Source: Mesorhizobium sp. M3A.F.Ca.ET.080.04.2.1
GTDB lineage: Bacteria > Pseudomonadota > Alphaproteobacteria > Rhizobiales > Rhizobiaceae
Direction: 5' to 3'
DNA: 64,000 bases
Assembly: GCF_003952525.1 (NCBI RefSeq)
Contig: NZ_CP034451.1
Location: 5,060,501 to 5,124,500 of the forward strand
Shown: in pieces, positions 1 to 64,000 of the stretch
How positions within the stretch are numbered: the first letter of the stretch is position 1
Layout of the letters: the number at the start of each line of letters is the position of its first letter
Program-made: the position numbers and the translations under genes
The notes under the pieces: generated by a model
Seen by the model: the letters and a program-made list of their open reading frames with translations, nothing else
Databases searched by the model: none
Told to the model about the DNA's origin: nothing

Positions 1-101
1 TTGAGCAGGTTGCGGATGCGGGTATCGTCGTCGACCACCAGCAGATGCGGCGCATCATCGTCGGGCGCCGCCGGATGATCTACCTTCTCACTGGTCTCCA
101 T
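1..101 (-). CDS. OmpR-type response regulator, N-terminal fragment (cut by window edge)
   Basis: Only the first 33 or so codons are present, read on the minus strand from the ATG at 99-101 to the window edge. After a short acidic leader the protein reads LLVVDDDTRIRNLL, the beta1 strand and acidic pocket of a receiver domain (the DDD cluster binds Mg2+ next to the phosphorylated Asp). The start overlaps the 3' end of the MarR gene by 14 nt, so the two are very probably translationally coupled. A MarR gene followed by an OmpR-type regulator resembles the petP-petR pair of Rhodobacter; that parallel is inference from gene order. The DNA-binding domain lies outside the window, so the subfamily cannot be confirmed. 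Confidence 0.75.
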   Translation of the reverse strand, partial: METSEKVDHPAAPDDDAPHLLVVDDDTRIRNLL

Positions 102-621
102 GGTTTTTCCCCGATGTCTGCGCAGGCACAATGTCGATCTGCGCTCTTAGTTCCGGATTGACCATCGCCTCCAGAAATCTTTCGATCGAAGCGCGTTCGG
201 CGGCACCGGAATCCTCCAATGCAGCACGGATGCGGCGCGACTGTGGCCGGGCGAGCGCTAGCGCCAGGGCGCGGCCCTTGGCGGTGGGGTAGAGCTCGCG
301 CTGGCGGCGGTCGCGCGGACCCTGCAGCTGGACGATATGGTCGGTGTCGATCAACTGCTTCAGCACCCGCGCCAGGCTCTGCTTGGTGATCTTCAGCACG
401 TCCAGCAACTCGGCAACCGTGAGGCCGGGCCTGCGGTTGACGAAATGCAGCACGCGGTGATGGGCGCGGCCGAAGCCGTAATCGGCCAGGATCTGGTCGG
501 GATCGGAAGTGAAATCGCGGTAGGCGAAGAAGAACAGCTCGATGATGGCGAAGTCGATACCGTCCTCGTCGGTGACCGCCGTCCTGATCGGTTTTCCGGC
601 TGCGGGGTTTCGATCCGTCAT
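88..621 (-). CDS. MarR family transcriptional regulator
   Basis: A protein of 177 aa starting MTDRNPAAG. The central winged-helix region reads LTVAELLDVLKITKQSLARVL, followed by the wing DRRQRELYPTAKG, whose D-R-R-x-R-x-L core is the MarR signature. The open frame extends upstream to 888, but the ATG at 619-621 has a GGAG sequence 5-6 nt before it and leaves room for the 31-bp palindrome at 641-671, so I take it as the start. The response regulator downstream overlaps by 14 nt, giving a two-gene regulatory operon divergent from ilvE. Autoregulation through the palindrome is inferred from its position. The ligand is unknown. Confidence 0.87.
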   Translation of the reverse strand: MTDRNPAAGKPIRTAVTDEDGIDFAIIELFFFAYRDFTSDPDQILADYGFGRAHHRVLHFVNRRPGLTVAELLDVLKITKQSLARVLKQLIDTDHIVQLQGPRDRRQRELYPTAKGRALALALARPQSRRIRAALEDSGAAERASIERFLEAMVNPELRAQIDIVPAQTSGKNHGDQ

Positions 622-640
622 CTCTTCTCCATGCGAAACG

Positions 641-671
641 GAAATTATGTCAGCACTGTTGACGTAATTTC
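641..671. promoter_or_regulatory. Near-perfect palindrome, likely MarR operator
   Basis: Arms GAAATTATGTCA (641-652) and TGACGTAATTTC (660-671) are complementary in 11 of 12 positions around a 7-nt centre. The site lies 20 nt upstream of the MarR start codon, between MarR and the divergent ilvE. Size and placement fit a MarR dimer operator. No binding data exist, so the assignment is inference. Confidence 0.6.
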
Positions 672-881
672 CCGGTAATGGTAATTTTTGACAAGCTTTT
701 CGGCGGATTGCGATCGAAAAGGCAAGCGGAAGTCGTTTTTCTGGAACTTCCTGAGTTTGCCATGCTTTGATTATCCGCCTACGCTTGCGGGCACCGGCTG
801 ACGTTCCAGACGCCGTCGCGCGGCTGACACGAAACGCTGAACGACACAATGATATGCGGGCCGCGCCCGCGGGAGGTTCCC

Positions 882-1775
882 ATGGCATCCGTTCCCTTCG
901 ATCAACTGGACGGCTTTATCTGGATGAACGGCGAGTTCGTCAAATGGACCGACGCCAAGATCCACGTGCTGACCCATGGCCTGCATTATGCCAGCGCCGT
1001 CTTCGAGGGCGAGCGCGCCTATGGCGGCCAGATCTTCAAGCTGACCGAGCACAATGAGCGGCTGCACGAGTCGGCGCGCCTGCTCGGCTTCAAGATTCCC
1101 TATTCGGTGGCCGAGATCGACGAGGCCTGCCGCACGCTTCTGAAGAAGCAGGGTTTCCAGGACGCCTATGTGCGCCCGATCGCCTGGCGCGGCAGCGAGC
1201 AGATGGGCGTCTCGGCGCAGAACAACCGCATCAACTGCGCCATCGCCATCTGGCAGTGGCCGAGCTATTTCGATCCGGCGCAGAAGCTCAAGGGCATCCG
1301 TCTCGACATCGCCGAATGGCGCCGGCCCGATCCGCGCACCGCGCCCTCCAAGTCGAAGGCCGCCGGCCTCTACATGATCTGCACCCTGTCCAAGCATGCG
1401 GCGGAAGCCAAGGGCTATGCCGACGCCATGATGCTCGACTGGCGCGGCCAGGTCGCGGAAGCGACGGGCGCCAACATCTTCTTCGTCAAGGACGGCAAGA
1501 TACACACGCCGACGCCCGACTGCTTCCTTGACGGCATCACCCGCCGCACGGTGATCGGGCTTGCCAAGGACCGGGGTGTGGAAGTGATCGAACGCGCGAT
1601 CATGCCGGACGAACTCGAGGGTTTTGAGCAGTGCTTCCTCACCGGCACTGCTGCCGAAGTCACTCCGGTCTCCGAAATCGGCCCATACCGATTCGAGGTC
1701 GGCGAGATCGCCAAGACATTGATGAACGACTATTCCGCTGCCGTGCAACCAAAGCACGCGATCGCCGCAGAATAG
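882..1775 (+). CDS. ilvE: Branched-chain amino acid aminotransferase
   Basis: PLP-dependent class IV aminotransferase of 297 aa that reversibly transaminates leucine, isoleucine and valine with 2-oxoglutarate in the cytoplasm. The internal aldimine lysine is K159 in SKSKAAGLY, the same position as in E. coli IlvE. Other family marks are THGLHYASAVFEGERAY near residues 31-47 and the EATGANIFFVKDG segment near residue 200. The start at 882 is chosen because GGGAGG lies 5 nt upstream; an earlier in-frame ATG at 849 adds a non-conserved 11-residue stub. It is transcribed away from the MarR gene and ends in a clear terminator. Confidence 0.95.
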   Translation: MASVPFDQLDGFIWMNGEFVKWTDAKIHVLTHGLHYASAVFEGERAYGGQIFKLTEHNERLHESARLLGFKIPYSVAEIDEACRTLLKKQGFQDAYVRPIAWRGSEQMGVSAQNNRINCAIAIWQWPSYFDPAQKLKGIRLDIAEWRRPDPRTAPSKSKAAGLYMICTLSKHAAEAKGYADAMMLDWRGQVAEATGANIFFVKDGKIHTPTPDCFLDGITRRTVIGLAKDRGVEVIERAIMPDELEGFEQCFLTGTAAEVTPVSEIGPYRFEVGEIAKTLMNDYSAAVQPKHAIAAE

Positions 1776-1797
1776 AAACAGTCGCAGGTTCTGACGC

Positions 1798-1832
1798 AAC
1801 GGGGCGGTTTTCGAGCCGCCCCTGTTTGTTTT
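1798..1832 (+). terminator. Rho-independent terminator after ilvE
   Basis: A GGGGCGG / CCGCCCC stem (1801-1807 with 1816-1822) and an 8-nt loop are followed by TGTTTGTTTT, 26 nt after the ilvE stop codon. Confidence 0.8.
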
Positions 1833-1959
1833 CACTAGAGAATTCCAGGAATGGTGCGTAGCGGTTTCCGTCCGGAATTGTGCAAAAACAAACACTTAGA
1901 GCGGCTCAGCGATTCTGTGCAGAGCTGAGGCGCTCCAGCCAGACTTGGAAAGGAAAGCC

Positions 1960-2601
1960 ATGGGTCAGCTCAACGCCGGCATAGTGCCGGTCACGCCCTT
2001 CCAGCAGAATTGCACCATCCTGTTCGACATGGACGACAAGGCCGGCGTCGTCGTCGATCCCGGCGGCGATGTCGACAAGATACTGGCGGTGCTCAAGGAC
2101 AATGCCATCACCGCCGGGGCGATCTGGATCACACATGGCCATATCGATCACGCCGGCGGCGCGATGGACCTGAAGGATGCGCTCGGCCTCGACATCATCG
2201 GACCGCACGAGGCCGACCGGCCGCTGCTTGCCAATCTCGAAAACCAGGCCAGGCGCTTCGGCCTTACCGACCCGGTGCGCAACTGCGTGCCGGACCGTTT
2301 CCTCAGCGAAGGCGACATGGTGTCGTTCGGCGAGCATGTGTTCGAGGTGCTGCACTGCCCGGGCCATGCGCCCGGCCATGTCGTCTATTACAACCGCGTG
2401 GCTAGGTTCGCCCATGTCGGCGACGTGCTGTTCAGCGGCTCGATCGGCCGCACCGATCTGCCGGGCGGCGATCACGCCGCGCTGATCGCCTCGATCAAGG
2501 ACAAGCTGCTGCCGCTCGGCGACGATATCGGCTTCATCTGCGGCCACGGGCCGGGCGGCCGCTTCGGTGAGGAGCGACGGACCAATCCGTTTCTCATCTG
2601 A
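1960..2601 (+). CDS. MBL-fold metallo-hydrolase (YcbL/glyoxalase II-like)
   Basis: Single-domain metallo-beta-lactamase-fold protein of 213 aa. The metal site motif THGHIDHAGG (HxHxDH) lies near residue 58. A second metal His is in CPGHAPGHVVYY near residue 135, the bridging Asp in VGDVLFSGSIGRTDLPGG, and the last His in ICGHGPGG near the C-terminus. These match the small YcbL-like branch of the glyoxalase II family, which hydrolyses thioesters such as S-lactoylglutathione; the substrate here is unproven. The ATG at 1960 has a GGAAAGGAAAG purine tract just upstream and is preferred over an in-frame TTG at 1945. It appears monocistronic. Confidence 0.88.
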   Translation: MGQLNAGIVPVTPFQQNCTILFDMDDKAGVVVDPGGDVDKILAVLKDNAITAGAIWITHGHIDHAGGAMDLKDALGLDIIGPHEADRPLLANLENQARRFGLTDPVRNCVPDRFLSEGDMVSFGEHVFEVLHCPGHAPGHVVYYNRVARFAHVGDVLFSGSIGRTDLPGGDHAALIASIKDKLLPLGDDIGFICGHGPGGRFGEERRTNPFLI

Positions 2602-2620
2602 TCTGCGTAACCGGCAAAGA

Positions 2621-2647
2621 AAAGCGCCGCTCAATGGCGGCGCCTTT
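2621..2647. terminator. Bidirectional terminator between convergent genes
   Basis: GCGCCGC (2624-2630) and GCGGCGC (2637-2643) pair around a 6-nt loop, flanked by AAA on the left and TTT on the right. It can serve both the MBL-fold gene and the convergent BA14K-like gene. Confidence 0.7.
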
Positions 2648-2670
2648 GCTGGGGCAGGGAACTTAAATGT

Positions 2671-3072
2671 TTAGTTGGCGACGCAGAAATGCTGCTCGCC
2701 GTCATTGCCGGTAAAGGTACCGGTGCGCGAATTGAAGGTGCGGTAACGGTCCGAGCAATACTCGTACCAGGCACGGGTCCACGGTTCGGCATAGCGGTCG
2801 GCATAGACCACGCGCGGCGCATAGTAGCGGCGGACCGGCGGGTCGACATAATAGCCATCATCATAGGCTGGATCATAATATCTCGGCCCGGGATTGCTGA
2901 GCGCGCTGCCGATCAAGGCGCCTGCCGCCAGGCCGACGACGCCGGCCGCGAGCGCATCACCATGGTGGTGACGATGCCAACGCCAGTCATCCGCATTGGC
3001 CGCGGAGAAGGTGGCCAAGGTGGTTGCGGCAATGCCCGCGGTCAAAATGGCGGTCTTGAGAATTCGGTTCAT
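2671..3072 (-). CDS. BA14K-like exported protein
   Basis: A 133-aa protein with an N-terminal signal peptide (ILKTAILTAGIAATTLATFSAANA, cleavage after ANA) and then a His-rich patch WRWHRHHHG. A Gly/Ala-rich hydrophobic segment (about residues 41-58) is followed by a Tyr/Pro-rich stretch. The C-terminal CSDRYRTFNSRTGTFTGNDG...HFC carries the paired cysteines and the YCSxRYRSFxxxxGTYxxxDG pattern of the BA14K family, first known as an immunoreactive, lectin-like Brucella protein. It is expected at the cell surface or in the periplasm. The start is the first codon of the signal peptide, preceded by a GGAGACC purine run. Confidence 0.85.
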   Translation of the reverse strand: MNRILKTAILTAGIAATTLATFSAANADDWRWHRHHHGDALAAGVVGLAAGALIGSALSNPGPRYYDPAYDDGYYVDPPVRRYYAPRVVYADRYAEPWTRAWYEYCSDRYRTFNSRTGTFTGNDGEQHFCVAN

Positions 3073-3264
3073 TTTCGGTCTCCTTCGCGCCGGCCCGGGT
3101 ATGTTCGGGGATGCGGACCGGCTTTAGCAAAGATTAATAGAAGACCGTGGCTGAACGGAGGCTGAACGGAATTCGGCTGGACAACTTCGCGGCTTGGGCA
3201 AAATCTTACCCGGGCGAGAGCGTACCCGCCTCATCAACCTCCGTCCGATCTGTCCTGAGCCGGG

Positions 3265-3477
3265 TTAGCTGATCGACAGATTGACGGCCTTCGGACCCTT
3301 GCCGCGCTTGTCCGGCTCGGTGTCGAATGTCACTTTCTGCCCATCCTCAAGACCGGGAAGACCCGACGCCTGCACAGCCGAAATGTGGACGAAGACATCC
3401 TTCGCGCCATCATCCGGCGTGATGAAGCCGAAGCCTTTGGCATGGTTGAAGAATTTGACGGTGCCGGTCTGCGGCAT
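3265..3477 (-). CDS. Cold-shock protein (CspA family)
   Basis: A 70-aa single cold-shock domain. RNP1 reads KGFGFITP and RNP2 reads DVFVHIS, the aromatic nucleic-acid-binding face. Family members bind single-stranded RNA or DNA and melt secondary structure. AAAGGAG lies 6 nt upstream of the ATG at 3475-3477, so the in-frame Met eight codons earlier is not used. A second, about 80% identical-looking csp gene lies upstream on the same strand (3704-3916). Both leaders carry the same hairpin (see 3511-3540 and 4096-4125), suggesting shared post-transcriptional control. Confidence 0.95.
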
Positions 3478-3510
3478 GGGAAACTCCTTTGATCCCATCA
3501 AGTCAGTCTC

Positions 3511-3540
3511 GGGCCGGCAAATGCCCGAGAGGAAATTTGT
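3511..3540 (-). promoter_or_regulatory. Leader hairpin of csp gene 1 (shared element, copy 1)
   Basis: On the minus strand TCTCGGGC pairs with GCCCGAGA around the loop ATTTGCCG, starting about 35 nt before the start codon. GAAATTT (plus strand, 3532-3538) lies at the 5' side. The same 12-nt core GCAAATGCCCGA followed by GAAATTT occurs upstream of the second csp gene. Function is inferred from conservation only. Confidence 0.45.
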
Positions 3541-3605
3541 CCTTTATTTTAGCGCTATCGGCAAGAGAAAGTTTTCGCTCCCTCGGGCGGGATTTTGCGG
3601 CCGCG

Positions 3606-3634
3606 AAAAAGGCGCGACGGAACCGCCGCGCCTT
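3606..3634 (-). terminator. Terminator of csp gene 2
   Basis: Read on the minus strand, AAGGCGCGGCGG pairs with CCGTCGCGCCTT with one mismatch and runs into TTTTTCGC. A second strong hairpin (GCCCGGCAC at 3644-3652 with GTGCCGGGC at 3671-3679) lies between it and the gene. Confidence 0.7.
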
Positions 3635-3703
3635 CGAAATTCAGCCCGGCACTGAAGCCGGTTCACGATCGTGCCGGGCCCTTGATCGCGGGCCGGCGGA
3701 CAA

Positions 3704-3916
3704 TCAGGCAGCGCGCAGATTGACCGCCTTCGGGCCCTTGCCCATGCGGTCCGGCTCGACGTCGAAGGTGACCTTCTGGCCATCGACGAGGGTGCGCAAA
3801 CCCGAAGCCTCGATCGCCGAGATGTGGACGAACACGTCCTTGGCGCCGCCGTCGGGCGTGATGAAGCCGAAGCCTTTGGTGGCGTTGAAGAACTTTACGG
3901 TGCCGGTCTGGGCCAT
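3704..3916 (-). CDS. Cold-shock protein (CspA family)
   Basis: A 70-aa cold-shock domain with RNP1 KGFGFITP and RNP2 DVFVHIS, a close paralogue of the csp gene at 3265-3477. GAAGGAG lies 8 nt upstream of the ATG, fixing the start. Its own terminator (3606-3634) separates it from the downstream csp gene, so the two are probably separate transcripts. The gene-free stretch upstream (3917 to about 4400) is long for such a small gene. It contains the shared leader hairpin about 190 nt upstream of the start codon, which is typical of csp mRNAs with long regulatory 5' leaders. Confidence 0.95.
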
Positions 3917-4095
3917 TGGGGAAACTCCTTCACCCGTATCAGTGTTGTGGTCTGCCCGCTGCCTTGCGCCTTGGGCAAGTCCTGGTGGTTGCTTCGGCAG
4001 TCATGCATTTGCGCATGGTCAAACCCCCCGCCGAAATACGGGGCCGTCAGAGATTCACACTATCGGGGAAAGGTCGTCCAAAACGTGCCGCTCTC

Positions 4096-4125
4096 CGGGT
4101 CGCAAATGCCCGAACACGAAATTTA
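4096..4125 (-). promoter_or_regulatory. Leader hairpin of csp gene 2 (shared element, copy 2)
   Basis: GCAAATGCCCGA (4102-4113) followed by GAAATTT (4118-4124) repeats the arrangement found before the other csp gene. On the minus strand TCGGG and CCCGGA flank the same CATTTGC loop with different stem bases. The stretch between 3917 and 4400 holds nothing else that I can name. Confidence 0.4.
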
Positions 4126-4554
4126 TTACACGGAAACGTGATAGTGGCAAGACAACCTTCGCGGGCGGCCCCCGGCACGCCTGACGCTGCCTCTCGAATA
4201 GACCTCATATCTGGGGTCAGCGCACGCTCAAGCATAGGTCAGTATAGCCCTCCTGGCGCTTTGATTTTCCGCGGCGCCAAACGTGCAAACTGGAGTTGCA
4301 ACCGATGTCGGAACGACGAGGATCGGCGTGCCGTGCAGGCTCATACGTCAGGCCAGTCTTGAATCTCCGGCCCGCATGGCTTAGTTCGGCGGGCGGACAA
4401 ACACGGCAGGTTTCCCATTAACAGAGATCAGAGAAGAGCGGCGGGCGCGAGTGGCAAAGCCGGTTCGGCAAGCCCGCTCGATCCTTATGCGCAGAGAGCG
4501 CTGCAACTGCATCAGGCCGGGCGCCGGCAGGAAGCCGAGTCGCTTTACCGGCAG

Positions 4555-6123
4555 GTGCTGGGACAGAAGCCGGACCACGCCGCAGCGCTGCACTTCCTCG
4601 GATTGCTGCTGCATCAGACCGGCCGAAGCGAGGAGGGGCTCGACCTCATAGAGCAGTCGGTGACGCTGCAGCCCAGGAATGCGGACTTCCTCAACAATAT
4701 GGGGACCGTCATGCGCGACCTCGGTCGTGTCGCTGCCGCCGTCGATTTCTTCCGCGGCGCGGTGGACATCCGTCCGGACCAGCTTGCCGCGCGCGACAAT
4801 CTCGGCTCGTCGCTGAAACAACTCGGCCAGTTCGAGGCGGCCGAGGAGATCTATCGCGGCACCATCGGCCGCAACCCGTTCCATGTCCGCGCCCGTATCG
4901 GCCTTGCGGAAACACTGCAGGAAGCCGGGCGGCTGGACGACGCGATCGCCCTGTTCCGCGAGTCGCTGTCGATCCGGCCCAAGGATGCGGAACTGCTCTA
5001 CGGGCTTGGCGTGGCCATGATGGAGAAGGGCAAGCTCTCCGAGGCTGCCGATCTTGCCCGCCAGGCGGTGGCGATCGCTCCCGCGATGGCGAAGGCCTGG
5101 CTTTTGCTGACGCAAGTCAAGCGCCAGACGGAGCGCGATGGCGAGCTTGCCGGCATGGAGGCCCAGCATAGCAAGGCGCCGCAGGACAGCCTCGCGCGCA
5201 TGCAGCTCTCCTTCGGCCTCGGTAAGGCCAATGACGATCTGAAGGACTACGGCCGCGCCTTCGACTATTTCGCCGAGGGCAACGCCATTCGCCGCAAGGG
5301 CATCGACTACGATCCGGCCAGGACGCGCGATGAGTTCGAGGCGATGAAGGCGGTGTTCGACAAGGCCTTCTTCGACAAGCACCGGCCGAGCGACATCTCC
5401 GACGACGCGCCGATTTTCGTGGTCGGCATGCCGCGTTCCGGCACGACGCTGGTCGAGCAGATCATCGCCAGCCATCCGCAGGTGTTTGGCGCCGGCGAGC
5501 TCAGCATCCTGAAGACGGTCGTCGGCAAGCAGTTCCCGATGAGCATGCCGGGCGGCTTTCCGTCGGGAATCGCCGACATGCCGGACACGGCTTTTGCCGA
5601 AGCCGGGCAGGCCTATCTCGACATGCTGCACACCCGCTATCCGGGCTTCCGTCATGTCACCGACAAGATGCCGGGCAACTTCCTGCTGGTCGGCTTCCTG
5701 CATATGATGCTGCCGAAGGCGAAGATCGTGCATTGCGCGCGCGACGCGGCGGCCACGTGTCTCTCGATCTTCAAGGTGCATTTCCGCGGCGACAGCCATC
5801 GTTATGGCTACGATCTCGCCGAGCTTGCCGACTTCCACAACCTCTACACCGACATCATGGCGCATTGGCACAAGGTGCTGTCCGGTGTCGTGCACGATGT
5901 GCGCTATGAGGATTTCGTCGCCGACCAGGAAGCGCAGACGCGGGCGCTGATGGCCCATCTCGGCCTGCCCTGGGACGACAAGGTGCTGTCGTTCCACGAG
6001 ACCGACCGTGCGGTGCGAACGGCATCGGCGGCGCAGGTGCGCCAGCCGATGTATCAGGGCTCCGTCGACCTGTGGAAGCGCTACGGCGACCGGCTGAAGC
6101 CGCTGCTGGACAGGCTGAGCTAG
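4555..6123 (+). CDS. TPR-repeat sulfotransferase family protein
   Basis: A protein of at least 522 aa. The N-terminal half (to about residue 220) is a run of tetratricopeptide repeats with L-G-x-x-L and A-x-x-x-F/Y spacing. The C-terminal half is a sulfotransferase domain: the 5'-phosphosulfate loop is VVGMPRSGTTLVEQII (about residue 288) and the 3'-phosphate segment is HCARDAAATCLSIF. TPR-sulfotransferase fusions are common in rhizobia; the acceptor is unknown and PAPS use is inferred from motifs. The start is uncertain. GTG 4555 falls inside a TPR, and TPR-like coding (PYAQRALQLHQAGRRQEAES) continues upstream in frame to about 4470. The frame is open from 4369 with no ATG, GTG or TTG before 4555. 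An ATT at 4417 preceded by GGCAGG is one candidate. Confidence 0.85.
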   Translation: MLGQKPDHAAALHFLGLLLHQTGRSEEGLDLIEQSVTLQPRNADFLNNMGTVMRDLGRVAAAVDFFRGAVDIRPDQLAARDNLGSSLKQLGQFEAAEEIYRGTIGRNPFHVRARIGLAETLQEAGRLDDAIALFRESLSIRPKDAELLYGLGVAMMEKGKLSEAADLARQAVAIAPAMAKAWLLLTQVKRQTERDGELAGMEAQHSKAPQDSLARMQLSFGLGKANDDLKDYGRAFDYFAEGNAIRRKGIDYDPARTRDEFEAMKAVFDKAFFDKHRPSDISDDAPIFVVGMPRSGTTLVEQIIASHPQVFGAGELSILKTVVGKQFPMSMPGGFPSGIADMPDTAFAEAGQAYLDMLHTRYPGFRHVTDKMPGNFLLVGFLHMMLPKAKIVHCARDAAATCLSIFKVHFRGDSHRYGYDLAELADFHNLYTDIMAHWHKVLSGVVHDVRYEDFVADQEAQTRALMAHLGLPWDDKVLSFHETDRAVRTASAAQVRQPMYQGSVDLWKRYGDRLKPLLDRLS

Positions 6124-6220
6124 TCACTCGTCGCCGTTCGGCCGACGCCTCTCGGCTTCGACGAGCATCTCGGCCAATCGCAAAGGATTGTGATCTGCCG
6201 ACGCTGGCGTTGTCTCGCGC

Positions 6221-6574
6221 CTACAGCTCGATGAACGGCTGAAAGCCGCCGAAGATCATGCGCTTGCCGTCGAAGGGCATCGTCGCCCAGTCCGCCTTCA
6301 AGCGCTCGTCGGCCATCACCTTGGCCATCACAGCGTCGCGGTTCTGCCTGGATGCATAGACGACCCAGGCGAAGATAACGATCTCATCCTCCTTGGCCTG
6401 CACGGCGCGCGGAAACGAGGTGAGTTCGCCGTAGGGCACGTCGTCGCCGGTGCATTCGACATAGGCGAGCGCGCCGTGTTCCTTCCAGACGGCGCCGGCC
6501 TTTTCAGCCATCTTCTTGTATTGCTCGAGATTTGCCTTTGGCACGGCAAGCACGAAGCCATCGACATAGGACAT
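6221..6574 (-). CDS. DUF1428 family protein
   Basis: A 117-aa protein of the DUF1428 (YbaA-like) family, dimeric alpha/beta-barrel type. The start MSYVDGFVLAVP, the middle ...LAYVECTGDD..., the phrase FAWVVYASRQNRDAV and the C-terminal MPFDGKRMIFGGF are the family's conserved blocks. The biochemical role is unknown. AAAGGAA lies 6 nt before the ATG at 6574; the frame is open further upstream but that part shows no conservation. The downstream VOC-family gene is on the same strand but 170 nt away. Confidence 0.88.
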   Translation of the reverse strand: MSYVDGFVLAVPKANLEQYKKMAEKAGAVWKEHGALAYVECTGDDVPYGELTSFPRAVQAKEDEIVIFAWVVYASRQNRDAVMAKVMADERLKADWATMPFDGKRMIFGGFQPFIEL

Positions 6575-6748
6575 TGGGGTTCCTTTCTTAGCGACCAACC
6601 TTCTCAGGTTCTTGAGAGAAGGCGATGCGAGGTCGAACGAGGATTGCAAGATGCGCCGCTACCTCTCACACGGATTGCCAGCCGAATTGCGAAGGGCTAT
6701 TCAGGGCGATCCGGCCTCTCAAACTGGGCAGAGGCAGACAAGCCGAGT

Positions 6749-7165
6749 TTACTTCACCGGCGCATTCATCGCCCAGGCGACGCCGAAGGGGTCCTTCACC
6801 TGGCCCCAACGGTCGCCCCAGAACATCACCTGGAGCGGCGTGACGACTTCGCAGCCGGCGTCGACCGCGCGCTTCCACCAGGCGTCGATGTCGTCGCTGC
6901 CGAGATGGAGCTGCAGCGTGTAGCCCTGCGCCGCCTGATGCGGATGGCCGTGCTCGGGATAGGCGTCGCCCAGCATCAGCGTCGAGCCGTTGACGTGGAG
7001 ATGGATATGCATGGTGCGGCCTTGTTCGTCCGGCGGATAGGCAAACACCTCCTCCGCGCCGAAGGCCTTCTTGTAGAATTCGGCGGCCTTGATGGCGCCG
7101 TCGACCTGCAAATAGGGGGTCAATCCGCCAAGCACTTTCGCCCGGGGTGGGGTCTGGTCAGTCAT
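6749..7165 (-). CDS. VOC family protein (PhnB-like glyoxalase fold)
   Basis: A 138-aa protein of the vicinal-oxygen-chelate superfamily, PhnB-like. It opens GLTPYLQVDGAIKAAEFYKKAFGA, the beta-alpha unit of the first module, followed by MHIHLHVNGSTLMLGD. The second module ends WGDRWGQVKDPFGVAWAMN, the G-x-x-x-D-P-F-G-x-x-W block of this group. Such proteins can be glyoxalases, dioxygenases or resistance proteins; nothing here selects one. GAAGAGGA lies about 8 nt upstream of the ATG. The 239 bp between this gene and the ABC-F gene hold no feature I can name. Confidence 0.87.
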   Translation of the reverse strand: MTDQTPPRAKVLGGLTPYLQVDGAIKAAEFYKKAFGAEEVFAYPPDEQGRTMHIHLHVNGSTLMLGDAYPEHGHPHQAAQGYTLQLHLGSDDIDAWWKRAVDAGCEVVTPLQVMFWGDRWGQVKDPFGVAWAMNAPVK

Positions 7166-7404
7166 CTGCGGGGTCCTCTTCTCGGTTGATTGGCGTTGCG
7201 ACCATAGGACGGACGAGGCGACACCTATCCTACACGGTCGCGAGGAATTTTTAGAAGGCCTGCGCTGGATGAGCCGGGCAACAACGGTTCGTTAGACCGA
7301 AAGGCGCAAAACGAACTTGCATCGGCAGGCTCCAATAAGAGCGCAATTGTCGCGCCGCGAGGGCTGGAGAAGTGGCTAGGCCCGCCGGAGTGCCGGCCGC
7401 TCGC

Positions 7405-8931
7405 TCAACTGGGCGTTTCAGCTACGGAGCGGAAGAACGCCTCCGGGCTGTCGATTTCCATCAGCCGCCGTTTGTCAATCAGCCAGAAGCGGTTGCCGAC
7501 GGCGCGGATAAAGGAACGGTCGTGAGAGGCGAGCAGACAGCTTGCCTGATGCTTCAGCAATTCTTGTTCCAGCGCTTCCTGGCCGTCGATGTCGAGGTGG
7601 TTGGTCGGCTCGTCGAGCAGGTAGAAGTTTGGGTCGGTGAGCCTGAGCGCCAGCATCATCAGCCGCGCCTTCTGCCCTCCAGATAGCGCGCCGATCTTGC
7701 GCTCCTGCATCTCGACGGCGACTCCGGCGCCGGCAAGAAGCGAACGGGCGCGTTGCTCGCCGACGTCGAAGGTTCGCGAAAGCATTGCCAGCGGCGTGTC
7801 GGCGTCGCCGATGCTCGACAGTGCCTGGTCGCTGTAACCGAGCACCGTCGATGGCGTCACTTTGATGTTCTGCACTGCTCCGGGCTCGACGATGGCGTTG
7901 CGGATCATGGCGATGAAGCGCGATTTGCCGACGCCGTTGCGGCCGAGCAGCACGATGCGGTCGTCCTGGCAGATGTGGCGTTTGCCCGTCCTGAACAACA
8001 GCGTGCCGTCAGGCATTTCTACCGCCGCATCGTCGAGTGTGATAAGCACTTTGGCGTGGGTGCCGCGGTTCGCCAATCTGATCGCGCCGGCCGAGCGCTC
8101 GCGATGTGCCGGGGTGGCTGCATCTTCCAGCTTCTCGGCGCGTTCCTTGAGCTGTTTTGTCTTCACTGTCAGCAGGTCGCTGCCGGAATTGATACCTATG
8201 TTGTTGAGCTTGGCGGCCTGGCGACGCAATTGCCGGGCGATCTTCATGTCGCGCTTGAACCTGCGCGCCGTCGAGGCGTCGAGCTCGTCGAGCGCATGTT
8301 TGGCGCGAGAATAGGGCAGGGGGAACACCGGCGATTGTTCCGGGCGCAGGAACAGTGTGCGCTTGGTGGTGGCGTCGAGGAAGGCGCGATCGTGGCTGGC
8401 GACGATCACCGGCACCTCGCGCGGCAAAGCGTTGAGCCAGCCTTCCAGCTGACTGATCCTGGCAAGGTCGAGATGATTGGTCGGCTCGTCGAGCAAGAGC
8501 ACGTCCGGATCGGTGACCCAGGCGCGGGCGATCAGCGCCAGCCGCTGCCAACCGCCGCTCAAGGCCCGCATCGGCCGGCCGCGCATTTCCTCGGGCACGC
8601 CGAGTGAATCCAGCACCACGTCGACGCGCCAGAGTTCGCTGTCGGGCTGCTCCGGCGGCAAGGCACCGGCGACGACCTGATGGAAGCTGCGGTCGAACAG
8701 CGCGCCGGGCACGGACTGCTCAACGCGGCCGACGCGCAGGCCTCTCGACCTGGTGATGTCGCCGGCGGTGGCTTCGACCTCGCCGGCCAGACATTTCAGC
8801 AGGGTGGTCTTGCCACGGCCATTGGCGGCGACGATGCCGAGCCGGTCGCCGGAGCCGATGGTGAGGTCGAGGTTGGAAAAGAGCGGCGCACTCATAGTGA
8901 CGCCGAGCGATCTAAGGCTGATCAGGGCCAT
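7405..8931 (-). CDS. ABC-F family ATP-binding protein
   Basis: A 508-aa soluble protein with two ABC ATPase domains and no membrane segments, the ABC-F layout. Domain 1 has Walker A NGRGKTTLL, signature LSGGWQRL and Walker B with LLLDEPTNHLD. Domain 2 has Walker A GRNGVGKS, signature LSGGQKARL and a second LLDEPTNHLD. The linker (about residues 190-270) is basic and helical, as in the interdomain arm that enters the ribosomal E site. Family members rescue stalled ribosomes or protect them from antibiotics. Walker A of domain 1 has Ala instead of the first Gly. The gene is preceded by a 200-nt leader with a 21-codon upstream frame and competing stems (9070-9135 and 8932-9200), suggesting translation-dependent control. 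Confidence 0.92.
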   Translation of the reverse strand: MALISLRSLGVTMSAPLFSNLDLTIGSGDRLGIVAANGRGKTTLLKCLAGEVEATAGDITRSRGLRVGRVEQSVPGALFDRSFHQVVAGALPPEQPDSELWRVDVVLDSLGVPEEMRGRPMRALSGGWQRLALIARAWVTDPDVLLLDEPTNHLDLARISQLEGWLNALPREVPVIVASHDRAFLDATTKRTLFLRPEQSPVFPLPYSRAKHALDELDASTARRFKRDMKIARQLRRQAAKLNNIGINSGSDLLTVKTKQLKERAEKLEDAATPAHRERSAGAIRLANRGTHAKVLITLDDAAVEMPDGTLLFRTGKRHICQDDRIVLLGRNGVGKSRFIAMIRNAIVEPGAVQNIKVTPSTVLGYSDQALSSIGDADTPLAMLSRTFDVGEQRARSLLAGAGVAVEMQERKIGALSGGQKARLMMLALRLTDPNFYLLDEPTNHLDIDGQEALEQELLKHQASCLLASHDRSFIRAVGNRFWLIDKRRLMEIDSPEAFFRSVAETPS

Positions 8932-9200
8932 GTCGATTTCTCTGGTCTGCCCGGAGAAACTCCGGTTGATGCACTTTGACGGTGTGCCGGCAGGCCATCA
9001 GGCCAAACTCGGCGGCACCACGAAGGGCAGACCAAAAATCGAAGCGGGGAAAATCCCGGACCGTCCTGGTCAGCCCTGCAAGCAAGCTCGCAGGGCACAG
9101 ACAGGGCCGCGCTGACGGTGGTGATCGATAGACACGCAGCCCTCCTTTCCAGACGTTCGAGTTAGGAGGTTGGGTATACCGGGAAGGGGCGAATGGCAAG
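8932..9200 (-). promoter_or_regulatory. Structured leader of the ABC-F gene (attenuation-like)
   Basis: Three arms are visible on the minus strand. Arm 1 GGGCTGACC (9068-9076) overlaps the uORF stop. Arm 2 is GGTCTGCCC (9025-9033). Arm 3 GGGCAGACC (8944-8952) lies 12 nt before the ABC-F start codon. Arm 2 pairs perfectly with arm 3 and, with one mismatch, with arm 1, so the two folds exclude each other. A possible promoter is TTGCCA (9194-9199) with TATACC (9173-9178), spaced 15 nt. The mechanism is inference. Confidence 0.5.
9070..9135 (-). CDS. Leader peptide (uORF) of the ABC-F gene, 21 aa
   Basis: A GTG-initiated frame of 21 codons, VSIDHHRQRGPVCALRACLQ then G and stop, on the same strand as the ABC-F gene and 139 nt upstream of its start. 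It has an excellent Shine-Dalgarno (AGGAGGG, 4 nt from the GTG). The peptide carries HH, RQRG, a Pro and two Cys. The last codons lie in a hairpin (GCCCTGC with GCAGGGC), and the stop codon lies in arm 1 of the competing leader structure. Short peptides of this kind precede many antibiotic-responsive ABC-F genes. I do not recognise this sequence and cannot tell what would stall the ribosome. Confidence 0.5.
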   Translation of the reverse strand: MSIDHHRQRGPVCALRACLQG

Positions 9201-9262
9201 GGCCATGTCGGCCGGGAACTGGCCGGGTCATAGCTCCCCAAGGAGAGAAGGTGAAGACGCTG

Positions 9263-12200
9263 TCAGTGCCCTGGGCGCCCCGTCTTGCCGGGCCGGCGTT
9301 TCTGTCGACGCTCGTCGGCCGGATCCTCGTGAGAGCCGATGCCGACGCGCTGACGGACAATTGGTTTGTCGTCGCGTTCTTTCGCGCCTCCCTCTGTCCT
9401 GCCCGTCCTTCGCTGCGGCTGCGCTGCAGCTCCGGAAGGTGAACCGGACATCTTCCCGATTTGGGGGGAAATCGGCTGGGGATTCGCCGGGACCTTTCCC
9501 TCGACGGGCTTTTCCGTGCGGCGCACGGTCATCTCGTCGAGTGAGTTCTTCTTGAACAGCGATTTGCTGGGGTCACCGGGAATGCCGAAGTCGGAGCCGT
9601 GCGCCTCGGCGGCCGACTGCTTCTTGAACAACGAGCGCGACACCGCGCCCGCCGGCGTCGGCATGTCGGTGCCAGGCCCCATGTCGTCGATCGAGGGCTT
9701 GGCGAAGAGCGGCTTCTTCACCGGCATTGCGCCATCGGCGCCCATCTCGTCGAGATGCGGCTTGCGAAACATGTTGGGCCGGGCAGCCTTCGCCGCCTCT
9801 TCGGCGGCGCGTGCTTCGTCGAGCCTGCGGAAACGCTCCTGTTCTTCGGCCGTACGGTGTTTGGCAACGCCCTTGTTGTGCTTGCCCTTCTCACGGCCCG
9901 AGGCGGGACTTTGGCCCTCCACCTCGCGCGCCAGCGGGTCGTCGGAGATGGCAAGTTCCATCTCGCGAAGCCGCTTGATCTCGTCGCGGATGCGGGCCGC
10001 CTTCTCGAAGTCGAGATTGGCGGCGGCATCACGCATTTGCTTGTCGAGCGCCTCGAGATGGGTCTTGAGGTTGTTGCCGACCATCGCGCCGGCATCGTCG
10101 GTGAACTGCGAGATGTCCGCGCGCACATGGTCCTTCTCGTAGACCGAGTCGAGGATGTCGGCGATGCGCGACTTGACCGATTCCGGCGTGATGCCGTTGG
10201 CGGCGTTCCACTCCATCTGCTTCTCGCGGCGACGGTTGGTCTCCGCCATCGCGCGCTCCATCGAGCCGGTGATCTGGTCGGCGTAAAGGATGACCTTGCC
10301 ATCGACGTTGCGGGCGGCGCGGCCGATGGTCTGGATCAGCGAGGTTTCCGAGCGCAGGAACCCTTCCTTGTCGGCGTCGAGGATGGCGACGAAGCCGCAT
10401 TCGGGGATGTCTAGGCCTTCGCGCAAAAGGTTGATGCCGACCAGCACGTCGAAGGCGCCGAGGCGCAGGTCGCGCAGGATCTCGATACGCTCCAGCGTGT
10501 CGATGTCCGAGTGCATGTAGCGGACGCGGATGCCGTTCTCATGCAGATATTCGGTAAGGTCCTCGGCCATGCGCTTGGTGAGGACCGTGACCAGCGTGCG
10601 ATAACCCTGCCCGGTGGTGTCGCGGATTTCGCCGACGACATCGTCGACCTGGGTCTTGGCCGGACGCACCTCGACCGGCGGGTCGATCAGTCCAGTCGGG
10701 CGGATGACCTGCTCGGCGAAGACGCCGCCGGACTGGTCGAGCTCCCAGCCGCCGGGCGTCGCCGAGACCGCGACCGAGAGCGGGCGCATGGCGTCCCATT
10801 CCTCGAAGCGCAGCGGGCGATTGTCCATGCAGGAGGGCAGCCGGAAGCCGTACTCGGCCAGCGTCGCCTTGCGGCGAAAGTCGCCGCGATACATGCCGCC
10901 GATCTGCGGCACGGTGACGTGACTTTCGTCGATGAAGATCAGTGCGTTGTCCGGCACATATTCGAACAATGTCGGCGGCGGCTCGCCCGGCTGGCGGCCG
11001 GTGAGATAGCGCGAATAGTTCTCGATGCCGGCGCAGGAACCGGTCGCTTCCAACATTTCGAGGTCGAAGCGCGTGCGCTGCTCCAACCGCTGCGCTTCCA
11101 ATAGACGCCCTGCCTTTTCAAGCTCTTGCAGGCGATGTTGCAGTTCCTGCTTGATCGACTTGATAGCCTGATTCAAGGTCGGGCGCGGCGTCACATAGTG
11201 CGAGTTGGCGTAGATCTTGACGCTCTTCAGCTCACCGGTCTTCTGGCCGGTCAGCGGATCGAACTCGGTGATCGCCTCGATCTCGTCGCCGAACATCGAG
11301 ATGCGCCAGGCGCGGTCCTCGAGGTGGGCTGGAAAAATCTCGATCGTGTCGCCGCGCACGCGGAAGGAGCCGCGCACGAAGTTAATGTCCTGTCGCTTGT
11401 ATTGCTGGGCGACAAGGTCGGCGAGCAGGGCGCGCTGGTCGAGCCTGTCACCGATCTGCATCTGGAAGGTCATCGCCGTATAGGTCTCGACCGAGCCGAT
11501 ACCGTAAATGCAGGAGACCGAGGCGACGATGATGACGTCGTCGCGTTCCAGCAGCGAGCGCGTCGCCGAGTGGCGCATGCGGTCGATCTGCTCGTTGATC
11601 GAAGATTCCTTCTCGATGTAGGTGTCGGTGCGCGGAACGTAGGCCTCCGGCTGGTAGTAGTCGTAATAGGAGACGAAATACTCGACCGCGTTCTCGGGAA
11701 AGAACTTCTTGAACTCGGCGTAGAGCTGCGCGGCCAGTGTCTTGTTGGGCGCCAGGATCAGCGCGGGGCGCTGCGTCTCCTCGATCACCTTGGCCATGGT
11801 GAACGTCTTGCCGGAGCCGGTGACGCCGAGCAGCACCTGGGTGCGGTCGTTCTGGTCGACGCCCTCGACAAGGTCCTTGATCGCGGTCGGCTGGTCGCCG
11901 GCCGGCTCGAAGTCCGAAACCATCTTGATGGCGATGCCGCCCTCGGACTTTTCCGGCCGGGCCGGCCGGTGCGGCGTCCAGAGCTGGCCGTCCTTGTGCA
12001 GCGGGTTGCCGGATTCGATCAGCGCCGAAAGGGCGGCGACCGTGGCGGTGACGCCGCTGGACGAAACCTGCTCGGCGTCCTCCAGGCTGATATCGAGCCC
12101 GGCGACCGGGTTGAGGCCGGCGGCCGCGCGTTCCTTCGCGGAGGCGGCGCCGCCCATCGAAGTGCCGCGCGCGGTGCGCCCGGGGGCAGCGGAGCGTTCG

Positions 12201-12445
12201 GGGATCTTCTTGGGCGTTTTCGCCTTCGGCTGTTTTTCCGCCTCGCGCTCGATCTGCCCGGCCCAATCGGCGATCGAGCCGGTCAGCGGCGCGCCCGCGA
12301 ACTCGGCCTGAGGTGCTTCGGAAAAGCCGCCACGTTCCAACGGTTCGGCGGCGTCGAGGAATTCGGTCAGTGGGCTGCGCCGCTTCGGCGTGCCATGATC
12401 GTCCGGCGCCTGGGACGGCGTTTTCTTGTCGGGGAGTTTGGCCAT
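9263..12445 (-). CDS. uvrB: Excinuclease ABC subunit B, extended form
   Basis: UvrB damage-verification helicase of nucleotide excision repair; it takes DNA from UvrA and recruits UvrC. Walker A GVTGSGKT lies at about residues 207-214, against about 39-46 in E. coli, so there is a 168-residue N-terminal extension. The beta-hairpin block [20 protein letters not shown], the DESH box and helicase motifs are intact, and the UVR domain ([20 protein letters not shown]) follows. After it comes an unusual 228-residue basic tail with four degenerate copies of an LFxKxSLDEM unit. Start: the ATG at 12443-12445 (MAKLPDKK) is preferred over a Met 18 codons upstream. I saw no clear rhizobial SOS box (GTTC-N7-GTTC) upstream. 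Confidence 0.93.
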
Positions 12446-12563
12446 GGGCGGAATATGGGAGGACTCGCCCGAAATGGAAAGAGCGGAGTGGTGAGGCAAG
12501 CTACCGGCACCGACGCTGCTGACAGAGGGCTGTCAGGAGTGGTGTCGAGCAGCTACGCCACCT

Positions 12564-13817
12564 TCAATTGAACCACAGCGCGAAAGTCAGGAAGCCGGCG
12601 CCGCCGAACTCATGCTGTATCTGATCGAAGTCGTCGCTGGTGAGGATCTTGCCGCTCTCGAGATAAGGCGCGATGGCTGGGCCGGTGATCGACAGAACGA
12701 GGTCGAAGGGTTTCGGCTCGTCGAAGAACCGCTTCATGTTGATGCCTTTGCCGGCGATGCGGAAATGCGGCAGCAGCACGCGACCTTCCAGAAGGTCCTC
12801 GGCCAAAGTTAAAGTGGCGAGCCATGCCTGCAACTGCTCCTCGCCGACCTCGAGGCCGGTGAGAGGATTGAGGCCCTTCTGCTGCGGACCCGGCAGCCAT
12901 TCGCGGTCATTGTCCGTTTCAGCGCGGATGGCTTTCCAGTCCTCGCGCGAAAGCCGGATCATCTCCAGGAGATGGCGACGCGCTGCTTGCCGACGCTCCG
13001 GCTCGATCACCGGCCAGTTGACGAGATGCACCAGCGAGATGAAGTCAGCGAAGCGCCATTCCGACGAGAAGATGTTGCCGCTCATGCCACCGTCCAGCGG
13101 CACGAGCGAATCCTGCAGCGGCAGTCGCGCGCGCGGGAAGAGCATGTGGAAGGAGCCGTCGAAGGCATTGCGGAAGTCATGCGCCAACCAAAAATCGGCC
13201 TGGGCCATCAGGAACTCGGCGTAGCCCTGAAGCCAGTAGCCGTCGGCGCGGTCGAACCGGAAAGTGAGTGAAGGGACGGCAGAATCCGGTGTGCCGCCGC
13301 GCGACAGGGCAGCCATGATCGCTGCGGCACTCTCATCCGGTGCGATGTTGCCGTCCTCGTCGAGATCGATGCCGACGCGCGTGAGGTCGACCACCATGCC
13401 TATGTCGGCATCGCCGGGCACGGAGCCGAGCGTAGCGGCGGATTTCTCCAGCCGGTCGCGGAAGGCAGCCAGGATGGCGCGGAATTGTTCATAAGTCAGC
13501 GGCTGCGGGTTGGGATTGTCCGGCACCGGAAGCCGCATCAGCGGCAGCATGAAGGACTGCGGGCTCTCGAAACCGTGGCGGTGAAGGCCACTCGCCAGGA
13601 TTTCCAGGGCGGTGAAGAATTCGCCGGCGCCGGCGGCATAGGCCGATGCCGGACTGCCAGGAGCTGCAGCCTCCAGCGCGGAAAGAGCGGAGTTCCGCTC
13701 GGAAACGGTCTTCGCCTCGAACAGTGTTTTGGCGGCCCCCGGCATTTCCGCAGCGACCGAGGAGATCGGCAAGGAAAAAAACAAGGCGACAACCACCAGG
13801 CCGACCGTGCGCGTCAT
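12564..13817 (-). CDS. Exported protein of unknown function
   Basis: A protein of about 417 aa with a signal peptide (GLVVVALFFSLPISSVAA) and no other membrane segment, so probably periplasmic. One EF-hand-like loop, DLDEDGNIAPDE, is visible near residue 150; it has the D-x-D-x-D/N-G spacing and could bind Ca2+. The rest is helical and Trp/Phe-rich (NIFSSEWRFADF, REDWKAIRAETDNDREWLPG). I do not recognise the family. ATGs at 13823 and 13817 are both possible; GGAG lies 7 nt before the second, so I chose 13817. It is divergent from the CapA-like gene. Confidence 0.75.
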   Translation of the reverse strand: MTRTVGLVVVALFFSLPISSVAAEMPGAAKTLFEAKTVSERNSALSALEAAAPGSPASAYAAGAGEFFTALEILASGLHRHGFESPQSFMLPLMRLPVPDNPNPQPLTYEQFRAILAAFRDRLEKSAATLGSVPGDADIGMVVDLTRVGIDLDEDGNIAPDESAAAIMAALSRGGTPDSAVPSLTFRFDRADGYWLQGYAEFLMAQADFWLAHDFRNAFDGSFHMLFPRARLPLQDSLVPLDGGMSGNIFSSEWRFADFISLVHLVNWPVIEPERRQAARRHLLEMIRLSREDWKAIRAETDNDREWLPGPQQKGLNPLTGLEVGEEQLQAWLATLTLAEDLLEGRVLLPHFRIAGKGINMKRFFDEPKPFDLVLSITGPAIAPYLESGKILTSDDFDQIQHEFGGAGFLTFALWFN

Positions 13818-13976
13818 CGTCATTCTCCATTCACAACGCAGCCAACATACACCTGTTTGGCCGTTGATGCCTGTCGGGAGGTGGATCTGCGCCTGGTGTT
13901 AACCGAACGCCTGCCCGTGGGACCGCTTCAACCGCTCGGAGGAACCGTCTACACAAGGCAAACGAATGGGCATCGC

Positions 13977-15026
13977 GTGTCGAACTATCCGCTTTCCTAC
14001 AAGCTGTCCTGGCTGCCGCGTTTCCTGAAGCCGTCGCTTGGCGGCGACAGGCATGGGTTCGCAGTCTCGTCCGCAATGCTGATCGATCCGCCGCCAGTGC
14101 AAAGGGTAAGGCTTGCTTTCATTGGCGACATTTCGGCGGTGGCCAACAGCGGCACGCCGGAATTCGATCCGATGATCTCGGCGCTGCTCGCTTCAGCAGA
14201 TCTGGTTATCGGCAATTGCGAGAGCCCGATCGTCGAGCGGCCACGAGCGGTCCTGGGCACCAGGCTCGGAGCCCGCCACGCAATGACCGAACGCTTCCTG
14301 GCTGATGCGGTTGCGGCTGCTGGGATCGCCCGTGACAAGCTGGTCTTGTCGCTCGCCAACAACCACGCGCTCGACCAGGGAGTCGTCGGCTTCGAAGAGA
14401 CGGTTGCGGCGCTCGACAGGCTGGGCATCCGCACCATCGGCACCGTCGCGGGCGGACAAGTCCAGCGCCTCGCGGCTGGGCCGCTGTCGATCGGCTTCGC
14501 GGCCTTCACGCTCTGGCGCAATGCCGGGGAAGAGGCATTCCAGGGTCGAGTTTCGATGGCGAGCGACCCGGCTGAATGGCCGCGCGAAGCGCTCGCGGAA
14601 CTCGACCTTGTGTGTGCGGTGCCGCACTGGGGCTGGGAGTTCCGTCACTTTCCCCGGCTAGGCGAGCGGGAACTGGCTAGACGGCTGGCGGGGCATGGCG
14701 TCGGCCTGATCGCCGGTCATCACGCCCATGTCGTGCAGCCGATCGAACGGATCGGCCGCAGTCTGGTGGCCTACGGCCTGGGCGATTTCCTCGGCACCGC
14801 CTTTGCCAGGCAGCCATGGCCGGGTCGCATCGGCTCGATCCTGGTCGTCGACATCAGCGCCGATGCCGGAACGCGCGGTGCAATCGCCGCCTACCGCATG
14901 CATTTCTTCATGCGTCTCCGCGCCGGCGACGATGAAAGGCTGGTTGCGCTGGAAGGGCTGAAGGGGGACTTGAAACGCAAAGCCGAAACGCGCCTTGGCG
15001 TGATCTTTCCAGGCCCGCGGTCTTGA
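13977..15026 (+). CDS. CapA family metallophosphatase-like protein
   Basis: About 349 aa, resembling the CapA/PgsA domain (metallophosphatase fold) linked to poly-gamma-glutamate and capsule synthesis. Motifs in order are FIGDIS near residue 46, GNCESPI near residue 80, SLANNHALDQG near residue 123 and GLIAGHHAHVVQPIE near residue 244. These Asp, Asn and His positions form the di-metal site of the family. No signal peptide is evident from the GTG at 13977, and that start is uncertain: the frame is open further upstream but there it lies antisense to the divergent gene. The substrate is unknown; no capsule or polyglutamate genes lie nearby. Confidence 0.78.
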   Translation: MSNYPLSYKLSWLPRFLKPSLGGDRHGFAVSSAMLIDPPPVQRVRLAFIGDISAVANSGTPEFDPMISALLASADLVIGNCESPIVERPRAVLGTRLGARHAMTERFLADAVAAAGIARDKLVLSLANNHALDQGVVGFEETVAALDRLGIRTIGTVAGGQVQRLAAGPLSIGFAAFTLWRNAGEEAFQGRVSMASDPAEWPREALAELDLVCAVPHWGWEFRHFPRLGERELARRLAGHGVGLIAGHHAHVVQPIERIGRSLVAYGLGDFLGTAFARQPWPGRIGSILVVDISADAGTRGAIAAYRMHFFMRLRAGDDERLVALEGLKGDLKRKAETRLGVIFPGPRS

Positions 15027-15107
15027 ATGCAGATCCGCCAGGCATGGCGATTTTCGCGTGAAAAGCCGCTATGATGGCCGTTGTCCGGCAGCGGTTGGGG
15101 GGAAGCC

Positions 15108-16079
15108 ATGGAAGCAGCGGATTTCATGCCGAGCGAGGCGGTCATCGCCGGCATCAGGCGCGACATCGAGGCCTATGAGGCGAAGCGGGCCACGGCCTAC
15201 CGGCAGGTCCGCTGGCGGGTGCCGCTGTTCCTCGGCCTGCTCGTCCTCTTTATCGGCGTTGTCGCCTGGCTTTTCAGCAAGCTAGCCGATCCCAACGAGC
15301 GATGGTTCTCGACTCCGCATGTTTTTCTCTATTTCGGCGGGTTCGTAGCGGCGATGCTGCTCTATTTCCAGGCGATGAAGCCGGCAACGCGGCTGCAGCA
15401 GTCCTTCCGCGACACGCTCCTGCCGATGATCTTCGGCTTCGTGCGGGAGGTGCGCTACCAGCACGGTGCGCGGCCGAACTCCTTCGACAGGCTGCCGCGC
15501 GAGACGGTCGGCGCCTTCAACCGGCAGAGCTTCGACGACACTATATCGGGGCGCTACGAAAATTTTCCGTTTGAGCTTTTCGAGGCAAGGCTGTCGGAAG
15601 GATCCGGCAAGAGCGAAAGGACGGTCTTCAAGGGCGTTGTCGTCGCCTTCGAAACCATCGAGCCATTCCCGGGCATGCTGGTGGCGGCGCGCAAGGCCAA
15701 CAGGGTGGTCGGTTTCTTCCGCGGCATATTCTCGAACAGACTGCAGGAATTGACCTGCGGCGTGCCTGAACTCGACGATGTCTACGAGTTCCGCACCGAC
15801 AATGTCGAAGCGGCACGGCCTCTGGTCACAGGGCGACTGGCGCAGGCCCTGACCTGGCTTGTCGAGACCTCGCCGCAGGATCAGGCGAGAGTGGCGCTGA
15901 ACGGCAGCGACGGCTTCCTGTTGATGCCGCGAGCCAAGAACTTTTTCGAACTGCCGGATATTTCGATGCCGATCGACTACAACACGCATGTCGCGCCGAT
16001 GATTGCCGACCTCGGCACGATGCTGGCGACGGCAGCGCTGGTGCGCAAGATCGGAGCGCGGGACGAGCAGATCGGATAA
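15108..16079 (+). CDS. DUF3137 domain membrane protein
   Basis: A 323-aa protein with two N-terminal transmembrane helices (about residues 42-64 and 74-91, VPLFLGLLVLFIGVVAWLF and FLYFGGFVAAMLLYFQAM) and then a large cytoplasmic domain. The domain reads ...FENFPFELFEARL..., ...FKGVVVAFET... and ends ...LPDISMPIDYNTHVAP..., matching DUF3137. GGGGGGAA just before the ATG at 15108 decides the start. Function is unknown. It sits 80 nt after the CapA-like gene on the same strand and could be co-transcribed. Confidence 0.82.
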   Translation: MEAADFMPSEAVIAGIRRDIEAYEAKRATAYRQVRWRVPLFLGLLVLFIGVVAWLFSKLADPNERWFSTPHVFLYFGGFVAAMLLYFQAMKPATRLQQSFRDTLLPMIFGFVREVRYQHGARPNSFDRLPRETVGAFNRQSFDDTISGRYENFPFELFEARLSEGSGKSERTVFKGVVVAFETIEPFPGMLVAARKANRVVGFFRGIFSNRLQELTCGVPELDDVYEFRTDNVEAARPLVTGRLAQALTWLVETSPQDQARVALNGSDGFLLMPRAKNFFELPDISMPIDYNTHVAPMIADLGTMLATAALVRKIGARDEQIG

Positions 16080-16088
16080 AGCGCCAGT

Positions 16089-16583
16089 TCAGCAGTCGAA
16101 GCCGAATTTGCTGCGCATATAGTCCGCCTCGTCTTCCGACATCCTCTTGAGCATCACGCAGACGGTGAAGCTGCCGACCTGGTGGCCCGCCTTTGTGTAT
16201 CCCCAGTCGGAGATGTCATTCCTGGTGAATTCAATGATCTGGCCGAGCACCACGGTGTGGACCTCGGCGGGCTGGTTCGACAAGATTCCGACGAAGCCGG
16301 TTTCGGTGCGGCGGAAGGGCACGACCCAGAAATGTTCGGTGACGTTGCCGTCCTTGATCTTGACCTTCAGCTTGAAGCGCGAGGTGCCCGGCGGCGGCGC
16401 GTCGGCGAGGGCCAGGAACTCGTCCAGGCTGGCAAGCGCCTTTTGCGTGGCCGCCGCCATTTCCGGATCGCCGGGGGCAAAGATTGTGACGTGATCGTCA
16501 CTCGCATCGGTGGCCTGCGCCCCGGCCGGCTGCGAGGCAAACACCCACAGCAGGCACAGTACGGCACGAACGGCAAATCTCAT
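16089..16583 (-). CDS. Exported DUF2314-like protein
   Basis: A 164-aa protein with a cleavable signal peptide (FAVRAVLCLLWVFASQPAGAQA). The mature part carries FKLKVKIKDGNVTEHFWVVP, an E-H-F-W block, and later GQIIEFTRNDISDWGYTKAG, which matches DUF2314 proteins. The C-terminus ends FGFDC. The role is unknown, and the domain also occurs alone in cytoplasmic proteins. GAGGGGGAC about 7 nt before the ATG at 16583 fixes the start over an upstream in-frame Met. It converges with the DUF3137 gene with a 9-nt gap and no obvious terminator. Confidence 0.8.
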   Translation of the reverse strand: MRFAVRAVLCLLWVFASQPAGAQATDASDDHVTIFAPGDPEMAAATQKALASLDEFLALADAPPPGTSRFKLKVKIKDGNVTEHFWVVPFRRTETGFVGILSNQPAEVHTVVLGQIIEFTRNDISDWGYTKAGHQVGSFTVCVMLKRMSEDEADYMRSKFGFDC

Positions 16584-16635
16584 GAAACGGTCCCCCTCCC
16601 GGATGCGCGGATCATCCAGCATCGAGCCGGAATTT

Positions 16636-16893
16636 TCAACCGAAGCGAAGCTTCATGCCAATGATGGCGATCACGAACAGGAAGGTGATGCCGTTGGCCA
16701 GAATGACCGGCCACGACGCAATCATCACGCCGTATAGCGTCCACAGGAAGACGCCGGTGGCGATGGAGCCGGTGGCAAAGAGCGAAATGTCGCCCGCCCG
16801 CCGCTCGCGTGCGACCTTGGCGACCTGCGGAATCCAGCCAAGCGTGGTGATGAGCGCGGCCAGCGCACCGATGAATTCAATTGCGGGATGCAA
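16636..16893 (-). CDS. SemiSWEET-type sugar transporter (PQ-loop)
   Basis: An 85-aa protein with three transmembrane helices. The PQ-loop motif GWIPQVAKVARERRAGDISL lies at about residues 19-38, and later helices contain TGVFLWTLYGVMIASWPVI and ANGITFLFVIAIIGMKLRF. This is the single-bundle SemiSWEET type, which dimerises to form a facilitative sugar channel in the inner membrane. The substrate cannot be told from sequence. It is 52 nt upstream of the DUF2314-like gene on the same strand. Confidence 0.88.
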   Translation of the reverse strand: MHPAIEFIGALAALITTLGWIPQVAKVARERRAGDISLFATGSIATGVFLWTLYGVMIASWPVILANGITFLFVIAIIGMKLRFG

Positions 16894-17007
16894 AGCGGGA
16901 AACTTTCGATAAGCACGATTGTGCTGCGCAGCATATGCCAGAGCGGGCGAGTCCTGGAAAGGACTTCGTTCGGCTGGACCAACGAAGGGTTCGTTGGTTC
17001 TAGGCGC

Positions 17008-17529
17008 CTATAGCCCACTCGGCAGCAGCCCGGCCAGCCAGTTCGCCGAGCGCTTCGCCATGTCTACCGTCGCCGAGGCGGCGCGACCGAGATCGGTCTT
17101 GACCACTGCGTAGCCGGCTTTGGTGCGGTAGAGCACGGCGCTGCCGCCGTCGAGCGCAGCCTCGAAGGCAACCGGTCGCGCGGCTTCGGTCTCGCTGGCC
17201 GTCACCGTCGCTCCGAGGGGCACGCTTGGGCGATGGCTGAGTTCTGGCGGCAATGGAGCGGTGGTCTCGACGGTGCTGTCGACCGGCTTCAGCTCCGGTC
17301 CCGATGCTTTCGCGGCGAGTTCGGAGGACGATGCCGAGCCCTTGGTGCGGCAGATGCCCGAAACCAGCGGATAACCGAAGTTGCGCTGGTGCAGCATCTG
17401 GCTCTTCATCGCCGCCTCGCAGTCGGCGATCGTCGCCCATTTGGCTGGCGTCTCGCCAATAAATTCGCAGAGCTTGGCGTCGCAGTCGCAACCGACAATG
17501 GTCATTGCGACAAGGGCGGTCTTGATCAC
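17008..17529 (-). CDS. Exported cysteine-containing hypothetical protein
   Basis: A 173-aa protein from a GTG at 17527-17529 with AGGGACAGG just upstream. A short hydrophobic N-terminus (KTALVAMTIVG) is followed by CDCDAKLCEFIGETPAKW, ADCEAAM and GICRT, five cysteines within about 65 residues that could form disulfides in the periplasm. The C-terminal half is Pro/Thr-rich and then has AVLYRTKAGYAVVKTDLG. I do not recognise a characterised family. The longer upstream open frame has no coding character. Confidence 0.6.
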   Translation of the reverse strand: MIKTALVAMTIVGCDCDAKLCEFIGETPAKWATIADCEAAMKSQMLHQRNFGYPLVSGICRTKGSASSSELAAKASGPELKPVDSTVETTAPLPPELSHRPSVPLGATVTASETEAARPVAFEAALDGGSAVLYRTKAGYAVVKTDLGRAASATVDMAKRSANWLAGLLPSGL

Positions 17530-18381
17530 GGTCCTGTCCCTTCGGATTCCTTCGCGACGATCAATGGCCGTCGAACAAGGCGGGATTTGGCCGCGATTAT
17601 GAATTGTGCATGACGGCGCGGTGCTCGGCCTCCGACTGTTGCACGATAGCATCGGCAGCAGCCCAACCGCTAAGGATGCAGGGCGTGAAACAGCGAGAGA
17701 TCACGGACCGGGCAGGACCGAAAGACAGTCGGCGCTGGGATCTCTCCCAGCGCCTCCCTGTCAGATCAGGATCCGGTCTCGGCAGCAACTCCCGAAAGAT
17801 GTCGCGCCAGGCCAGCCTTGATTTTGACGGCCCTGCCAGTCGCCACCCAGGGCGGCGCCCGTTCCAGACCACGCCGAACTCCACTCTCGCGAGCTTCGCT
17901 CAGCGCGCCATCGAAGGTTTCACCGCCTTCATGGCAGCATCGGTCCGCCGTCGGCGTTCGCACGCTTTCCGCGGCCCCGTATGCATCCATCCCTCCAACA
18001 GGCGAACCTGCTCTTGATCAGGGCCATACGGGCCTCAGGAAATCCGCCTTGCGCTTTGCCTTTCGGCGGGGCGTCAGGTAGCCGCCTGAGATGGGTTGAA
18101 TGTACGCCGGGTAAGGGCCTTGCGGAATGCCCGCGAAGCTGTGGATAGCGGGATTATCGGGGACCATCGTGAACAAGTCCACCGACTCAAGCTCCGAACC
18201 GCTTGGCCAGCCTGCTCTCGTTATTCTGCGGCCCCTGGACACTGGAGCCTTGCCCTCCCAGCCGGCCCGCGTTTCAATGCCGGCAAAGGAATTGCCGGGG
18301 CCGCTCCAGGCTCTTGATGATGCATGTCGCTGATCCAAACCGCCGTACGGTTTCGAGCGACACTGCTTCGGGGAGGTGCGT
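17530..18381. other. 850-bp gene-poor gap with possible gene remnants
   Basis: No convincing complete gene. On the minus strand two pieces look protein-like but lack context. One is a frame ending at 17597 with RCFTPCILSGWAAADAIV, reminiscent of the C-terminal flavin-site segment of FAD oxidoreductases. The other is a 49-codon frame (18018-18167) containing SFAGIPQGPYPAYIQPISGG. They may be decayed gene ends or chance. I see no RNA gene and no repeat. Confidence 0.3.
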
Positions 18382-19320
18382 TTGAAGGTCGGAGTGGTTC
18401 TCAATCCGATTGCCGGGGGCGGCAGGCTCAAACACCATTGGCCGGAGGCGGCTGCATCGCTCAACAGGCATTTCGGCGAATTCGATCTGCGCGAGACACA
18501 GACCAGCGGCGATGCGGAACGGCTGGCGATCGACCTCGCGGCCAATGGCTGCGAACTGGTGATCGCGGCAGGCGGCGACGGCACAGCCAGCGAGGTTGCC
18601 GACGGCCTGCTGCAGGTCAAGCAGGAGAGCGGGCGCACGAGCGCGCTCGCGCTCCTGCCCTGCGGCACGGGGATCGATTTCGCGCGAGGGCTCGGCTTGC
18701 CGCGCGGCATCGACGCCACGCTGAAGCACATTGCGGAGGCCGACACGCGAAAAGTCGATGCCGGGCGCGTCTGCTATATCGATGATCACGGCGCGCTGGC
18801 CAGCCGCCACTTCATCAACATCGCCAGCCTCGGCCTCTCCGGCGCGACGGACCGCGCGGTCAACGCTGACAAACGCAAGGGCAGGGTCTCAGCCAAGGCG
18901 CTGTTCTTCTGGCGCACGGTGCTGGAGTTCATGCGCTACCGCTTTCAGAATGTCAGGATCACCATCGATGACGGCGATGCGGTCGAGGCGCGCATGGCGC
19001 TGGTGGCGGTAGCCAACGGAAAGTTCTTCGGCGGCGGCATGATGATCGCGCCGGACGCCGACCTCTCCGACGGAGAGTTCGACATCGTGATCGTTCGGGC
19101 GGCGAACAAGCTGGGGCTGATCCGGGACATTCGCCTGCTCTATGGCGGCCGTCATCGCAACCATCCTGCGATCGCCATATTGCGTGGCCGCAAGGTGCTG
19201 GTGGAACCGGTGGGCGATGCCGAGAAGAACGGCGCCCTGGTCGACATAGACGGCGAGTCGCCGGGGCGGATCCCGGCAACCTTCGAGATCCTGCCCGGGG
19301 CGCTGACGCTGAGATGTTGA
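18382..19320 (+). CDS. Diacylglycerol kinase family lipid kinase
   Basis: A 312-aa DAGK-catalytic-domain protein of the YegS/BmrU/sphingosine-kinase type. It opens VGVVLNPIAGGGRLK (nucleotide-binding N-lobe) and carries the glycine-rich AAGGDGTASEVADGL near residue 68, then LLPCGTGIDFARGLG, all conserved in lipid kinases. The C-lobe has GKFFGGGMMIAPDADLSDGEFDIV. It probably phosphorylates a lipid at the inner membrane; the exact lipid is unknown. Start: GGGAGG (18371-18376) sits 5 nt before TTG 18382 but overlaps GTG 18376, so the TTG is more likely despite being rarer. Confidence 0.88.
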   Translation: MKVGVVLNPIAGGGRLKHHWPEAAASLNRHFGEFDLRETQTSGDAERLAIDLAANGCELVIAAGGDGTASEVADGLLQVKQESGRTSALALLPCGTGIDFARGLGLPRGIDATLKHIAEADTRKVDAGRVCYIDDHGALASRHFINIASLGLSGATDRAVNADKRKGRVSAKALFFWRTVLEFMRYRFQNVRITIDDGDAVEARMALVAVANGKFFGGGMMIAPDADLSDGEFDIVIVRAANKLGLIRDIRLLYGGRHRNHPAIAILRGRKVLVEPVGDAEKNGALVDIDGESPGRIPATFEILPGALTLRC

Positions 19321-19391
19321 ATCAACTCCCTCTCGGGCAGATTCCGCGAGCGCCGCTAGCTTGCTGAAATGGCTGGCAAAAAATTTGCCGG

Positions 19392-20312
19392 CTATGGCTG
19401 CAGCGTGGCCGGAAAGCCCGGAGCGCGAAGCTCGGTTCCGACCGCATCCTCGAGCAGCTTGACGATCTGCGTCGACCAGGCGTCGCCGCCATAGGTCCGC
19501 TTGCCCTGCTCGAAAATGGCGTTGACGCGAGCGGCGAGATCGAGCGGGACGCCGAGATCCTTGCCCATGGCAAGCGCGAAGCCGAGATCCTTCAGCGCCA
19601 ATTCCATGGTGAAGCCGATGTCGTAGGAACCGTTCAGCACCAACTGGCTCTCGGTCTCATGAACGAAGCTGTTGCCGGAGGAAGCGACGATGGCGTGGTA
19701 GGCTTGCGCGAGATCGAGCCCGCCCTGCTTGGCCAGCATCAGCGCTTCGCCGGCGGCAACGAGGTGGATGAAGGCCAACATGTTGGTGATGACCTTGATC
19801 ACCGCCGCGGAGCCGACCGGGCCCATCAGGAAGGACTTCGCGCACATTGCCTCGATCGCCGGCCGGTGCCGCTCGTAGAGCGCGGCATCGCCGCCGACCA
19901 GCGCGGTGATTCTTCCTGCCGCCGCCAGATGCACGCCGCCGGTGACCGGACATTCCAGCGTTTCGATGCCCTTCGCCGAAGCCAGTTCCGCCAGCCGCAG
20001 GATCTCGTCGCGGCCGTTGGTCGACATCTCGATCCAGGTGCCGCCCGCGGGCAGGCCTTGAAGCAATCCGTCGGGGCCGGCGAGCACCGCCTCGCTCACT
20101 CTTGGAGAGGGCAGGCAGGTGATCGCATTGCCGGCACAGGCGGCCTCGGCAGGACTGACCGCCGCCGTGGCGCCGAGCGCAACAAGACGCTCTATCGCCG
20201 CTGGCTCGCGATCGAAGACGGTGACGGTAAAGCCGTTGCGCAGCAGGCTGGCGGCGAGATTGCCGCCGAGATGGCCAAGGCCGATGAAGCCGTAGGCGAG
20301 GCGCGCGGTCAC
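19392..20312 (-). CDS. NAD(P)-dependent beta-hydroxyacid dehydrogenase
   Basis: A 306-aa member of the 3-hydroxyisobutyrate dehydrogenase family. The Rossmann motif is GFIGLGHLGGNLA at the N-terminus. The substrate signature is ECPVTGGVHLAAAGRI near residue 120 (usual form D-A-P-V-S-G-G), and the catalytic lysine region is AAVIKVITNML near residue 171. Substrates in this family are 3-hydroxy or 2-hydroxymethyl acids such as tartronate semialdehyde. It is the last gene of a tightly coupled operon and overlaps the enolase-superfamily gene by 4 nt (ATGA), which points to a late step in sugar-acid catabolism; the exact substrate is not readable. Confidence 0.9.
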   Translation of the reverse strand: MTARLAYGFIGLGHLGGNLAASLLRNGFTVTVFDREPAAIERLVALGATAAVSPAEAACAGNAITCLPSPRVSEAVLAGPDGLLQGLPAGGTWIEMSTNGRDEILRLAELASAKGIETLECPVTGGVHLAAAGRITALVGGDAALYERHRPAIEAMCAKSFLMGPVGSAAVIKVITNMLAFIHLVAAGEALMLAKQGGLDLAQAYHAIVASSGNSFVHETESQLVLNGSYDIGFTMELALKDLGFALAMGKDLGVPLDLAARVNAIFEQGKRTYGGDAWSTQIVKLLEDAVGTELRAPGFPATLQP

Positions 20313-21520
20313 GGCATCAGCGGCGTCTGCATCATCTGCAGATGCAGGTCTTTGCCGTCATAGGGATGCGCCTCGCAGACCGCCTCGTTGAGCTCGACCC
20401 CGAGACCCGGCTCCTTCGACGGGATGACGTTGCCGTCCTGCCATTCAATCTTTTTCTTGAGCAGCGTGGCGTGAAAACCGTCCCACTGCTTCAGTGATTC
20501 CAGGATGAGGAAATTGGGCAAGGTCACCGCGAGCTGGATGTTGGCGGCGCCGACGATCGGCCCGCAATAGCAATGCGGCGCGACCTGGATGTGGTAGGCC
20601 TCGGCCATGGCGGCGATCTTCTTGGTCTCCAGGATGCCGCCGGAGCGGCCAAGGTCCGGCTGCAGGATGGTCGCGGCCCGGTTCTCGATGATGCGTGCGA
20701 ACTCGAACTTCGTCGTCAGCCGCTCGCCGGTGGCGATCGGGATCGACGTACCGCGCGCGACCTGCGCCATCACTTCAGGCATGTCAGGCGGCACCGGCTC
20801 CTCGAACCACAGCGGATCGTAAGGTTCGATCGCGCGCGCGAGCCGCAGCGCGCCCGAAGCGGTGAACTGGCCATGCGTGCCGAACAGGATGTCGGCCCTG
20901 GTGCCCACCGCCTCGCGGATCGCCTTGACCATGCGCGCAGAGAGGTCGATGTCGACAAGGCGCGGCTGGTGCCCGTCAAAAGCGGTGTAGGGGCCGGCTG
21001 GGTCGAGCTTCACGGCGTTGAATCCCTGCTCGACATATTCCAGCGCGCAGGCGGCGGCCATGTCGGGATCGTTGTAGACGTTCTTGCCGCGCGCATCCTC
21101 GGAATGAACGCTGCCGGTTTGCGGATAGAGATAGGTGTAGGAGCGCAATGTCTCGTGCACCCGGCCGCCGAGCAGCTTGTAGACAGGCTTGTCCGCTTCC
21201 TTGCCGATGATGTCCCAGCAGGCCATTTCGAGCGCCGAGAAGCAGCCCATGCCGGACACGTCGGGGCGCTGGGTGAAGCCGGAGGAATAGACGCGGCGGA
21301 AGAGGTTCTCGATGTCGTGCGGGTCGCGGCCGACCAGATAACGCTCGGCCATGTCCTCGATCATCCTGGCGGTCACATGGCCTGAGAAGGTCGCGTTGTA
21401 GGCCTCGCCGTAGCCGACCACGCCGCCATCGGTGGTGAGCTTGACGAAGATGAAATACTTGCCGCCGATGCCGGGTGGCGGATTGCCGACAACCCAGGTC
21501 TTGACGTCGCTGATCTTCAT
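20309..21520 (-). CDS. Mandelate racemase/muconate lactonizing enzyme family dehydratase
   Basis: A 403-aa enolase-superfamily protein. The N-terminal capping domain (MKISDVKTWVV) is followed by the barrel. NAVKLDPAG holds the barrel Lys position and LFGTHGQFT follows. Metal-site acids lie in WFEEPVPPD and in TGERLTTKFE, and the general-base His is in QVAPHCYCGPI near residue 317. This suits an acid-sugar dehydratase. HGQ after the third strand differs from the usual D-x-N/H pattern of the first metal ligand. The start MKISDVK at 21520 overlaps the GMC gene stop by 4 nt. Which aldonate it uses is unknown. Confidence 0.88.
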   Translation of the reverse strand: MKISDVKTWVVGNPPPGIGGKYFIFVKLTTDGGVVGYGEAYNATFSGHVTARMIEDMAERYLVGRDPHDIENLFRRVYSSGFTQRPDVSGMGCFSALEMACWDIIGKEADKPVYKLLGGRVHETLRSYTYLYPQTGSVHSEDARGKNVYNDPDMAAACALEYVEQGFNAVKLDPAGPYTAFDGHQPRLVDIDLSARMVKAIREAVGTRADILFGTHGQFTASGALRLARAIEPYDPLWFEEPVPPDMPEVMAQVARGTSIPIATGERLTTKFEFARIIENRAATILQPDLGRSGGILETKKIAAMAEAYHIQVAPHCYCGPIVGAANIQLAVTLPNFLILESLKQWDGFHATLLKKKIEWQDGNVIPSKEPGLGVELNEAVCEAHPYDGKDLHLQMMQTPLMP

Positions 21521-23133
21521 TTCTGATCCTCCAGAACCAGCTCGGCGCCTTTCCATCCGGTGAGGATCGAGGCGGCGTTGGTGTTGCCGGTGATGTTGTC
21601 GGGAAAGATCGAGGCGTCAATGACGCGCAGGCCGCTCAACCCGTGCACTCGGAGCCGCGGATCGACCACGGCGCGCGCGGCGTCCGGCCCCATGCGGCAG
21701 GTCGAGACGGGGTGATAGACGGTGCCCGAACGCTTCCTGAAATCCTGAATCAGATCGGCATCGGAAGTGATTGAGGGTCCAGGCAAAACCTCTTCCTCGA
21801 TGATCTCGGCCATTGCCGGCATCGAGGCGATCTTGCGCACGAATTTCACCGCCGCCAGCATCTCGTCGACATCGGCATTCGTCGAATAGGCATTGGGCGT
21901 GATCCGTGGATAGTCGCGCGGATTTTTCGAGCGGATCATGATCTCGCCGCGGCTCGACGGGCGGCAGTTGGAAAGGCCGATGGAAAAGCCCGGCCATGGA
22001 TCGGGCGTCAGGATCGGGCGCTCGCCGCTCTTCGGAATGACCGTGGAGAAGGCCTGGAAATAAAGCTGCATATTAGGGCGCGCCAAGGACGGGTCAGTGC
22101 GGAAGAAGCCGCCGGCATTGTTCATCGACAGCGACAGCGGGCCGGAGCGCAGCAGGATGTATTGCATGCCGACCAAGAGCTTGCCCCACCAGGGGCGCAG
22201 GATCTGGTTGAGCGTCGGCAGCTTGCCCTTGAAGGTGTAGTTGATGCCGACATGGTCCTGCAGGTTCGCCCCGACATTCTCGTTGGCGTGGACAACCGGG
22301 ATATCCAGGCTGCCAAGCAGCGCCGAGGGACCGACGCCGGAAAGCTGCAACAGTTGCGGTGAATTGATCGAACCGCCCGACAGAATGACCTCGCGGCCGG
22401 CGCGCGCGGTTCTCGTCTCGCCGTTCTGCTGGTACTCGATGCCGACGGCGCGCCTGCCTTCGAACAGGATTTTCGTCGCCAGCGCGTTGGTCTCGACGCG
22501 GACGTTGCCGCGTTTCATCGCCGGACGCAGGAAGGCGCGGGCTGCGGACATGCGGCGGCCGTTCCTGGTTGTGATCTGGTAGACGCCGACGCCTTCCTGG
22601 GAGGCGCCGTTGAAGTCTGGATTGAGCGGCAGGCCGGCCTGCTGGGCCGCCGCCAGGTAGCGCTTGGTCAGCGGGTGCACCGCGCTCGAGCAATCGGTGA
22701 TGTGCAAGGGACCGCCGACGCCACGCCACTGGTCGGCGCCGGCTTCGTTGTCCTCCAGCGCCTTGAAGGCGGGGAGCAGGTCGTCATAGCTCCAACCGGG
22801 ATTGCCGGCGGCGGCCCAGGCGTCGAAATCCTCGCGCGCGCCGCGGATGAACACCATGGCGTTGATCGAGCTCGAACCGCCGAGCAGCTTGCCGCGGGGC
22901 CAGTGGTCGGTATTGCCGGCAAGACCGGCGTCGGGCTCGGCCTTGTAGTTCCAGTTGACGGCCGGATCGAAGAAGGTCTTGCCGTAGCCGAGCGGCATCT
23001 GGACGTAGAACCTGCGATCGGTTCCGCCGGCCTCCAGCACCAGCACCGAGAAGCGGCCCGAGGCCGACAGTCTTTCGGCAAGGACCGAGCCGGCCGAGCC
23101 GGAGCCGACGATGATGAAATCATAGGTCTGCAT
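21517..23133 (-). CDS. GMC family FAD-dependent oxidoreductase
   Basis: A 538-aa glucose-methanol-choline oxidoreductase of the choline-dehydrogenase-like branch. The FAD dinucleotide fold is FIIVGSGSAGSVLAERLS (residues 6-23). PROSITE-like GMC signature 1 is RGKLLGGSSSINAMVFIRG near residue 80, signature 2 is GGSINSPQLLQLSGVGP near residue 250, and the catalytic His is in YHPVSTCRMG near residue 470. It oxidises an alcohol group while reducing FAD; acceptor and substrate are unknown. It is the first gene of the three-gene operon and feeds the dehydratase downstream. No transporter or regulator gene is adjacent, which is unusual for a catabolic operon. Confidence 0.92.
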   Translation of the reverse strand: MQTYDFIIVGSGSAGSVLAERLSASGRFSVLVLEAGGTDRRFYVQMPLGYGKTFFDPAVNWNYKAEPDAGLAGNTDHWPRGKLLGGSSSINAMVFIRGAREDFDAWAAAGNPGWSYDDLLPAFKALEDNEAGADQWRGVGGPLHITDCSSAVHPLTKRYLAAAQQAGLPLNPDFNGASQEGVGVYQITTRNGRRMSAARAFLRPAMKRGNVRVETNALATKILFEGRRAVGIEYQQNGETRTARAGREVILSGGSINSPQLLQLSGVGPSALLGSLDIPVVHANENVGANLQDHVGINYTFKGKLPTLNQILRPWWGKLLVGMQYILLRSGPLSLSMNNAGGFFRTDPSLARPNMQLYFQAFSTVIPKSGERPILTPDPWPGFSIGLSNCRPSSRGEIMIRSKNPRDYPRITPNAYSTNADVDEMLAAVKFVRKIASMPAMAEIIEEEVLPGPSITSDADLIQDFRKRSGTVYHPVSTCRMGPDAARAVVDPRLRVHGLSGLRVIDASIFPDNITGNTNAASILTGWKGAELVLEDQK

Positions 23134-23323
23134 GATGGGCGGGCGGGCTCCGAAATCCGGGGCCTAGCCTAGACATTGCCGGCTTATGGCGTCGCCGTGG
23201 CTTCCGGCATGGCTTGTGAAAAAAGCGACCGAGTGAGCGGTGCGCTTTTCGCTTTCAGCAAAGCTTGCGACATTGCAACCGCATTGCTACGGCTTCGGGA
23301 AAGCAGCGGCTGAAGGACCTCGC

Positions 23324-23719
23324 ATGGTACACTATACGGATGGAAAGCCGCTCGGCGACCTGACGCTGAGGACGCTGGCCATGCCGTCCGACGCCAACGC
23401 GGCCGGCGACATTTTCGGCGGCTGGGTTATGGCGCAGATGGATCTTGCCTGCGGCATCCGCGCGGCCGAACGGGCCAAGGGCCGCGTGGTCACGGCCGCA
23501 GTGAAGGAAATGTCCTTCGCCAAGCCGATGAAGATCGGCGACACGCTCTGCATCTACACCCATGTCGAGCGCGTGGGCCGCACCTCGATGACGCTCAAGG
23601 TCGAGGCCTGGGCGCAGCGTTATCTCTCCGACCTGATGGAAATGGTCACCCATGCCGACTTCGTCATGGTGGCGCTGGACGGTGAGGGCAAGCCGAAGCC
23701 GGTTCCGGCTGAGAGCTGA
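23324..23719 (+). CDS. Acyl-CoA thioesterase (YciA-like, hotdog fold)
   Basis: A 131-aa hotdog-fold thioesterase. RTLAMPSDANAAGDIFGGWVMAQMDLA (near residues 14-40) is the conserved YciA/BACH block, with N and D at the active site. VVTAAVKEMSFAKPMKIGD follows, as in acyl-CoA hydrolases that act on short to long acyl-CoAs in the cytoplasm. The start is the ATG at 23324 with GAAGGA 6 nt upstream; the frame extends further upstream without conserved sequence. It is divergent from the GMC operon. Confidence 0.92.
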   Translation: MVHYTDGKPLGDLTLRTLAMPSDANAAGDIFGGWVMAQMDLACGIRAAERAKGRVVTAAVKEMSFAKPMKIGDTLCIYTHVERVGRTSMTLKVEAWAQRYLSDLMEMVTHADFVMVALDGEGKPKPVPAES

Positions 23720-23798
23720 TCGCGAGATTCCTGCGGGTCAGGTAACGGCATCGGCGACGCCCGCGTGATGCTCTTCACAGTCGGCATCGCACATTTGC

Positions 23799-24149
23799 GT
23801 GACCATGACCGCCTGGCACGGCAGGAAGACAGTGCGTCAACTATCGCTGAACAACGTGGTCGCAGCGACGCTTGCGGCAGTGTTTTGCCTGCTCGAAGCG
23901 ACTGCCTATACGCAGATCAAGGAAGCCGACGGCCACATGGGCTGCGTCTCCCGAGGCCGGGGCATTGGCACGCCGGCGGGCAGCTGTGCAATCTGCCCGG
24001 CGACGATTTTGCGAGGACCGGCAGGAGCGGCAAGCGATTGTGTCAGGGGCGAGCAAGCAGCGAACTCTGCGATCGACCGGCCGGAGCTTGGAATGACGCC
24101 GGACCGATGGCCTATGCAGGTCGGAGCATCGAACCCGCAAGACGATTGA
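23799..24149 (+). CDS. Possible small exported hypothetical protein
   Basis: A frame of 116 codons with one hydrophobic stretch near residues 19-34 (NVVAATLAAVFCLLEATAY) that could be a signal anchor. GHMGCVSRGRGIGTPAGSC and a further CAIC pair follow. Third-position GC is high in the first half, which supports coding, but there is no clear Shine-Dalgarno and no family I recognise. It may also be noncoding; the stretch 23720-24169 holds nothing else. Confidence 0.3.
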   Translation: MTMTAWHGRKTVRQLSLNNVVAATLAAVFCLLEATAYTQIKEADGHMGCVSRGRGIGTPAGSCAICPATILRGPAGAASDCVRGEQAANSAIDRPELGMTPDRWPMQVGASNPQDD

Positions 24150-24169
24150 TACAGCACAGGGCGCTAGGC

Positions 24170-24562
24170 CTAAGTCGTTGGAAAGAAACGGCCGTAGCTT
24201 TGCATTTCATCGAATTTCGCGCGCGCGGCCTTGACCCTTTGAGTGTTCTTGCGCGCCCATTCGCCGAGCGCGCCGACGGGCACCAGCAGCTCGTGCCCGA
24301 GTTCGGTGAGCTCGTAGTCGACACGCGGCGGAATGGTTGGAAACACCTTTCGCGTGACGAAGCCGTCGCGCTCCAGACCACGCAAGGTGGTGGTCAGCAT
24401 CTTCTGCGAAATGCCGCCGACGGCCGCGCGCAATTCATTGAAGCGCATTGCTCCGCCGCCCAGCTTGCCGACCACCAGAACAGTCCATTTGTCGCCGACC
24501 CGTTGCAGGATTTCCGACACGGCCCGGCAGTCCTCGGTGTTGTACGGGTGCCTCGGTAACAA
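24170..24562 (-). CDS. HxlR family transcriptional regulator
   Basis: A winged-helix regulator of about 130 aa. The family hallmark DCRAVSEILQRVGDKWTVLVV is followed by MRFNELRAAVGGISQKMLTTTLRGLERDGFV, the HTH and wing. The single Cys in the N-terminal TEDC motif matches the redox- or quinone-sensing Cys of YodB/QorR-type HxlR proteins, so thiol sensing is plausible but inferred. Start: GGAGG lies 7 nt before TTG 24562, and after the ATG at 24580, so TTG is the better start. It is divergent from the FMN reductase gene, its likely target. Confidence 0.9.
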   Translation of the reverse strand: MLPRHPYNTEDCRAVSEILQRVGDKWTVLVVGKLGGGAMRFNELRAAVGGISQKMLTTTLRGLERDGFVTRKVFPTIPPRVDYELTELGHELLVPVGALGEWARKNTQRVKAARAKFDEMQSYGRFFPTT

Positions 24563-24609
24563 AAATGTGCCTCCTTGCATCGCGCTTTGTCAGTATCACA
24601 TATAGCGCC

Positions 24610-24626
24610 GGTATCCAAACGATACC
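24610..24626. promoter_or_regulatory. Operator-like palindrome between HxlR and FMN reductase genes
   Basis: GGTATC (24610-24615) and GATACC (24621-24626) are perfect inverted repeats around CAAAC, in the short divergent region. Related half-sites, AGTATCACA just before and ATACC just after, suggest more than one dimer site. The position would let the HxlR protein repress both genes. Confidence 0.6.
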
Positions 24627-24651
24627 TAAAATACCGCAAGGAGAGTCCCGT

Positions 24652-25257
24652 ATGTCCAAACCCAAAATCGCCATCGTCGTCGGTTCGACGCGCGCCGCCC
24701 GCTTCGCCGACGTGCCGACGCAGTGGATCGCCAAGATCGCCAGGACCCATGCCGACATCGATGTCGAAGTCGTCGACCTGCGCGACTTTCCGCTGCCCTT
24801 CTTCGACGAGGTCGCATCCTCCGCCTGGGCGCCGTCGCAGAACGAGGTGGCGCAGCGCTGGCAGAAGAAGGTGGCCGAGTTCGACGGCTTCATCTTCACC
24901 GCCGCCGAGTACAATCACGGGCCGACAGCGGTGCTGAAGAACGCCATAGACTATGCCGCCAATGAGTGGAACAAGAAGCCTGCCGGCTTCGTCGGCTATG
25001 GCAGCGTCGGCGGTTCGCGCGCCGTCGAGCAGCTGCGCCTGCATGCCGTCGAGCTGCAGATGGCGCCGGTCAAGTCGGCCGTCCACATCGCCTGGGGTGA
25101 TTTCCTGGCCGTTCGCCAGGGCGAGAAGAAGCTGGAAGACATCGAGCATCTGAACCAGTCAGCCGCAACTCTGATCAACGATGTTGCCTGGTGGGCCAAG
25201 GTGCTCAAGGCGGCCCGTGCCGCCGATGCGATCGCCGCGGAAGCCAAGGCGGCCTGA
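24652..25257 (+). CDS. NADPH-dependent FMN reductase
   Basis: A 201-aa flavodoxin-like reductase. IAIVVGSTRAARFAD at the N-terminus is the FMN phosphate loop, and FIFTAAEYNHGPTAVLKNAIDYA (near residue 85) is the signature of the FMN_red family, with E-Y-N-x-G-x-P. Members reduce flavins, quinones, azo dyes or chromate. Control by the divergent HxlR gene fits a role in quinone or electrophile detoxification, but that is inference. CAAGGAGAG 6 nt upstream fixes the ATG at 24652. A strong terminator follows. Confidence 0.92.
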   Translation: MSKPKIAIVVGSTRAARFADVPTQWIAKIARTHADIDVEVVDLRDFPLPFFDEVASSAWAPSQNEVAQRWQKKVAEFDGFIFTAAEYNHGPTAVLKNAIDYAANEWNKKPAGFVGYGSVGGSRAVEQLRLHAVELQMAPVKSAVHIAWGDFLAVRQGEKKLEDIEHLNQSAATLINDVAWWAKVLKAARAADAIAAEAKAA

Positions 25258-25290
25258 GCCGCCGATCAAGTTTATCCTCCCAAGGGATAC

Positions 25291-25316
25291 AGGGCGGCGC
25301 TTGCGCCGCCCTTTTC
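25291..25316 (+). terminator. Rho-independent terminator after FMN reductase gene
   Basis: AGGGCGGCGC (25291-25300) and GCGCCGCCCT (25303-25312) form a GC-rich stem followed by TTTTC, 33 nt after the stop codon. Confidence 0.85.
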
Positions 25317-25400
25317 ATTTCCGGGGAGTGGCCAACTCGCCGGATGACGCATGCGGCCGATCAAACTGCCGGGTGCGACGGGCTCACTCGTCGCGCTTTC

Positions 25401-26702
25401 CTACAGCCAGCCGCCCGAAAAGCCGGCGCGTCGCAGCCCTGTGGTGATCGCCGGCACGCGGCTCATCAGTTGCCAGAGGAAGCCGGACCGATGGTTCTCT
25501 ATCATCAGGGCGATCGGCCCCTGATTTATGCCGACATGGTCAGGCGACACCCAACCGCAGGCCCGACCGTCAATGGCGGCGATCGTCGGGTTGAAGCTTG
25601 CGGTGAAGCCGTAGGGGTTGCCCTCGTGCAGATCGATCTCGTGGAAATAGCGCAGCGTCGGCAGGACGATCTCCGGCGCGAACGGCAGCGAGGTGATCGC
25701 CGCCCATGGTGATAGGGTGCCGTCATCTGGACCGAAAGGCGCGCCGCGGGCGTGATAGCCGTAGAAGCGGCGCCCGCCGATCCTGATTCGACGTTTCGTC
25801 GGGCTCGGGCCGTCACTGGCGGTCAAGCCCCAGCAATTCTCGTCATAGCCGGCGAAGCCCTTCGGATTGCGGATGGCGTAGTCGCGCTGCAGATAGGTCG
25901 CCTGGCGGCTGTTCTCAAAATAGTCGCTGCCGTGATCGCGCATGAAGGCATCGCGAATGCCGCGAAAATCAATCCAGATGTGCGAGAACTGGTGGATGAA
26001 GAGCGGACCAGCATAGACCAGTTGCCGGCCGTAGATCTTCTTCCACTTGTAGGTGGACAGCCAGGCCGCATAGCTCTCCGGGGGCAGCGGAAAGGTCGGC
26101 GAGCCGAGGCCCAGCATGTAGAGGATGAGCGCCTCGTCATAGCCTTCCCAGCGGTAGCGCAGAAACCCTTTTTCGGGCCGCCAGCCATGGGTGACGGTGG
26201 CGCCGCCATTCTGCGCCCAGCGCCAGTCGGTGCGGCGGTAGAGCGCATCGGCAATCCGGCGAATTTCCAGTTCGGATTCGTCGTCCCCGTCGAAGTAGGC
26301 ACCGGCGACCAGGACACCGGCAAGCAGAAGCGCTGTATCGACTGTGGACAGCTCACAATTCCAGACGCGGCGTCCGGTCTTCATGTCGAGGAAATGATAG
26401 TAGAAGCCCTTGCAGCCTGTGGCGTCGGGCTCTGGCCCCTGCGGCGCGTCCCGGAAGAAGCGAAGCGTGGCGAGCGTCCGCTCGACGGCGGCAGCACGCG
26501 TCATGTATCCACGCTCGATGCCAACCGGATAAGACGACAAAGCAAGTCCGACGGCGGCTATGCTGGCGGGCGATCCTGCGGTGTTGCGGTCAGCGACCAG
26601 GCCGTTGACCGGATTGGCCTCGTTGAGGAAATAGTCGAACGACAGGCGCTGGACGTTCGCGAGAAGCTCGTCGGTCAGCGGGTGGTCGCTCGATACATCC
26701 AT
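25401..26702 (-). CDS. Glycoamylase-domain (GH144-like) protein
   Basis: About 433 aa, an (alpha/alpha)6-type protein matching the glycoamylase-like domain (PF10091). Typical blocks are RLSFDYFLNEANPVNGLVADR at the N-terminus, the central WEGYDEALILYMLGLGSP, and GPLFIHQFSHIWIDFRGI. The C-terminal WVSPDHVGINQGPIALMIEN is also characteristic. In established work this domain occurs in endo-beta-1,2-glucanases (GH144) and in cyclic-glucan synthases. A role in beta-1,2-glucan turnover is therefore attractive in a rhizobium but not shown. No signal peptide is evident. The start is uncertain: ATG 26702 or the TTG at 26753, neither with a good Shine-Dalgarno. Confidence 0.8.
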   Translation of the reverse strand: MDVSSDHPLTDELLANVQRLSFDYFLNEANPVNGLVADRNTAGSPASIAAVGLALSSYPVGIERGYMTRAAAVERTLATLRFFRDAPQGPEPDATGCKGFYYHFLDMKTGRRVWNCELSTVDTALLLAGVLVAGAYFDGDDESELEIRRIADALYRRTDWRWAQNGGATVTHGWRPEKGFLRYRWEGYDEALILYMLGLGSPTFPLPPESYAAWLSTYKWKKIYGRQLVYAGPLFIHQFSHIWIDFRGIRDAFMRDHGSDYFENSRQATYLQRDYAIRNPKGFAGYDENCWGLTASDGPSPTKRRIRIGGRRFYGYHARGAPFGPDDGTLSPWAAITSLPFAPEIVLPTLRYFHEIDLHEGNPYGFTASFNPTIAAIDGRACGWVSPDHVGINQGPIALMIENHRSGFLWQLMSRVPAITTGLRRAGFSGGWL

Positions 26703-26822
26703 GGTTGCCGAAATAGACGCTGTCGCTGCGCTTTGCACCTTTGTGCCGGTCAATCATAAGTGAGGAAAGCAGAGCCTCATAGCGCGTCAATGGATCAACG
26801 GTCGGGCAAATTTGCCGATTGC

Positions 26823-28136
26823 TCACCGCCGCGCCATCGGGCGGTGGCCGTCCGGCAGGCGGGTGGCAATCAGCTTGTCGATGCGCCGGCCGTCCAGATC
26901 GACGACCTCGAAGCGCCAGCCTTCAGCATCGACGCATTCGCCGGTCGTGGGCAGATGATGCAGATGCGACAGCACATAGCCGGCGACCGTCTCGTAGTCG
27001 CGGTTCTCCGGCAGGTCGATGCCCAGCACGTCTGCCATCTCGTCGGCCTGCATGTAGCCGGCGAGCAACCATGAGCCGTCCTCGCGCTTGACAGCGTTTT
27101 CCTCTTCGCCGGCATCGACATCGGATCGGAACACGCCGGTGATCGCTTCCAGTATGTCGGCCGGCGTGACGATGCCTTCGAAGTGGCCATATTCGTCATG
27201 CACCAGCGCCATCGGCACGTCTGATTCCTTCAGCCTCTGCAGCACGTCGAGAGCGTCGGCCTGGTCATGCACAATGGGCGCCGCGCGTACATGCTCGCGC
27301 AGTTCCAACGCCTTGCCGCCGAGGATCGCTGCCAGCAGATCGCGCGTCTGAACGACGCCGATCATGGCATCGACATTGCCGTCGCCGGCAGGCAGACGCG
27401 AATGTTGGGTCTCCATCAAGAGGCGCCGGATGGCTGCCTCGTCCGATTGCAGGTTGATCCAGTCGACCTCGGTGCGCGGGCTCATCACGCCGCGCACCGC
27501 CCGGTCGCCAAGACGCATGACGCCGGCGATCATGCGCCGCTCGTCGGATTCGATGGTGCCGTGATGCTCGGCCTCGGCGACCAGCATCTTGATCTCCTCG
27601 TCGGTGACCTTCTCCTCCGACTCGCCGCGATGGCCGAGCAGCCAGAGCACGGCCCGGCCGGAGATATCGAGCAGGAAGACCAGAGGCGCCGAAACGGTGG
27701 CGAGGATTGTCATGGCTGGCGCGGCGCGGACCGCCACGCGCTCGGGGTCCCGCAACGCGATCTGCTTCGGAACGAGCTCACCGACGATCAGTGAGGCATA
27801 GGTGATGAGAGCCACGACGATGCCGACGCCAAGCGGGTCGGAAATGTTTTCCTGGACGCCCGCGGATGCCAGGAAGGCAGCCAGCCGCTCGCCCAGGGTG
27901 GCGCCGGAAAAGGCGCCGGAAAGCACGCCGACCAGGGTAATGCCGATCTGCACCGACGACAGAAACTTGCCGGGGTTGGAGCCGAGCGCCAGCGCGCGGC
28001 CGGCGCCTTTGACGTTTCTGTCGATCATCGCCTTGAGGCGCGCCGGTCGCGACGAGACGATGGCCAGTTCGGACATTGCCAGAAGGCCATTCACCAAGAT
28101 AAGGGCGGCCACGATCGCGATTTCAACGTAAAGCAT
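26823..28136 (-). CDS. CNNM/CorC-type transporter (hemolysin-family protein)
   Basis: A 437-aa protein with an N-terminal DUF21/CNNM membrane domain (about residues 1-170; it opens YVEIAIVAALILVNGLLAMS and contains ITYASLIVGELVPKQIALRD). Next come two CBS domains (VMSPRTEVDWIN and SDVPMALVHDEYGHFEGIVT) and a C-terminal CorC/HlyC domain (DYETVAGYVLSHLHHLPTTGE). Such proteins are linked to Mg2+/Co2+ efflux, and the CBS pair senses adenine nucleotides. The name hemolysin is historical. The start ATG is followed directly by the first helix. It appears monocistronic. Confidence 0.92.
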   Translation of the reverse strand: MLYVEIAIVAALILVNGLLAMSELAIVSSRPARLKAMIDRNVKGAGRALALGSNPGKFLSSVQIGITLVGVLSGAFSGATLGERLAAFLASAGVQENISDPLGVGIVVALITYASLIVGELVPKQIALRDPERVAVRAAPAMTILATVSAPLVFLLDISGRAVLWLLGHRGESEEKVTDEEIKMLVAEAEHHGTIESDERRMIAGVMRLGDRAVRGVMSPRTEVDWINLQSDEAAIRRLLMETQHSRLPAGDGNVDAMIGVVQTRDLLAAILGGKALELREHVRAAPIVHDQADALDVLQRLKESDVPMALVHDEYGHFEGIVTPADILEAITGVFRSDVDAGEEENAVKREDGSWLLAGYMQADEMADVLGIDLPENRDYETVAGYVLSHLHHLPTTGECVDAEGWRFEVVDLDGRRIDKLIATRLPDGHRPMARR

Positions 28137-28230
28137 GCGCGGTCAATAGCATTGCTGCAGTGCATTCGAAAATAGCGCTTTGGATGTTTTTCCATTCTTG
28201 CGCATTGCCAATAAGAAATTGCCCGAAACG

Positions 28231-28334
28231 CTAGAGTGCGTCGCGCGGAAACGGATCCAGGCGACGCGCTTAGGTCTTTGCTTTTATGCATGTCGTTGCC
28301 CAGAACTGCGGCACACTTATGGGCGACATGCATC
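28231..28334. repeat. Two-stem palindromic repeat, copy 1
   Basis: Stem A pairs GAGTGCGTCGC with GCGACGCGCTT (28234-28272). Stem B pairs TGCATGTCG..GCCC (28288-28301) with GGGCGACATGCA (28321-28332). They are joined by AGGTCTTTGCTTTT. The same composite, inverted, lies at 33124-33230. Its end abuts the stop codon of the LssY-like gene. I believe this family is widespread in Mesorhizobium; that is from memory. Confidence 0.8.
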
Positions 28335-29040
28335 AGGGCAATTGTCTGAGTACGCCGACTACAGCCATGCCGTCGGTGAAATAAGGGTCACCGCCGCCAT
28401 TGCGTCCGATTTTGGTGGCGCCGATGCCGGGTATTTCGGTGGTCGAGATCAGCATGCCCGCCGCCCTCAGGTCACCGATCAGGAAGTTTCGCTCGGCATC
28501 GATGTCGGGACCGATGTGATGGGTGATCGCGCCTGTGTCGTGGCTGAAGCCGACGCCGCGGTCGAAGCTGGCAGAGCCCAGCCAGAGCGGACGGCCGTCG
28601 TAGCCGGCCGTGTTGGTCTGCCAGAAGCGCACATGGTGGCGCCGGTCGGCGCTGTCGCCGACCGGCTTTTCGAAGGCGAGATCCTGGGCGCGACCCTCGA
28701 ACAGCAGTCGGCTCACCGGCGCATCGGGATAGGGACGGGAAAACAGCACACTTTCGCCGATGTCGATTGCGGTCCTCAGCGTCACCGCATCGGCCGTGTC
28801 CCAGCCGGCAACGGCAAAGGCGTGGACGACTTCCTTTTTGGTGCCGACCAGCCCGACATTGATCGGGTCGCCGGGAATGCCCTGCGGAGTGTGCGTCACC
28901 ATCTCGAAGTGCGCGGTGCGGAAGCCGCGTTCCCGCCAGGTCCAAAATTCCGGCGCAGCGAAATAGGCAAACGCCAGATAGAAAGCGCAGAACGCCACCA
29001 GCCAGATCGTTGCGCGCCGCCTCAGCCCTCGCTTGCTCAC
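28333..29040 (-). CDS. LssY-like C-terminal domain protein
   Basis: A 235-aa protein. One N-terminal transmembrane helix (RATIWLVAFCAFYLAFAYFA) is followed by an extracytoplasmic domain. GDPINVGLVGTKKEVVHAFAVAGW and ...HVRFWQT, WLGSASFDRGVGFSHDTGAITHHI resemble the LssY C-terminal domain (PF14067), with conserved R-x-W and H-H-I-G-P-D-I-D-x-E-R-N positions. Function is unknown. Start: GGGAG lies 7 nt before the GTG at 29040, which I prefer to the GTG at 29070. Its stop codon TGA is fused to the end of the palindromic repeat copy 1. Confidence 0.8.
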   Translation of the reverse strand: MSKRGLRRRATIWLVAFCAFYLAFAYFAAPEFWTWRERGFRTAHFEMVTHTPQGIPGDPINVGLVGTKKEVVHAFAVAGWDTADAVTLRTAIDIGESVLFSRPYPDAPVSRLLFEGRAQDLAFEKPVGDSADRRHHVRFWQTNTAGYDGRPLWLGSASFDRGVGFSHDTGAITHHIGPDIDAERNFLIGDLRAAGMLISTTEIPGIGATKIGRNGGGDPYFTDGMAVVGVLRQLP

Positions 29041-29188
29041 AAGGCCACTCCCAAGACCACACCCGGCCACTCTATGCGGCGTCGGGTTGATTGGGCAGGG
29101 GCTCTAACTATTTGCTTTTGCGCAATTCCAGACGCAGGGCTACGGCAAGGCCGCCGAGCCTAAGCGTTTCCCTTTCCCGGACGTGCTC

Positions 29189-30013
29189 CTAGCGGCAGGC
29201 GCGGTGGCCGCTCCTGCGGTACTTGACGTCGAAATGGAAGTGGTTGCGGTGGTCGTAATTATAGCCGGGGCCGAGCACCGTGTTGAAATACTGGCATCCA
29301 TCGGCGCGCACATTGTTGAGAAAGCCGCGGGTGCGGAATGCGAACAGGCCGGGCTTGCGGACGTCGATGTCGTCGCCATTGTTGAGCTCGATACTCATGA
29401 CGTCGAGCGCGTTGCCCTTGCCGTGCTCCGACAGGACGCCTTCGCCGGCAATGTTGCGGCAGGAGTAGCTCGAGCCCTGGTGGATGGTTCTGACACCGGA
29501 GAAATAGCGCCAGCGGGCGGCCGGCACGAGCTCGTTCCTTGTCCAGGCGGCAAAGGTGGCGGCCATGTTGCAAGTCAGCGTGGCGGCCGGCTTCATCTGG
29601 ACGCTGCCGATGGCCGAGACCTTCACCGGGAAATCGATGCCGCACTGGCCTTCATGGATCGGCTGGATGTCGGTGTAGACGACGCCGAGACGCCTCAACT
29701 CGTTGCGGCAGTCGATCTCGCTGGCGGGCATCTGCTCGAGCGGCGACATCGGCTCATCCATGCGCGGATAGGCGGCTGTCGTCAGATAGGGATCGGACGG
29801 GACGAGGCGCTGCATGCCGGAATATTGCGGCACTTCGGCTACCGCCGCTGTCTGGCTGCCCACGTCGACGGCCGGCTGGAGCGAGAAGACGTCGCCGGTC
29901 GTGCAGGCCGACACGGCCGCGACCGCAAACGCAGCGGTCAGCCTGACGGCGACGATACGGGCGCAATTGTTCTGCCGCGCCACGGCAAGCATGGCGCCAA
30001 GTCTCGTGGCCAT
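29189..30013 (-). CDS. Extensin-like lipoprotein
   Basis: About 274 aa. The N-terminus is unusual: a basic stretch (MATRLGAMLAVARQNNCARI) precedes VRLTAAFAVAAVSACTTG, whose AVSAC is a lipobox, so it is likely an outer-membrane or periplasmic lipoprotein. The C-terminal extensin-like domain (PF06904) has ALTCNMAATFAAW-type, CRNIAGEGVLSEHGKGNALDV and GYNYDHRNHFHFD blocks, with S-E-H and H-x-H resembling a metal-binding peptidase-like site. Pairing with the paralogue at 30122-31144 suggests cell-wall work. ATG 30013 is preferred over a Met 10 codons upstream. Confidence 0.85.
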   Translation of the reverse strand: MATRLGAMLAVARQNNCARIVAVRLTAAFAVAAVSACTTGDVFSLQPAVDVGSQTAAVAEVPQYSGMQRLVPSDPYLTTAAYPRMDEPMSPLEQMPASEIDCRNELRRLGVVYTDIQPIHEGQCGIDFPVKVSAIGSVQMKPAATLTCNMAATFAAWTRNELVPAARWRYFSGVRTIHQGSSYSCRNIAGEGVLSEHGKGNALDVMSIELNNGDDIDVRKPGLFAFRTRGFLNNVRADGCQYFNTVLGPGYNYDHRNHFHFDVKYRRSGHRACR

Positions 30014-30121
30014 CGAAAGGCATCCTGTCCCCGGATGGCACAAGTCTAGTCGGCAAGAGTAAAGGAAAGATCAGCGCCGGCGTTCATGCCTGCGGCCGAA
30101 TTACGGCACTGTTCTTGATTT

Positions 30122-31144
30122 TCACTGGCAGAACGTGCCGCCGTGGCGGCGCGGCTCGAGATCAAGGTGGAAGTGCAGCGAATGGTCGGGATCGCTGCCT
30201 GGACCGAGCACGGTCTTGAACGGCCCGCAGGCAGCCTTGCGCACGGTGTTCAGGAATTTTGCATCCTGTTCGGGCGGCACGGGACCGACTTCGATTTTGC
30301 GGCCGTCCGACAGCGTGAAGGAGGCGATGTCGAGCGCATTGCCGAAGGCGTGTTCCGACAGCCTGCCGCCGTTATGGCGCGGCCGGCAGACATAGGCGGA
30401 CGCCTGGCCGATCGACTTCAGGTCCGTCCCAAACTCGGCCTTTGCCGCCGGCTGGATGACATCGGCGGCAAAACGCGCCGCAGCTTCGGCCATCTGGCAA
30501 TTCAATTCGGTGCCGGAGCCGATAGCGATGGATTTGCCGAGCGTCTTCAGCACGATAGGGTAGGGGATCGAGCAGCCGATTTCGGCGTCGTGCTCGGCCT
30601 GGTGTTCCTCGAAGTCGACGCCGAGCGCTTTCAGCCGTTCACGGCATGCCACCTCTTGCTCCGGCATCTTGTCGGCGGGAAGCTCGGCTGAACGCGGATC
30701 GGCGGGAATTTTCTCCTCGCCAGTTTCACCCTTGCCAGTCTCGTCCTTGCCACTCTCGTCCTTGCCAGTCTCGCCCTTGTCAATCTCGGGGGGCTTTTCC
30801 GCAGGCACTGGTGCCGCGTTTGGAGGCTCCGCTTCCGGCTCTGTCGGCTTTTCAGGGGGCGTCGCAACGACTGCCGGCGTTTGTGGCACGAAGTCATCGT
30901 GGGTCGACGGCTGCTGCTGGGCACCCTGCTCAGAAGTCCCCGTACCGGTGCTGTCGGCAGCGTCGGGCCGCGGCTCCGGAATAGGCGCCGTCGGCGGCAT
31001 TTGCGGCGTGGCATTCCGGCTGACGGGCGGCAGATGGCTCTTATGCCGGTGATGGTGCCGGGCCTGCGCGGGCAAAATCAGCATGGCGGCCGCGGCCAAG
31101 CGCAGCGCCAGTCTGCAGAATCCTGAAAGGCCAAGCGTTGCCAT
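30122..31144 (-). CDS. Extensin-like exported protein with low-complexity linker
   Basis: A 340-aa protein with a signal peptide (FCRLALRLAAAAMLILPAQA), a His patch (RHHHRHK) and then a long Pro/Glu/Thr-rich linker (about residues 40-160). The linker includes tandem GKDETG-type repeats encoded by 15-bp DNA repeats at 30720-30788. The C-terminal extensin-like domain has ELNCQMAEAAARFA, CRPRHNGGRLSEHAFGNALD and GSDPDHSLHFHLDLEPR, paralogous to the neighbour at 29189-30013. It is probably periplasmic and cell-wall associated. The two genes lie head to tail, 108 nt apart. Confidence 0.88.
   Translation of the reverse strand: MATLGLSGFCRLALRLAAAAMLILPAQARHHHRHKSHLPPVSRNATPQMPPTAPIPEPRPDAADSTGTGTSEQGAQQQPSTHDDFVPQTPAVVATPPEKPTEPEAEPPNAAPVPAEKPPEIDKGETGKDESGKDETGKGETGEEKIPADPRSAELPADKMPEQEVACRERLKALGVDFEEHQAEHDAEIGCSIPYPIVLKTLGKSIAIGSGTELNCQMAEAAARFAADVIQPAAKAEFGTDLKSIGQASAYVCRPRHNGGRLSEHAFGNALDIASFTLSDGRKIEVGPVPPEQDAKFLNTVRKAACGPFKTVLGPGSDPDHSLHFHLDLEPRRHGGTFCQ
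30720..30788. repeat. 15-bp tandem repeat inside extensin-like gene
   Basis: About 4.6 units of a 15-bp unit close to CCAGTCTCGTCCTTG (plus strand), encoding repeated KGETG/KDESG/KDETG. The unit is a multiple of three, so copy number can change without a frameshift. Confidence 0.85.
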
Positions 31145-31219
31145 CGCCCGGAAACGGCGCCGGCGGGTTGAAGTTGCCGTAAAGATGCGCCGTAGCGATC
31201 ACAATCGATTACTTGGGCG

Positions 31220-31645
31220 TTACGCGCCGATGGCTTCGAGGCCTTCTTCCAGCCAATCGGCGAGCAATGGCAGGCCAAGCAGATATTTTGCAGTGCGCTT
31301 GTTTACACGCTCACGCGCGGCGGCCACCGCGTCCGCCCACTCGGAGGCGTCGTAATCCCCGCGGCCGACCCAGGCCAGCGCGATGAGCTCGGCCGCCTCA
31401 TCGACATTGAGGTCATCGATGAGTTGGCGAAACTCTTCCCCGGTGAGGTCTTCCGACGATTCCTCGATCAGGCCGTCATGATGGTGGTTGTCGTGCCTGT
31501 CGCCGTCGAACTCGACCTCATGCTCGGCGCCGTCGTCGTAATCCTCGTTGACGGCGGCGCTCAGCGCCTTGGCCTTGAGGATGAACAGGCGCACCGTGTC
31601 CGGGTCGATGGAAAGCTCCCATTCCTTCTCGAGGCGCTGCTGCAC
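31220..31645 (-). CDS. DUF3775 domain protein
   Basis: A 141-aa acidic protein of the DUF3775 family. Conserved parts are LSIDPDTVRLFILKAKALSA at the N-terminus, an acidic His-rich insert (HEVEFDGDRHDNHHHDG), and a C-terminal helical block EEFRQLIDDLNVDEAAELIALAWVGRG. It is cytoplasmic with unknown function. GGAG lies 8 nt before the GTG at 31645; the upstream frame adds residues that do not look conserved. Confidence 0.8.
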   Translation of the reverse strand: MQQRLEKEWELSIDPDTVRLFILKAKALSAAVNEDYDDGAEHEVEFDGDRHDNHHHDGLIEESSEDLTGEEFRQLIDDLNVDEAAELIALAWVGRGDYDASEWADAVAAARERVNKRTAKYLLGLPLLADWLEEGLEAIGA

Positions 31646-31823
31646 TGGCCTTTCTCCGCGTGATGCGCTTGATCCGATGATAGCGGATTTGCGGCCGGCG
31701 TCACGTCCGGACACAAAAAGCGGCTACCAAGCCCGCAAAATAGTTCGGTGCCGGCGCCTTTTCGGGGATGAAACGGAGCAAAAGCGGCGTTAGTCTCGCA
31801 TTGTCACGCTCAAGGAGGCTTCG

Positions 31824-32366
31824 ATGCGCAGACGTTTGCTTGTTCAGGTCATGGCTGTTGCCGTTGCCTTGCCGCTGTTTGCGGCGCCCGCCTTTGCGGC
31901 AGGCGAAGGCGGTGGTGGCGGCAACAGTGGCGGCACCACCCAGTGCAAGAAGGGCGAAGTCTGGGACAAGAAGAAGAAGAAATGCGTCGTGCCGCAGTAC
32001 GGCATGCTCGATGACGACAGCATCTATGAGGCAGGTCACGACCTCGCGATGGCCGGCCGCTATGACGAGGCGATCTCGGTGCTGACGCTCGCCGCCAACA
32101 AGCAAGATCCGCGCATCCTCAACTATCTTGGCTATTCGCACCGCCACTCCGGCCGCATCACCGTCGGCCTCGGCTATTATGAGGAAGCGCTGCGCATCAA
32201 CCCCGACTACACGCTGGTGCGCGAATATCTCGGCGAGGCGCATCTGCAGATGGGCGACCTTGCCGGCGCGCAGAAGCAGCTCAGCGAGATCGAGAAGCGG
32301 ACCGGCAAGGGCTCGCGCGAATACGGGATGTTGGCCGAGCAGATCGATCATTTCCTGAAAAGCTGA
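31824..32366 (+). CDS. Exported TPR protein
   Basis: A 180-aa protein with a signal peptide (VQVMAVAVALPLFAAPAFAA), a Gly-rich stretch, and a CKKGEVWDKKKKKC pair that may form a disulfide. About three TPR units run from residue 70 to 165 (AGHDLAMAGRYDEAISVLTL, ILNYLGYSHRHSGRITVGLG, VREYLGEAHLQMGDLAGAQK). It probably acts as a periplasmic scaffold; the partner is unknown. AAGGAGG 5 nt upstream of the ATG decides the start. A perfect 12-bp terminator follows. Confidence 0.85.
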   Translation: MRRRLLVQVMAVAVALPLFAAPAFAAGEGGGGGNSGGTTQCKKGEVWDKKKKKCVVPQYGMLDDDSIYEAGHDLAMAGRYDEAISVLTLAANKQDPRILNYLGYSHRHSGRITVGLGYYEEALRINPDYTLVREYLGEAHLQMGDLAGAQKQLSEIEKRTGKGSREYGMLAEQIDHFLKS

Positions 32367-32386
32367 TTGAAACTCCGGAGCCCGCG

Positions 32387-32416
32387 AACCGGCTGTAAGC
32401 AATTACAGCCGGTTTT
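32387..32416 (+). terminator. Rho-independent terminator after TPR gene
   Basis: AACCGGCTGTAA (32387-32398) pairs perfectly with TTACAGCCGGTT (32403-32414) across a GCAA loop and is followed by TTG. It separates the TPR gene from the greA transcript. Confidence 0.88.
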
Positions 32417-32534
32417 GCTGTTCCCTGCTGCAATTGACGCCGGGTAAGCCTGCGAAAGCAGCGATGTTTTTGCCAAACTTGTTTTTTGGGCGTGAAAATC
32501 GCGAAAAGATCGCTATATTCGGGGAAATTGTGGT

Positions 32535-32579
32535 GAAACGGTTCCGTTAGCCCGAGGCTGCCGGACCGTTTTCTTTTTG
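32535..32579 (+). promoter_or_regulatory. Strong terminator hairpin in the greA leader
   Basis: AAACGGTTCCGTTAGCC folds against GGCTGCCGGACCGTTT (loop CGA, one bulge, one mismatch) and runs into TTCTTTTTG. It lies 60-100 nt before the greA start, downstream of a likely -10 (TATATT, 32514-32519) and after the previous gene's own terminator. It is therefore a leader attenuator, or the 3' end of a short leader RNA. Confidence 0.65.
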
Positions 32580-32638
32580 TACCCATCGACAGGGCCATTC
32601 CCGGCAAGCGGGGGTGGCGGCAGGAAAGGGCAGGCAAC

Positions 32639-33112
32639 ATGAACAAGGTCCCGATGACAGGCGAGGGGTTCGCGTCATTGAAGGAAGAACTGCGCTGGCG
32701 CCAGCAGGAAGAGCGTCCACGCATCATCGAGGCGATCTCCGAAGCGCGCTCGCATGGCGACCTGTCAGAAAATGCCGAGTATCACGCTGCGAAGGAGGCG
32801 CAGAGCCATAATGAGGGCCGCGTCAACGAACTCGAGGACCTGATCGCGCGGGCCGATGTCATCGACGTCTCGAAGCTCAGCGGCGACAAGGTGAAGTTCG
32901 GCGCGACCGTGGTGCTGGTCGACGAGGACACCGAGGAAAAGAAGACCTATCAGATCGTCGGCGACCAGGAAGCCGACGTGAAGTCCGGCCGCATCTCGAT
33001 TTCCTCGCCAATCGCGCGCGCGCTGATCGGCAAGGAAGTCGGCGACGCGATCGAGGTCAATGCGCCCGGCGGCGCGCGGGGTTACGAGATCGTCCAGGTG
33101 CAGTTCATCTAA
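32639..33112 (+). CDS. greA: Transcription elongation factor GreA
   Basis: A 157-aa GreA. The N-terminal coiled coil carries the acidic tip [16 protein letters not shown] (near residue 40), whose Asp and Glu coordinate Mg2+ in the RNA polymerase active site to cleave backtracked RNA. The C-terminal FKBP-like domain ends [20 protein letters not shown]. Length matches the family. GGAAAGGGCAGG upstream of the ATG sets the start. A terminator-like hairpin in its leader suggests control by premature termination. The palindromic repeat copy 2 lies 12 nt after its stop. Confidence 0.96.
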
Positions 33113-33123
33113 ATTGAAAGCCA

Positions 33124-33230
33124 ATGCATGTCGCCCAGAAGTGTGTAGCGGTTCTGGGGCAACGACATGCATCAAATCAAAGACTTAAAGCACGCCGCCC
33201 GGATACGTTTCAGCGCGACGCGCTTCTAGG
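33124..33230. repeat. Two-stem palindromic repeat, copy 2
   Basis: Inverted version of the element at 28231-28334. It starts ATGCATGTCGCCCAGAA and continues to GGGGCAACGACATGCAT (stem B); ATCAAAGACTTAAAGC then links to stem A (CACGCCGCC with CGCGACGCG region), ending near 33230. Like copy 1 it sits directly after a gene's stop codon, here greA. Confidence 0.8.
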
Positions 33231-33288
33231 CCTACAGTCCTTTTGCAATTTGCAAACGCCGGCGCCGCCCTCATTTGGCTGCCGCCAT

Positions 33289-33415
33289 CTTCTCCCCGTG
33301 AACGGGCGTGAACGGGGAGAAGGGGCCTGTCGTTGATGAGTTCGCCAATTTTCAGCATTTGCAGATGGGTGCCCGCATCTCGGCCAGCCTCTTTCTCCCC
33401 GTTCACGGGGAGAAA
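33289..33415. repeat. Pair of CTTCTCCCCGT hairpins overlapping the waaC 3' end
   Basis: Hairpin 1 pairs CTTCTCCCCGT (33289-33299) with ACGGGGAGAAG (33312-33322). Hairpin 2 pairs TTTCTCCCCGT (33392-33402) with ACGGGGAGAAA (33405-33415). The waaC stop codon (33403-33405) lies in hairpin 2, so repeat DNA encodes the protein's C-terminus. A relative occurs at 52502-52530. Confidence 0.75.
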
Positions 33416-34419
33416 TGCCCGGTAGGGCAATGGGGGGCAGCGCCGGCCGTCTGATCGAGTGTCTGCCGCTGCATCAGCATTTCAGCCTCAGCCATCACCT
33501 TGGCGGGCGTGACCTTGCCGCCGTCGGATGCCAGCAAGGTCGAGGAGTACGGGCCGCGCGGGCCGGTGAGACCCGGCTCGGTCGCCAGGAATATGGCCAC
33601 GGTCGGCAGGCCGAAGGCGCTGGCGAGATGGGTGAGGCCGGTGTCGGCCCCGATCACCAGCGCCGACCGGCCGAGGATGGCAGCGATCTCGACAAGGGGT
33701 GATCTGGGGATCAGCACGGTGCCTGGCGCGGCGCTGGCGATCGCCTCGGCCACACGCTTTTCCGCTTCGTTCGACCAGGTGACGACCGGGGTAAGGTGCC
33801 GGGACACCATTTGCCGTGCCGTCTCGGTCCAGTCCTCCACCGGCCATTTCTTGTCTTCGCGGCTGGTGCCGTGGAGCAGGAAGGCAAGCCTGCCCTCGGG
33901 CAGGGGAAGCTTGCCTTGCGGCGGCACGATGCCGGAGCCAAGGCGCGAAAGATCGGGCTCGTAGCCAAGCGCCAGCCCGAACAGCCGCCGCGTGCGCTCG
34001 ATGGCGTGGAGGTCGCGCGGTACGGCGTACCGGCGGTTGTAGAACAACGTCGCTGAGGGCTCGCGTGCACTCGATCGATCGAAGCCGGCGGTCGCCGTGC
34101 CGGCCTGTCTTGCGACGACCGCTGATTTCAACAGCCCTTGCGCGTCGATGACCAGGTCATAATGCGCCGTGCGGAGCGTGCGGCGCAGGACGGCCATCTC
34201 GCGCCACGTCTGGCCATTGAAAAGCGTCCTGCGCCAGCGCCGGATCGCTACCTTGTGTATGGATTTTATCGCCGGGTGCATGGCGACTATGCCGGCGAAA
34301 GCCTCCTCCACGCACCAGTCGAAGCTTAGGCCGGGGCAATTTTGAAGCGCATCTTCGACGGCCGGGAAGCTATGGATGACATCGCCCATCGAGGACGTCT
34401 TGACGATCAGTACCCTCAT
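33403..34419 (-). CDS. waaC: Lipopolysaccharide heptosyltransferase I
   Basis: A 338-aa glycosyltransferase family 9 protein that adds the first L,D-heptose to Kdo of lipid A at the inner membrane. The start [20 protein letters not shown] is the family's N-terminal signature. The acceptor side has VIDAQGLLKSAVVAR, and the ADP-heptose site is HGTSREDKKWPVEDW and GADTGLTHLASAFGLPTVAIF. The last residues (PHCPTGHFSP) are encoded by a palindromic repeat and are unlikely to be ancestral. It overlaps waaF by 4 nt (ATGA). It is last in the operon hldD-waaF-waaC. Confidence 0.92.
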   Translation of the reverse strand: MRVLIVKTSSMGDVIHSFPAVEDALQNCPGLSFDWCVEEAFAGIVAMHPAIKSIHKVAIRRWRRTLFNGQTWREMAVLRRTLRTAHYDLVIDAQGLLKSAVVARQAGTATAGFDRSSAREPSATLFYNRRYAVPRDLHAIERTRRLFGLALGYEPDLSRLGSGIVPPQGKLPLPEGRLAFLLHGTSREDKKWPVEDWTETARQMVSRHLTPVVTWSNEAEKRVAEAIASAAPGTVLIPRSPLVEIAAILGRSALVIGADTGLTHLASAFGLPTVAIFLATEPGLTGPRGPYSSTLLASDGGKVTPAKVMAEAEMLMQRQTLDQTAGAAPHCPTGHFSP

Positions 34420-35423
34420 GCGGCTGCCGCAACCTCAAGCAATCGGTCGGCCGCCGCTTCGACCCTCGCGACGTCGAGCGTCTTCAGGCAGTTGAGATGG
34501 CCAAGCGGGCAGGTCTTGCTGTGGCAGGGCGAGCAGGAGAGGTGGAGCCAGATCAGCTCCGAACGGTCGCTCAGCGGCGGCGTGTTCTCGGGCGATGTCG
34601 AGCCGTAGACGGCGACGATCGGCGTGCCGACGGCTGCCGCGACATGCATCAGCCCGCTGTCGTTCGAAACGGCGAGCTTCGCCGCGGCGATCAGGTCGAT
34701 AGTGTCCTCAAGCTTTGTCTTGCCGGCGATGTCGACGGCGCCAGGCGCCAGCGCGGCAATCTCGCCGGTGACGCTGGCGTCCTTCTTCGAGCCGAGCAGA
34801 GCGACGCCGAGCCCTTTCGCCATCATGGCGCGAGCCAGTTCGGCATAGTATTCGCCGGGCCAGCGCTTGGCAGGGCCGAACTCGGCCCCCGGCATCAAGG
34901 CGACGAATTTTCCCGAAGCGAGCCCGAACCGGTCGAGCAGGGCCGCCTGGTTGTCCGCATCGACTATGAACTGCGGCGCGCGAAACGTGCCGCCCTGGGC
35001 CAGGCTGAAATAGGCGCGTGCCGTGCGCCGCTTGAGGGCGTCAGGCAAGGGGACGATGTCGGTCAGCAAGCCGTAGCGCATCTCCCTGAGATGGCCGACA
35101 CGGCGGGGAATGCGGGCAAAGAACGGGATCAGTGCCGATTTCCAGCTCCCCGGCAGCACATAGGCGATGTCGTAGCGGCCGCGCAGCAGGCGGCCGAAGC
35201 GCCGGCGGCTGCCGAATTCGAGCGCGCCTGGCATCAGCGGGAAGTCGATCTGATAGCGTATTTCGGGCATGCGCTTGACCAGCGGCGCCGCCCAGCCGGG
35301 CGCCAGCACGTCGATCGCGGCGTTTGGATGCTGCTCTTTGAGCGCAGAGAACAGGCACTGCGACATGACCATGTCGCCCACCCAGCGTGGGCCGATCACG
35401 AGGATCGTTGGGCTCTCAGCCAT
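34416..35423 (-). CDS. waaF: Lipopolysaccharide heptosyltransferase II
   Basis: A 335-aa glycosyltransferase family 9 enzyme that adds the second heptose. [21 protein letters not shown] is the N-terminal block, and [19 protein letters not shown] is the acceptor region. [23 protein letters not shown] and [35 protein letters not shown] blocks form the ADP-heptose site, and the latter distinguishes WaaF from WaaC. It overlaps hldD by 28 nt upstream and waaC by 4 nt downstream, indicating strong translational coupling. Confidence 0.93.
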
Positions 35424-36346
35424 TCGACATAGTCTCTGACACCGGTTTCGACAGTCCGGAATTGTCCATTGTATCCTGCCGCGCGCAAGCGGGACATATC
35501 CGCCTGCGTGAAACTCTGGTAGCTGCCCTTGAGATGGTCGGGGAAGGGGATGAATTCGATCTCACCCTTACCGAGCGTGCCGATCACCGTTTCGGCGATA
35601 GCTCGGAACGGTTGGGCCCGGCCGGTGCCGCAGTTGAAGATGCCGCTCGTGCCGCGCTTCCACAGCCACAGATTAACGTCGGCGACATCGCCGACATGGA
35701 TGAAATCGCGGCTCTGCTCGCCCGGGCCGAAGCCGTCATAGGCGCCGAACAGTTTCGGGTTTTCGCCGCGCCCGACCTGGTTGAACAGGTGAAAGGCGAC
35801 CGAGGCCATGGCGCCCTTGTGCGCCTCGCGCGGCCCGTAGACGTTGAAATAGCGCAGGCCCGCCACCTGGGAATGATCGGTGCCGAGCACGTTGCGGCGG
35901 ACATAGTCGTCGAAGAGCTTTTTCGAATAGGCATAGACGTTGAGCGGGCGTTCGAACTCAGGCTCCTCGCGGAACTCGCTGCCGCCGCCATAGACCGAAG
36001 CGGAGGACGCATAGAGGAAGGGCACGCGCAGCCCGAGGCAGGCATGCAGCAGCCGCTTCGAATAGGCATAGTTCACCTCCATCATGAACTTGCCGTTCCA
36101 TTCGGTGGTGGTCGAGCAGGCGCCCTGGTGGAAAACCGCCTCTATGCGGCCGAGCCGGCCGTCTTCGAGCCGGGCCAGGAACTCGTCCTTGTCCAGATAG
36201 TCGGCAATGTGAAGGTCGGCCAGGTTGGCGATCTTGTGGCCATCGGTCAGATCGTCGACGACGACGATGTCGTCACGACCTTCGGAATTGAGCGCGGCGA
36301 CGATGTTGGAGCCGATCATACCGGCGCCGCCAGTGACGATGATCAT
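35396..36346 (-). CDS. hldD: ADP-L-glycero-D-manno-heptose 6-epimerase
   Basis: A 316-aa extended SDR enzyme that inverts C6 of ADP-D-glycero-D-manno-heptose to give the L,D form used by WaaC and Waa[20 protein letters not shown] is the nucleotide-binding GxxGxxG. The catalytic YxxxK is in [14 protein letters not shown] (near residue 140), with SSASVYGGG as the Ser/Thr element. [13 protein letters not shown] and [15 protein letters not shown] are HldD-specific blocks. It is the first gene of the minus-strand heptosyl operon. Confidence 0.95.
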
Positions 36347-36575
36347 GAAGGCCTCTGCTTGCGTTGCCGAATCCGGCCCTTATAGGCGAGGCCGGTGGTA
36401 GTGTCGATAAAGGTCGCTGCCACGGACCATCGGCTACGACGAATGTAGGGCTGGATCGGCGGAACGGCTTGCGCCATAAGCTCTGCCGCGCGCCGAACTG
36501 CTTGTCAGTCGAAGCAACTACGGCGCTTTCGAGTGCCGCGGCAAGAACCGTCGGCGTGCGCTTCTTGCCCTTGGT

Positions 36576-37016
36576 ATGATCATGACATCCGATTTAAAGC
36601 CTGGCCTTCGCCATCTTCAAACCGTGCGGGTCGACGATTCCCTGACGGTGCCGGCCATGACACCGGCCTTCGCGGGCTTCAACGACATGCCACCGGTCTT
36701 CGCCACCGCCTTCATGGTCGGCTTCATCGAGTGGGCGTGCGTCGAGGCGTTGCGTCCGTTCCTTGGCAGCCATGAGAAAACGGTCGGCACGCATGTCGAC
36801 GTAAGCCACGTTGCCGCCACGCCCGTCGGTATGACGGTCACCGCCGATGTCGAGCTTGTCGCCGTGGAGGGGCGGAAGCTGCGCTTCAAGGTGTCGTGCA
36901 GGGACGAGAACGGACTGATCGGGGAAGGTTTTCACGAGCGCGCGGTAATCGACCGTGAGAAGTTCATGGCGCGCGTTCTGGCCAAATCAGGGCGGACCGG
37001 TTCATCGCCACAGTGA
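36576..37016 (+). CDS. Thioesterase-family protein (fluoroacetyl-CoA thioesterase-like)
   Basis: A 146-aa hotdog-fold protein. VFATAFMVGFIEWACVEAL (near residue 41) is the central helix with the family's Glu, and VGTHVDVSHVAATPVGMTVTADVEL follows with the conserved T-x-V-x-V-x-H-x-A-P-T-P-x-G pattern of the FlK-like thioesterases (one substitution here). The native substrate is unknown. ATG 36576 or ATG 36582 may be used; no clear Shine-Dalgarno is visible. It lies between the two arms of the heptose locus with no evident link to it. Confidence 0.82.
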   Translation: MIMTSDLKPGLRHLQTVRVDDSLTVPAMTPAFAGFNDMPPVFATAFMVGFIEWACVEALRPFLGSHEKTVGTHVDVSHVAATPVGMTVTADVELVAVEGRKLRFKVSCRDENGLIGEGFHERAVIDREKFMARVLAKSGRTGSSPQ

Positions 37017-37074
37017 GGCCGCAAAGTTCCCGCTTCAGTCGGCTCCCGCCGCCCGGCATATCGTGAGGGACCAG

Positions 37075-37707
37075 ATGCCGTCGACAGAGCTGCTCATCGC
37101 GTTTTTGGCCACCACGGCGATCTTCGCCTATATTCCCGGCCCTGCCATGCTCTACGCCGCTGCGCAGACCATGGCGCGCGGACGCTGGTCGGGGTTGACG
37201 GCGGCTCTGGGCATCCATCTCGGCGGCTATGTGCATGTTTTCGCGGCCGCCGCTGGCCTGTCCGTCCTGTTCCATGCGGCGCCGCCGCTCTATCTGGCGG
37301 TCAAGCTCGTCGGCGCGCTTTATCTGGTCTGGCTCGGCGTCTCCATGTTCCGCAAACGCACGGATGGCGATATGGCGCTGCCCGCCATCGAGCGGAAATC
37401 GGCCCGCCGCGCTTTTTTCGAGAGCATTGCCGTCGAGGTGCTCAATCCGAAGACAGCGATCTTCTTCATGGCGTTCCTGCCGCAGTTCATCGATGCCTCG
37501 GCGGCGTTCCCGATTTGGATGCAGTTCATCGTGCTCGGAACCGTCGTCAACCTGATGTTCTCCTCGGCCGACATTGTTTGCGTCTTGCTGGCCGGCGCGA
37601 TGATTGCGCGGCTGCGGCGCTCGGGCCGTGCGCAACGCTTGATGCAGCGCGCGGGAGGTGCCGTGCTTGTCGGCCTCGGCGTTCATGTTGCCCTGCAAAA
37701 GAGCTGA
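37075..37707 (+). CDS. LysE/RhtB family translocator
   Basis: A 210-aa inner-membrane exporter with about six transmembrane helices. The N-terminal IFAYIPGPAMLYAAAQTMARGRW is the G-P-x-x-x-x-x-x-x-x-x-x-G/R LysE signature, and NPKTAIFFMAFLPQFID near residue 120 is the second family block. It exports amino acids or related small solutes; the substrate is unknown. GAGGGA sits 5-6 nt before the ATG at 37075. It follows the thioesterase gene by 58 nt and may be co-transcribed. Confidence 0.9.
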   Translation: MPSTELLIAFLATTAIFAYIPGPAMLYAAAQTMARGRWSGLTAALGIHLGGYVHVFAAAAGLSVLFHAAPPLYLAVKLVGALYLVWLGVSMFRKRTDGDMALPAIERKSARRAFFESIAVEVLNPKTAIFFMAFLPQFIDASAAFPIWMQFIVLGTVVNLMFSSADIVCVLLAGAMIARLRRSGRAQRLMQRAGGAVLVGLGVHVALQKS

Positions 37708-37851
37708 TCCGACTGCCAGCTAGTCGCAAGCCGGCCCAGGCCCGCCGTTGCGCTGGCCCGATTTGCGGTATATCGGCATCGCGAAGAACGACCGGCGCTG
37801 CGACTTTGGCGCTGCAACTCCAGACCAGCCTTTCGGGCGCATGCCAGTGAG

Positions 37852-39342
37852 ATGATCAAGCACCATCTGCCTTCTCCGGAACCATTGCATCGCACCATCG
37901 CCCGCTTCGGCGAGGTCACGGTGCTGGTGGTCGGCGACTTCATTCTCGACCGCTTCGTCAGTGGCGTGATCGAACGGATCTCGCCGGAAGCGCCGATCCC
38001 GGTGCTGCATGGGCGGGGCGAGATGCTGGCCATGGGCGGCGCCGGCAACGTGGTCTCCAACATCGTCTCATTGGGTGGCGCGGCAATCCCGGTGTCGGTA
38101 ATCGGCGCCGACCAAGCCGGTGACAATCTCGTTCGCATGCTCGGCGACCTCGGCGCCGACACCGACGGACTGGCGCAGCATCAGGACCGCATGACCTCTT
38201 CGAAAAGCCGGTTCAGCGCGCTGAACCAGCAGGTGCTGCGTTTCGACGAGGAGGAGATCAAGCCGCTTTCCCGCGGCGAGCGGGCGATGCTGGTCGAGCA
38301 TTTCCAAGCGGCACTCGCCCGCGCCGACGTCGTCATCCTGTCGGACTACGGCAAGGGTATCCTGCTCGACGGGGTCGCCGGAGAGTTGATCGCGATCTGC
38401 CGCGATGCCGGAAAGCCGGTCCTGGTCGACCCGAAGGGCCGCGACTACGGGCGCTATGCCGGCGCCACGGCCGTGACGCCGAACCGCAAGGAACTCGGCG
38501 AGGCGGTCGGGCATGCGGTGTTTGGCGATGACGAGATCGTGGCGGCGGCGCGCGACCTGATCGCCGCGCATGGCTTCGATTTCATCGTTGCAACGCGTAG
38601 CGAAAAGGGCATGAGCGTCGTCACCGCCGAAGATGCCCGCCATATCGCGACGCAGGCGCGCGAGGTGTTCGACGTTTCGGGCGCAGGCGACACAGTCATC
38701 GCGACCTTCGCGCTTTCGCTCGCGGCGGGCGCCGACCGCGTCCATGCCGCCGTCATCGCCAATGCGGCCGGCGGCGTCGTGGTCGGCAAGCGCGGCACGG
38801 CGCGGCTGTCGGTCGAAGAACTGTCCGGCGCGCTGTTTCGCTCGCACGGACCGGTCGCTCACAAGGACGCCGTTCTCGATGCCGGCGCAGCGGCCAGGAT
38901 GGTGGCCGCCTGGAAGGAGGAAGGCCTGACGGTGGGCTTCACCAATGGCTGCTTCGATATCCTGCATGCCGGCCATGTCAGCCTGCTGCACGCCGCGCGC
39001 AGCCAGTGCGATCGGCTGGTGCTGGGGCTGAACAGCGATGCCTCGGTGCGACGGCTCAAGGGCTCCGGACGTCCGGTCAACGACCAGCACGACCGCGCCT
39101 GCGTGCTGGCGGCTCTTGCTTCCGTGGACGCGGTCGTCGTGTTCGAGGAGGACACGCCGCTCGAACTGATCGAAGCGCTGAAGCCCGACATCCTGGTCAA
39201 GGGCGCTGACTACACGATCGAGACCGTGGTCGGCGCCGAGGTGGTGCAGAAGGCCGGCGGGCGCGTGGTGCTGGTCGACCTCGTCGCCGGCAAGAGCACG
39301 ACCGGCACGATCGGCAAGCTGCGCGCCGGCGGCACGAATTGA
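37852..39342 (+). CDS. hldE: Bifunctional heptose 7-phosphate kinase / heptose 1-phosphate adenylyltransferase
   Basis: A 496-aa fusion enzyme. The N-terminal ribokinase-type domain (to about residue 330) phosphorylates C1 of heptose-7-phosphate; it shows GDFILDRFVSG, GGAGNVVSNIVSLG and the catalytic FDVSGAGDTVIATFAL. The C-terminal nucleotidyltransferase domain (about residue 350 on) transfers AMP and carries GFTNGCFDILHAGHVSLL (HxGH) and LNSDASVRRLKG. It opens a plus-strand operon with gmhA 7 nt downstream. The Shine-Dalgarno before ATG 37852 is weak. Confidence 0.96.
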   Translation: MIKHHLPSPEPLHRTIARFGEVTVLVVGDFILDRFVSGVIERISPEAPIPVLHGRGEMLAMGGAGNVVSNIVSLGGAAIPVSVIGADQAGDNLVRMLGDLGADTDGLAQHQDRMTSSKSRFSALNQQVLRFDEEEIKPLSRGERAMLVEHFQAALARADVVILSDYGKGILLDGVAGELIAICRDAGKPVLVDPKGRDYGRYAGATAVTPNRKELGEAVGHAVFGDDEIVAAARDLIAAHGFDFIVATRSEKGMSVVTAEDARHIATQAREVFDVSGAGDTVIATFALSLAAGADRVHAAVIANAAGGVVVGKRGTARLSVEELSGALFRSHGPVAHKDAVLDAGAAARMVAAWKEEGLTVGFTNGCFDILHAGHVSLLHAARSQCDRLVLGLNSDASVRRLKGSGRPVNDQHDRACVLAALASVDAVVVFEEDTPLELIEALKPDILVKGADYTIETVVGAEVVQKAGGRVVLVDLVAGKSTTGTIGKLRAGGTN

Positions 39343-39349
39343 GGATTTC

Positions 39350-39922
39350 ATGTCAGAACTGAACGACTATCTGGTCCGCTCGGCGGCAGCGATCACGGCG
39401 ATGGTCGAGCGCGACCTCACCGAGGAGATGGAACGCGCGGTTGCAGCCGTCGTCGAGGCGCTGTCGCAGGGCAAGGCTTTGCTGATCTGTGGCAATGGCG
39501 GTTCGGCGAGCGACGCCATCCACATCGCCGGCGAACTGGTCGGCCGCTTCTTGAAGGAGCGCAAGGGTTACAATGTCATTGCGCTGCCGGCCAACGCGGC
39601 GGTGCTGACGGCTTGGGGCAACGACTACGGCTTCGACACGGTTTTCTCGCGCCAGGTCGAGGCGCACGGCTCGGAAGGCGCTGTCCTGCTCGCCATCTCC
39701 ACCAGCGGCAATTCGCCCAGCATCCTTGCCGCCGCCGAGCAGGCGCGGGCCATGGGCATGACGGTGATCAGCCTCACTGGTGACACCGGCGGCAAGCTGA
39801 AGCCGTTGACCGACATCCTGCTCAACGTGCCGTCGACCTCGACGCCGATCATCCAGCAGGGGCACCTTTGCCTCTATCACCATCTGTGCGAAGCGGTGGA
39901 AGCGCGTCTCAGCAATGGCTGA
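39350..39922 (+). CDS. gmhA: Phosphoheptose isomerase
   Basis: A 190-aa SIS-domain enzyme that converts sedoheptulose-7-phosphate to D-glycero-D-manno-heptose-7-phosphate, the first step of the heptose pathway. Sugar-phosphate loops are ICGNGGSASDAIHIAGELVG (near residue 47) and AISTSGNSPSI (near residue 115). The Zn/catalytic region includes QQGHLCLYHHLCEAVE near the C-terminus (His and Glu) and GRFLKERKGYN. It overlaps gmhB by 8 nt. GAGGAT upstream overlaps the hldE stop region, so translation is coupled. Confidence 0.95.
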   Translation: MSELNDYLVRSAAAITAMVERDLTEEMERAVAAVVEALSQGKALLICGNGGSASDAIHIAGELVGRFLKERKGYNVIALPANAAVLTAWGNDYGFDTVFSRQVEAHGSEGAVLLAISTSGNSPSILAAAEQARAMGMTVISLTGDTGGKLKPLTDILLNVPSTSTPIIQQGHLCLYHHLCEAVEARLSNG

Positions 39923-40544
39923 GGGTGCCGTCCATCCGCTCGCCGAGCCCGGCCTCTGGATCGAACGAGTCGGAAGCAGCAGCTTTCCAGCCGGCCTTCC
40001 GGCGCTCTTTCTCGATCGTGATGGCACGATCAATGTCGATACCGGCTATCCCGACGATCCGGACGACATTGTGCTGCGCGACGAGATCGCGCCTGCCATA
40101 GAGGGCGCGAACCGACAGGGCATCCCGGTTATCGTGATCACCAACCAGTCCGGCATCGCGCGGGGCTATTTCGGCTGGGACGTATTCGCGACCGTCAACC
40201 GGCGGGTGCTTGGCCTGCTTGCCGAGCGGAATGCCGCCGTCGACATGGTGCTTGCCTGTGCCTATCACGAGGCCGGCTCGGGACCGCTGGCGGTCGCCGA
40301 CCATCCGATGCGGAAGCCTAACCCCGGGATGCTGGTCGAGGCTGCGCGCCGGCTCGGCATAGATCTGAAGCGTTCGCTGATCGTCGGCGACAAGCCGGCC
40401 GACATGGAAGCAGGCCAGCGCGCCGGCCTTGGACGCGGCTGGCTGGTCGACGGCAAGGGTTCGATGATGGGCGGGCTCTCCGTTTCGCCATTATGCGATG
40501 CGCATGATCTCGACGGACTGCTCGCCGCGATACGGGCGCTTTGA
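39915..40544 (+). CDS. gmhB: D-glycero-beta-D-manno-heptose 1,7-bisphosphate 7-phosphatase, zinc ligands degenerate
   Basis: A 209-aa HAD phosphatase acting between the two HldE activities. ALFLDRDGTINVDTGYPDDP holds the nucleophile Asp and acid/base Asp. VITNQSGIARGYF is motif II, RKPNPGML motif III, and VGDKPADMEAGQRAG motif IV. E. coli GmhB has a zinc loop C-x-H...C-x-C before RKP; here only ACAYHEAGSG remains and the C-x-C is replaced by VADHPM, so zinc binding is probably lost. Linkage to hldE and gmhA supports the heptose role. Confidence 0.9.
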   Translation: MAEGAVHPLAEPGLWIERVGSSSFPAGLPALFLDRDGTINVDTGYPDDPDDIVLRDEIAPAIEGANRQGIPVIVITNQSGIARGYFGWDVFATVNRRVLGLLAERNAAVDMVLACAYHEAGSGPLAVADHPMRKPNPGMLVEAARRLGIDLKRSLIVGDKPADMEAGQRAGLGRGWLVDGKGSMMGGLSVSPLCDAHDLDGLLAAIRAL

Positions 40545-40566
40545 TCGCATAGTGATTCAGGGCCGA

Positions 40567-40596
40567 GCGCCAAGCCGCTGGTTTTGCGGCGCTTTT
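40567..40596 (+). terminator. Terminator after the heptose operon
   Basis: GCGCCAAGCCGC folds against GCGGCGC with a TGGTTTT loop and is followed by TTTTG, 22 nt after gmhB. It may also serve the convergent lrp gene. Confidence 0.65.
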
Positions 40597-40618
40597 GCTG
40601 GAAGCTCGGCGCCTCCAG

Positions 40619-41095
40619 TCAGCCCGGAAAGGCCACCAGCCCTTCGTCCTTGACGCGGCGGATCGTCAGCGCGGTGCGCACCGTGTCGACATTGGGGGCC
40701 GAGGCGAGCTCCTCGATGACGAACGTCTGGAAGGTGCCGAGATCGCTGGCCACGCAGTGCAGCAGGAAGTCGGATTCGCCTGACACCATCCAGGCATCGC
40801 GCACGATCGGCCAGCCGCGCGTGCGCTCGGCAAACGTCTTCAACTCGGCATCGGCCTGATGATGCAGACCGATCAGGCAGAAGGCAACGACATCCATGCC
40901 AAGTGCCGGGGCGTTGAGGAGCGCGCGATAGCCGCGGATGATGCCGGCCTCTTCCAGGCGCCGGACGCGGCGCAAGCAAGGCGGCGCCGAGATGCCGACC
41001 CGGTTCGACAGCTCGACATTGGTCATACGGCCGTCATTCTGCAGCTCGCGCAGGATTTTCCAGTCGATGGCATCGAGATCGGCTTTGAGCGGCAT
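40619..41095 (-). CDS. Lrp/AsnC family transcriptional regulator
   Basis: A 158-aa protein starting MPLKADLDAIDWKILREL. The N-terminal HTH is MTNVELSNRVGISAPPCLRRVRRLEEAGII. The C-terminal RAM domain (about residues 75-150) contains FCLIGLHHQADAELKTFAE and ESDFLLHCVASDLGTFQTFV, forming the effector-binding octamer. It is divergent from trxB across a 276-bp region, an arrangement shared by rhizobia. The ligand is probably an amino acid. The start is set at 41095 by homology, since upstream sequence in frame is not conserved. The Shine-Dalgarno is weak. Confidence 0.9.
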   Translation of the reverse strand: MPLKADLDAIDWKILRELQNDGRMTNVELSNRVGISAPPCLRRVRRLEEAGIIRGYRALLNAPALGMDVVAFCLIGLHHQADAELKTFAERTRGWPIVRDAWMVSGESDFLLHCVASDLGTFQTFVIEELASAPNVDTVRTALTIRRVKDEGLVAFPG

Positions 41096-41293
41096 GGTCG
41101 ACTTTCGCGCAAGAATCTTTCGCGGTTTGTAATTAGACTTTGCGTCGCATTCCATCCCTTGCGGATGATTTTTGCTGGTCTTGGCCGCGATATTGCCCGA
41201 TATGGCGGGCAGCGCTCCGCATGGCTGCGCGCTGCCAACTATCGTGCGCGGAACCGCGAGGCACGTCGGAAGCTTTCCGGGGACGAAAGGTAA

Positions 41294-42346
<1,053 letters not shown>

Positions 42347-42418
42347 GCAATCGGCTGAGAAAAGCCGTTTAAAAGCCTGATTTTTCATTCAGACGCCAAA
42401 GGCAACAAGAGGGGAATC

Positions 42419-43315
42419 ATGGCGCTGGACTGGGACAAGCTACGCGTGTTTCACGCTGCGGCGGAGGCTGGGTCGTTTACCCATGCCGCCGAAACGCTGC
42501 ATTTGTCGCAGTCGGCGATCTCGCGGCAGGTCAGCGCGCTGGAGCACGACGTCGGCGTGCCGTTGTTCCATCGCCATGCTCGCGGCCTGGTGCTGACCGA
42601 GCAGGGCGAGATGCTCTTCCGCACGGCCCACGACGTGCTGATGAAGCTGGAAACCATCAAGTCGCGGCTGACCGAGACGAAGGATCGCCCCTCCGGCGTG
42701 CTGAGGGTGACGACTACGGTCGGCCTCGGAGCCGGCTGGCTGACAGAGCGCGTGCAGGAATTCATCGAGCTTTATCCGGAGATCAGCTTGCAGCTGATCC
42801 TTGCGAACGAGGAACTCGACCTCACCATGCGCCAGGCCGACTGCGCCATCCGGCTGCGGCAGCCGCAGCAGCCGGATCTGATCCAGCGCCGGCTGTTCAC
42901 CGTGCATTTTCATCTCTACGCCGCGCCTTCCTATGTGGCGAAGTTCGGCAAGCCGGCCTCGGTCGCGGAGCTGAGAAATCACCGCATCGTCACCTTCGGC
43001 GTGCCCGTTCCCTCGCATCTGTCGGAACTCAACTGGCTGGAGACCGTCGGCGATTTCGAAGGCGGGCAACGGGTGCCGACACTGCAGATCAACGACATCC
43101 TGTCGATCAAGCGCGCGGTCCAGGGCGGCGCCGGCATTGCCATGCTGCCGGACTACGTCATCAACAAGGATTCCAACCTGATCCAGCTGCTGCCCGAGAC
43201 GGAGGTGCCGTCCTTCGACACCTATTTCGCCTATCCAGATGCGATGAAGAACCAAGCGAAACTACACGTCTTCCGCGACTTCATCATCGCCAAGGCGCGC
43301 AGCTGGTCTTACTGA
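42419..43315 (+). CDS. lsrB: LysR family regulator, LsrB-like
   Basis: A 298-aa LysR-type regulator. The HTH is FTHAAETLHLSQSAISRQVS (residues 20-39), with the effector domain from about residue 90. In Sinorhizobium the LysR gene beside trxB is lsrB, which controls oxidative-stress, LPS and symbiosis genes; the same neighbourhood here supports that name. C142 (in QADCAIRL) is the only cysteine I see in the effector domain, and I assume it would be any redox-sensing residue. GAGGGG upstream of ATG 42419 fixes the start. Confidence 0.85.
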   Translation: MALDWDKLRVFHAAAEAGSFTHAAETLHLSQSAISRQVSALEHDVGVPLFHRHARGLVLTEQGEMLFRTAHDVLMKLETIKSRLTETKDRPSGVLRVTTTVGLGAGWLTERVQEFIELYPEISLQLILANEELDLTMRQADCAIRLRQPQQPDLIQRRLFTVHFHLYAAPSYVAKFGKPASVAELRNHRIVTFGVPVPSHLSELNWLETVGDFEGGQRVPTLQINDILSIKRAVQGGAGIAMLPDYVINKDSNLIQLLPETEVPSFDTYFAYPDAMKNQAKLHVFRDFIIAKARSWSY

Positions 43316-43708
43316 CATACCAGGCGGCGCGGACCGCTCGTCGCTCCCCCCGTAGCCCTATGCGATGATGGTCAGCCAGCCGCCATGATTGCAGCCTGGG
43401 ACCGCGCGGGTGCTGCGCCAAAGGTCAGCGCGCGGCCGAGGCTGGAAGAGCCCGCCTGACCCTGCTGCCGCAAAAATAAACGCGACCTGCCTGAAACCAC
43501 ATCATTTCCGATTTTGCGTATTTCCGAACAGAATCCGCGTCGACTTGCATATCAGCGATCGCTTTCGGGCCGGAAAGGCCCCGAATTCGGCGATTTTTCT
43601 GGTCCTATCGGTCTTCGGCATGGGTTGGACCACAGCCTGCGTCTTTTTGCATGCGTGTGTTGCAAAATAGATGCTTGTTTCTTGGGCATGATGAGCACAT
43701 ATATAGTT

Positions 43709-43823
43709 CATCTCCAGGGCGCGTTCTCCTCCCATTAGCGCCCCGAGTGTTCCCCTCTGGAGGTTAGCCCTAATCGGCACTTCCAATCAAACTCAGCCGG
43801 ATCTTTACTGATCCGGCTTTTTT
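43709..43823 (+). ncRNA. Candidate trans-acting small RNA with anti-Shine-Dalgarno loop
   Basis: Hairpin GGGCGC (43717-43722) / GCGCCC (43738-43743) presents a 15-nt loop containing CTCCTCCC (43726-43733), complementary to ribosome-binding sites. It is enclosed by CTCCA / TGGAG (43712-43716, 43758-43762). The RNA ends at a 9-bp terminator, AGCCGGATC / GATCCGGCT, with TTTTTT (43795-43823). A -10-like TATATAG lies just upstream at 43701. The pattern resembles the rhizobial alpha-r14/NfeR1 type. No open frame covers it. The rest of 43316-43700 and 43824-44069 shows no gene. Confidence 0.7.
43795..43823 (+). terminator. Rho-independent terminator of the sRNA candidate
   Basis: AGCCGGATC (43795-43803), loop TTTACT, GATCCGGCT (43810-43818), then a T-run to 43823. 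No protein gene ends nearby: lsrB stops 480 nt upstream. Confidence 0.88.
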
Positions 43824-43869
43824 GTTGCCCGCAGCACGACGATACCGAAAATGCCTCCATCAGAGCCAC

Positions 43870-43902
43870 GTAACAGTGACATGTAACATCGGGTAACATG
43901 TC
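43870..43902. promoter_or_regulatory. Iterated GTAACA and 7-bp inverted repeat
   Basis: GACATGT (43878-43884) and ACATGTC (43896-43902) form an inverted repeat, and GTAACA recurs three times within 30 nt (from about 43870). This may be a protein-binding cluster; the target is unclear because no gene start lies close downstream. Confidence 0.35.
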
Positions 43903-44069
43903 GAAGACGCGCTCCGACAGCTAAGCACAGCATAGGACGCGGTTGGTCAGTTCGGGAGATGGGGGCATCACTCGGACGGGCCGGGCTCAGGCAGCTACCG
44001 CGTCCGAACCATTTTTTCCTGCTGCGGCGGACCTGCCATCTGCCTCACAGGAAGACGGTCGCAAAATGA

Positions 44070-44096
44070 ACGGCGTCCGGAGGATCCGGACGCCGT
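44070..44096 (-). terminator. Hairpin after EF-G-like gene
   Basis: ACGGCGTCCGG (44070-44080) pairs perfectly with CCGGACGCCGT (44086-44096), 24 nt downstream of the EF-G-like stop codon. The T-run on the minus strand is weak (GTTCATTTTG). Confidence 0.65.
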
Positions 44097-44119
44097 CTTC
44101 CTGTCATCATCAAAATCAG

Positions 44120-46171
44120 TCAGGCAGCCTTACCGTTGGTGTTCATCGCCTCGTCTGCCAGGCGGCCGGTCAGCTCGGCCATGTGGTCGAACGACGCCTT
44201 GTAGCTGGCAACGCCTGCCGTCGCCGAGCGCAGCTCGATGATCAGATCGCCGATTTCGGCCTGAGGCATGGTCGCCTCGACCACATCCCAGCCCGGCCAG
44301 TCGGGCCGCGCGTCATAACCGAGGATCTGGCCTCGCCGTTGCGGGATCAGCGCGATGATCTTCGAGGTCGCATCGGACGGTGTGACGATTTCCACCTTCA
44401 TGATCGGCTCCAGCAGGACCGGCGAACAGGCCGCCATGCCTTCCTTCATGGCGAGCTTCGCTGCCATCTGGAATGCCATGTCGGAGGAGTCGACGGCGTG
44501 GTAGGATCCATCCGACAGGTTGACAGCGACATCGACGACCGGGAAGCCGAGCGGGCCTGTCTTCAGATAGTCGCGAATGCCAGTCTCCACCGACTGTATG
44601 TAGGTCTTCGGCACCACGCCGCCGGTGATGGTGTCGGTGAACTGGAAGCCCGAGCCGCGCGGCAACGGCTTGATCTCGATCACTACGTCGCCGAACTGGC
44701 CATGGCCGCCGGACTGCTTCTTGTGGCGGCCACGCTGCTGGGCGGATTTGCGGATCGTCTCGCGGTAGGGCACCACAGGTGCGTGACCCTCGATCGGGAT
44801 CTGGTTCTTGCCTTCAAGGCGCTCGCGCACGACACGCAGGTGCATCTCGCCATGTCCCGACAGCACGGTTTCGGCCGAGTCCTGATTGTGGCGCAGGCTG
44901 AGCGATGGATCCTCCTCGGCAAGCCTCTGGATCGCGGCCGACATCTTGACCTCGTCCTTGCGCTCCTTGGGGCGCAGCGCGAAGGCGAATACCGGTTGCG
45001 GCGGCTCCAGGGTGATCAGCGGCTTGATGCCGCCCTTGACCGAACTCAGCGTTTGGCCGGTCTTGACATTGTCGAGCTTGCCCAGGGCGACGGTGTCGCC
45101 CGCCTTGGCCGATGTCAGCTTAGCCTGGTCCTTGCCCAGCATCCTGTAGATGCCGGAAACCTTGGCCGAATCGCCGTTGGAGAGGAAAAGTTCGGCTGCG
45201 TCGGCCAACTGGCCGGAGAGCACGCGCGACACCGACAGCTTGCCGCCATGGGCCGTGTGGATGGTCTTCATGACCTGCACGACGGTCTGGTTGCCGTCGG
45301 GTGCTCCAAGGCGCTTTCTGGTCGCCTCGACATCCGGGGCGTCGTGACGGATCGCCTTCAACAGCCGCATCACGCCATTGCCCTTCTCGGCTGTGCCGAT
45401 CAGCACCGGCGTCACCGCGCCGCCGCGCAGATCGGCCGCCAAATCATCGAAGATCGCGTCCTTCGGCGGCTCGATCTCCTCCAGCAGCTGTTCCATCAAC
45501 TGGTCGTCATGGTCGGCCAAGGTCTCCAGCATCGAGAAGCGTGCCTCCAGCTCGCGCGCCCTCTCGTCGCCCGGAATTTCGGCAACCTCGCTTTCGGCAT
45601 ATTCGCGGTAGACGTAGGCGCGCTCCAGCGCCAGGTCGATCGAGCCGATGACGACGCCGTCCTTGCGCAGCGGGATCTGGCGCAGCAGCAATGGCACCGA
45701 ACTCGCGGGCTGAAGCAGCTTCAGCGTCTCGCGCACGCCGGCGATCGCCTTGTCCACTTTGTTCAGGAACAGGATGCGCGGCACGCCGAGATCGTCGAGC
45801 TTGCGCATGATGAGCTGGAGGGCGGGAATCTTCTTTTCGTCCGCTTCGGCCACGACAACAGCGACGTCGCAGGCGGCAAGCACCGGCTCGGCCTCGAAGG
45901 CGAATTCGATGGAGCCGGGGCAATCGACGAAGGTGAATTGCTCGCCCATGAACTCCGTGGTGGCAAAAGTCGCCTCGACGCTCATGGCGTGGGCGCGGGC
46001 CTCGGGCGAATGATCGGAAACGGTGTTGCCCGATGAAACGGGATTCTGGCGGGGGATGGCGCCCGTGCGGGCGAGGATTGCTTCGAGAAGTGTCGTTTTA
46101 CCGCTTGCGAAGGGACCGACTATGGCAATGCATTTCGGTCCCGTGCGTCGTCCTCCGGCGCGAGTACCCAT
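44120..46171 (-). CDS. EF-G-like GTPase paralogue (EF-G2/FusA2 type)
   Basis: A 683-aa protein with the EF-G domain order (G domain, OB-like II, III, IV, V). G1 is GPFASGKTTLL (residues 19-29) and G4 is NKVDK (137-141). G3 reads DCPGSIEF (83-90) where elongation factor G has DTPGHVDF: the catalytic His is Ser87. Switch I (SPEARAHAMSVEA) is also divergent from the E-R-E-R-G-I-T-I form. Domain IV GHGQFGDVVIEIKP and domain V RRGQILGYDARP are recognisable. It is probably not the housekeeping translocase; its role is unknown. GGAGG upstream of ATG 46171 decides the start. The 330 bp upstream (46172-46503) hold no gene. Confidence 0.85.
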   Translation of the reverse strand: MGTRAGGRRTGPKCIAIVGPFASGKTTLLEAILARTGAIPRQNPVSSGNTVSDHSPEARAHAMSVEATFATTEFMGEQFTFVDCPGSIEFAFEAEPVLAACDVAVVVAEADEKKIPALQLIMRKLDDLGVPRILFLNKVDKAIAGVRETLKLLQPASSVPLLLRQIPLRKDGVVIGSIDLALERAYVYREYAESEVAEIPGDERARELEARFSMLETLADHDDQLMEQLLEEIEPPKDAIFDDLAADLRGGAVTPVLIGTAEKGNGVMRLLKAIRHDAPDVEATRKRLGAPDGNQTVVQVMKTIHTAHGGKLSVSRVLSGQLADAAELFLSNGDSAKVSGIYRMLGKDQAKLTSAKAGDTVALGKLDNVKTGQTLSSVKGGIKPLITLEPPQPVFAFALRPKERKDEVKMSAAIQRLAEEDPSLSLRHNQDSAETVLSGHGEMHLRVVRERLEGKNQIPIEGHAPVVPYRETIRKSAQQRGRHKKQSGGHGQFGDVVIEIKPLPRGSGFQFTDTITGGVVPKTYIQSVETGIRDYLKTGPLGFPVVDVAVNLSDGSYHAVDSSDMAFQMAAKLAMKEGMAACSPVLLEPIMKVEIVTPSDATSKIIALIPQRRGQILGYDARPDWPGWDVVEATMPQAEIGDLIIELRSATAGVASYKASFDHMAELTGRLADEAMNTNGKAA

Positions 46172-46503
46172 GGCTGACCTCCACTCAGGCGTTTCCCTGT
46201 GAGCGGCGGCCGGCCTGTTCGGCCGTCGCGGGCGGGGCTTTTTACTCACCACCTGCCCAATGCCATCGTCACACGGGTTCGTGGGGAGGGCAAGAAAAAT
46301 AGGAACTGCGCCGGCTTGGTTGGTCAGGCGTCTGCCTGCGCACTCAGGGCGGGCGCTTACTGTCGGCTGCGCAGGGCGCTCGTATTATCGCGCGGCGCCG
46401 GTTTGGCGAGACTCGCCCTGGACCGCTTGCAGTGTCCGGGGCGAGCGTGAATTCTTACGCCGTCCTCACTCTCAGCGACGGTCGCAACCGTCCGCAGTTG
46501 CGG

Positions 46504-47370
46504 TCAGCCGACCCGAAGCTCGCGTGCGGCCGACCTCGCCACGCCTTCTTCGCGTGTCGCCACCGTTTCGGCGAAGCGCGCGAGCAACGGATTGAAAAGT
46601 TCCGGGCGTTCCCAGAACGGGGCGTGTCCCGCGCCGGGGATGACGTGACAGTGTTCCCAGAGGGAGCGGCAAGCCAGCGTTTCGAAGTAACTCAGCCGCA
46701 CGAAGAGGTCGTTCTCGCCGTTGACGATGGCCACGGGGAATTGAGCCTGCTCGACCACCTGTTTCTGGTCGGCGCCCCGACCGGTGAACATGCCGCGCGT
46801 CACTGCAGAGCGTAAGCGACCATCTGCCCGCAATATGGCCCGGCGAAATGACGGACCAGCGCTGTCGCCAAAGCACAGTGCCTCGAACCTTTCGGCGTCG
46901 CGATCCGAGTAAACCTTCTTGGAAGCGAGCAACATGTCCCAGCTGGCATGGAAGCCTCGAAGCATCCCGAAAGGTCCTTTCGAGACCGGCGGCGCGCCGG
47001 TGAGCATCAGCCCTGCGAACGCAGGATGAAAGCTTGCCAGTTCCATGGCGACATGGCCGCCGAGCGACCAGCCGAAAACGATGGCGCGGTCGATAGCCAT
47101 GCGATCGAAAACCTCAGCGGCCGCTTGGGCGAGACCGCCGAGCGAGTAAGTCGCGACCGGATCGCTGGCATCCGATGAATCGCCGTGTCCAGGCAGGTCG
47201 AATGCGATCAGCCGATGCCGATCGGCCAAAGAGCTTTCGAATTGTCGCGCGAACACTGCGCGCGAACTGCCTGATCCGTGGATCATGACGATCGGCAAGC
47301 CACTTCCAGACGAATCGCTGACGCGCAAATCAGCTTCTGGTGTCCGGATCGTTCGCTCGGCCACAGGCAT
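46504..47370 (-). CDS. Alpha/beta hydrolase
   Basis: A 288-aa alpha/beta-fold hydrolase. The oxyanion loop is VMIHGSGSSRAVFARQF and the nucleophile elbow GWSLGGHVAME (Ser near residue 98). The acid is in VAIVNGENDLFVRLS and the His in IPGAGHAPFWERPELFN. The cap helices follow the nucleophile. The substrate is unknown; it resembles esterases and haloperoxidase-like proteins. ATG 47370 (MPVAERTI) is preferred over an upstream Met 14 codons earlier. No neighbour suggests a pathway. Confidence 0.88.
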   Translation of the reverse strand: MPVAERTIRTPEADLRVSDSSGSGLPIVMIHGSGSSRAVFARQFESSLADRHRLIAFDLPGHGDSSDASDPVATYSLGGLAQAAAEVFDRMAIDRAIVFGWSLGGHVAMELASFHPAFAGLMLTGAPPVSKGPFGMLRGFHASWDMLLASKKVYSDRDAERFEALCFGDSAGPSFRRAILRADGRLRSAVTRGMFTGRGADQKQVVEQAQFPVAIVNGENDLFVRLSYFETLACRSLWEHCHVIPGAGHAPFWERPELFNPLLARFAETVATREEGVARSAARELRVG

Positions 47371-47509
47371 GCCGGATTGAACCTTCTGATTGCATTGCCG
47401 GCAATTTCGCATCTCCCCGGTCTACACCTCCTTTAAATTTTTGGTTAAGGAAGGATGTATGCCCGTGGCCGGATGTGCTCAGCCTTTTCATGGCTGATTT
47501 AGGAGGGAC

Positions 47510-48061
47510 ATGGAGTTTTGGCTCGATCTTCTTGTGTCGACCGCCAGCATCATCACGGTCGGCCAATATCTCTGGTCGATGCGGGCTCATTTTCAGTCGT
47601 CCGAAATGTCGTTGGGCGCTGCGATCATCTCGGCGTCCGTGGCCATCACGACCCTGTTCTTTCTGGCGATCATCTGGATCCTGCCACAGCCACCGCTGGC
47701 CAAGATCGTCGGCCTGATTGTCCAGCTTGTGAGCTCCATGCTGTTCTGGTGGGCGATCCTGCGGTCGCGCAGGGCGCGGCTGAGCTTTGCCTTCGACGCC
47801 GGCAATCCACAGGGTCTCGTGACCGAGGGACCCTTCTTCTATATCCGCCACCCGTTCTATACTTCCTACATCGTATTCTGGGCCGGGTGGGGCACCGCCA
47901 CTTGGTCGGTATGGGCCGTGATGCCGGTTGTCGGCATATTCGCCATCTATCTGATCGCGGCGCTCGACGAGGAGAAGAAGTTCTCGCGTACCGAGCTCGC
48001 CGGCGCTTACGACGCCCATCGGAAGCGCGCGGGGCTGTTCTGGCCGCGACTGCGTTGGTGA
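47510..48061 (+). CDS. Isoprenylcysteine methyltransferase-like membrane protein
   Basis: A 183-aa membrane protein with about five transmembrane helices. The C-terminal catalytic block GPFFYIRHPFYTSYIVFWAG and EEKKFSRTELAGAYDAHRKRA match the ICMT/PEMT superfamily: the R-H-P-x-Y motif and E-E-x-x-F bind S-adenosylmethionine near the membrane face. The substrate is unknown; bacterial members methylate lipids or thiols. AGGAGGG directly before ATG 47510 sets the start. Confidence 0.85.
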   Translation: MEFWLDLLVSTASIITVGQYLWSMRAHFQSSEMSLGAAIISASVAITTLFFLAIIWILPQPPLAKIVGLIVQLVSSMLFWWAILRSRRARLSFAFDAGNPQGLVTEGPFFYIRHPFYTSYIVFWAGWGTATWSVWAVMPVVGIFAIYLIAALDEEKKFSRTELAGAYDAHRKRAGLFWPRLRW

Positions 48062-48143
48062 TGCCGTCGGCGCGAAGGGACCGGCGGTCGGCTCGAAGAG
48101 ATGGCCATCCGGTTGGGTGCAGCCAGTTCGAGGGATCAAGACC

Positions 48144-48539
48144 ATGAAGATCATTGCCTGCGGAAGCGTGCCGACCGTCATCGCGCCGGAAAAGTATTTC
48201 ACCGGCCGAGTGCTGCAGACGCCGATCATTGAAAAGGAGGATCCGGCGCGGCTGAGGGCGACGCTGGTCAGTTTCGAGCCCGGCGCGCGCACGCATTGGC
48301 ACACGCATCCGCTTGGCCAGACGCTCTACATCACGGCCGGCGCTGGTCTGGCGCAGACCTGGGGCGGTCCGATCGAGGTGATCAGGGCAGGCGACGTCAT
48401 CTCCTTCGCGCCTGGCGAAAAGCACTGGCATGGTGCCGGTCCGAAGAGCGCGATGACCCATGTCGCGATGCAGGAGGCGCTGGACGGCAGCCACGCAGAC
48501 TGGCTTGAGGCGGTCTCCGACGAGCAGTATGGCGGCTGA
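48144..48539 (+). CDS. Cupin-domain protein
   Basis: A 131-aa single cupin. Motif 1 is FEPGARTHWHTHPLGQTLYITAG (G-x5-H-x-H-x3,4-E, with Gln in place of Glu) and motif 2 is GDVISFAPGEKHWHGAG. Metal-binding His residues are present, and the missing Glu is a common variation. It belongs to the small carboxymuconolactone-decarboxylase-neighbour type of cupins that may act on quinones or phenolics; the function is unproven. GAGGGAT precedes the ATG. Confidence 0.85.
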   Translation: MKIIACGSVPTVIAPEKYFTGRVLQTPIIEKEDPARLRATLVSFEPGARTHWHTHPLGQTLYITAGAGLAQTWGGPIEVIRAGDVISFAPGEKHWHGAGPKSAMTHVAMQEALDGSHADWLEAVSDEQYGG

Positions 48540-48550
48540 GAGCGCCCGAC

Positions 48551-48575
48551 AAAACCCGGCCTCAGACCGGGTTTC
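48551..48575. terminator. Bidirectional terminator between cupin gene and aatA
   Basis: AAACCCGG (48552-48559) and CCGGGTTT (48567-48574) around CCTCAGA form a stem flanked by A and T runs, placed between two convergent genes. Confidence 0.7.
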
Positions 48576-48599
48576 ATTGATCGATGACTGCGTTGCAGC

Positions 48600-49850
<1,251 letters not shown>

Positions 49851-50005
49851 TCATGTCGCATCATCGGCCCAAGCGCAAGCCTTGTCGGATGAAGCAGCGC
49901 GCAAGCTGCGGTGAGCGGCAATTCTAAGTTCATCAACGACCGGTAAACCCTTCGCTGGCAGAATGGCGGACTGATTTCCGCCAAGTTTTGCGGAGCGAGG
50001 AACCC

Positions 50006-50902
50006 TTGTCGCGCAGCATCGGGCTTGCCCACATCATCCGCCTGGACGACGGCACCTCCACCGCTGTCTGGGGCATCCATTCGCTGCAGAGCGCGTTCCA
50101 GCCCATCTTCGCCTTCAGCGAAGGCAAGCTTTCGCTCGTCGCCTTCGAAGGGCTGATCCGGCCGTTTCGCGACGGCGAGCCGCAGTCGCCCATGAGCTTC
50201 TTCAACACCTGTCCGGCGAGCGATCGGCTGCATGTCGAGGCGTTGACGCGCACGCTGCATCTGTTGAATGCCGGAGCCTGCCTGCCGGACGAGGCATCCA
50301 TCTTCGTCAATTTCGACCCTTCGGTGTTCACCGAGCGAGCCGTTGTCGACAAGGCGCTGCGCGACATGCGGCTGGTGCTGCACGAGGCCGGCATCGAGCC
50401 GCGCCGCATCGTCTGCGAAGTCACCGAGCAGAAATCGGCATCGCAAGAGACGCTCTACAGTTTTGTCGAGGCGCTTCGGGCCAATGGTTTCCGCATCGCC
50501 GTCGACGACTACGGCGCTGAGGAGTCCGACATCAACCGCGTCAAGGAATTGAAGCCGGACATCGTCAAGTTCGACGCCCACTGGATCTCCCAGCTGATGG
50601 AATCCGGCGCCGGCTTTGCGCTGCTTACGGCGATGGTTGAGAGTTTCGAAAGTCAGGGCATCCGCACGGTCTTCGAAGGCATCGAAGAGAACTGGCAGCT
50701 CGAACTTGCCGAGAAGTCGGGCGCCTCGATGGTGCAGGGCTATGTCCTCGCCCGGCCAGAACTTGCCCCCACAAGCTTTCGCAGATTGACCAAGGACCCC
50801 CAGGCCTCGGCGGCAGAAATCAAGTCGCAGGCCACGGCCATCCCGGCATCGGCGCCAGCGGCTCGGCAGGCGAGGGTGTTCGGACGCAAGGCATCGCCAT
50901 GA
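50006..50902 (+). CDS. EAL-domain protein, degenerate signature
   Basis: About 298 aa, a single EAL domain with no sensory domain. The signature reads FEGLIRP (E48-G49-L50), so Ala is Gly. FVNFDPS, CEVTEQ, DDYGAEESD (usual DDFGTG), VKFDAHW and FEGIEEN keep most metal and base residues. Activity against c-di-GMP is doubtful; it may be a binding protein. TTG 50006 has GCGAGG 5 nt upstream; TTG 49988 is an alternative. It overlaps the next EAL gene by 4 nt, so the two are translationally coupled. Confidence 0.83.
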   Translation: MSRSIGLAHIIRLDDGTSTAVWGIHSLQSAFQPIFAFSEGKLSLVAFEGLIRPFRDGEPQSPMSFFNTCPASDRLHVEALTRTLHLLNAGACLPDEASIFVNFDPSVFTERAVVDKALRDMRLVLHEAGIEPRRIVCEVTEQKSASQETLYSFVEALRANGFRIAVDDYGAEESDINRVKELKPDIVKFDAHWISQLMESGAGFALLTAMVESFESQGIRTVFEGIEENWQLELAEKSGASMVQGYVLARPELAPTSFRRLTKDPQASAAEIKSQATAIPASAPAARQARVFGRKASP

Positions 50903-51759
50903 ACAGGCGCCCCGACAGACGGCGCAACGTCGCCGAAGCGATCTTCGCCGACGAGATCGGCCTCCAGTTCGGCATCTATGGCGAGTTCCGGCTGTGGAGC
51001 GCCTATCAGCCGATCTTCGCGCCCCGGGGCAGGACGCTCAAGCCCGTCGCCGTCGAAGCGCTGATCGAGCCGCGGCGGGTCGCGCAGCCAGTGGCACCGT
51101 CGGTGTTCTTCGACAGCGTGCCCGCGCCGGATCGCCTGTTCGTCGAAACCATGTGTCGGAGGCTGCATCTCGGCAACTACAGCAATATCGGCGTCGACGA
51201 CCTGACGTTGTTCTTCAACTACGATCCGTTGATCAACGATCACCTCGGGCGGGCGCTGGCCGAGATCCGCGTGATGACCAGGCAGCTCGGCGAATTTGGC
51301 CTCGAGCCGGCACTGCTGGTCTGCGAAATCACCGAAAAGCTGGCCGATGACGATGTTCTGGTCAGCCTCGTGCGCGAGATGAGGCGTGGCGGCATTCGCA
51401 TCGCCATCGACGATTTCGGCACCGGCCATTCGACCGAGGAACGGATCAACTTGCTTTCGCCCGATATCGTCAAGATCGACGGCGGCTGGTTCGCCGAGTT
51501 CTGCCGCCATGCCGCGGCCGAGCGGTTCTTCCGGCCGCTGGTGTCGATGCTGCACGACCGCGGCGCCAAGGTGCTGGTCGAAGGCATCGAGCAGGCCGCT
51601 CATCTGCGCGTCGCGCTGGATGGCGGCGTGGACCTGCTGCAGGGATATTTGCTCGCTCGCCCGGCCCGTGCCGGAACGATCTTCAACGAAGAGCCGCTGT
51701 CGATCGACTCGCTGCTTGAGGCCAACGACAAAGTCGTACCGTTGCATCAGCGCCGCTGA
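50899..51759 (+). CDS. EAL-domain c-di-GMP phosphodiesterase
   Basis: A 286-aa stand-alone EAL protein with an intact catalytic set: VEALIEP, FFNYDPL, CEITEKL, the loop DDFGTGHST, VKIDGGWF, VEGIEQ and LQGYLLARP. Those residues bind two Mg2+ and activate water to cleave c-di-GMP to pGpG. It is coupled to the degenerate EAL gene at 50006-50902, probably a recent tandem duplicate whose sibling has lost its signature. No GGDEF partner lies in the window. Confidence 0.9.
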   Translation: MNRRPDRRRNVAEAIFADEIGLQFGIYGEFRLWSAYQPIFAPRGRTLKPVAVEALIEPRRVAQPVAPSVFFDSVPAPDRLFVETMCRRLHLGNYSNIGVDDLTLFFNYDPLINDHLGRALAEIRVMTRQLGEFGLEPALLVCEITEKLADDDVLVSLVREMRRGGIRIAIDDFGTGHSTEERINLLSPDIVKIDGGWFAEFCRHAAAERFFRPLVSMLHDRGAKVLVEGIEQAAHLRVALDGGVDLLQGYLLARPARAGTIFNEEPLSIDSLLEANDKVVPLHQRR

Positions 51760-51841
51760 TGGTTGCGCCAAAACAAATCACTGGATGCCGCTGCTCCCAG
51801 CACGATAGCTTTCTTCATTTGCCACGGCGATGGAGGGGCCC

Positions 51842-52450
51842 ATGATACTTTACAGCATGATCGACAGCGGCAATTGCTACAAGCCGCGGCTGCTGATGGC
51901 CAAGCTCGGCATCGCCTTCACCAATGTCGAGGTAAGCTCGCATACGGGCGAGACGCGCAAGGCGGAGTATATCGCCAAGAATCCGAACGCCATGGTGCCG
52001 TTGCTCGAGCTCGATGACGGCAGGCGTGTCGCCGAGAGCAACGCCATTCTGCTTTATCTCGCCGAGGGCACGCGCTTCCTGCCCGCCGACAGGTACGAGC
52101 GGGCGCTGGTTTATCAGTGGCTGTTCTTCGAGCAATACAGTCATGAGCCTTAAATCGCTGTGCGCAAGGCGCTGCTCACCTTCCCCGAACGTGCCAAGGA
52201 CGCGACGCCGGAAAGGCTGGCGCTGACGCTGGAGCGCGGCAACAAGGCGCTCGGCGTGATGAACAGGCACTTGGAAGCCAACGCCTTTTTCGCTGCAGGC
52301 AGCTACAGCGTCGCCGATATCGCGCTTTATGCCTACACCCACGCCGCCGAGATGGGCGGCTTTCAGCTCGATGCCTATCCGGCGGTGGTGGAGTGGCTGA
52401 AACGGGTCGAGGCGGACAAGGGGCATGTGCCGATCGAGTGGCTGCCCTGA
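51842..52450 (+). pseudogene. Glutathione S-transferase, interrupted by an in-frame stop
   Basis: Codons 1-103 encode a thioredoxin-fold GST N-domain (MILYSMIDSGNCYKPRLLMA, then NPNAMVPLLELDDGRRVAESNAIL). After FFEQYSHEP comes TAA (52151-52153), and the same frame then continues IAVRKALLTFPERA...YSVADIALYAYTH to a stop at 52450. GSTs of this group read HEPY here, so a single TAC/TAT to TAA change explains the break. GGAGGGG before ATG 51842 is intact. The gene is broken unless the stop is read through or is a sequencing error. Confidence 0.85.
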
Positions 52451-52501
52451 GGAATTCTTTCGCGCGAAGCGTGGCGAATGGGGAAAGCTTCTGTGACGGC
52501 G

Positions 52502-52530
52502 CCTTCTCCCCGTATAGAGACGGGAGAAGG
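52502..52530. repeat. CCTTCTCCCCGT hairpin repeat
   Basis: CCTTCTCCCCGT (52502-52513) pairs with ACGGGAGAAGG (52520-52530); it is related to the pair at 33289-33415. It lies just downstream of the broken GST gene. Confidence 0.65.
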
Positions 52531-52582
52531 AAGCAGCTCCGCCATTTCGCCAATCACCACGTTCAAAATCCAGACAACAAAA

Positions 52583-52604
52583 AAGGCGGGACAATGCCCG
52601 CCTT
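52583..52604 (-). terminator. Rho-independent terminator (minus-strand orientation)
   Basis: AAGGCGGG (52583-52590) and CCCGCCTT (52597-52604) around ACAATG. Read on the minus strand it ends in TTTTTTTGTTG. It lies 220 nt past the csp gene at 52824, so the csp transcript would carry a long 3' region. The 52605-52823 stretch encodes nothing I recognise. Confidence 0.75.
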
Positions 52605-52823
52605 CCTATGTCGGTAGCCTGATCGGGAGCGTCGGGGCCGGGCCGGCAGCAATCTGCTGCTTCGACTTGTCGGGTCCTTCCGCTCCGGCGCGCTTGTCGC
52701 GCGACCGTCAGTACATCCGTGACTTGCCGCGCGCCCCAGGCTCTCGCCCAGTGCGCGGCCTTGCTTAGTCGCATTCTTGCGACGCCAAGCGATAACGCTT
52801 GGCCGCATAATGCTTAAGCGAAA

Positions 52824-53036
52824 TCAGGCTGCCTTGCTCAGAGATCCAGCAGCGGACTTGCCGGTACGGCGGTCCTGCTCGATCTCGAAGTTGATCTTCT
52901 GGCCTTCAATGAGGCTGGTCATGCCAGCGCGCTCGACGGCGGAGATATGGACGAAAACGTCCGCGCCGCCATTGTCGGGCTGGATGAAGCCGTAGCCCTT
53001 GGTGGCGTTGAACCACTTGACCGTTCCAGATGCCAT
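52824..53036 (-). CDS. Cold-shock protein (CspA family)
   Basis: A 70-aa cold-shock domain protein ([20 protein letters not shown]) with RNP1 KGYGFIQP and RNP2 [13 protein letters not shown]. It is closer to the CspA-like [11 protein letters not shown] type than the two genes at 3.3-3.9 kb, which have FFN. The C-terminus is unusual ([16 protein letters not shown]). The open frame runs far upstream, but the ATG at 53034-53036 is where homology begins. Upstream lies a GCAAATGCG sequence close to the start; the hairpin shared by the other csp leaders is not clearly present. Confidence 0.92.
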
Positions 53037-53315
53037 TGAGAATGTCCTTCGCATTTGCTTCGTTTGACCGGATCGGATCCGGCCGGTGGTATCGAAATTT
53101 TGGAGATAGACGTCAGCAAACGCGAAGATCGCGAGGCCCGATCGATCGGCCAATTTCAATGGGTCGCATATAGGATGGTTCGCGGATGAAAACAAGATGA
53201 ATTGGCAAGGGCGGTTCCGCCGTCTTGAATGAGGTCGCCGGCCGTGTGGAAATTTAGCGTCCAGGCGTGCGTTATAGAGAGCAACGGCGTTCTGCCGGTC
53301 TTTGGGAGAGCAACC

Positions 53316-53645
53316 ATGAGAACCATTGTGCTTGCCGCCTGCCTGATGCTGGTCGCCGCCGAAGCGCAGGCCGTCTCGCGCTACGACCCGACGCGCATGA
53401 GCTGCGATCGCGTGCGGGCGACGATCGCCAGGCAGGGCGCCGTCATCCTGCGCTATCAATCGACGCGGGTGCCGGGACTGCCGCTCTATGACCGTTATGT
53501 GCGCGACGAGCGCTTCTGCACGATGGGCGAGGTGCGAGCGAGGGCCTATGTGCCCAGCGCCGACACCAGGTCTTGTCCCGTCTATGTCTGCAAGCGGCCG
53601 GATTTCGAGCGGCGTTTCCGCCGCCGCCTGTTCCCGCAGGACTAA
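53316..53645 (+). CDS. Small exported hypothetical protein
   Basis: A 109-aa protein with a signal peptide ([18 protein letters not shown]). The mature part begins [28 protein letters not shown] and has four Cys (SCDR, FCTM, SCPVYVC) likely forming disulfides. The [16 protein letters not shown] arrangement recurs in many rhizobial periplasmic proteins of unknown role. GGGAGAG 5-6 nt before ATG 53316 decides the start. Confidence 0.78.
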
Positions 53646-53679
53646 ACGGCCGATCGCCGCCTGGCAGTCCTGTTTGGAT

Positions 53680-54249
53680 TCAGAACCCGAATGAAGCCTG
53701 GGCGGCGGGCGGCCGCCCGAGGCGTACGCCCTCCGTGGCCAGCATCTTTTCCTTGGTGGCCGAGCCGCCGGGCGCCGAAAAGCCGCCGATCTTGCCGCCT
53801 GCGGCGAGGATGCGATGGCAGGGAATAACCAGCGGCACCGGATTGGCGCCAAGGGCGGCTCCGGTCTCGCGGGCAAGCCCGGCATGGCCGGCGCGCTTGG
53901 CCAGTTCGCCATAGGTGGTGGTTTCGCCGAAGCCAAGCTTGCGCGCGGCATCGTAGATGGCGAGGCGGAAGTCGTCGACGCCGGCGAGATCGACCGGCAC
54001 GCTCGAGAAATCGACATCCTCCCCGGCCGCGTAGGATTTGATGGAGGCGATCAATTCGACCACCCATTGCGGTTGCCGGGTCGAGGCGGAAACCCCGGCA
54101 TGGCGAAACAGCCGACGCTCGACCGCTTCGCGGCTGTGCTCGGGCAGGCAGAGCCGGATCAGGCCATTTTCGCTCCAGGCTATGCCCATGAAGCCGATCA
54201 CTGTTTCTAACACTGCGTGGCCGGCCGTGATCGATGATGCATTTTCCAT
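53680..54249 (-). CDS. ogt: Methylated-DNA--protein-cysteine S-methyltransferase
   Basis: A 189-aa suicide repair protein that takes methyl groups from O6-methylguanine. The active-site motif [22 protein letters not shown] (Cys near residue 144) and the HTH-like [15 protein letters not shown] are diagnostic, followed by [11 protein letters not shown] with the Asn hinge. AAGGAGCGCGCC before ATG 54249 fixes the start; the frame is open further upstream. It probably acts alone, since no ada regulator is nearby. Confidence 0.92.
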
Positions 54250-54426
54250 GGCGCGCTCCTTTCCGCAAACCGCGAAAAACCGCGTACATGCACGGTACAG
54301 ATAGGGAACAATATTGCAGTTTGCTGCGAGTCCCGCCACCCGAAAACCGCGGGGTGGTCCCGATTGCCCGGCCGGAATCGCTGGTGTAAGGACTTCTTAA
54401 CAACCGACGAAGCGGACCTGCAGGGC

Positions 54427-55404
54427 TTGGCAGCGAAAATCATCCTCACGGCGATCGGCGTGCTCGTTGGCGCGGCTGGCCTCAGCGGCTGCACCTCGAC
54501 CTCGCAGACGAAGGCCACGCCGGCGCTTGCGGCGGCGTCCACGCCTGCCGTCGAAGAGGACACGCCGACCGTCGCGCTGCCCGAAACCGTTGCCGTGCTG
54601 CCCGAACCTTCCGGTCTTGCGCAGGTCCAGACAGCAGCGCTGACCGGCGATGCTTCAGCAACCGGGACTCCGGGTGCGCTCCCGCCGCCGGAACAACCCG
54701 GCGTGGCGCTGCCGCCCCCGGCTCAGCCCGGCGCGGCGCTGCCGCCGCCAACGCAGCCCACGGCCTTCGCCGGCTCGACGCCTGTTGCAGGACAATTCCC
54801 GCCACCGCCGGTGCTGATGGCCGGCGCGTCGCCGACCGGACCCGGCTCGCTCAAGCACGCGGCCGTCTATGCGACGGCCGGCGTCGCCATGCCCGTCACC
54901 GGTCAGACGGCAAAAGTTGCGCCAATGCCGGGCGTCCAGCAGGTCGCCTATGTGTCGCCGGAGAACCCGGCGCTGCTTGCCGCACCTGGTCAGCCAGTGA
55001 AGCACGCCATCGGTCCGCGCGGAGAGATCGAGCGGCTGATCGAGAAATATTCGGCGATCTATGAAGTGCCGATTGATCTGGTGCGCCATGTCGTCAACCG
55101 TGAGAGCACCTTCAACCCGAAGGCCTACAATCACGGCCATTGGGGGCTGATGCAGATCAAGCACGCGACGGCGCGCGGCATGGGCTATGATGGTCCGGCC
55201 AGCGGCCTGTTCGACGCCGAGACCAACCTGAAATACGCCGTCAAGTATCTGCGCGGCGCCTGGCTGGTGTCGGGCGGCAATGAGAAGCGCGCCGACCAGC
55301 TCTACCAGAGCGGCTATTACTACGACGCCAAGCGCAAGGGTCTGCTCGAAGCCACCGGCCTCGGCGTCGATCGCACGCGCCGCCGGCTGCCGCCCGACGC
55401 CTGA
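54427..55404 (+). CDS. Lytic transglycosylase lipoprotein (SLT domain)
   Basis: About 325 aa. A lipoprotein signal peptide (AAKIILTAIGVLVGAAGLSGC) and a Pro/Ala-rich linker with three ALPPPxQPG repeats are followed by a C-terminal SLT domain (about residue 200 on). The domain has VVNRESTFNPKAYNHGHWGLMQI (catalytic Glu in the RES block) and ETNLKYAVKYLRGAW. It cleaves peptidoglycan glycan strands in the periplasm. TTG 54427 gives an ideal lipoprotein start; TTG 54364 is the alternative and no Shine-Dalgarno decides. Confidence 0.85.
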   Translation: MAAKIILTAIGVLVGAAGLSGCTSTSQTKATPALAAASTPAVEEDTPTVALPETVAVLPEPSGLAQVQTAALTGDASATGTPGALPPPEQPGVALPPPAQPGAALPPPTQPTAFAGSTPVAGQFPPPPVLMAGASPTGPGSLKHAAVYATAGVAMPVTGQTAKVAPMPGVQQVAYVSPENPALLAAPGQPVKHAIGPRGEIERLIEKYSAIYEVPIDLVRHVVNRESTFNPKAYNHGHWGLMQIKHATARGMGYDGPASGLFDAETNLKYAVKYLRGAWLVSGGNEKRADQLYQSGYYYDAKRKGLLEATGLGVDRTRRRLPPDA

Positions 55405-55461
55405 GCGCCGTGCCTTCGGCGGCTGACGCCCAAAAGCTGGAACGGCGCCTAGGCAACCGGT

Positions 55462-55949
55462 ATGAAAAGTCCTAGCCCGCCAGCCCCGAACGACATCCGC
55501 ATTCGCAAGATTCTCGACGATGCGCTGACCCCGCCGCATTGGCCGGACGGCTTCGTGATGCGTCCGTTCGAGCACAGGGACGCGCAGGCGCTGCACGCGC
55601 TGCTGGAAGAGGTGTTCGACGACGGCCCCGACGGACCGTTCGAGGACTGGTGGGGGCGTATTGCTGGCGATGCCGAGTTCGATCCACAACTCTGCTTTCT
55701 CGTCATCGACGCCAAGGGCCTGCTGGCGGGCGCCGCGCTTTGCTGGACATCCGGCTTCGTCAAGAATCTCGCCGTTCATCCCGAGGCCAGGGACGCGGCA
55801 TCGGCGAGGCGCTGATGCGGCAGGTCTTCCTGACCTTTCGCGACAAGGGCGCGGCTCATGTCGATCTCAAGAGCAATACGGTCAAGAACGCCGCCGCCTT
55901 CAGGCTCTATGAGCGGCTCGGCATGATCCCGGTCACCTGGGAAGGCTAG
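55462..55949 (+). pseudogene. GNAT acetyltransferase, frameshifted
   Basis: The first frame (from ATG 55462) encodes MRPFEHRDAQALHALLEEVF and ...GFVKNLAVHPEARD, reaching the acetyl-CoA loop. The conserved R-G-x-G-I-G continuation then lies one frame over: the sequence past 55791 reads GRGIGEALMRQVFLTF, ...NAAAFRLYERLGMIPVTWEG and stops at 55949. One missing G in the GGG run at 55790-55792 restores HPEARGRGIGEAL. Without it the protein is truncated at 55815. It could be a sequencing error. Confidence 0.82.
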
Positions 55950-56355
55950 CCAATTTCCGGCACCTGCCGAGAGCTCCACGCCAAATCCACGGCGGCATTG
56001 TGAACCGCTTCACACAGCCTGACGTTAGAACATGCTAATTCGTCATGGCGCCGGGCGGCCGATCGGTGGATCGACGCAGGCAAGGCGTCGGAGGGGGCTG
56101 TGCCGGCATGTACAAGCCTCTCCAAGGCGGGCTCCGGGGCGGTGGGTTTCGGAGTCCGCCCGCTTTAGCGGATGGCGTAGGTCGCGTCGCACTTAGCCAA
56201 CAGGAGCCGTTCGGCGGGGCACCGGTCCTGTCGCGTGTGTGGCGGCGCCGGGGAACCGAAAGGCACGTTCCGCATTCCGATGCGGGGTGGAGGGCCCGAT
56301 GAGCTGGCGGCGTGTGGAGCTCCGCGCCACCGGTTCCACAGGGAGATCCACCGTC
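55950..56355. other. Upstream region of the sugar ABC importer
   Basis: Gene-free. It contains a GC-rich imperfect hairpin (AAGGCGGGCTCCG near 56123 against CGGAGTCCGCCCGCTTT near 56152). This could be a leader structure, since the T-run is only three. I see no repressor-like perfect operator. Nothing else is recognised. Confidence 0.3.
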
Positions 56356-57624
56356 ATGAAGCTCTTCCACGCATTTGTGGCGTTTGCGGCCGGCGCCCTG
56401 CTGTTGGCCGCTCCGGCGTGGGCCGTCGACCTGTCGATCGTCTCCGGCGACACCGGCAACGGCATCAAGGTGCTTCGCGAGATCCTCGACCGCTACGAGA
56501 AGCAGAGCGGCAACAAGGTGAACATCGTGGTCATGCCGTCGTCGACGACCGACCAGTTCGGCCAGTACAGGCTATGGCTCGCCGCCGGCAACACCGACAT
56601 CGACGTCTACCAGACCGACGTCATCTGGGCGCCGCAACTGGCCAGCCAGCTGGTCGACCTGACTGCAGCGACAAAAGATGTCGTCGGCGCCCATTTCCCG
56701 TCGATCATCCAGTCGCAGACCGTCAACGGCAAGCTGGTGGCGCTGCCGATCTTCACCGATGCGCCGGCGCTCTATTACCGCAAGGATCTCCTCGACAAGT
56801 ACGGCGCCAAGGTTCCGACCACCTGGAAGGAACTGGCAGACAGCGCCAGGCTCGTCATGGACAAGGAGCGGGCCGCCGGCAACAAGGACATCTGGGGCTT
56901 CGTCTTCCAGGGCAACGCCTATGAGGGGCTGACCTGCGACGCGCTCGAATGGGTGACGTCGAACGGCGGCGGCCAGATCATCGAGCCGGACGGTACCGTC
57001 TCAATCAACAATCCAAAGGCCGTGGCTGTGCTCGACATGGCCAAGGGGTGGATCGGCAGCATTTCGCCGCCGGGCGTGCTCGCCTACCAGGAAGAAGAAT
57101 CGCGCGGCGTCTGGCAGACCGGCAATGCCGTCTTCATGCGCAATTGGCCCTATGCCTATGCGCTCGGCAATGGCGCGGACTCGCCGATCAAGGGCAAGTT
57201 CGACGTGGTGCCGCTGCCGGCAGGCACGGGCGAGGGCGCGCGGCCCGCGGCGACGCTCGGCGGCTGGAACCTTGCCGTCTCCAAATATTCGCAGCACCCG
57301 GATGCGGCGATCGACATGGTGAAGTTCATCGCCTCGCCCGAAATGCAGAAATACCGGACGCTGAAGACATCCAATCTGCCGACGATCGAGGCGCTCTATG
57401 AGGATGCCGACATCGCCAGGGAGCAGCCGATCATCCCACGCTGGAAGCAGGTGTTCCTCAATGCCGTGCCGCGCCCGTCGGCCGCGGTGAAGATCAAGTA
57501 CAACGAGGCCTCGAGCCAGTTCTGGACAGCCGTGCACAAGACCTTGTCGGGTGAGGGAAATGCCGCCGACAACCTCGCCGATCTCGAAGCAAGGCTGACC
57601 AAGCTGAAGGGCAAAGGCTGGTGA
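56356..57624 (+). CDS. ABC transporter sugar-binding protein
   Basis: A 422-aa type-I periplasmic binding protein of the trehalose/maltose family (resembling ThuE). The signal peptide is FHAFVAFAAGALLLAAPAWA. The binding-protein blocks are IKVLREILDRYEKQSG, DVYQTDVIWAPQLASQLVDL, LPIFTDAPALYYRKDLLDKYG and GGWNLAVSKYSQHPDAAIDM. The ligand is probably an oligosaccharide but not readable. ATG 56356 starts the signal peptide. It overlaps the permease gene by 4 nt. It opens a three-gene operon that lacks an ATPase gene. Confidence 0.9.
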   Translation: MKLFHAFVAFAAGALLLAAPAWAVDLSIVSGDTGNGIKVLREILDRYEKQSGNKVNIVVMPSSTTDQFGQYRLWLAAGNTDIDVYQTDVIWAPQLASQLVDLTAATKDVVGAHFPSIIQSQTVNGKLVALPIFTDAPALYYRKDLLDKYGAKVPTTWKELADSARLVMDKERAAGNKDIWGFVFQGNAYEGLTCDALEWVTSNGGGQIIEPDGTVSINNPKAVAVLDMAKGWIGSISPPGVLAYQEEESRGVWQTGNAVFMRNWPYAYALGNGADSPIKGKFDVVPLPAGTGEGARPAATLGGWNLAVSKYSQHPDAAIDMVKFIASPEMQKYRTLKTSNLPTIEALYEDADIAREQPIIPRWKQVFLNAVPRPSAAVKIKYNEASSQFWTAVHKTLSGEGNAADNLADLEARLTKLKGKGW

Positions 57625-58661
57625 CCACAGAGCCGGCACGGTCCGGCCCAATTGTTCGCACCAGTGGAAACTGGGCCGGCGAAACGGCGATAGCGCGAGT
57701 GCCGCCAACGCCTGCGGTCGCCGCGCGGCCGCCGCCCTCGCGGCTGATGCGCCAGCGCGTGCGCTCGGCATGGCTGTTCCTTGCGCCAATGCTGCTGGTG
57801 CTTGCCGCCGTCGCCGGCTGGCCGCTGATCCGCACCATCTATTTCAGCTTCACCGATGCTTCGCTCGCCGATCTCGAGGCTCGGCAATGGGTCGGCTTCG
57901 ACAACTATTTCTCGGTGCTCAGCATGCCAAGCGGCCGGGTGATCTATGACGGCCTGCTGGTCGACCCGGTCTGGTGGCGCGCCGTGTGGAACACCGTGCG
58001 CTTCACGGCCGTCTCGGTGACCTGCGAGACGATCCTCGGCATGATCGTCGCGCTGGTGCTGAACGCGGAATTCCGCGGCCGGGGCGTCGTCAGGGCGGCG
58101 ATCCTCATCCCCTGGGCCATCCCGACGATCGTCTCGGCCAAGATGTGGCAGTGGATGCTCAACGACCAGTTCGGCATCATCAATGTCGTGCTGCTCAGTC
58201 TCGGCCTGATCCAGACCAAGATCGCCTGGACCGCGAGCGCCGACACGGCGATGGTCGCGGTGCTGATCGTCGACATCTGGAAGACGACGCCGTTCATGGC
58301 CCTCCTGATCCTGGCGGCGTTGCAGATGTTGCCGCGCGAGATCATCGACGTGGCAAGGCTCGACGGCGCCAGTCCCTGGCAGATCTTCTGGCGGGTGACC
58401 TTGCCGCTGATCCGCCCGGCGGTGATGGTGGCGGTGATCTTCCGCGGGCTCGACGCGCTGCGCATCTTCGACCTGATCTATGTGCTGACGCCCAACAATG
58501 TGCAGACCAAGTCGATGTCTGTGTTCGCGCGCGAGAACCTGTTCGAGTTCGACAAGTTCGCCTATGGCTCGGCAGCCTCGACGCTTCTGTTCCTGATCCT
58601 GGCGCTGCTCACCATCGCCTATATCCGCGTCGCCCGCATCAGCCTGGATGGAGGCCGCTGA
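57621..58661 (+). CDS. ABC sugar permease (MalF/ThuF-like)
   Basis: A 346-aa permease with a long cytoplasmic N-terminus (about 45 residues, Pro-rich) and six transmembrane helices. SAWLFLAPMLLVLAAVAGWPLI is helix 1. The EAA loop is EIIDVARLDGASPWQIFWRVTLPLIRP (near residue 235), the coupling site for an ABC ATPase. It starts at a GTG in a GTGA overlap with the binding-protein stop, giving strong translational coupling. It works with the next gene as a heterodimer. Confidence 0.92.
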   Translation: MTTEPARSGPIVRTSGNWAGETAIARVPPTPAVAARPPPSRLMRQRVRSAWLFLAPMLLVLAAVAGWPLIRTIYFSFTDASLADLEARQWVGFDNYFSVLSMPSGRVIYDGLLVDPVWWRAVWNTVRFTAVSVTCETILGMIVALVLNAEFRGRGVVRAAILIPWAIPTIVSAKMWQWMLNDQFGIINVVLLSLGLIQTKIAWTASADTAMVAVLIVDIWKTTPFMALLILAALQMLPREIIDVARLDGASPWQIFWRVTLPLIRPAVMVAVIFRGLDALRIFDLIYVLTPNNVQTKSMSVFARENLFEFDKFAYGSAASTLLFLILALLTIAYIRVARISLDGGR

Positions 58662-58662
58662 G

Positions 58663-59487
<825 letters not shown>

Positions 59488-59546
59488 GACGCAACCGGCA
59501 GCGCCATTTCGCGTTGGAAGTGGAAGGGGCTGATCGGAGATTCCAG

Positions 59547-60104
59547 ATGAAAACGCTTCTGACCGCGACCGCCATCGCGCTCCTTGCCGGCACGCCGGCC
59601 GCCTTTGCCCAGTCGAACGACGGCAACGACGTCGCGCCAATGGCGGCAGACAACAAGGTCGACACGCAGACTTTCGTCACCACCGTGCCCAACGCCAACG
59701 AGTTCGAGATTCAGTCGAGCAGGCTGGCCGAGGAGAAGTCACCGTCGGACGACGTCAAGGCCTTTGCCGATGAGATGATCAAGGACCACACCAAGGCCGC
59801 CGAGGATTTCAAGGCGGCGATGAGCCAGGGCCAGACGACGGCCTCGATCAAGCCCGCAGGCCCCGCGCTGCAGCCGAAGGAGCAGCAGATGCTCGACGAG
59901 TTGAAGAGCGCGAGCGGCAAGGATTTCGACGCCAAATACATCAAGATGCAGACGGATGCGCACAGGGATGCTGTGGCGCTGTTCAGCACCTACGCCAATT
60001 CGGGCGACGACCCGGCGATGAAGGAATTCGCCAAGAAGACGCTGCCGGTGCTGAAGATGCACGAGAAGCATGTCAAGGAACTGGCGGTGGCGCACCAGGG
60101 GTGA
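59547..60104 (+). CDS. DUF4142 exported protein
   Basis: A 185-aa protein with a signal peptide (TLLTATAIALLAGTPAAFA). The mature part is a four-helix ferritin-like DUF4142 fold: NEFEIQSSRLAEEKSPSDDVKAFADEMIKDHTKA and later MQTDAHRDAVALFSTYANSGDD. It is periplasmic with unknown function, although family members are induced by stress. GGAGATT precedes ATG 59547. A short fragment resembling EEKxxSDDVKA recurs at 61577-61611. Confidence 0.88.
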   Translation: MKTLLTATAIALLAGTPAAFAQSNDGNDVAPMAADNKVDTQTFVTTVPNANEFEIQSSRLAEEKSPSDDVKAFADEMIKDHTKAAEDFKAAMSQGQTTASIKPAGPALQPKEQQMLDELKSASGKDFDAKYIKMQTDAHRDAVALFSTYANSGDDPAMKEFAKKTLPVLKMHEKHVKELAVAHQG

Positions 60105-60132
60105 GGGTGGTTCTGCCCGCCGCAACGGGTCC

Positions 60133-60453
60133 TCAGCTCGCCTTGATCTGCTCGATCGCCGTTGCCAGCAACTCGTCCATGGCCTGGCGAATCTGAGCAT
60201 CCGACTGGGCGACGCCTGCCGCGTCGAAATCGGCACGGACCTTGCGTAACACGTCGTTGTCGCCCGCTTCCTCGAAATCCGCGCGCACCACCTCTTTCGC
60301 ATAGGCGTCGGCATCCGCGCCGGATTTGCCGAGCTTTTCTGCGGCCCACAGGCCGAGCAGCTTGTTCCGGCGCGCCACGGCCTTGAACTTCGTCTCCTCG
60401 TCCATTGCGAATTTCTTTTCGAAACCTTCCTGACGGTCCCTCATGCTGCTCAT
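60133..60453 (-). CDS. DUF1476 family protein (ATP synthase inhibitor zeta-like)
   Basis: A 106-aa four-helix protein. SMRDRQEGFEKKFAMDEETKFK at the N-terminus and ARRNKLLGLWAAEKLG are the conserved blocks of DUF1476, the alphaproteobacterial F1-ATPase inhibitor zeta subunit first described in Paracoccus. The N-terminal helix carries the inhibitory segment. It acts in the cytoplasm on F1; strength of inhibition varies among species. The start is the first ATG, after GCGAGG. Monocistronic, convergent with the DUF4142 gene. Confidence 0.9.
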   Translation of the reverse strand: MSSMRDRQEGFEKKFAMDEETKFKAVARRNKLLGLWAAEKLGKSGADADAYAKEVVRADFEEAGDNDVLRKVRADFDAAGVAQSDAQIRQAMDELLATAIEQIKAS

Positions 60454-60680
60454 GGTTTGCCTCGCTCACACGTGAGTTCGACCGCCTCCGATGCATGAGA
60501 AAGAGCGGCCAGGAGAAACGAAAGTGGGGAGCATGAAGGCCTGTAGCAAGGCCTGATCGTGCCGTGGACGCCGCGGAACCGAAATTCGTGCCATGCCGGG
60601 CTGAAGCTCCGATGTGATTTGACCTGGCCCTGCCGTGGCCTACTTTCGACCACTGGCAGGAGGAGTGGAGGAGACTGGCG

Positions 60681-61067
60681 ATGCAGTCATCTTTCAACCG
60701 GATACGCGGCGTCGCGCTGGCGGCATCGCTGATGCTTGTCGCCGGGACGGCGTATGCCCATCACGGCTGGTCGTGGACGCAGGACGACTTCTTTCAGCTC
60801 AAGGGCAAGATCGCGGCGATCTATATCGGCAATCCGCATGCGACGCTGGACGTCGATGCGGAGGGCGAGGTCTGGCGGGTGGAGATGGCGCCGCCCGCCC
60901 GCACCATCGCCGCCGGCTTCACGGAGGAGGTCGCCAAGGTCGGCGACGAGGTGACCGCGATCGGCCACCGCTCCCGCGACGAGTCGGAAAAGCGCATGAA
61001 GGCGGTGCGCATCAGCGTCGGCGGCAAGAACTATGACGTCTATCCCGACCGTGTGCCGCCGGCCTGA
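60681..61067 (+). CDS. DUF6152-like exported protein
   Basis: A 128-aa protein with a signal peptide (VALAASLMLVAGTAYA) directly followed by HHGWSWTQDDFFQLKGKIAAIYIGNPHATLDV, the H-H-G-W ... N-P-H pattern of the DUF6152 group. The C-terminus RISVGGKNYDVYPDR is also conserved. It is probably a periplasmic beta-rich protein, perhaps metal-binding through the His pair; that is inference. Overlaps the membrane-protein gene by one nt. GGAGGAGAC precedes the ATG. Confidence 0.82.
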   Translation: MQSSFNRIRGVALAASLMLVAGTAYAHHGWSWTQDDFFQLKGKIAAIYIGNPHATLDVDAEGEVWRVEMAPPARTIAAGFTEEVAKVGDEVTAIGHRSRDESEKRMKAVRISVGGKNYDVYPDRVPPA

Positions 61068-61534
61068 TGGCGGAGTTTCTGGCCGGCATCGAGCAGCTTG
61101 CCTTGGTGCGAGGGCTGAAAGCCTCCTTTGTCGCCTATCCGATCGTCAACGCGCTGCACATCCTGGCGGTCGGCGCGCTGCTGACCAGCGTCGCCCTGAT
61201 GGATCTCAGGGTCTGCGGGATGTTCCGCGCGCTGCCCTACGCGGCGTTTACCGGCCTGCTGCGCCGCACGGCATTCGTCGCTTTCGCCGGCGCGCTTGTC
61301 ACCGGCTCGCTGCTGTTTTCGGTGCGGGCCAGCGCCTATGCGGCGATGCCGATCTTCCTCGCCAAGATGACGCTGATCCTACTCGCCGGGATCAATTTTC
61401 TCGGCTTCCTGTGGCTCGGCCGCGGACGCGGCGGAGACGAGCCGGCGGGCGGTCTGGCGGCCATGCTGGCGGCGCTTTCGCTGGCGCTGTGGATAGGCGT
61501 GCTGCTGGCCGGACGGTTCATCGGGTTTCTGTAG
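61067..61534 (+). CDS. Membrane protein (DUF6644-like)
   Basis: A 155-aa protein with about four transmembrane helices: YPIVNALHILAVGALLTSVALM, TAFVAFAGALVTGSLLFSV, PIFLAKMTLILLAGINFLGF and AALSLALWIGVLLAGRF. His in helix 1 (NALHILAVG) could bind haem, as in some two-gene clusters with HHGW proteins. The role is unknown. Its ATG overlaps the stop of the preceding gene by one nt (TGATG), so the pair forms a functional unit. Confidence 0.75.
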   Translation: MAEFLAGIEQLALVRGLKASFVAYPIVNALHILAVGALLTSVALMDLRVCGMFRALPYAAFTGLLRRTAFVAFAGALVTGSLLFSVRASAYAAMPIFLAKMTLILLAGINFLGFLWLGRGRGGDEPAGGLAAMLAALSLALWIGVLLAGRFIGFL

Positions 61535-61756
61535 CGAGCGGCGCGCAGAAGGCCGGTGCTGAGGTCTGAATCCGCCCTGAGGAGAAGTTGCAGTCGGACG
61601 ACGTCAAGGCGACGACGTGCGGGCAGCGCAGGTCGATCTCGTCTTCGGGCATCTCGTCCATCGCAAGGTTTTAGCCCACGGGCAGAATGCCGGGAAGCGG
61701 GTGCGGTTCCAGCGTCGCTGTCCGGTGGTGCGCTGAGAAGACGGGGTCGGAAATCA

Positions 61757-61929
61757 CTCTACGGCGCCCCCCTCTGTCCTGCCGGACATCTCCCCCACTT
61801 GTGGGGAGATTGGCGGCTTCGGCGCCTCGCCAATCCTGCAACGTCGACGATTGGCGAAAGCCGCGATGACGGCTGATCTCCCTCCTTGTGGGGGAGATGT
61901 CCGGCAGGACAGAGGGGGGCGCCGTAGAG
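61757..61929. repeat. 173-bp element with perfect 42-bp inverted ends
   Basis: The arms at 61757-61798 and 61888-61929 are exact reverse complements over 42 bp (beginning CTCTACGGCG). The centre is also partly self-complementary (GATTGGCG / CGCCAATC). It is non-coding and MITE-like; a related core, CCCTCTGTCCTGCC, lies in uvrB at 9383-9407. The rest of 61535-62034 shows only a short DUF4142-like fragment at 61577-61611. Confidence 0.9.
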
Positions 61930-62034
61930 CGCAGTCGCGGGCGGCATCGCTCCAATATCCTGGCAAATTCCGCAAGCTGGCTCTGTGGCTGCGCTCGCCG
62001 CGAACTAAATTGCGACATCATTCGGGAGTGTTCC

Positions 62035-62499
62035 GTGCCCAAGATCGACCTATCCGCTGTGCCCGTCCGCAAAGGCTCCGGCTATCCGCCACCCTTCGAC
62101 CAGCCCTGCGCCGAGCGCACCCGCCGCCGCCTCGGCGATGCGGGCGGCCTGAAGGATTTCGGCGTCAACCTGATGACGCTGCCGCCCGGCGGCTGGTCGA
62201 GCCAGCGCCACTGGCACAGCCATGAGGACGAGCTCGTCTACGTGCTGGAGGGCGAACTGACGCTGGTCGAGGATGGCGGCGAAACGCTGCTCAAGGCCGG
62301 CGATAGTGCTGCCTTCGCCAAGAACAGCGGCAACGGCCACCACATGATCAACCGGTCATCGGTCACGGCGCGCTACCTGGAAGTCGGCTCGCGCAACCCG
62401 GACGATGTCATCACCTGCTCGAATATCGACATGATGAGCCCGAGTTCGGATGGACGGTTTCTGCACAAGGATGGGAGGGCGTATGAGGGGCAGGGGTGA
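62035..62499 (+). CDS. Cupin-domain protein
   Basis: A 154-aa single cupin from a GTG start (GGGAG 5-6 nt upstream). Motif 1 is LPPGGWSSQRHWHSHEDELVYVLEGELTLV, a complete H-x-H...E metal site. Motif 2 is GDSAAFAKNSGNGHHMINRS, where the usual final His is kept as HH. The N-terminal segment PVRKGSGYPPPFDQP is typical of cupins that bind metals and small acids. Function is unknown. Its promoter probably lies between the 173-bp element and the gene. Confidence 0.85.
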   Translation: MPKIDLSAVPVRKGSGYPPPFDQPCAERTRRRLGDAGGLKDFGVNLMTLPPGGWSSQRHWHSHEDELVYVLEGELTLVEDGGETLLKAGDSAAFAKNSGNGHHMINRSSVTARYLEVGSRNPDDVITCSNIDMMSPSSDGRFLHKDGRAYEGQG

Positions 62500-62508
62500 G
62501 GTTCCGCT

Positions 62509-62537
62509 TTCTCCCTTGTGGGCTCCACAAGGGAGAA
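62509..62537. terminator. Perfect 13-bp hairpin between convergent cupin and carB genes
   Basis: TTCTCCCTTGTGG (62509-62521) and CCACAAGGGAGAA (62525-62537) around GCT. Placed between two convergent stop codons, it probably terminates transcription, although the T-run is short; it may also be a repeat-family hairpin. Confidence 0.6.
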
Positions 62538-62554
62538 GGGAGGGGCTGGCAGCC

Positions 62555-64000
62555 TCACCCAAAATATTCTTGCAGCGGCCGCACTTCGAGGTTCCCAGCC
62601 CGCAGCGCCGCAATCGCCTCTGCCACGGCCGCCGCACCCGACAGCGTCGTGTAATAAGGCACCTTCTGCATCAGCGTTGCCCTGCGCAGCGACTTGGAGT
62701 CCGACACCGCCTTCTGGCCGTCGGTGGTGTTGAAGACGATCTGGACCTGGCGGTTGCGGATGGCGTCCTCGATGTGGGGTCGGCCTTCGAGCACCTTGTT
62801 GATCTTTTCCGCCACCACCCCGTTCTCGGCGAGGAAACGGGCGGTGCCGGAGGTGGCGAGCACCTTGAAGCCCTGGCCGGAGAGGCGCTTCACCGCCGGC
62901 AATATGCCCTTCTTGTCCTCGTCGCGCACCGAGACGAACAGGGTGCCGGAGCGCGGCAGGTCGACATTGGCGCCGAGCTGGCTCTTGGCGAAGGCAAGGG
63001 CGAAGTCGCGGTCGAGGCCCATCACCTCGCCGGTCGAACGCATTTCCGGCCCCAACAAGATGTCGACGCCGGGGAAGCGGGCGAAGGGGAAGACGGCTTC
63101 CTTGACCGCGATGTGGCCAGGATTGCGCGGGTCGGGCATGGCGCCGTAGTGGGCGAAGGCGTTTTCCAGCGTCTCGCCAGCCATGATGCGGGCGGCAATT
63201 TTCGCAATGGGACGGCCGATGGTCTTGGCGACGAAGGGCACGGTGCGCGAGGCGCGCGGGTTGACCTCCAGCACATAGACCGTGCCGTCCTTGATCGCGT
63301 ACTGCACGTTCATCAGGCCGCCGACATTGAGCGCGCGAGCGAGTGCGGCGGTCTGGCGCTCCAACTCGTCGACGAGGTCGGACGGCAAAGCGTGGACCGG
63401 CAGCGAGCAGGCGCTGTCGCCGGAATGGATGCCGGCCTCCTCGATATGCTCCAGGATGCCGGAGACGAAGGTATCCTTGCCGTCGCAGAGGCAGTCGACA
63501 TCGACTTCGATGGCGCCGGTCAGATAGGTGTCGAAGAGCAGCGGGTTCTTGCCGAGCAGCGTGTTGATCTGGCCGGTCTTGTCGTTGGGGTATTTCTGCT
63601 TGATGTCCTCCGGCACCAGGCCGGGCACGGTGTCGAGCAGGTAGGTCTGCAGCATGCCCTCGTCATGGATGATCTGCATGGCGCGGCCGCCGAGCACGTA
63701 GGACGGGCGCACCACCAGCGGGAAGCCGAGCTCGGCGGCGACGAGGCGGGCCTGCTCGACCGAATAGGCGATGCCGTTCTTCGGCTGGGTGAGGCCGAGC
63801 TTGTGCAGGAGCTTCTGGAAGCGGTCGCGGTCCTCCGCCAGATCGATCATGTCGGGCGAGGTGCCGAGGATCGGGATGCCGGCCTTCTCCAGCGCGTCGG
63901 CCAGCTTCAGCGGCGTCTGGCCGCCGAACTGGACGATGACGCCGACGAGCTCGCCGGAGGCCTGCTCGGCGCGCAGGATCTCCAGCACGTCCTCCGCCGT
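62555..64000 (-). CDS. carB: Carbamoyl-phosphate synthase large subunit, C-terminal part (cut by window edge)
   Basis: The last 480 or so residues of CarB, entering from the window's right edge. The second ATP-grasp carbamoyl-phosphate domain shows [50 protein letters not shown], and [31 protein letters not shown]. The allosteric MGS-like domain follows ([29 protein letters not shown]). It makes carbamoyl phosphate for pyrimidine and arginine synthesis together with CarA, which lies outside the window. Residues 1 to about 670 are missing only because of the window boundary. Confidence 0.96.

Follow-up and report, generated by a model that had tools for sequence, protein, structure and literature searches.

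Is the ABC-F ATPase gene of Mesorhizobium sp. M3A.F.Ca.ET.080.04.2.1 governed by a ribosome that stalls on a short peptide encoded ahead of it? The question was raised by an earlier note on this DNA, which had proposed a leader peptide and mutually exclusive stems in front of the gene. It was examined in the window, that is, the whole stretch of 64,000 nucleotides analysed (contig NZ_CP034451.1, positions 5,060,501 to 5,124,500), and in related genomes. The frame of 21 codons, beginning with GTG behind an AGGAGGG Shine-Dalgarno sequence, was confirmed on the minus strand to the nucleotide, and so were the positions of the three 9-nt arms, the second of which can pair with the first or with the third. 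The features, in window coordinates, are the following.

9195..9200, minus strand: candidate -35 element CTTGCC, by match to an alphaproteobacterial sigma70 consensus
9173..9178, minus strand: candidate -10 element TATACC, after a 16-nt spacer, by match to the same consensus
9140..9146, minus strand: Shine-Dalgarno sequence AGGAGGG of the uORF, read from the sequence
9070..9135, minus strand: leader peptide uORF, GTG start at 9135, 21 codons and TGA (9072-9070)
9087..9096, minus strand: segment 1, the 5' arm of hairpin SL1, within the uORF
9073..9082, minus strand: 3' arm of SL1, overlapping segment 2
9068..9076, minus strand: segment 2 (arm 1 of the earlier note), GGGCTGACC, partner of segment 1 or of segment 3
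9025..9041, minus strand: segment 3 (arm 2, extended), CGATTTTTGGTCTGCCC
8934..8952, minus strand: segment 4 (arm 3, extended), GGGCAGACCAGAGAAATCG, overlapping a weak putative ABC-F ribosome-binding site
7405..8931, minus strand: ABC-F ATPase, 508 aa, ATG at 8931

The uORF encodes VSIDHHRQRGPVCALRACLQG, in which the selected core (see below) reads RQRGPV, and 138 nt separate it from the ABC-F ATG. Arm 1, at segment 2, overlaps the uORF stop. Arm 2 as first described (GGTCTGCCC, 9033-9025) pairs at 9 of 9 positions with arm 3 (GGGCAGACC, 8952-8944) and at 8 of 9 with arm 1, the exception being one U-U. The arms of the proposed three-arm switch are thus real, but the segments number four: a 10-bp hairpin within the uORF, SL1 (9096-9087 with 9082-9073), had been overlooked, and the last stem is longer, joining 9041-9025 to 8952-8934 across the putative ABC-F ribosome-binding site. 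With SL1 and this longer stem, the leader has the layout of a four-segment attenuator, in which either 1:2 and 3:4 form, or 2:3. Translational attenuators of the ErmC type consist of a short uORF and a leader that refolds between 1:2 / 3:4 and 2:3. The same elements are found here, namely a hairpin 1:2 overlapping the uORF, a stem 3:4 over the downstream start and an alternative pairing 2:3. Folding of the 251-nt leader was compared with that of dinucleotide shuffles, giving a z of -3.4, with 1 of 200 shuffles equally good. A regulatory leader in front of the ABC-F gene is real, and larger than first described.

No Rfam family was found in the leader, the region 8700-9500 giving four sub-threshold matches with E from 1.1 to 9.8. 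In the whole window, a single Rfam match reaches the gathering score, the Alphaproteobacterial ar15 sRNA at 43710-43823. At 9370-9476, inside the 3' end of the long uvrB frame, there is a dispersed repeat that is matched many times throughout the genus.

Conservation of the uORF and arms in close relatives had been named beforehand as a test of the proposal, and 21 of 25 same-genus genomes, the source genome included, carry the leader at the same position. It was not found in three others in the same-genus search (G005, G012 and G023). The last, G003, holds a remnant (L208 80-365) with a degraded Shine-Dalgarno sequence, a shifted frame and neither segment 3 nor segment 4, and there the ABC-F gene is deleted to its last 47 codons. 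Since the leader is present in 21 of 25 genomes and also far beyond the genus, it is not a chance arrangement.

A first covariance model, running from the uORF core to segment 3 and built from the 21 same-genus leaders, matched 63 of 397 genomes of the order at E 0.05. Three of the weakest loci (L098, L100 and L101, first-model E 0.017-0.029) were rejected, having no such peptide and no ABC-F gene close downstream; their genomes gave no match with a second model, built from 77 leaders. This second model matched 62 of the 397 genomes, all 62 with an ABC-F orthologue. When the same genomes were searched at the protein level, 69 gave a match at E 1e-80, six of these being other ABC-F proteins (32-37% identity). 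The remaining 63 genomes have an orthologue at 51% identity or above, the limit being set at 50%. Of these, 62 are leader-positive by the second model, and in the last one (G116) a divergent leader with the peptide MIMAHRICLLWFGPRFALHVSS was detected at E 1.6e-4 without filters. The leader is present, then, in 63 of the 63 orthologue-bearing genomes of the order. It was not found at E 0.02 in the remaining 334 under stricter filters; such filters were applied in searches over 40 genomes and lose weak matches, so these misses are not proof of absence.

At the level of the class, 13 of 385 genomes matched, the window's own included, and the other 12 matches all precede the orthologue. At the level of the phylum, 20 of 369 matched, all of them inside the class, and the two additional ones also precede the orthologue. 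Among the 80 ABC-F loci of named genomes in the matches listed, the five at 59-73% identity all have the leader (Rhizobium mongolense, R. ruizarguesonis, Aminobacter aganoensis, Brucella pseudintermedia and a Rhodospirillales bin), and none was found at the 75 listed with 25-33% identity. The orthologue also occurs on 12 plasmid records (Ketogulonicigenium 4, Sinorhizobium 2, Rhizobium 2, Pararhizobium 2, Shinella 1, Gemmobacter 1), and the 10 of these that were examined all have the leader. The leader goes closely together with a single ABC-F clade of the Alphaproteobacteria.

At some loci the gene behind the leader is altered. A 400-aa minus-strand frame, which we take to resemble a transposase, separates leader and ABC-F gene at one of them (L076 1505-3400). 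At four others (L016, L059, L014 and L008) the ABC-F frame appears interrupted or internally shortened behind an intact-looking leader.

The protein itself is a genuine ABC-F factor: two PF00005 stretches were found in each of three orthologues, LSGG-type and DEPTNHLD-type motifs are present in both halves of the alignment, and the helical interdomain linker (P-tIM) and the overall ABC-F fold were recognised. Among the best 25 of 188 families, no curated resistance-family cut-off was reached (NF000355, 283 bits versus 380), and for Sal, Vga, Msr, Lsa and the rest of these 25 the scores were far below the respective cut-offs. The patchy distribution of the gene (63 of 397 genomes) is at most compatible with a drug-resistance role.

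The presence of the uORF in many leaders allowed selection on the peptide to be estimated by pN/pS, from pairwise counts that ignore relatedness, in 87 of 88 leaders (L113, whose register is shifted and reads RQPV, was omitted; L076, whose gene is displaced, lay outside the 88). The six core codons gave 0.31 and the GP pair 0.01, against 1.12 and 1.36 for the same stretch in the two other frames. Gly is present in 87 of 87 leaders and Pro in 86, with all four synonymous codons in use for each. The residue following GP is Val or Ile in 83 of 87 and Pro in none, and the one preceding it is Arg in 74, the remaining leaders having Tyr, His, Cys or Phe; RGPV accounts for 56 leaders and RGPI for 17. 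Of the 87, 77 have Arg at codon 2 (analysis numbering) and 74 at codon 4. The stretch N-terminal to the core varies in length and sequence, placing the Gly of GP at residue 9 to 16. One set of loci was picked by the string AGGAGGGC, whose invariance in that set holds by construction. As judged from these codon changes, the leader peptide is under selection at R-[QT]-R-G-P-[VI].

The earlier note had placed the sensor elsewhere, in VCALRACLQG, and this proved to be the wrong part, because codons 9-11 are bound in hairpin 1:2 and, with a pN/pS of 0.85, show no selection at the level of the protein (all 87 leaders have GCC as codon 9), and only 12 of the 87 carry Cys at codon 8. Neither the Cys nor the decapeptide was retained as a sensor: conservation is seen there only where the hairpin dictates the sequence. 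In two leaders (L115 and L112) the uORF terminates right after GP-x-x-A-L, so that these two seem able to do without the remainder of the peptide.

Could it be that only the RNA structure is conserved, the frame being incidental? Part of the uORF is indeed locked by hairpin 1:2, as codons 9-11 illustrate. Yet the core lies outside the hairpin, and its pN/pS is low in the reading frame but exceeds 1 in each of the two others, relatedness being ignored. A Shine-Dalgarno sequence also precedes the frame, its best match being 6/6 in 73 of 88 leaders and 5/6 in 12, with the start codon picked to maximise this match and L076 excluded. An incidental frame is extremely improbable. The conserved Arg and Pro codons would suit a sensor of amino-acid starvation (Pro, Arg or Cys), a reading that we consider very unlikely: there is a single conserved Pro codon, every synonymous Gly and Pro codon is used, Cys at codon 8 is rare and the gene behind the leader is not a biosynthetic one.

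The R-x-R in the core is also a macrolide arrest motif, and it may act as such here. However, Arg is not universal at either of its two positions (77 and 74 of 87), and, by our count, a stall at R-Q|R would leave segment 1 uncovered.

The helices were then examined for compensatory changes. In an alignment that had been fitted to 1:2, 98.1% of the 747 cells of helix 1:2 were paired. Double changes numbered 62, a figure reached by 0 of 500 shuffles, whose mean was 18. Two of five measures failed against the shuffles: pairs with double changes and pair types (59 and 68 of 500, respectively). Helix 2:3 was paired in 97.8% of 599 cells; its changes were mostly one-sided, and the one double change in 599 cells was matched by 112 of 500 shuffles.

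In a second test, the segments of each leader were paired with their own partner and with those of distant leaders. It used 51 representatives of 86 leaders, dereplicated at 85%, with cross pairs at 65% identity or less and relatedness otherwise unmodelled. L112 and L113 were omitted, L076 was outside the set, and segment 3 of L096 and L097 was positioned manually, the ends of these two having been misaligned by the model. For 3:4 the own partner was stronger in 42 of 51 (p 1.4e-6) and weaker than the cross partners in 9. For 2:3 it was stronger in 40 of 51 (p 0.003), a small effect with a median percentile of 0.43, and for the control pairing 2:4 in 20 of 51 (p 0.26). By these comparisons, helices 1:2 and 3:4 coevolve, and 2:3 weakly. 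The alignment check called for by the earlier note thereby gave a conserved GP core, coevolving helices 1:2 and 3:4 and weak coevolution of 2:3. At the Brucella pseudintermedia locus, segments 2, 3 and 4 all differ from those of the window and both pairings are retained. One leader (L020, about 1745-1805) has a palindromic insert of some 50 nt between the segment 3 region and segment 4.

Would a stalled ribosome free the ABC-F start? A ribosome covers about 15 nt downstream of the first base of its P-site codon. A stall was simulated with Pro in the P site, this footprint hiding most of segment 1. In transcripts ending before segment 4, pairing 2:3 exceeded one half in 50 of 51 representatives with the ribosome and in 1 of 51 without it. 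In full free leaders at equilibrium, 3:4 pairing above 0.3 was obtained in just 34 of 51, and simulated stalling lowered it in 27 of 51. Mean openness of the start region went from 0.348 to 0.376 on stalling, with an increase in 54 of 88 leaders (L076 excluded), and in the window's own leader the equilibrium 3:4 pairing was 0.81 both free and stalled. Release of the ABC-F start at equilibrium is weak across leaders and absent in the window. Since the window's 3:4 does not open at equilibrium, either kinetic trapping, with 2:3 forming first and holding, or another output, such as transcription, would be needed.

If the output were transcription, the leader would decide whether transcription terminates, through Rho or at an intrinsic terminator, and not whether the ribosome-binding site is accessible. 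This would agree with the window's start not being released in the simulation, and there are precedents: several Gram-positive ABC-F leaders work in this way, in part at least, as passages of PMC10201436, PMC12421871 and PMC10314930 describe, and a Sinorhizobium uORF does so for a DUF1127 gene, according to a passage of PMC12218461. We nevertheless regard transcription attenuation as unlikely, as no terminator-like site was found on the minus strand of 8850-9350, and segment 4 overlaps the start region and coevolves with segment 3.

A transcription start downstream of the uORF would leave the leader out of the message. A candidate promoter upstream of the uORF speaks against this: CTTGCC-N16-TATACC, which we take to resemble alphaproteobacterial sigma70 promoters. 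Scored against the sigma70 consensus, 22 of 52 leaders reached 9 or more of 12 and 12 had no match, the mean being 6.25 versus 2.8 in shuffles. A generic scan found no promoter.

The explanation that we favour, and hold to be rather likely, is that the leader acts in cis on an accessory ABC-F gene, as an attenuator that senses ribosomes and in which a pause at Gly-Pro lets 2:3 form and exposes the start. Under free translation, hairpin 1:2 would re-form and 3:4 would sequester the ABC-F ribosome-binding site, leaving the gene off. A ribosome pausing at the Gly-Pro of R-x-R-G-P-V/I, or at the next codon, would have its footprint over segment 1; the freed segment 2 could capture segment 3 during its transcription, and segment 4 would be left open for the ABC-F protein to be made. 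This protein would in turn act on stalled ribosomes, closing a feedback loop. The trigger would most likely be a drug at the peptidyl transferase centre or in the exit tunnel. A ribosome stalled on the small peptide probably turns the ABC-F gene on. In favour of this explanation we also count the decayed leader of G003 and the pairings retained at the Brucella pseudintermedia locus. The anatomy is that of a translational attenuator. What the sequences show is the leader, selection on its peptide, the alternative helices as features of the sequence and a strict linkage to the gene; pausing, the trigger, the kinetic order of folding, induction and operation in the cell are what we infer.

The same switch could have an intrinsic trigger, a slow Gly-Pro bond whose pause the ABC-F protein relieves. 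SecM, for instance, measures secretion capacity, and the leader would gauge the sufficiency of the ABC-F factor rather than a drug. GP is the most conserved element of the peptide. RGPP and RAPP peptides arrest ribosomes (PMC12992588), YfmR lowers stalls at proline (PMC11990639) and EttA works on MgtL when Pro occupies the P site (PMC11282234). On the other hand, GP is followed mostly by Val or Ile and never by Pro, the preceding Arg is not universal (Y, H, C and F also occur), and an accessory gene, in 63 of 397 genomes, fits drug defence at least equally. We consider an intrinsic trigger possible but doubtful, and as it shares the anatomy of the drug-triggered explanation, the confidence given to the one and to the other does not sum to one. 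An equally tentative proposal is that [R/Y/H]-G-P-[V/I] is a new intrinsic motif, pausing ribosomes without a drug and relieved by the ABC-F protein, the gene being on when stalled ribosomes outnumber the factor.

The proposed attenuator resembles ErmC and MsrDL in its short uORF, its refolding leader and a target that protects or acts on ribosomes (for MsrDL, passages of PMC10314930). It differs from both in the peptide, here R-x-R-G-P-V/I, and in the host group, and its stall and drug are putative. In the same passages, macrolides bring about the stall on MsrDL, the MsrD protein keeps down its own expression, and MsrDL works by blocking an intrinsic terminator, unlike the leader proposed here. 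A uORF and a refolding leader also precede the ABC-F genes cplR, vmlR, vmlR2, lsaA, tiaA and are5sc. As passages of PMC10201436 and PMC12421871 have it, cplR combines translational and transcriptional attenuation, these Gram-positive uORFs are mostly of 3-4 codons (MRI, MIN, MK[L/Q], MAGN), with nine in tiaA, and stalling, tested or predicted, is at or near the start. In our leaders, in contrast, GP comes later, with its Gly at residue 9 to 16, and conservation of the core is at the peptide level.

With the RAPP/RGPP and SecM arrest peptides, the leader shares an Arg-Gly-Pro in a short peptide upstream of a controlled gene (passages of PMC12992588). It differs in having Val or Ile instead of a following Pro, in an Arg that is not universal and in the ABC-F gene downstream. 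Membership of the RAPP/RGPP class, defined by Arg-Ala/Gly-Pro-Pro at the arrest site, was rejected, since GP has no Pro behind it in any of the 87 leaders. The DUF1127 attenuator of S. meliloti is likewise a rhizobial uORF linked to the antibiotic response, with a different gene and a different mechanism, in the passages of PMC12218461. Among the open-licence papers listed, judged by their titles and the opening of their abstracts, none described the leader, and no description was found in passages of PMC6723617, PMC10219788, PMC5776109 and PMC10117765. As far as these searches go, it is apparently undescribed, and akin to the Gram-positive ABC-F attenuators.

These leaders provide a widespread Gram-negative case of apparent leader-peptide control over an ABC-F gene, and the conserved motif in their peptide indicates where ribosomes would probably stall. 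Given its close association with a single ABC-F clade, this motif provides a candidate substrate for a factor that is so far uncharacterised, and what this ABC-F protein senses becomes a testable question.
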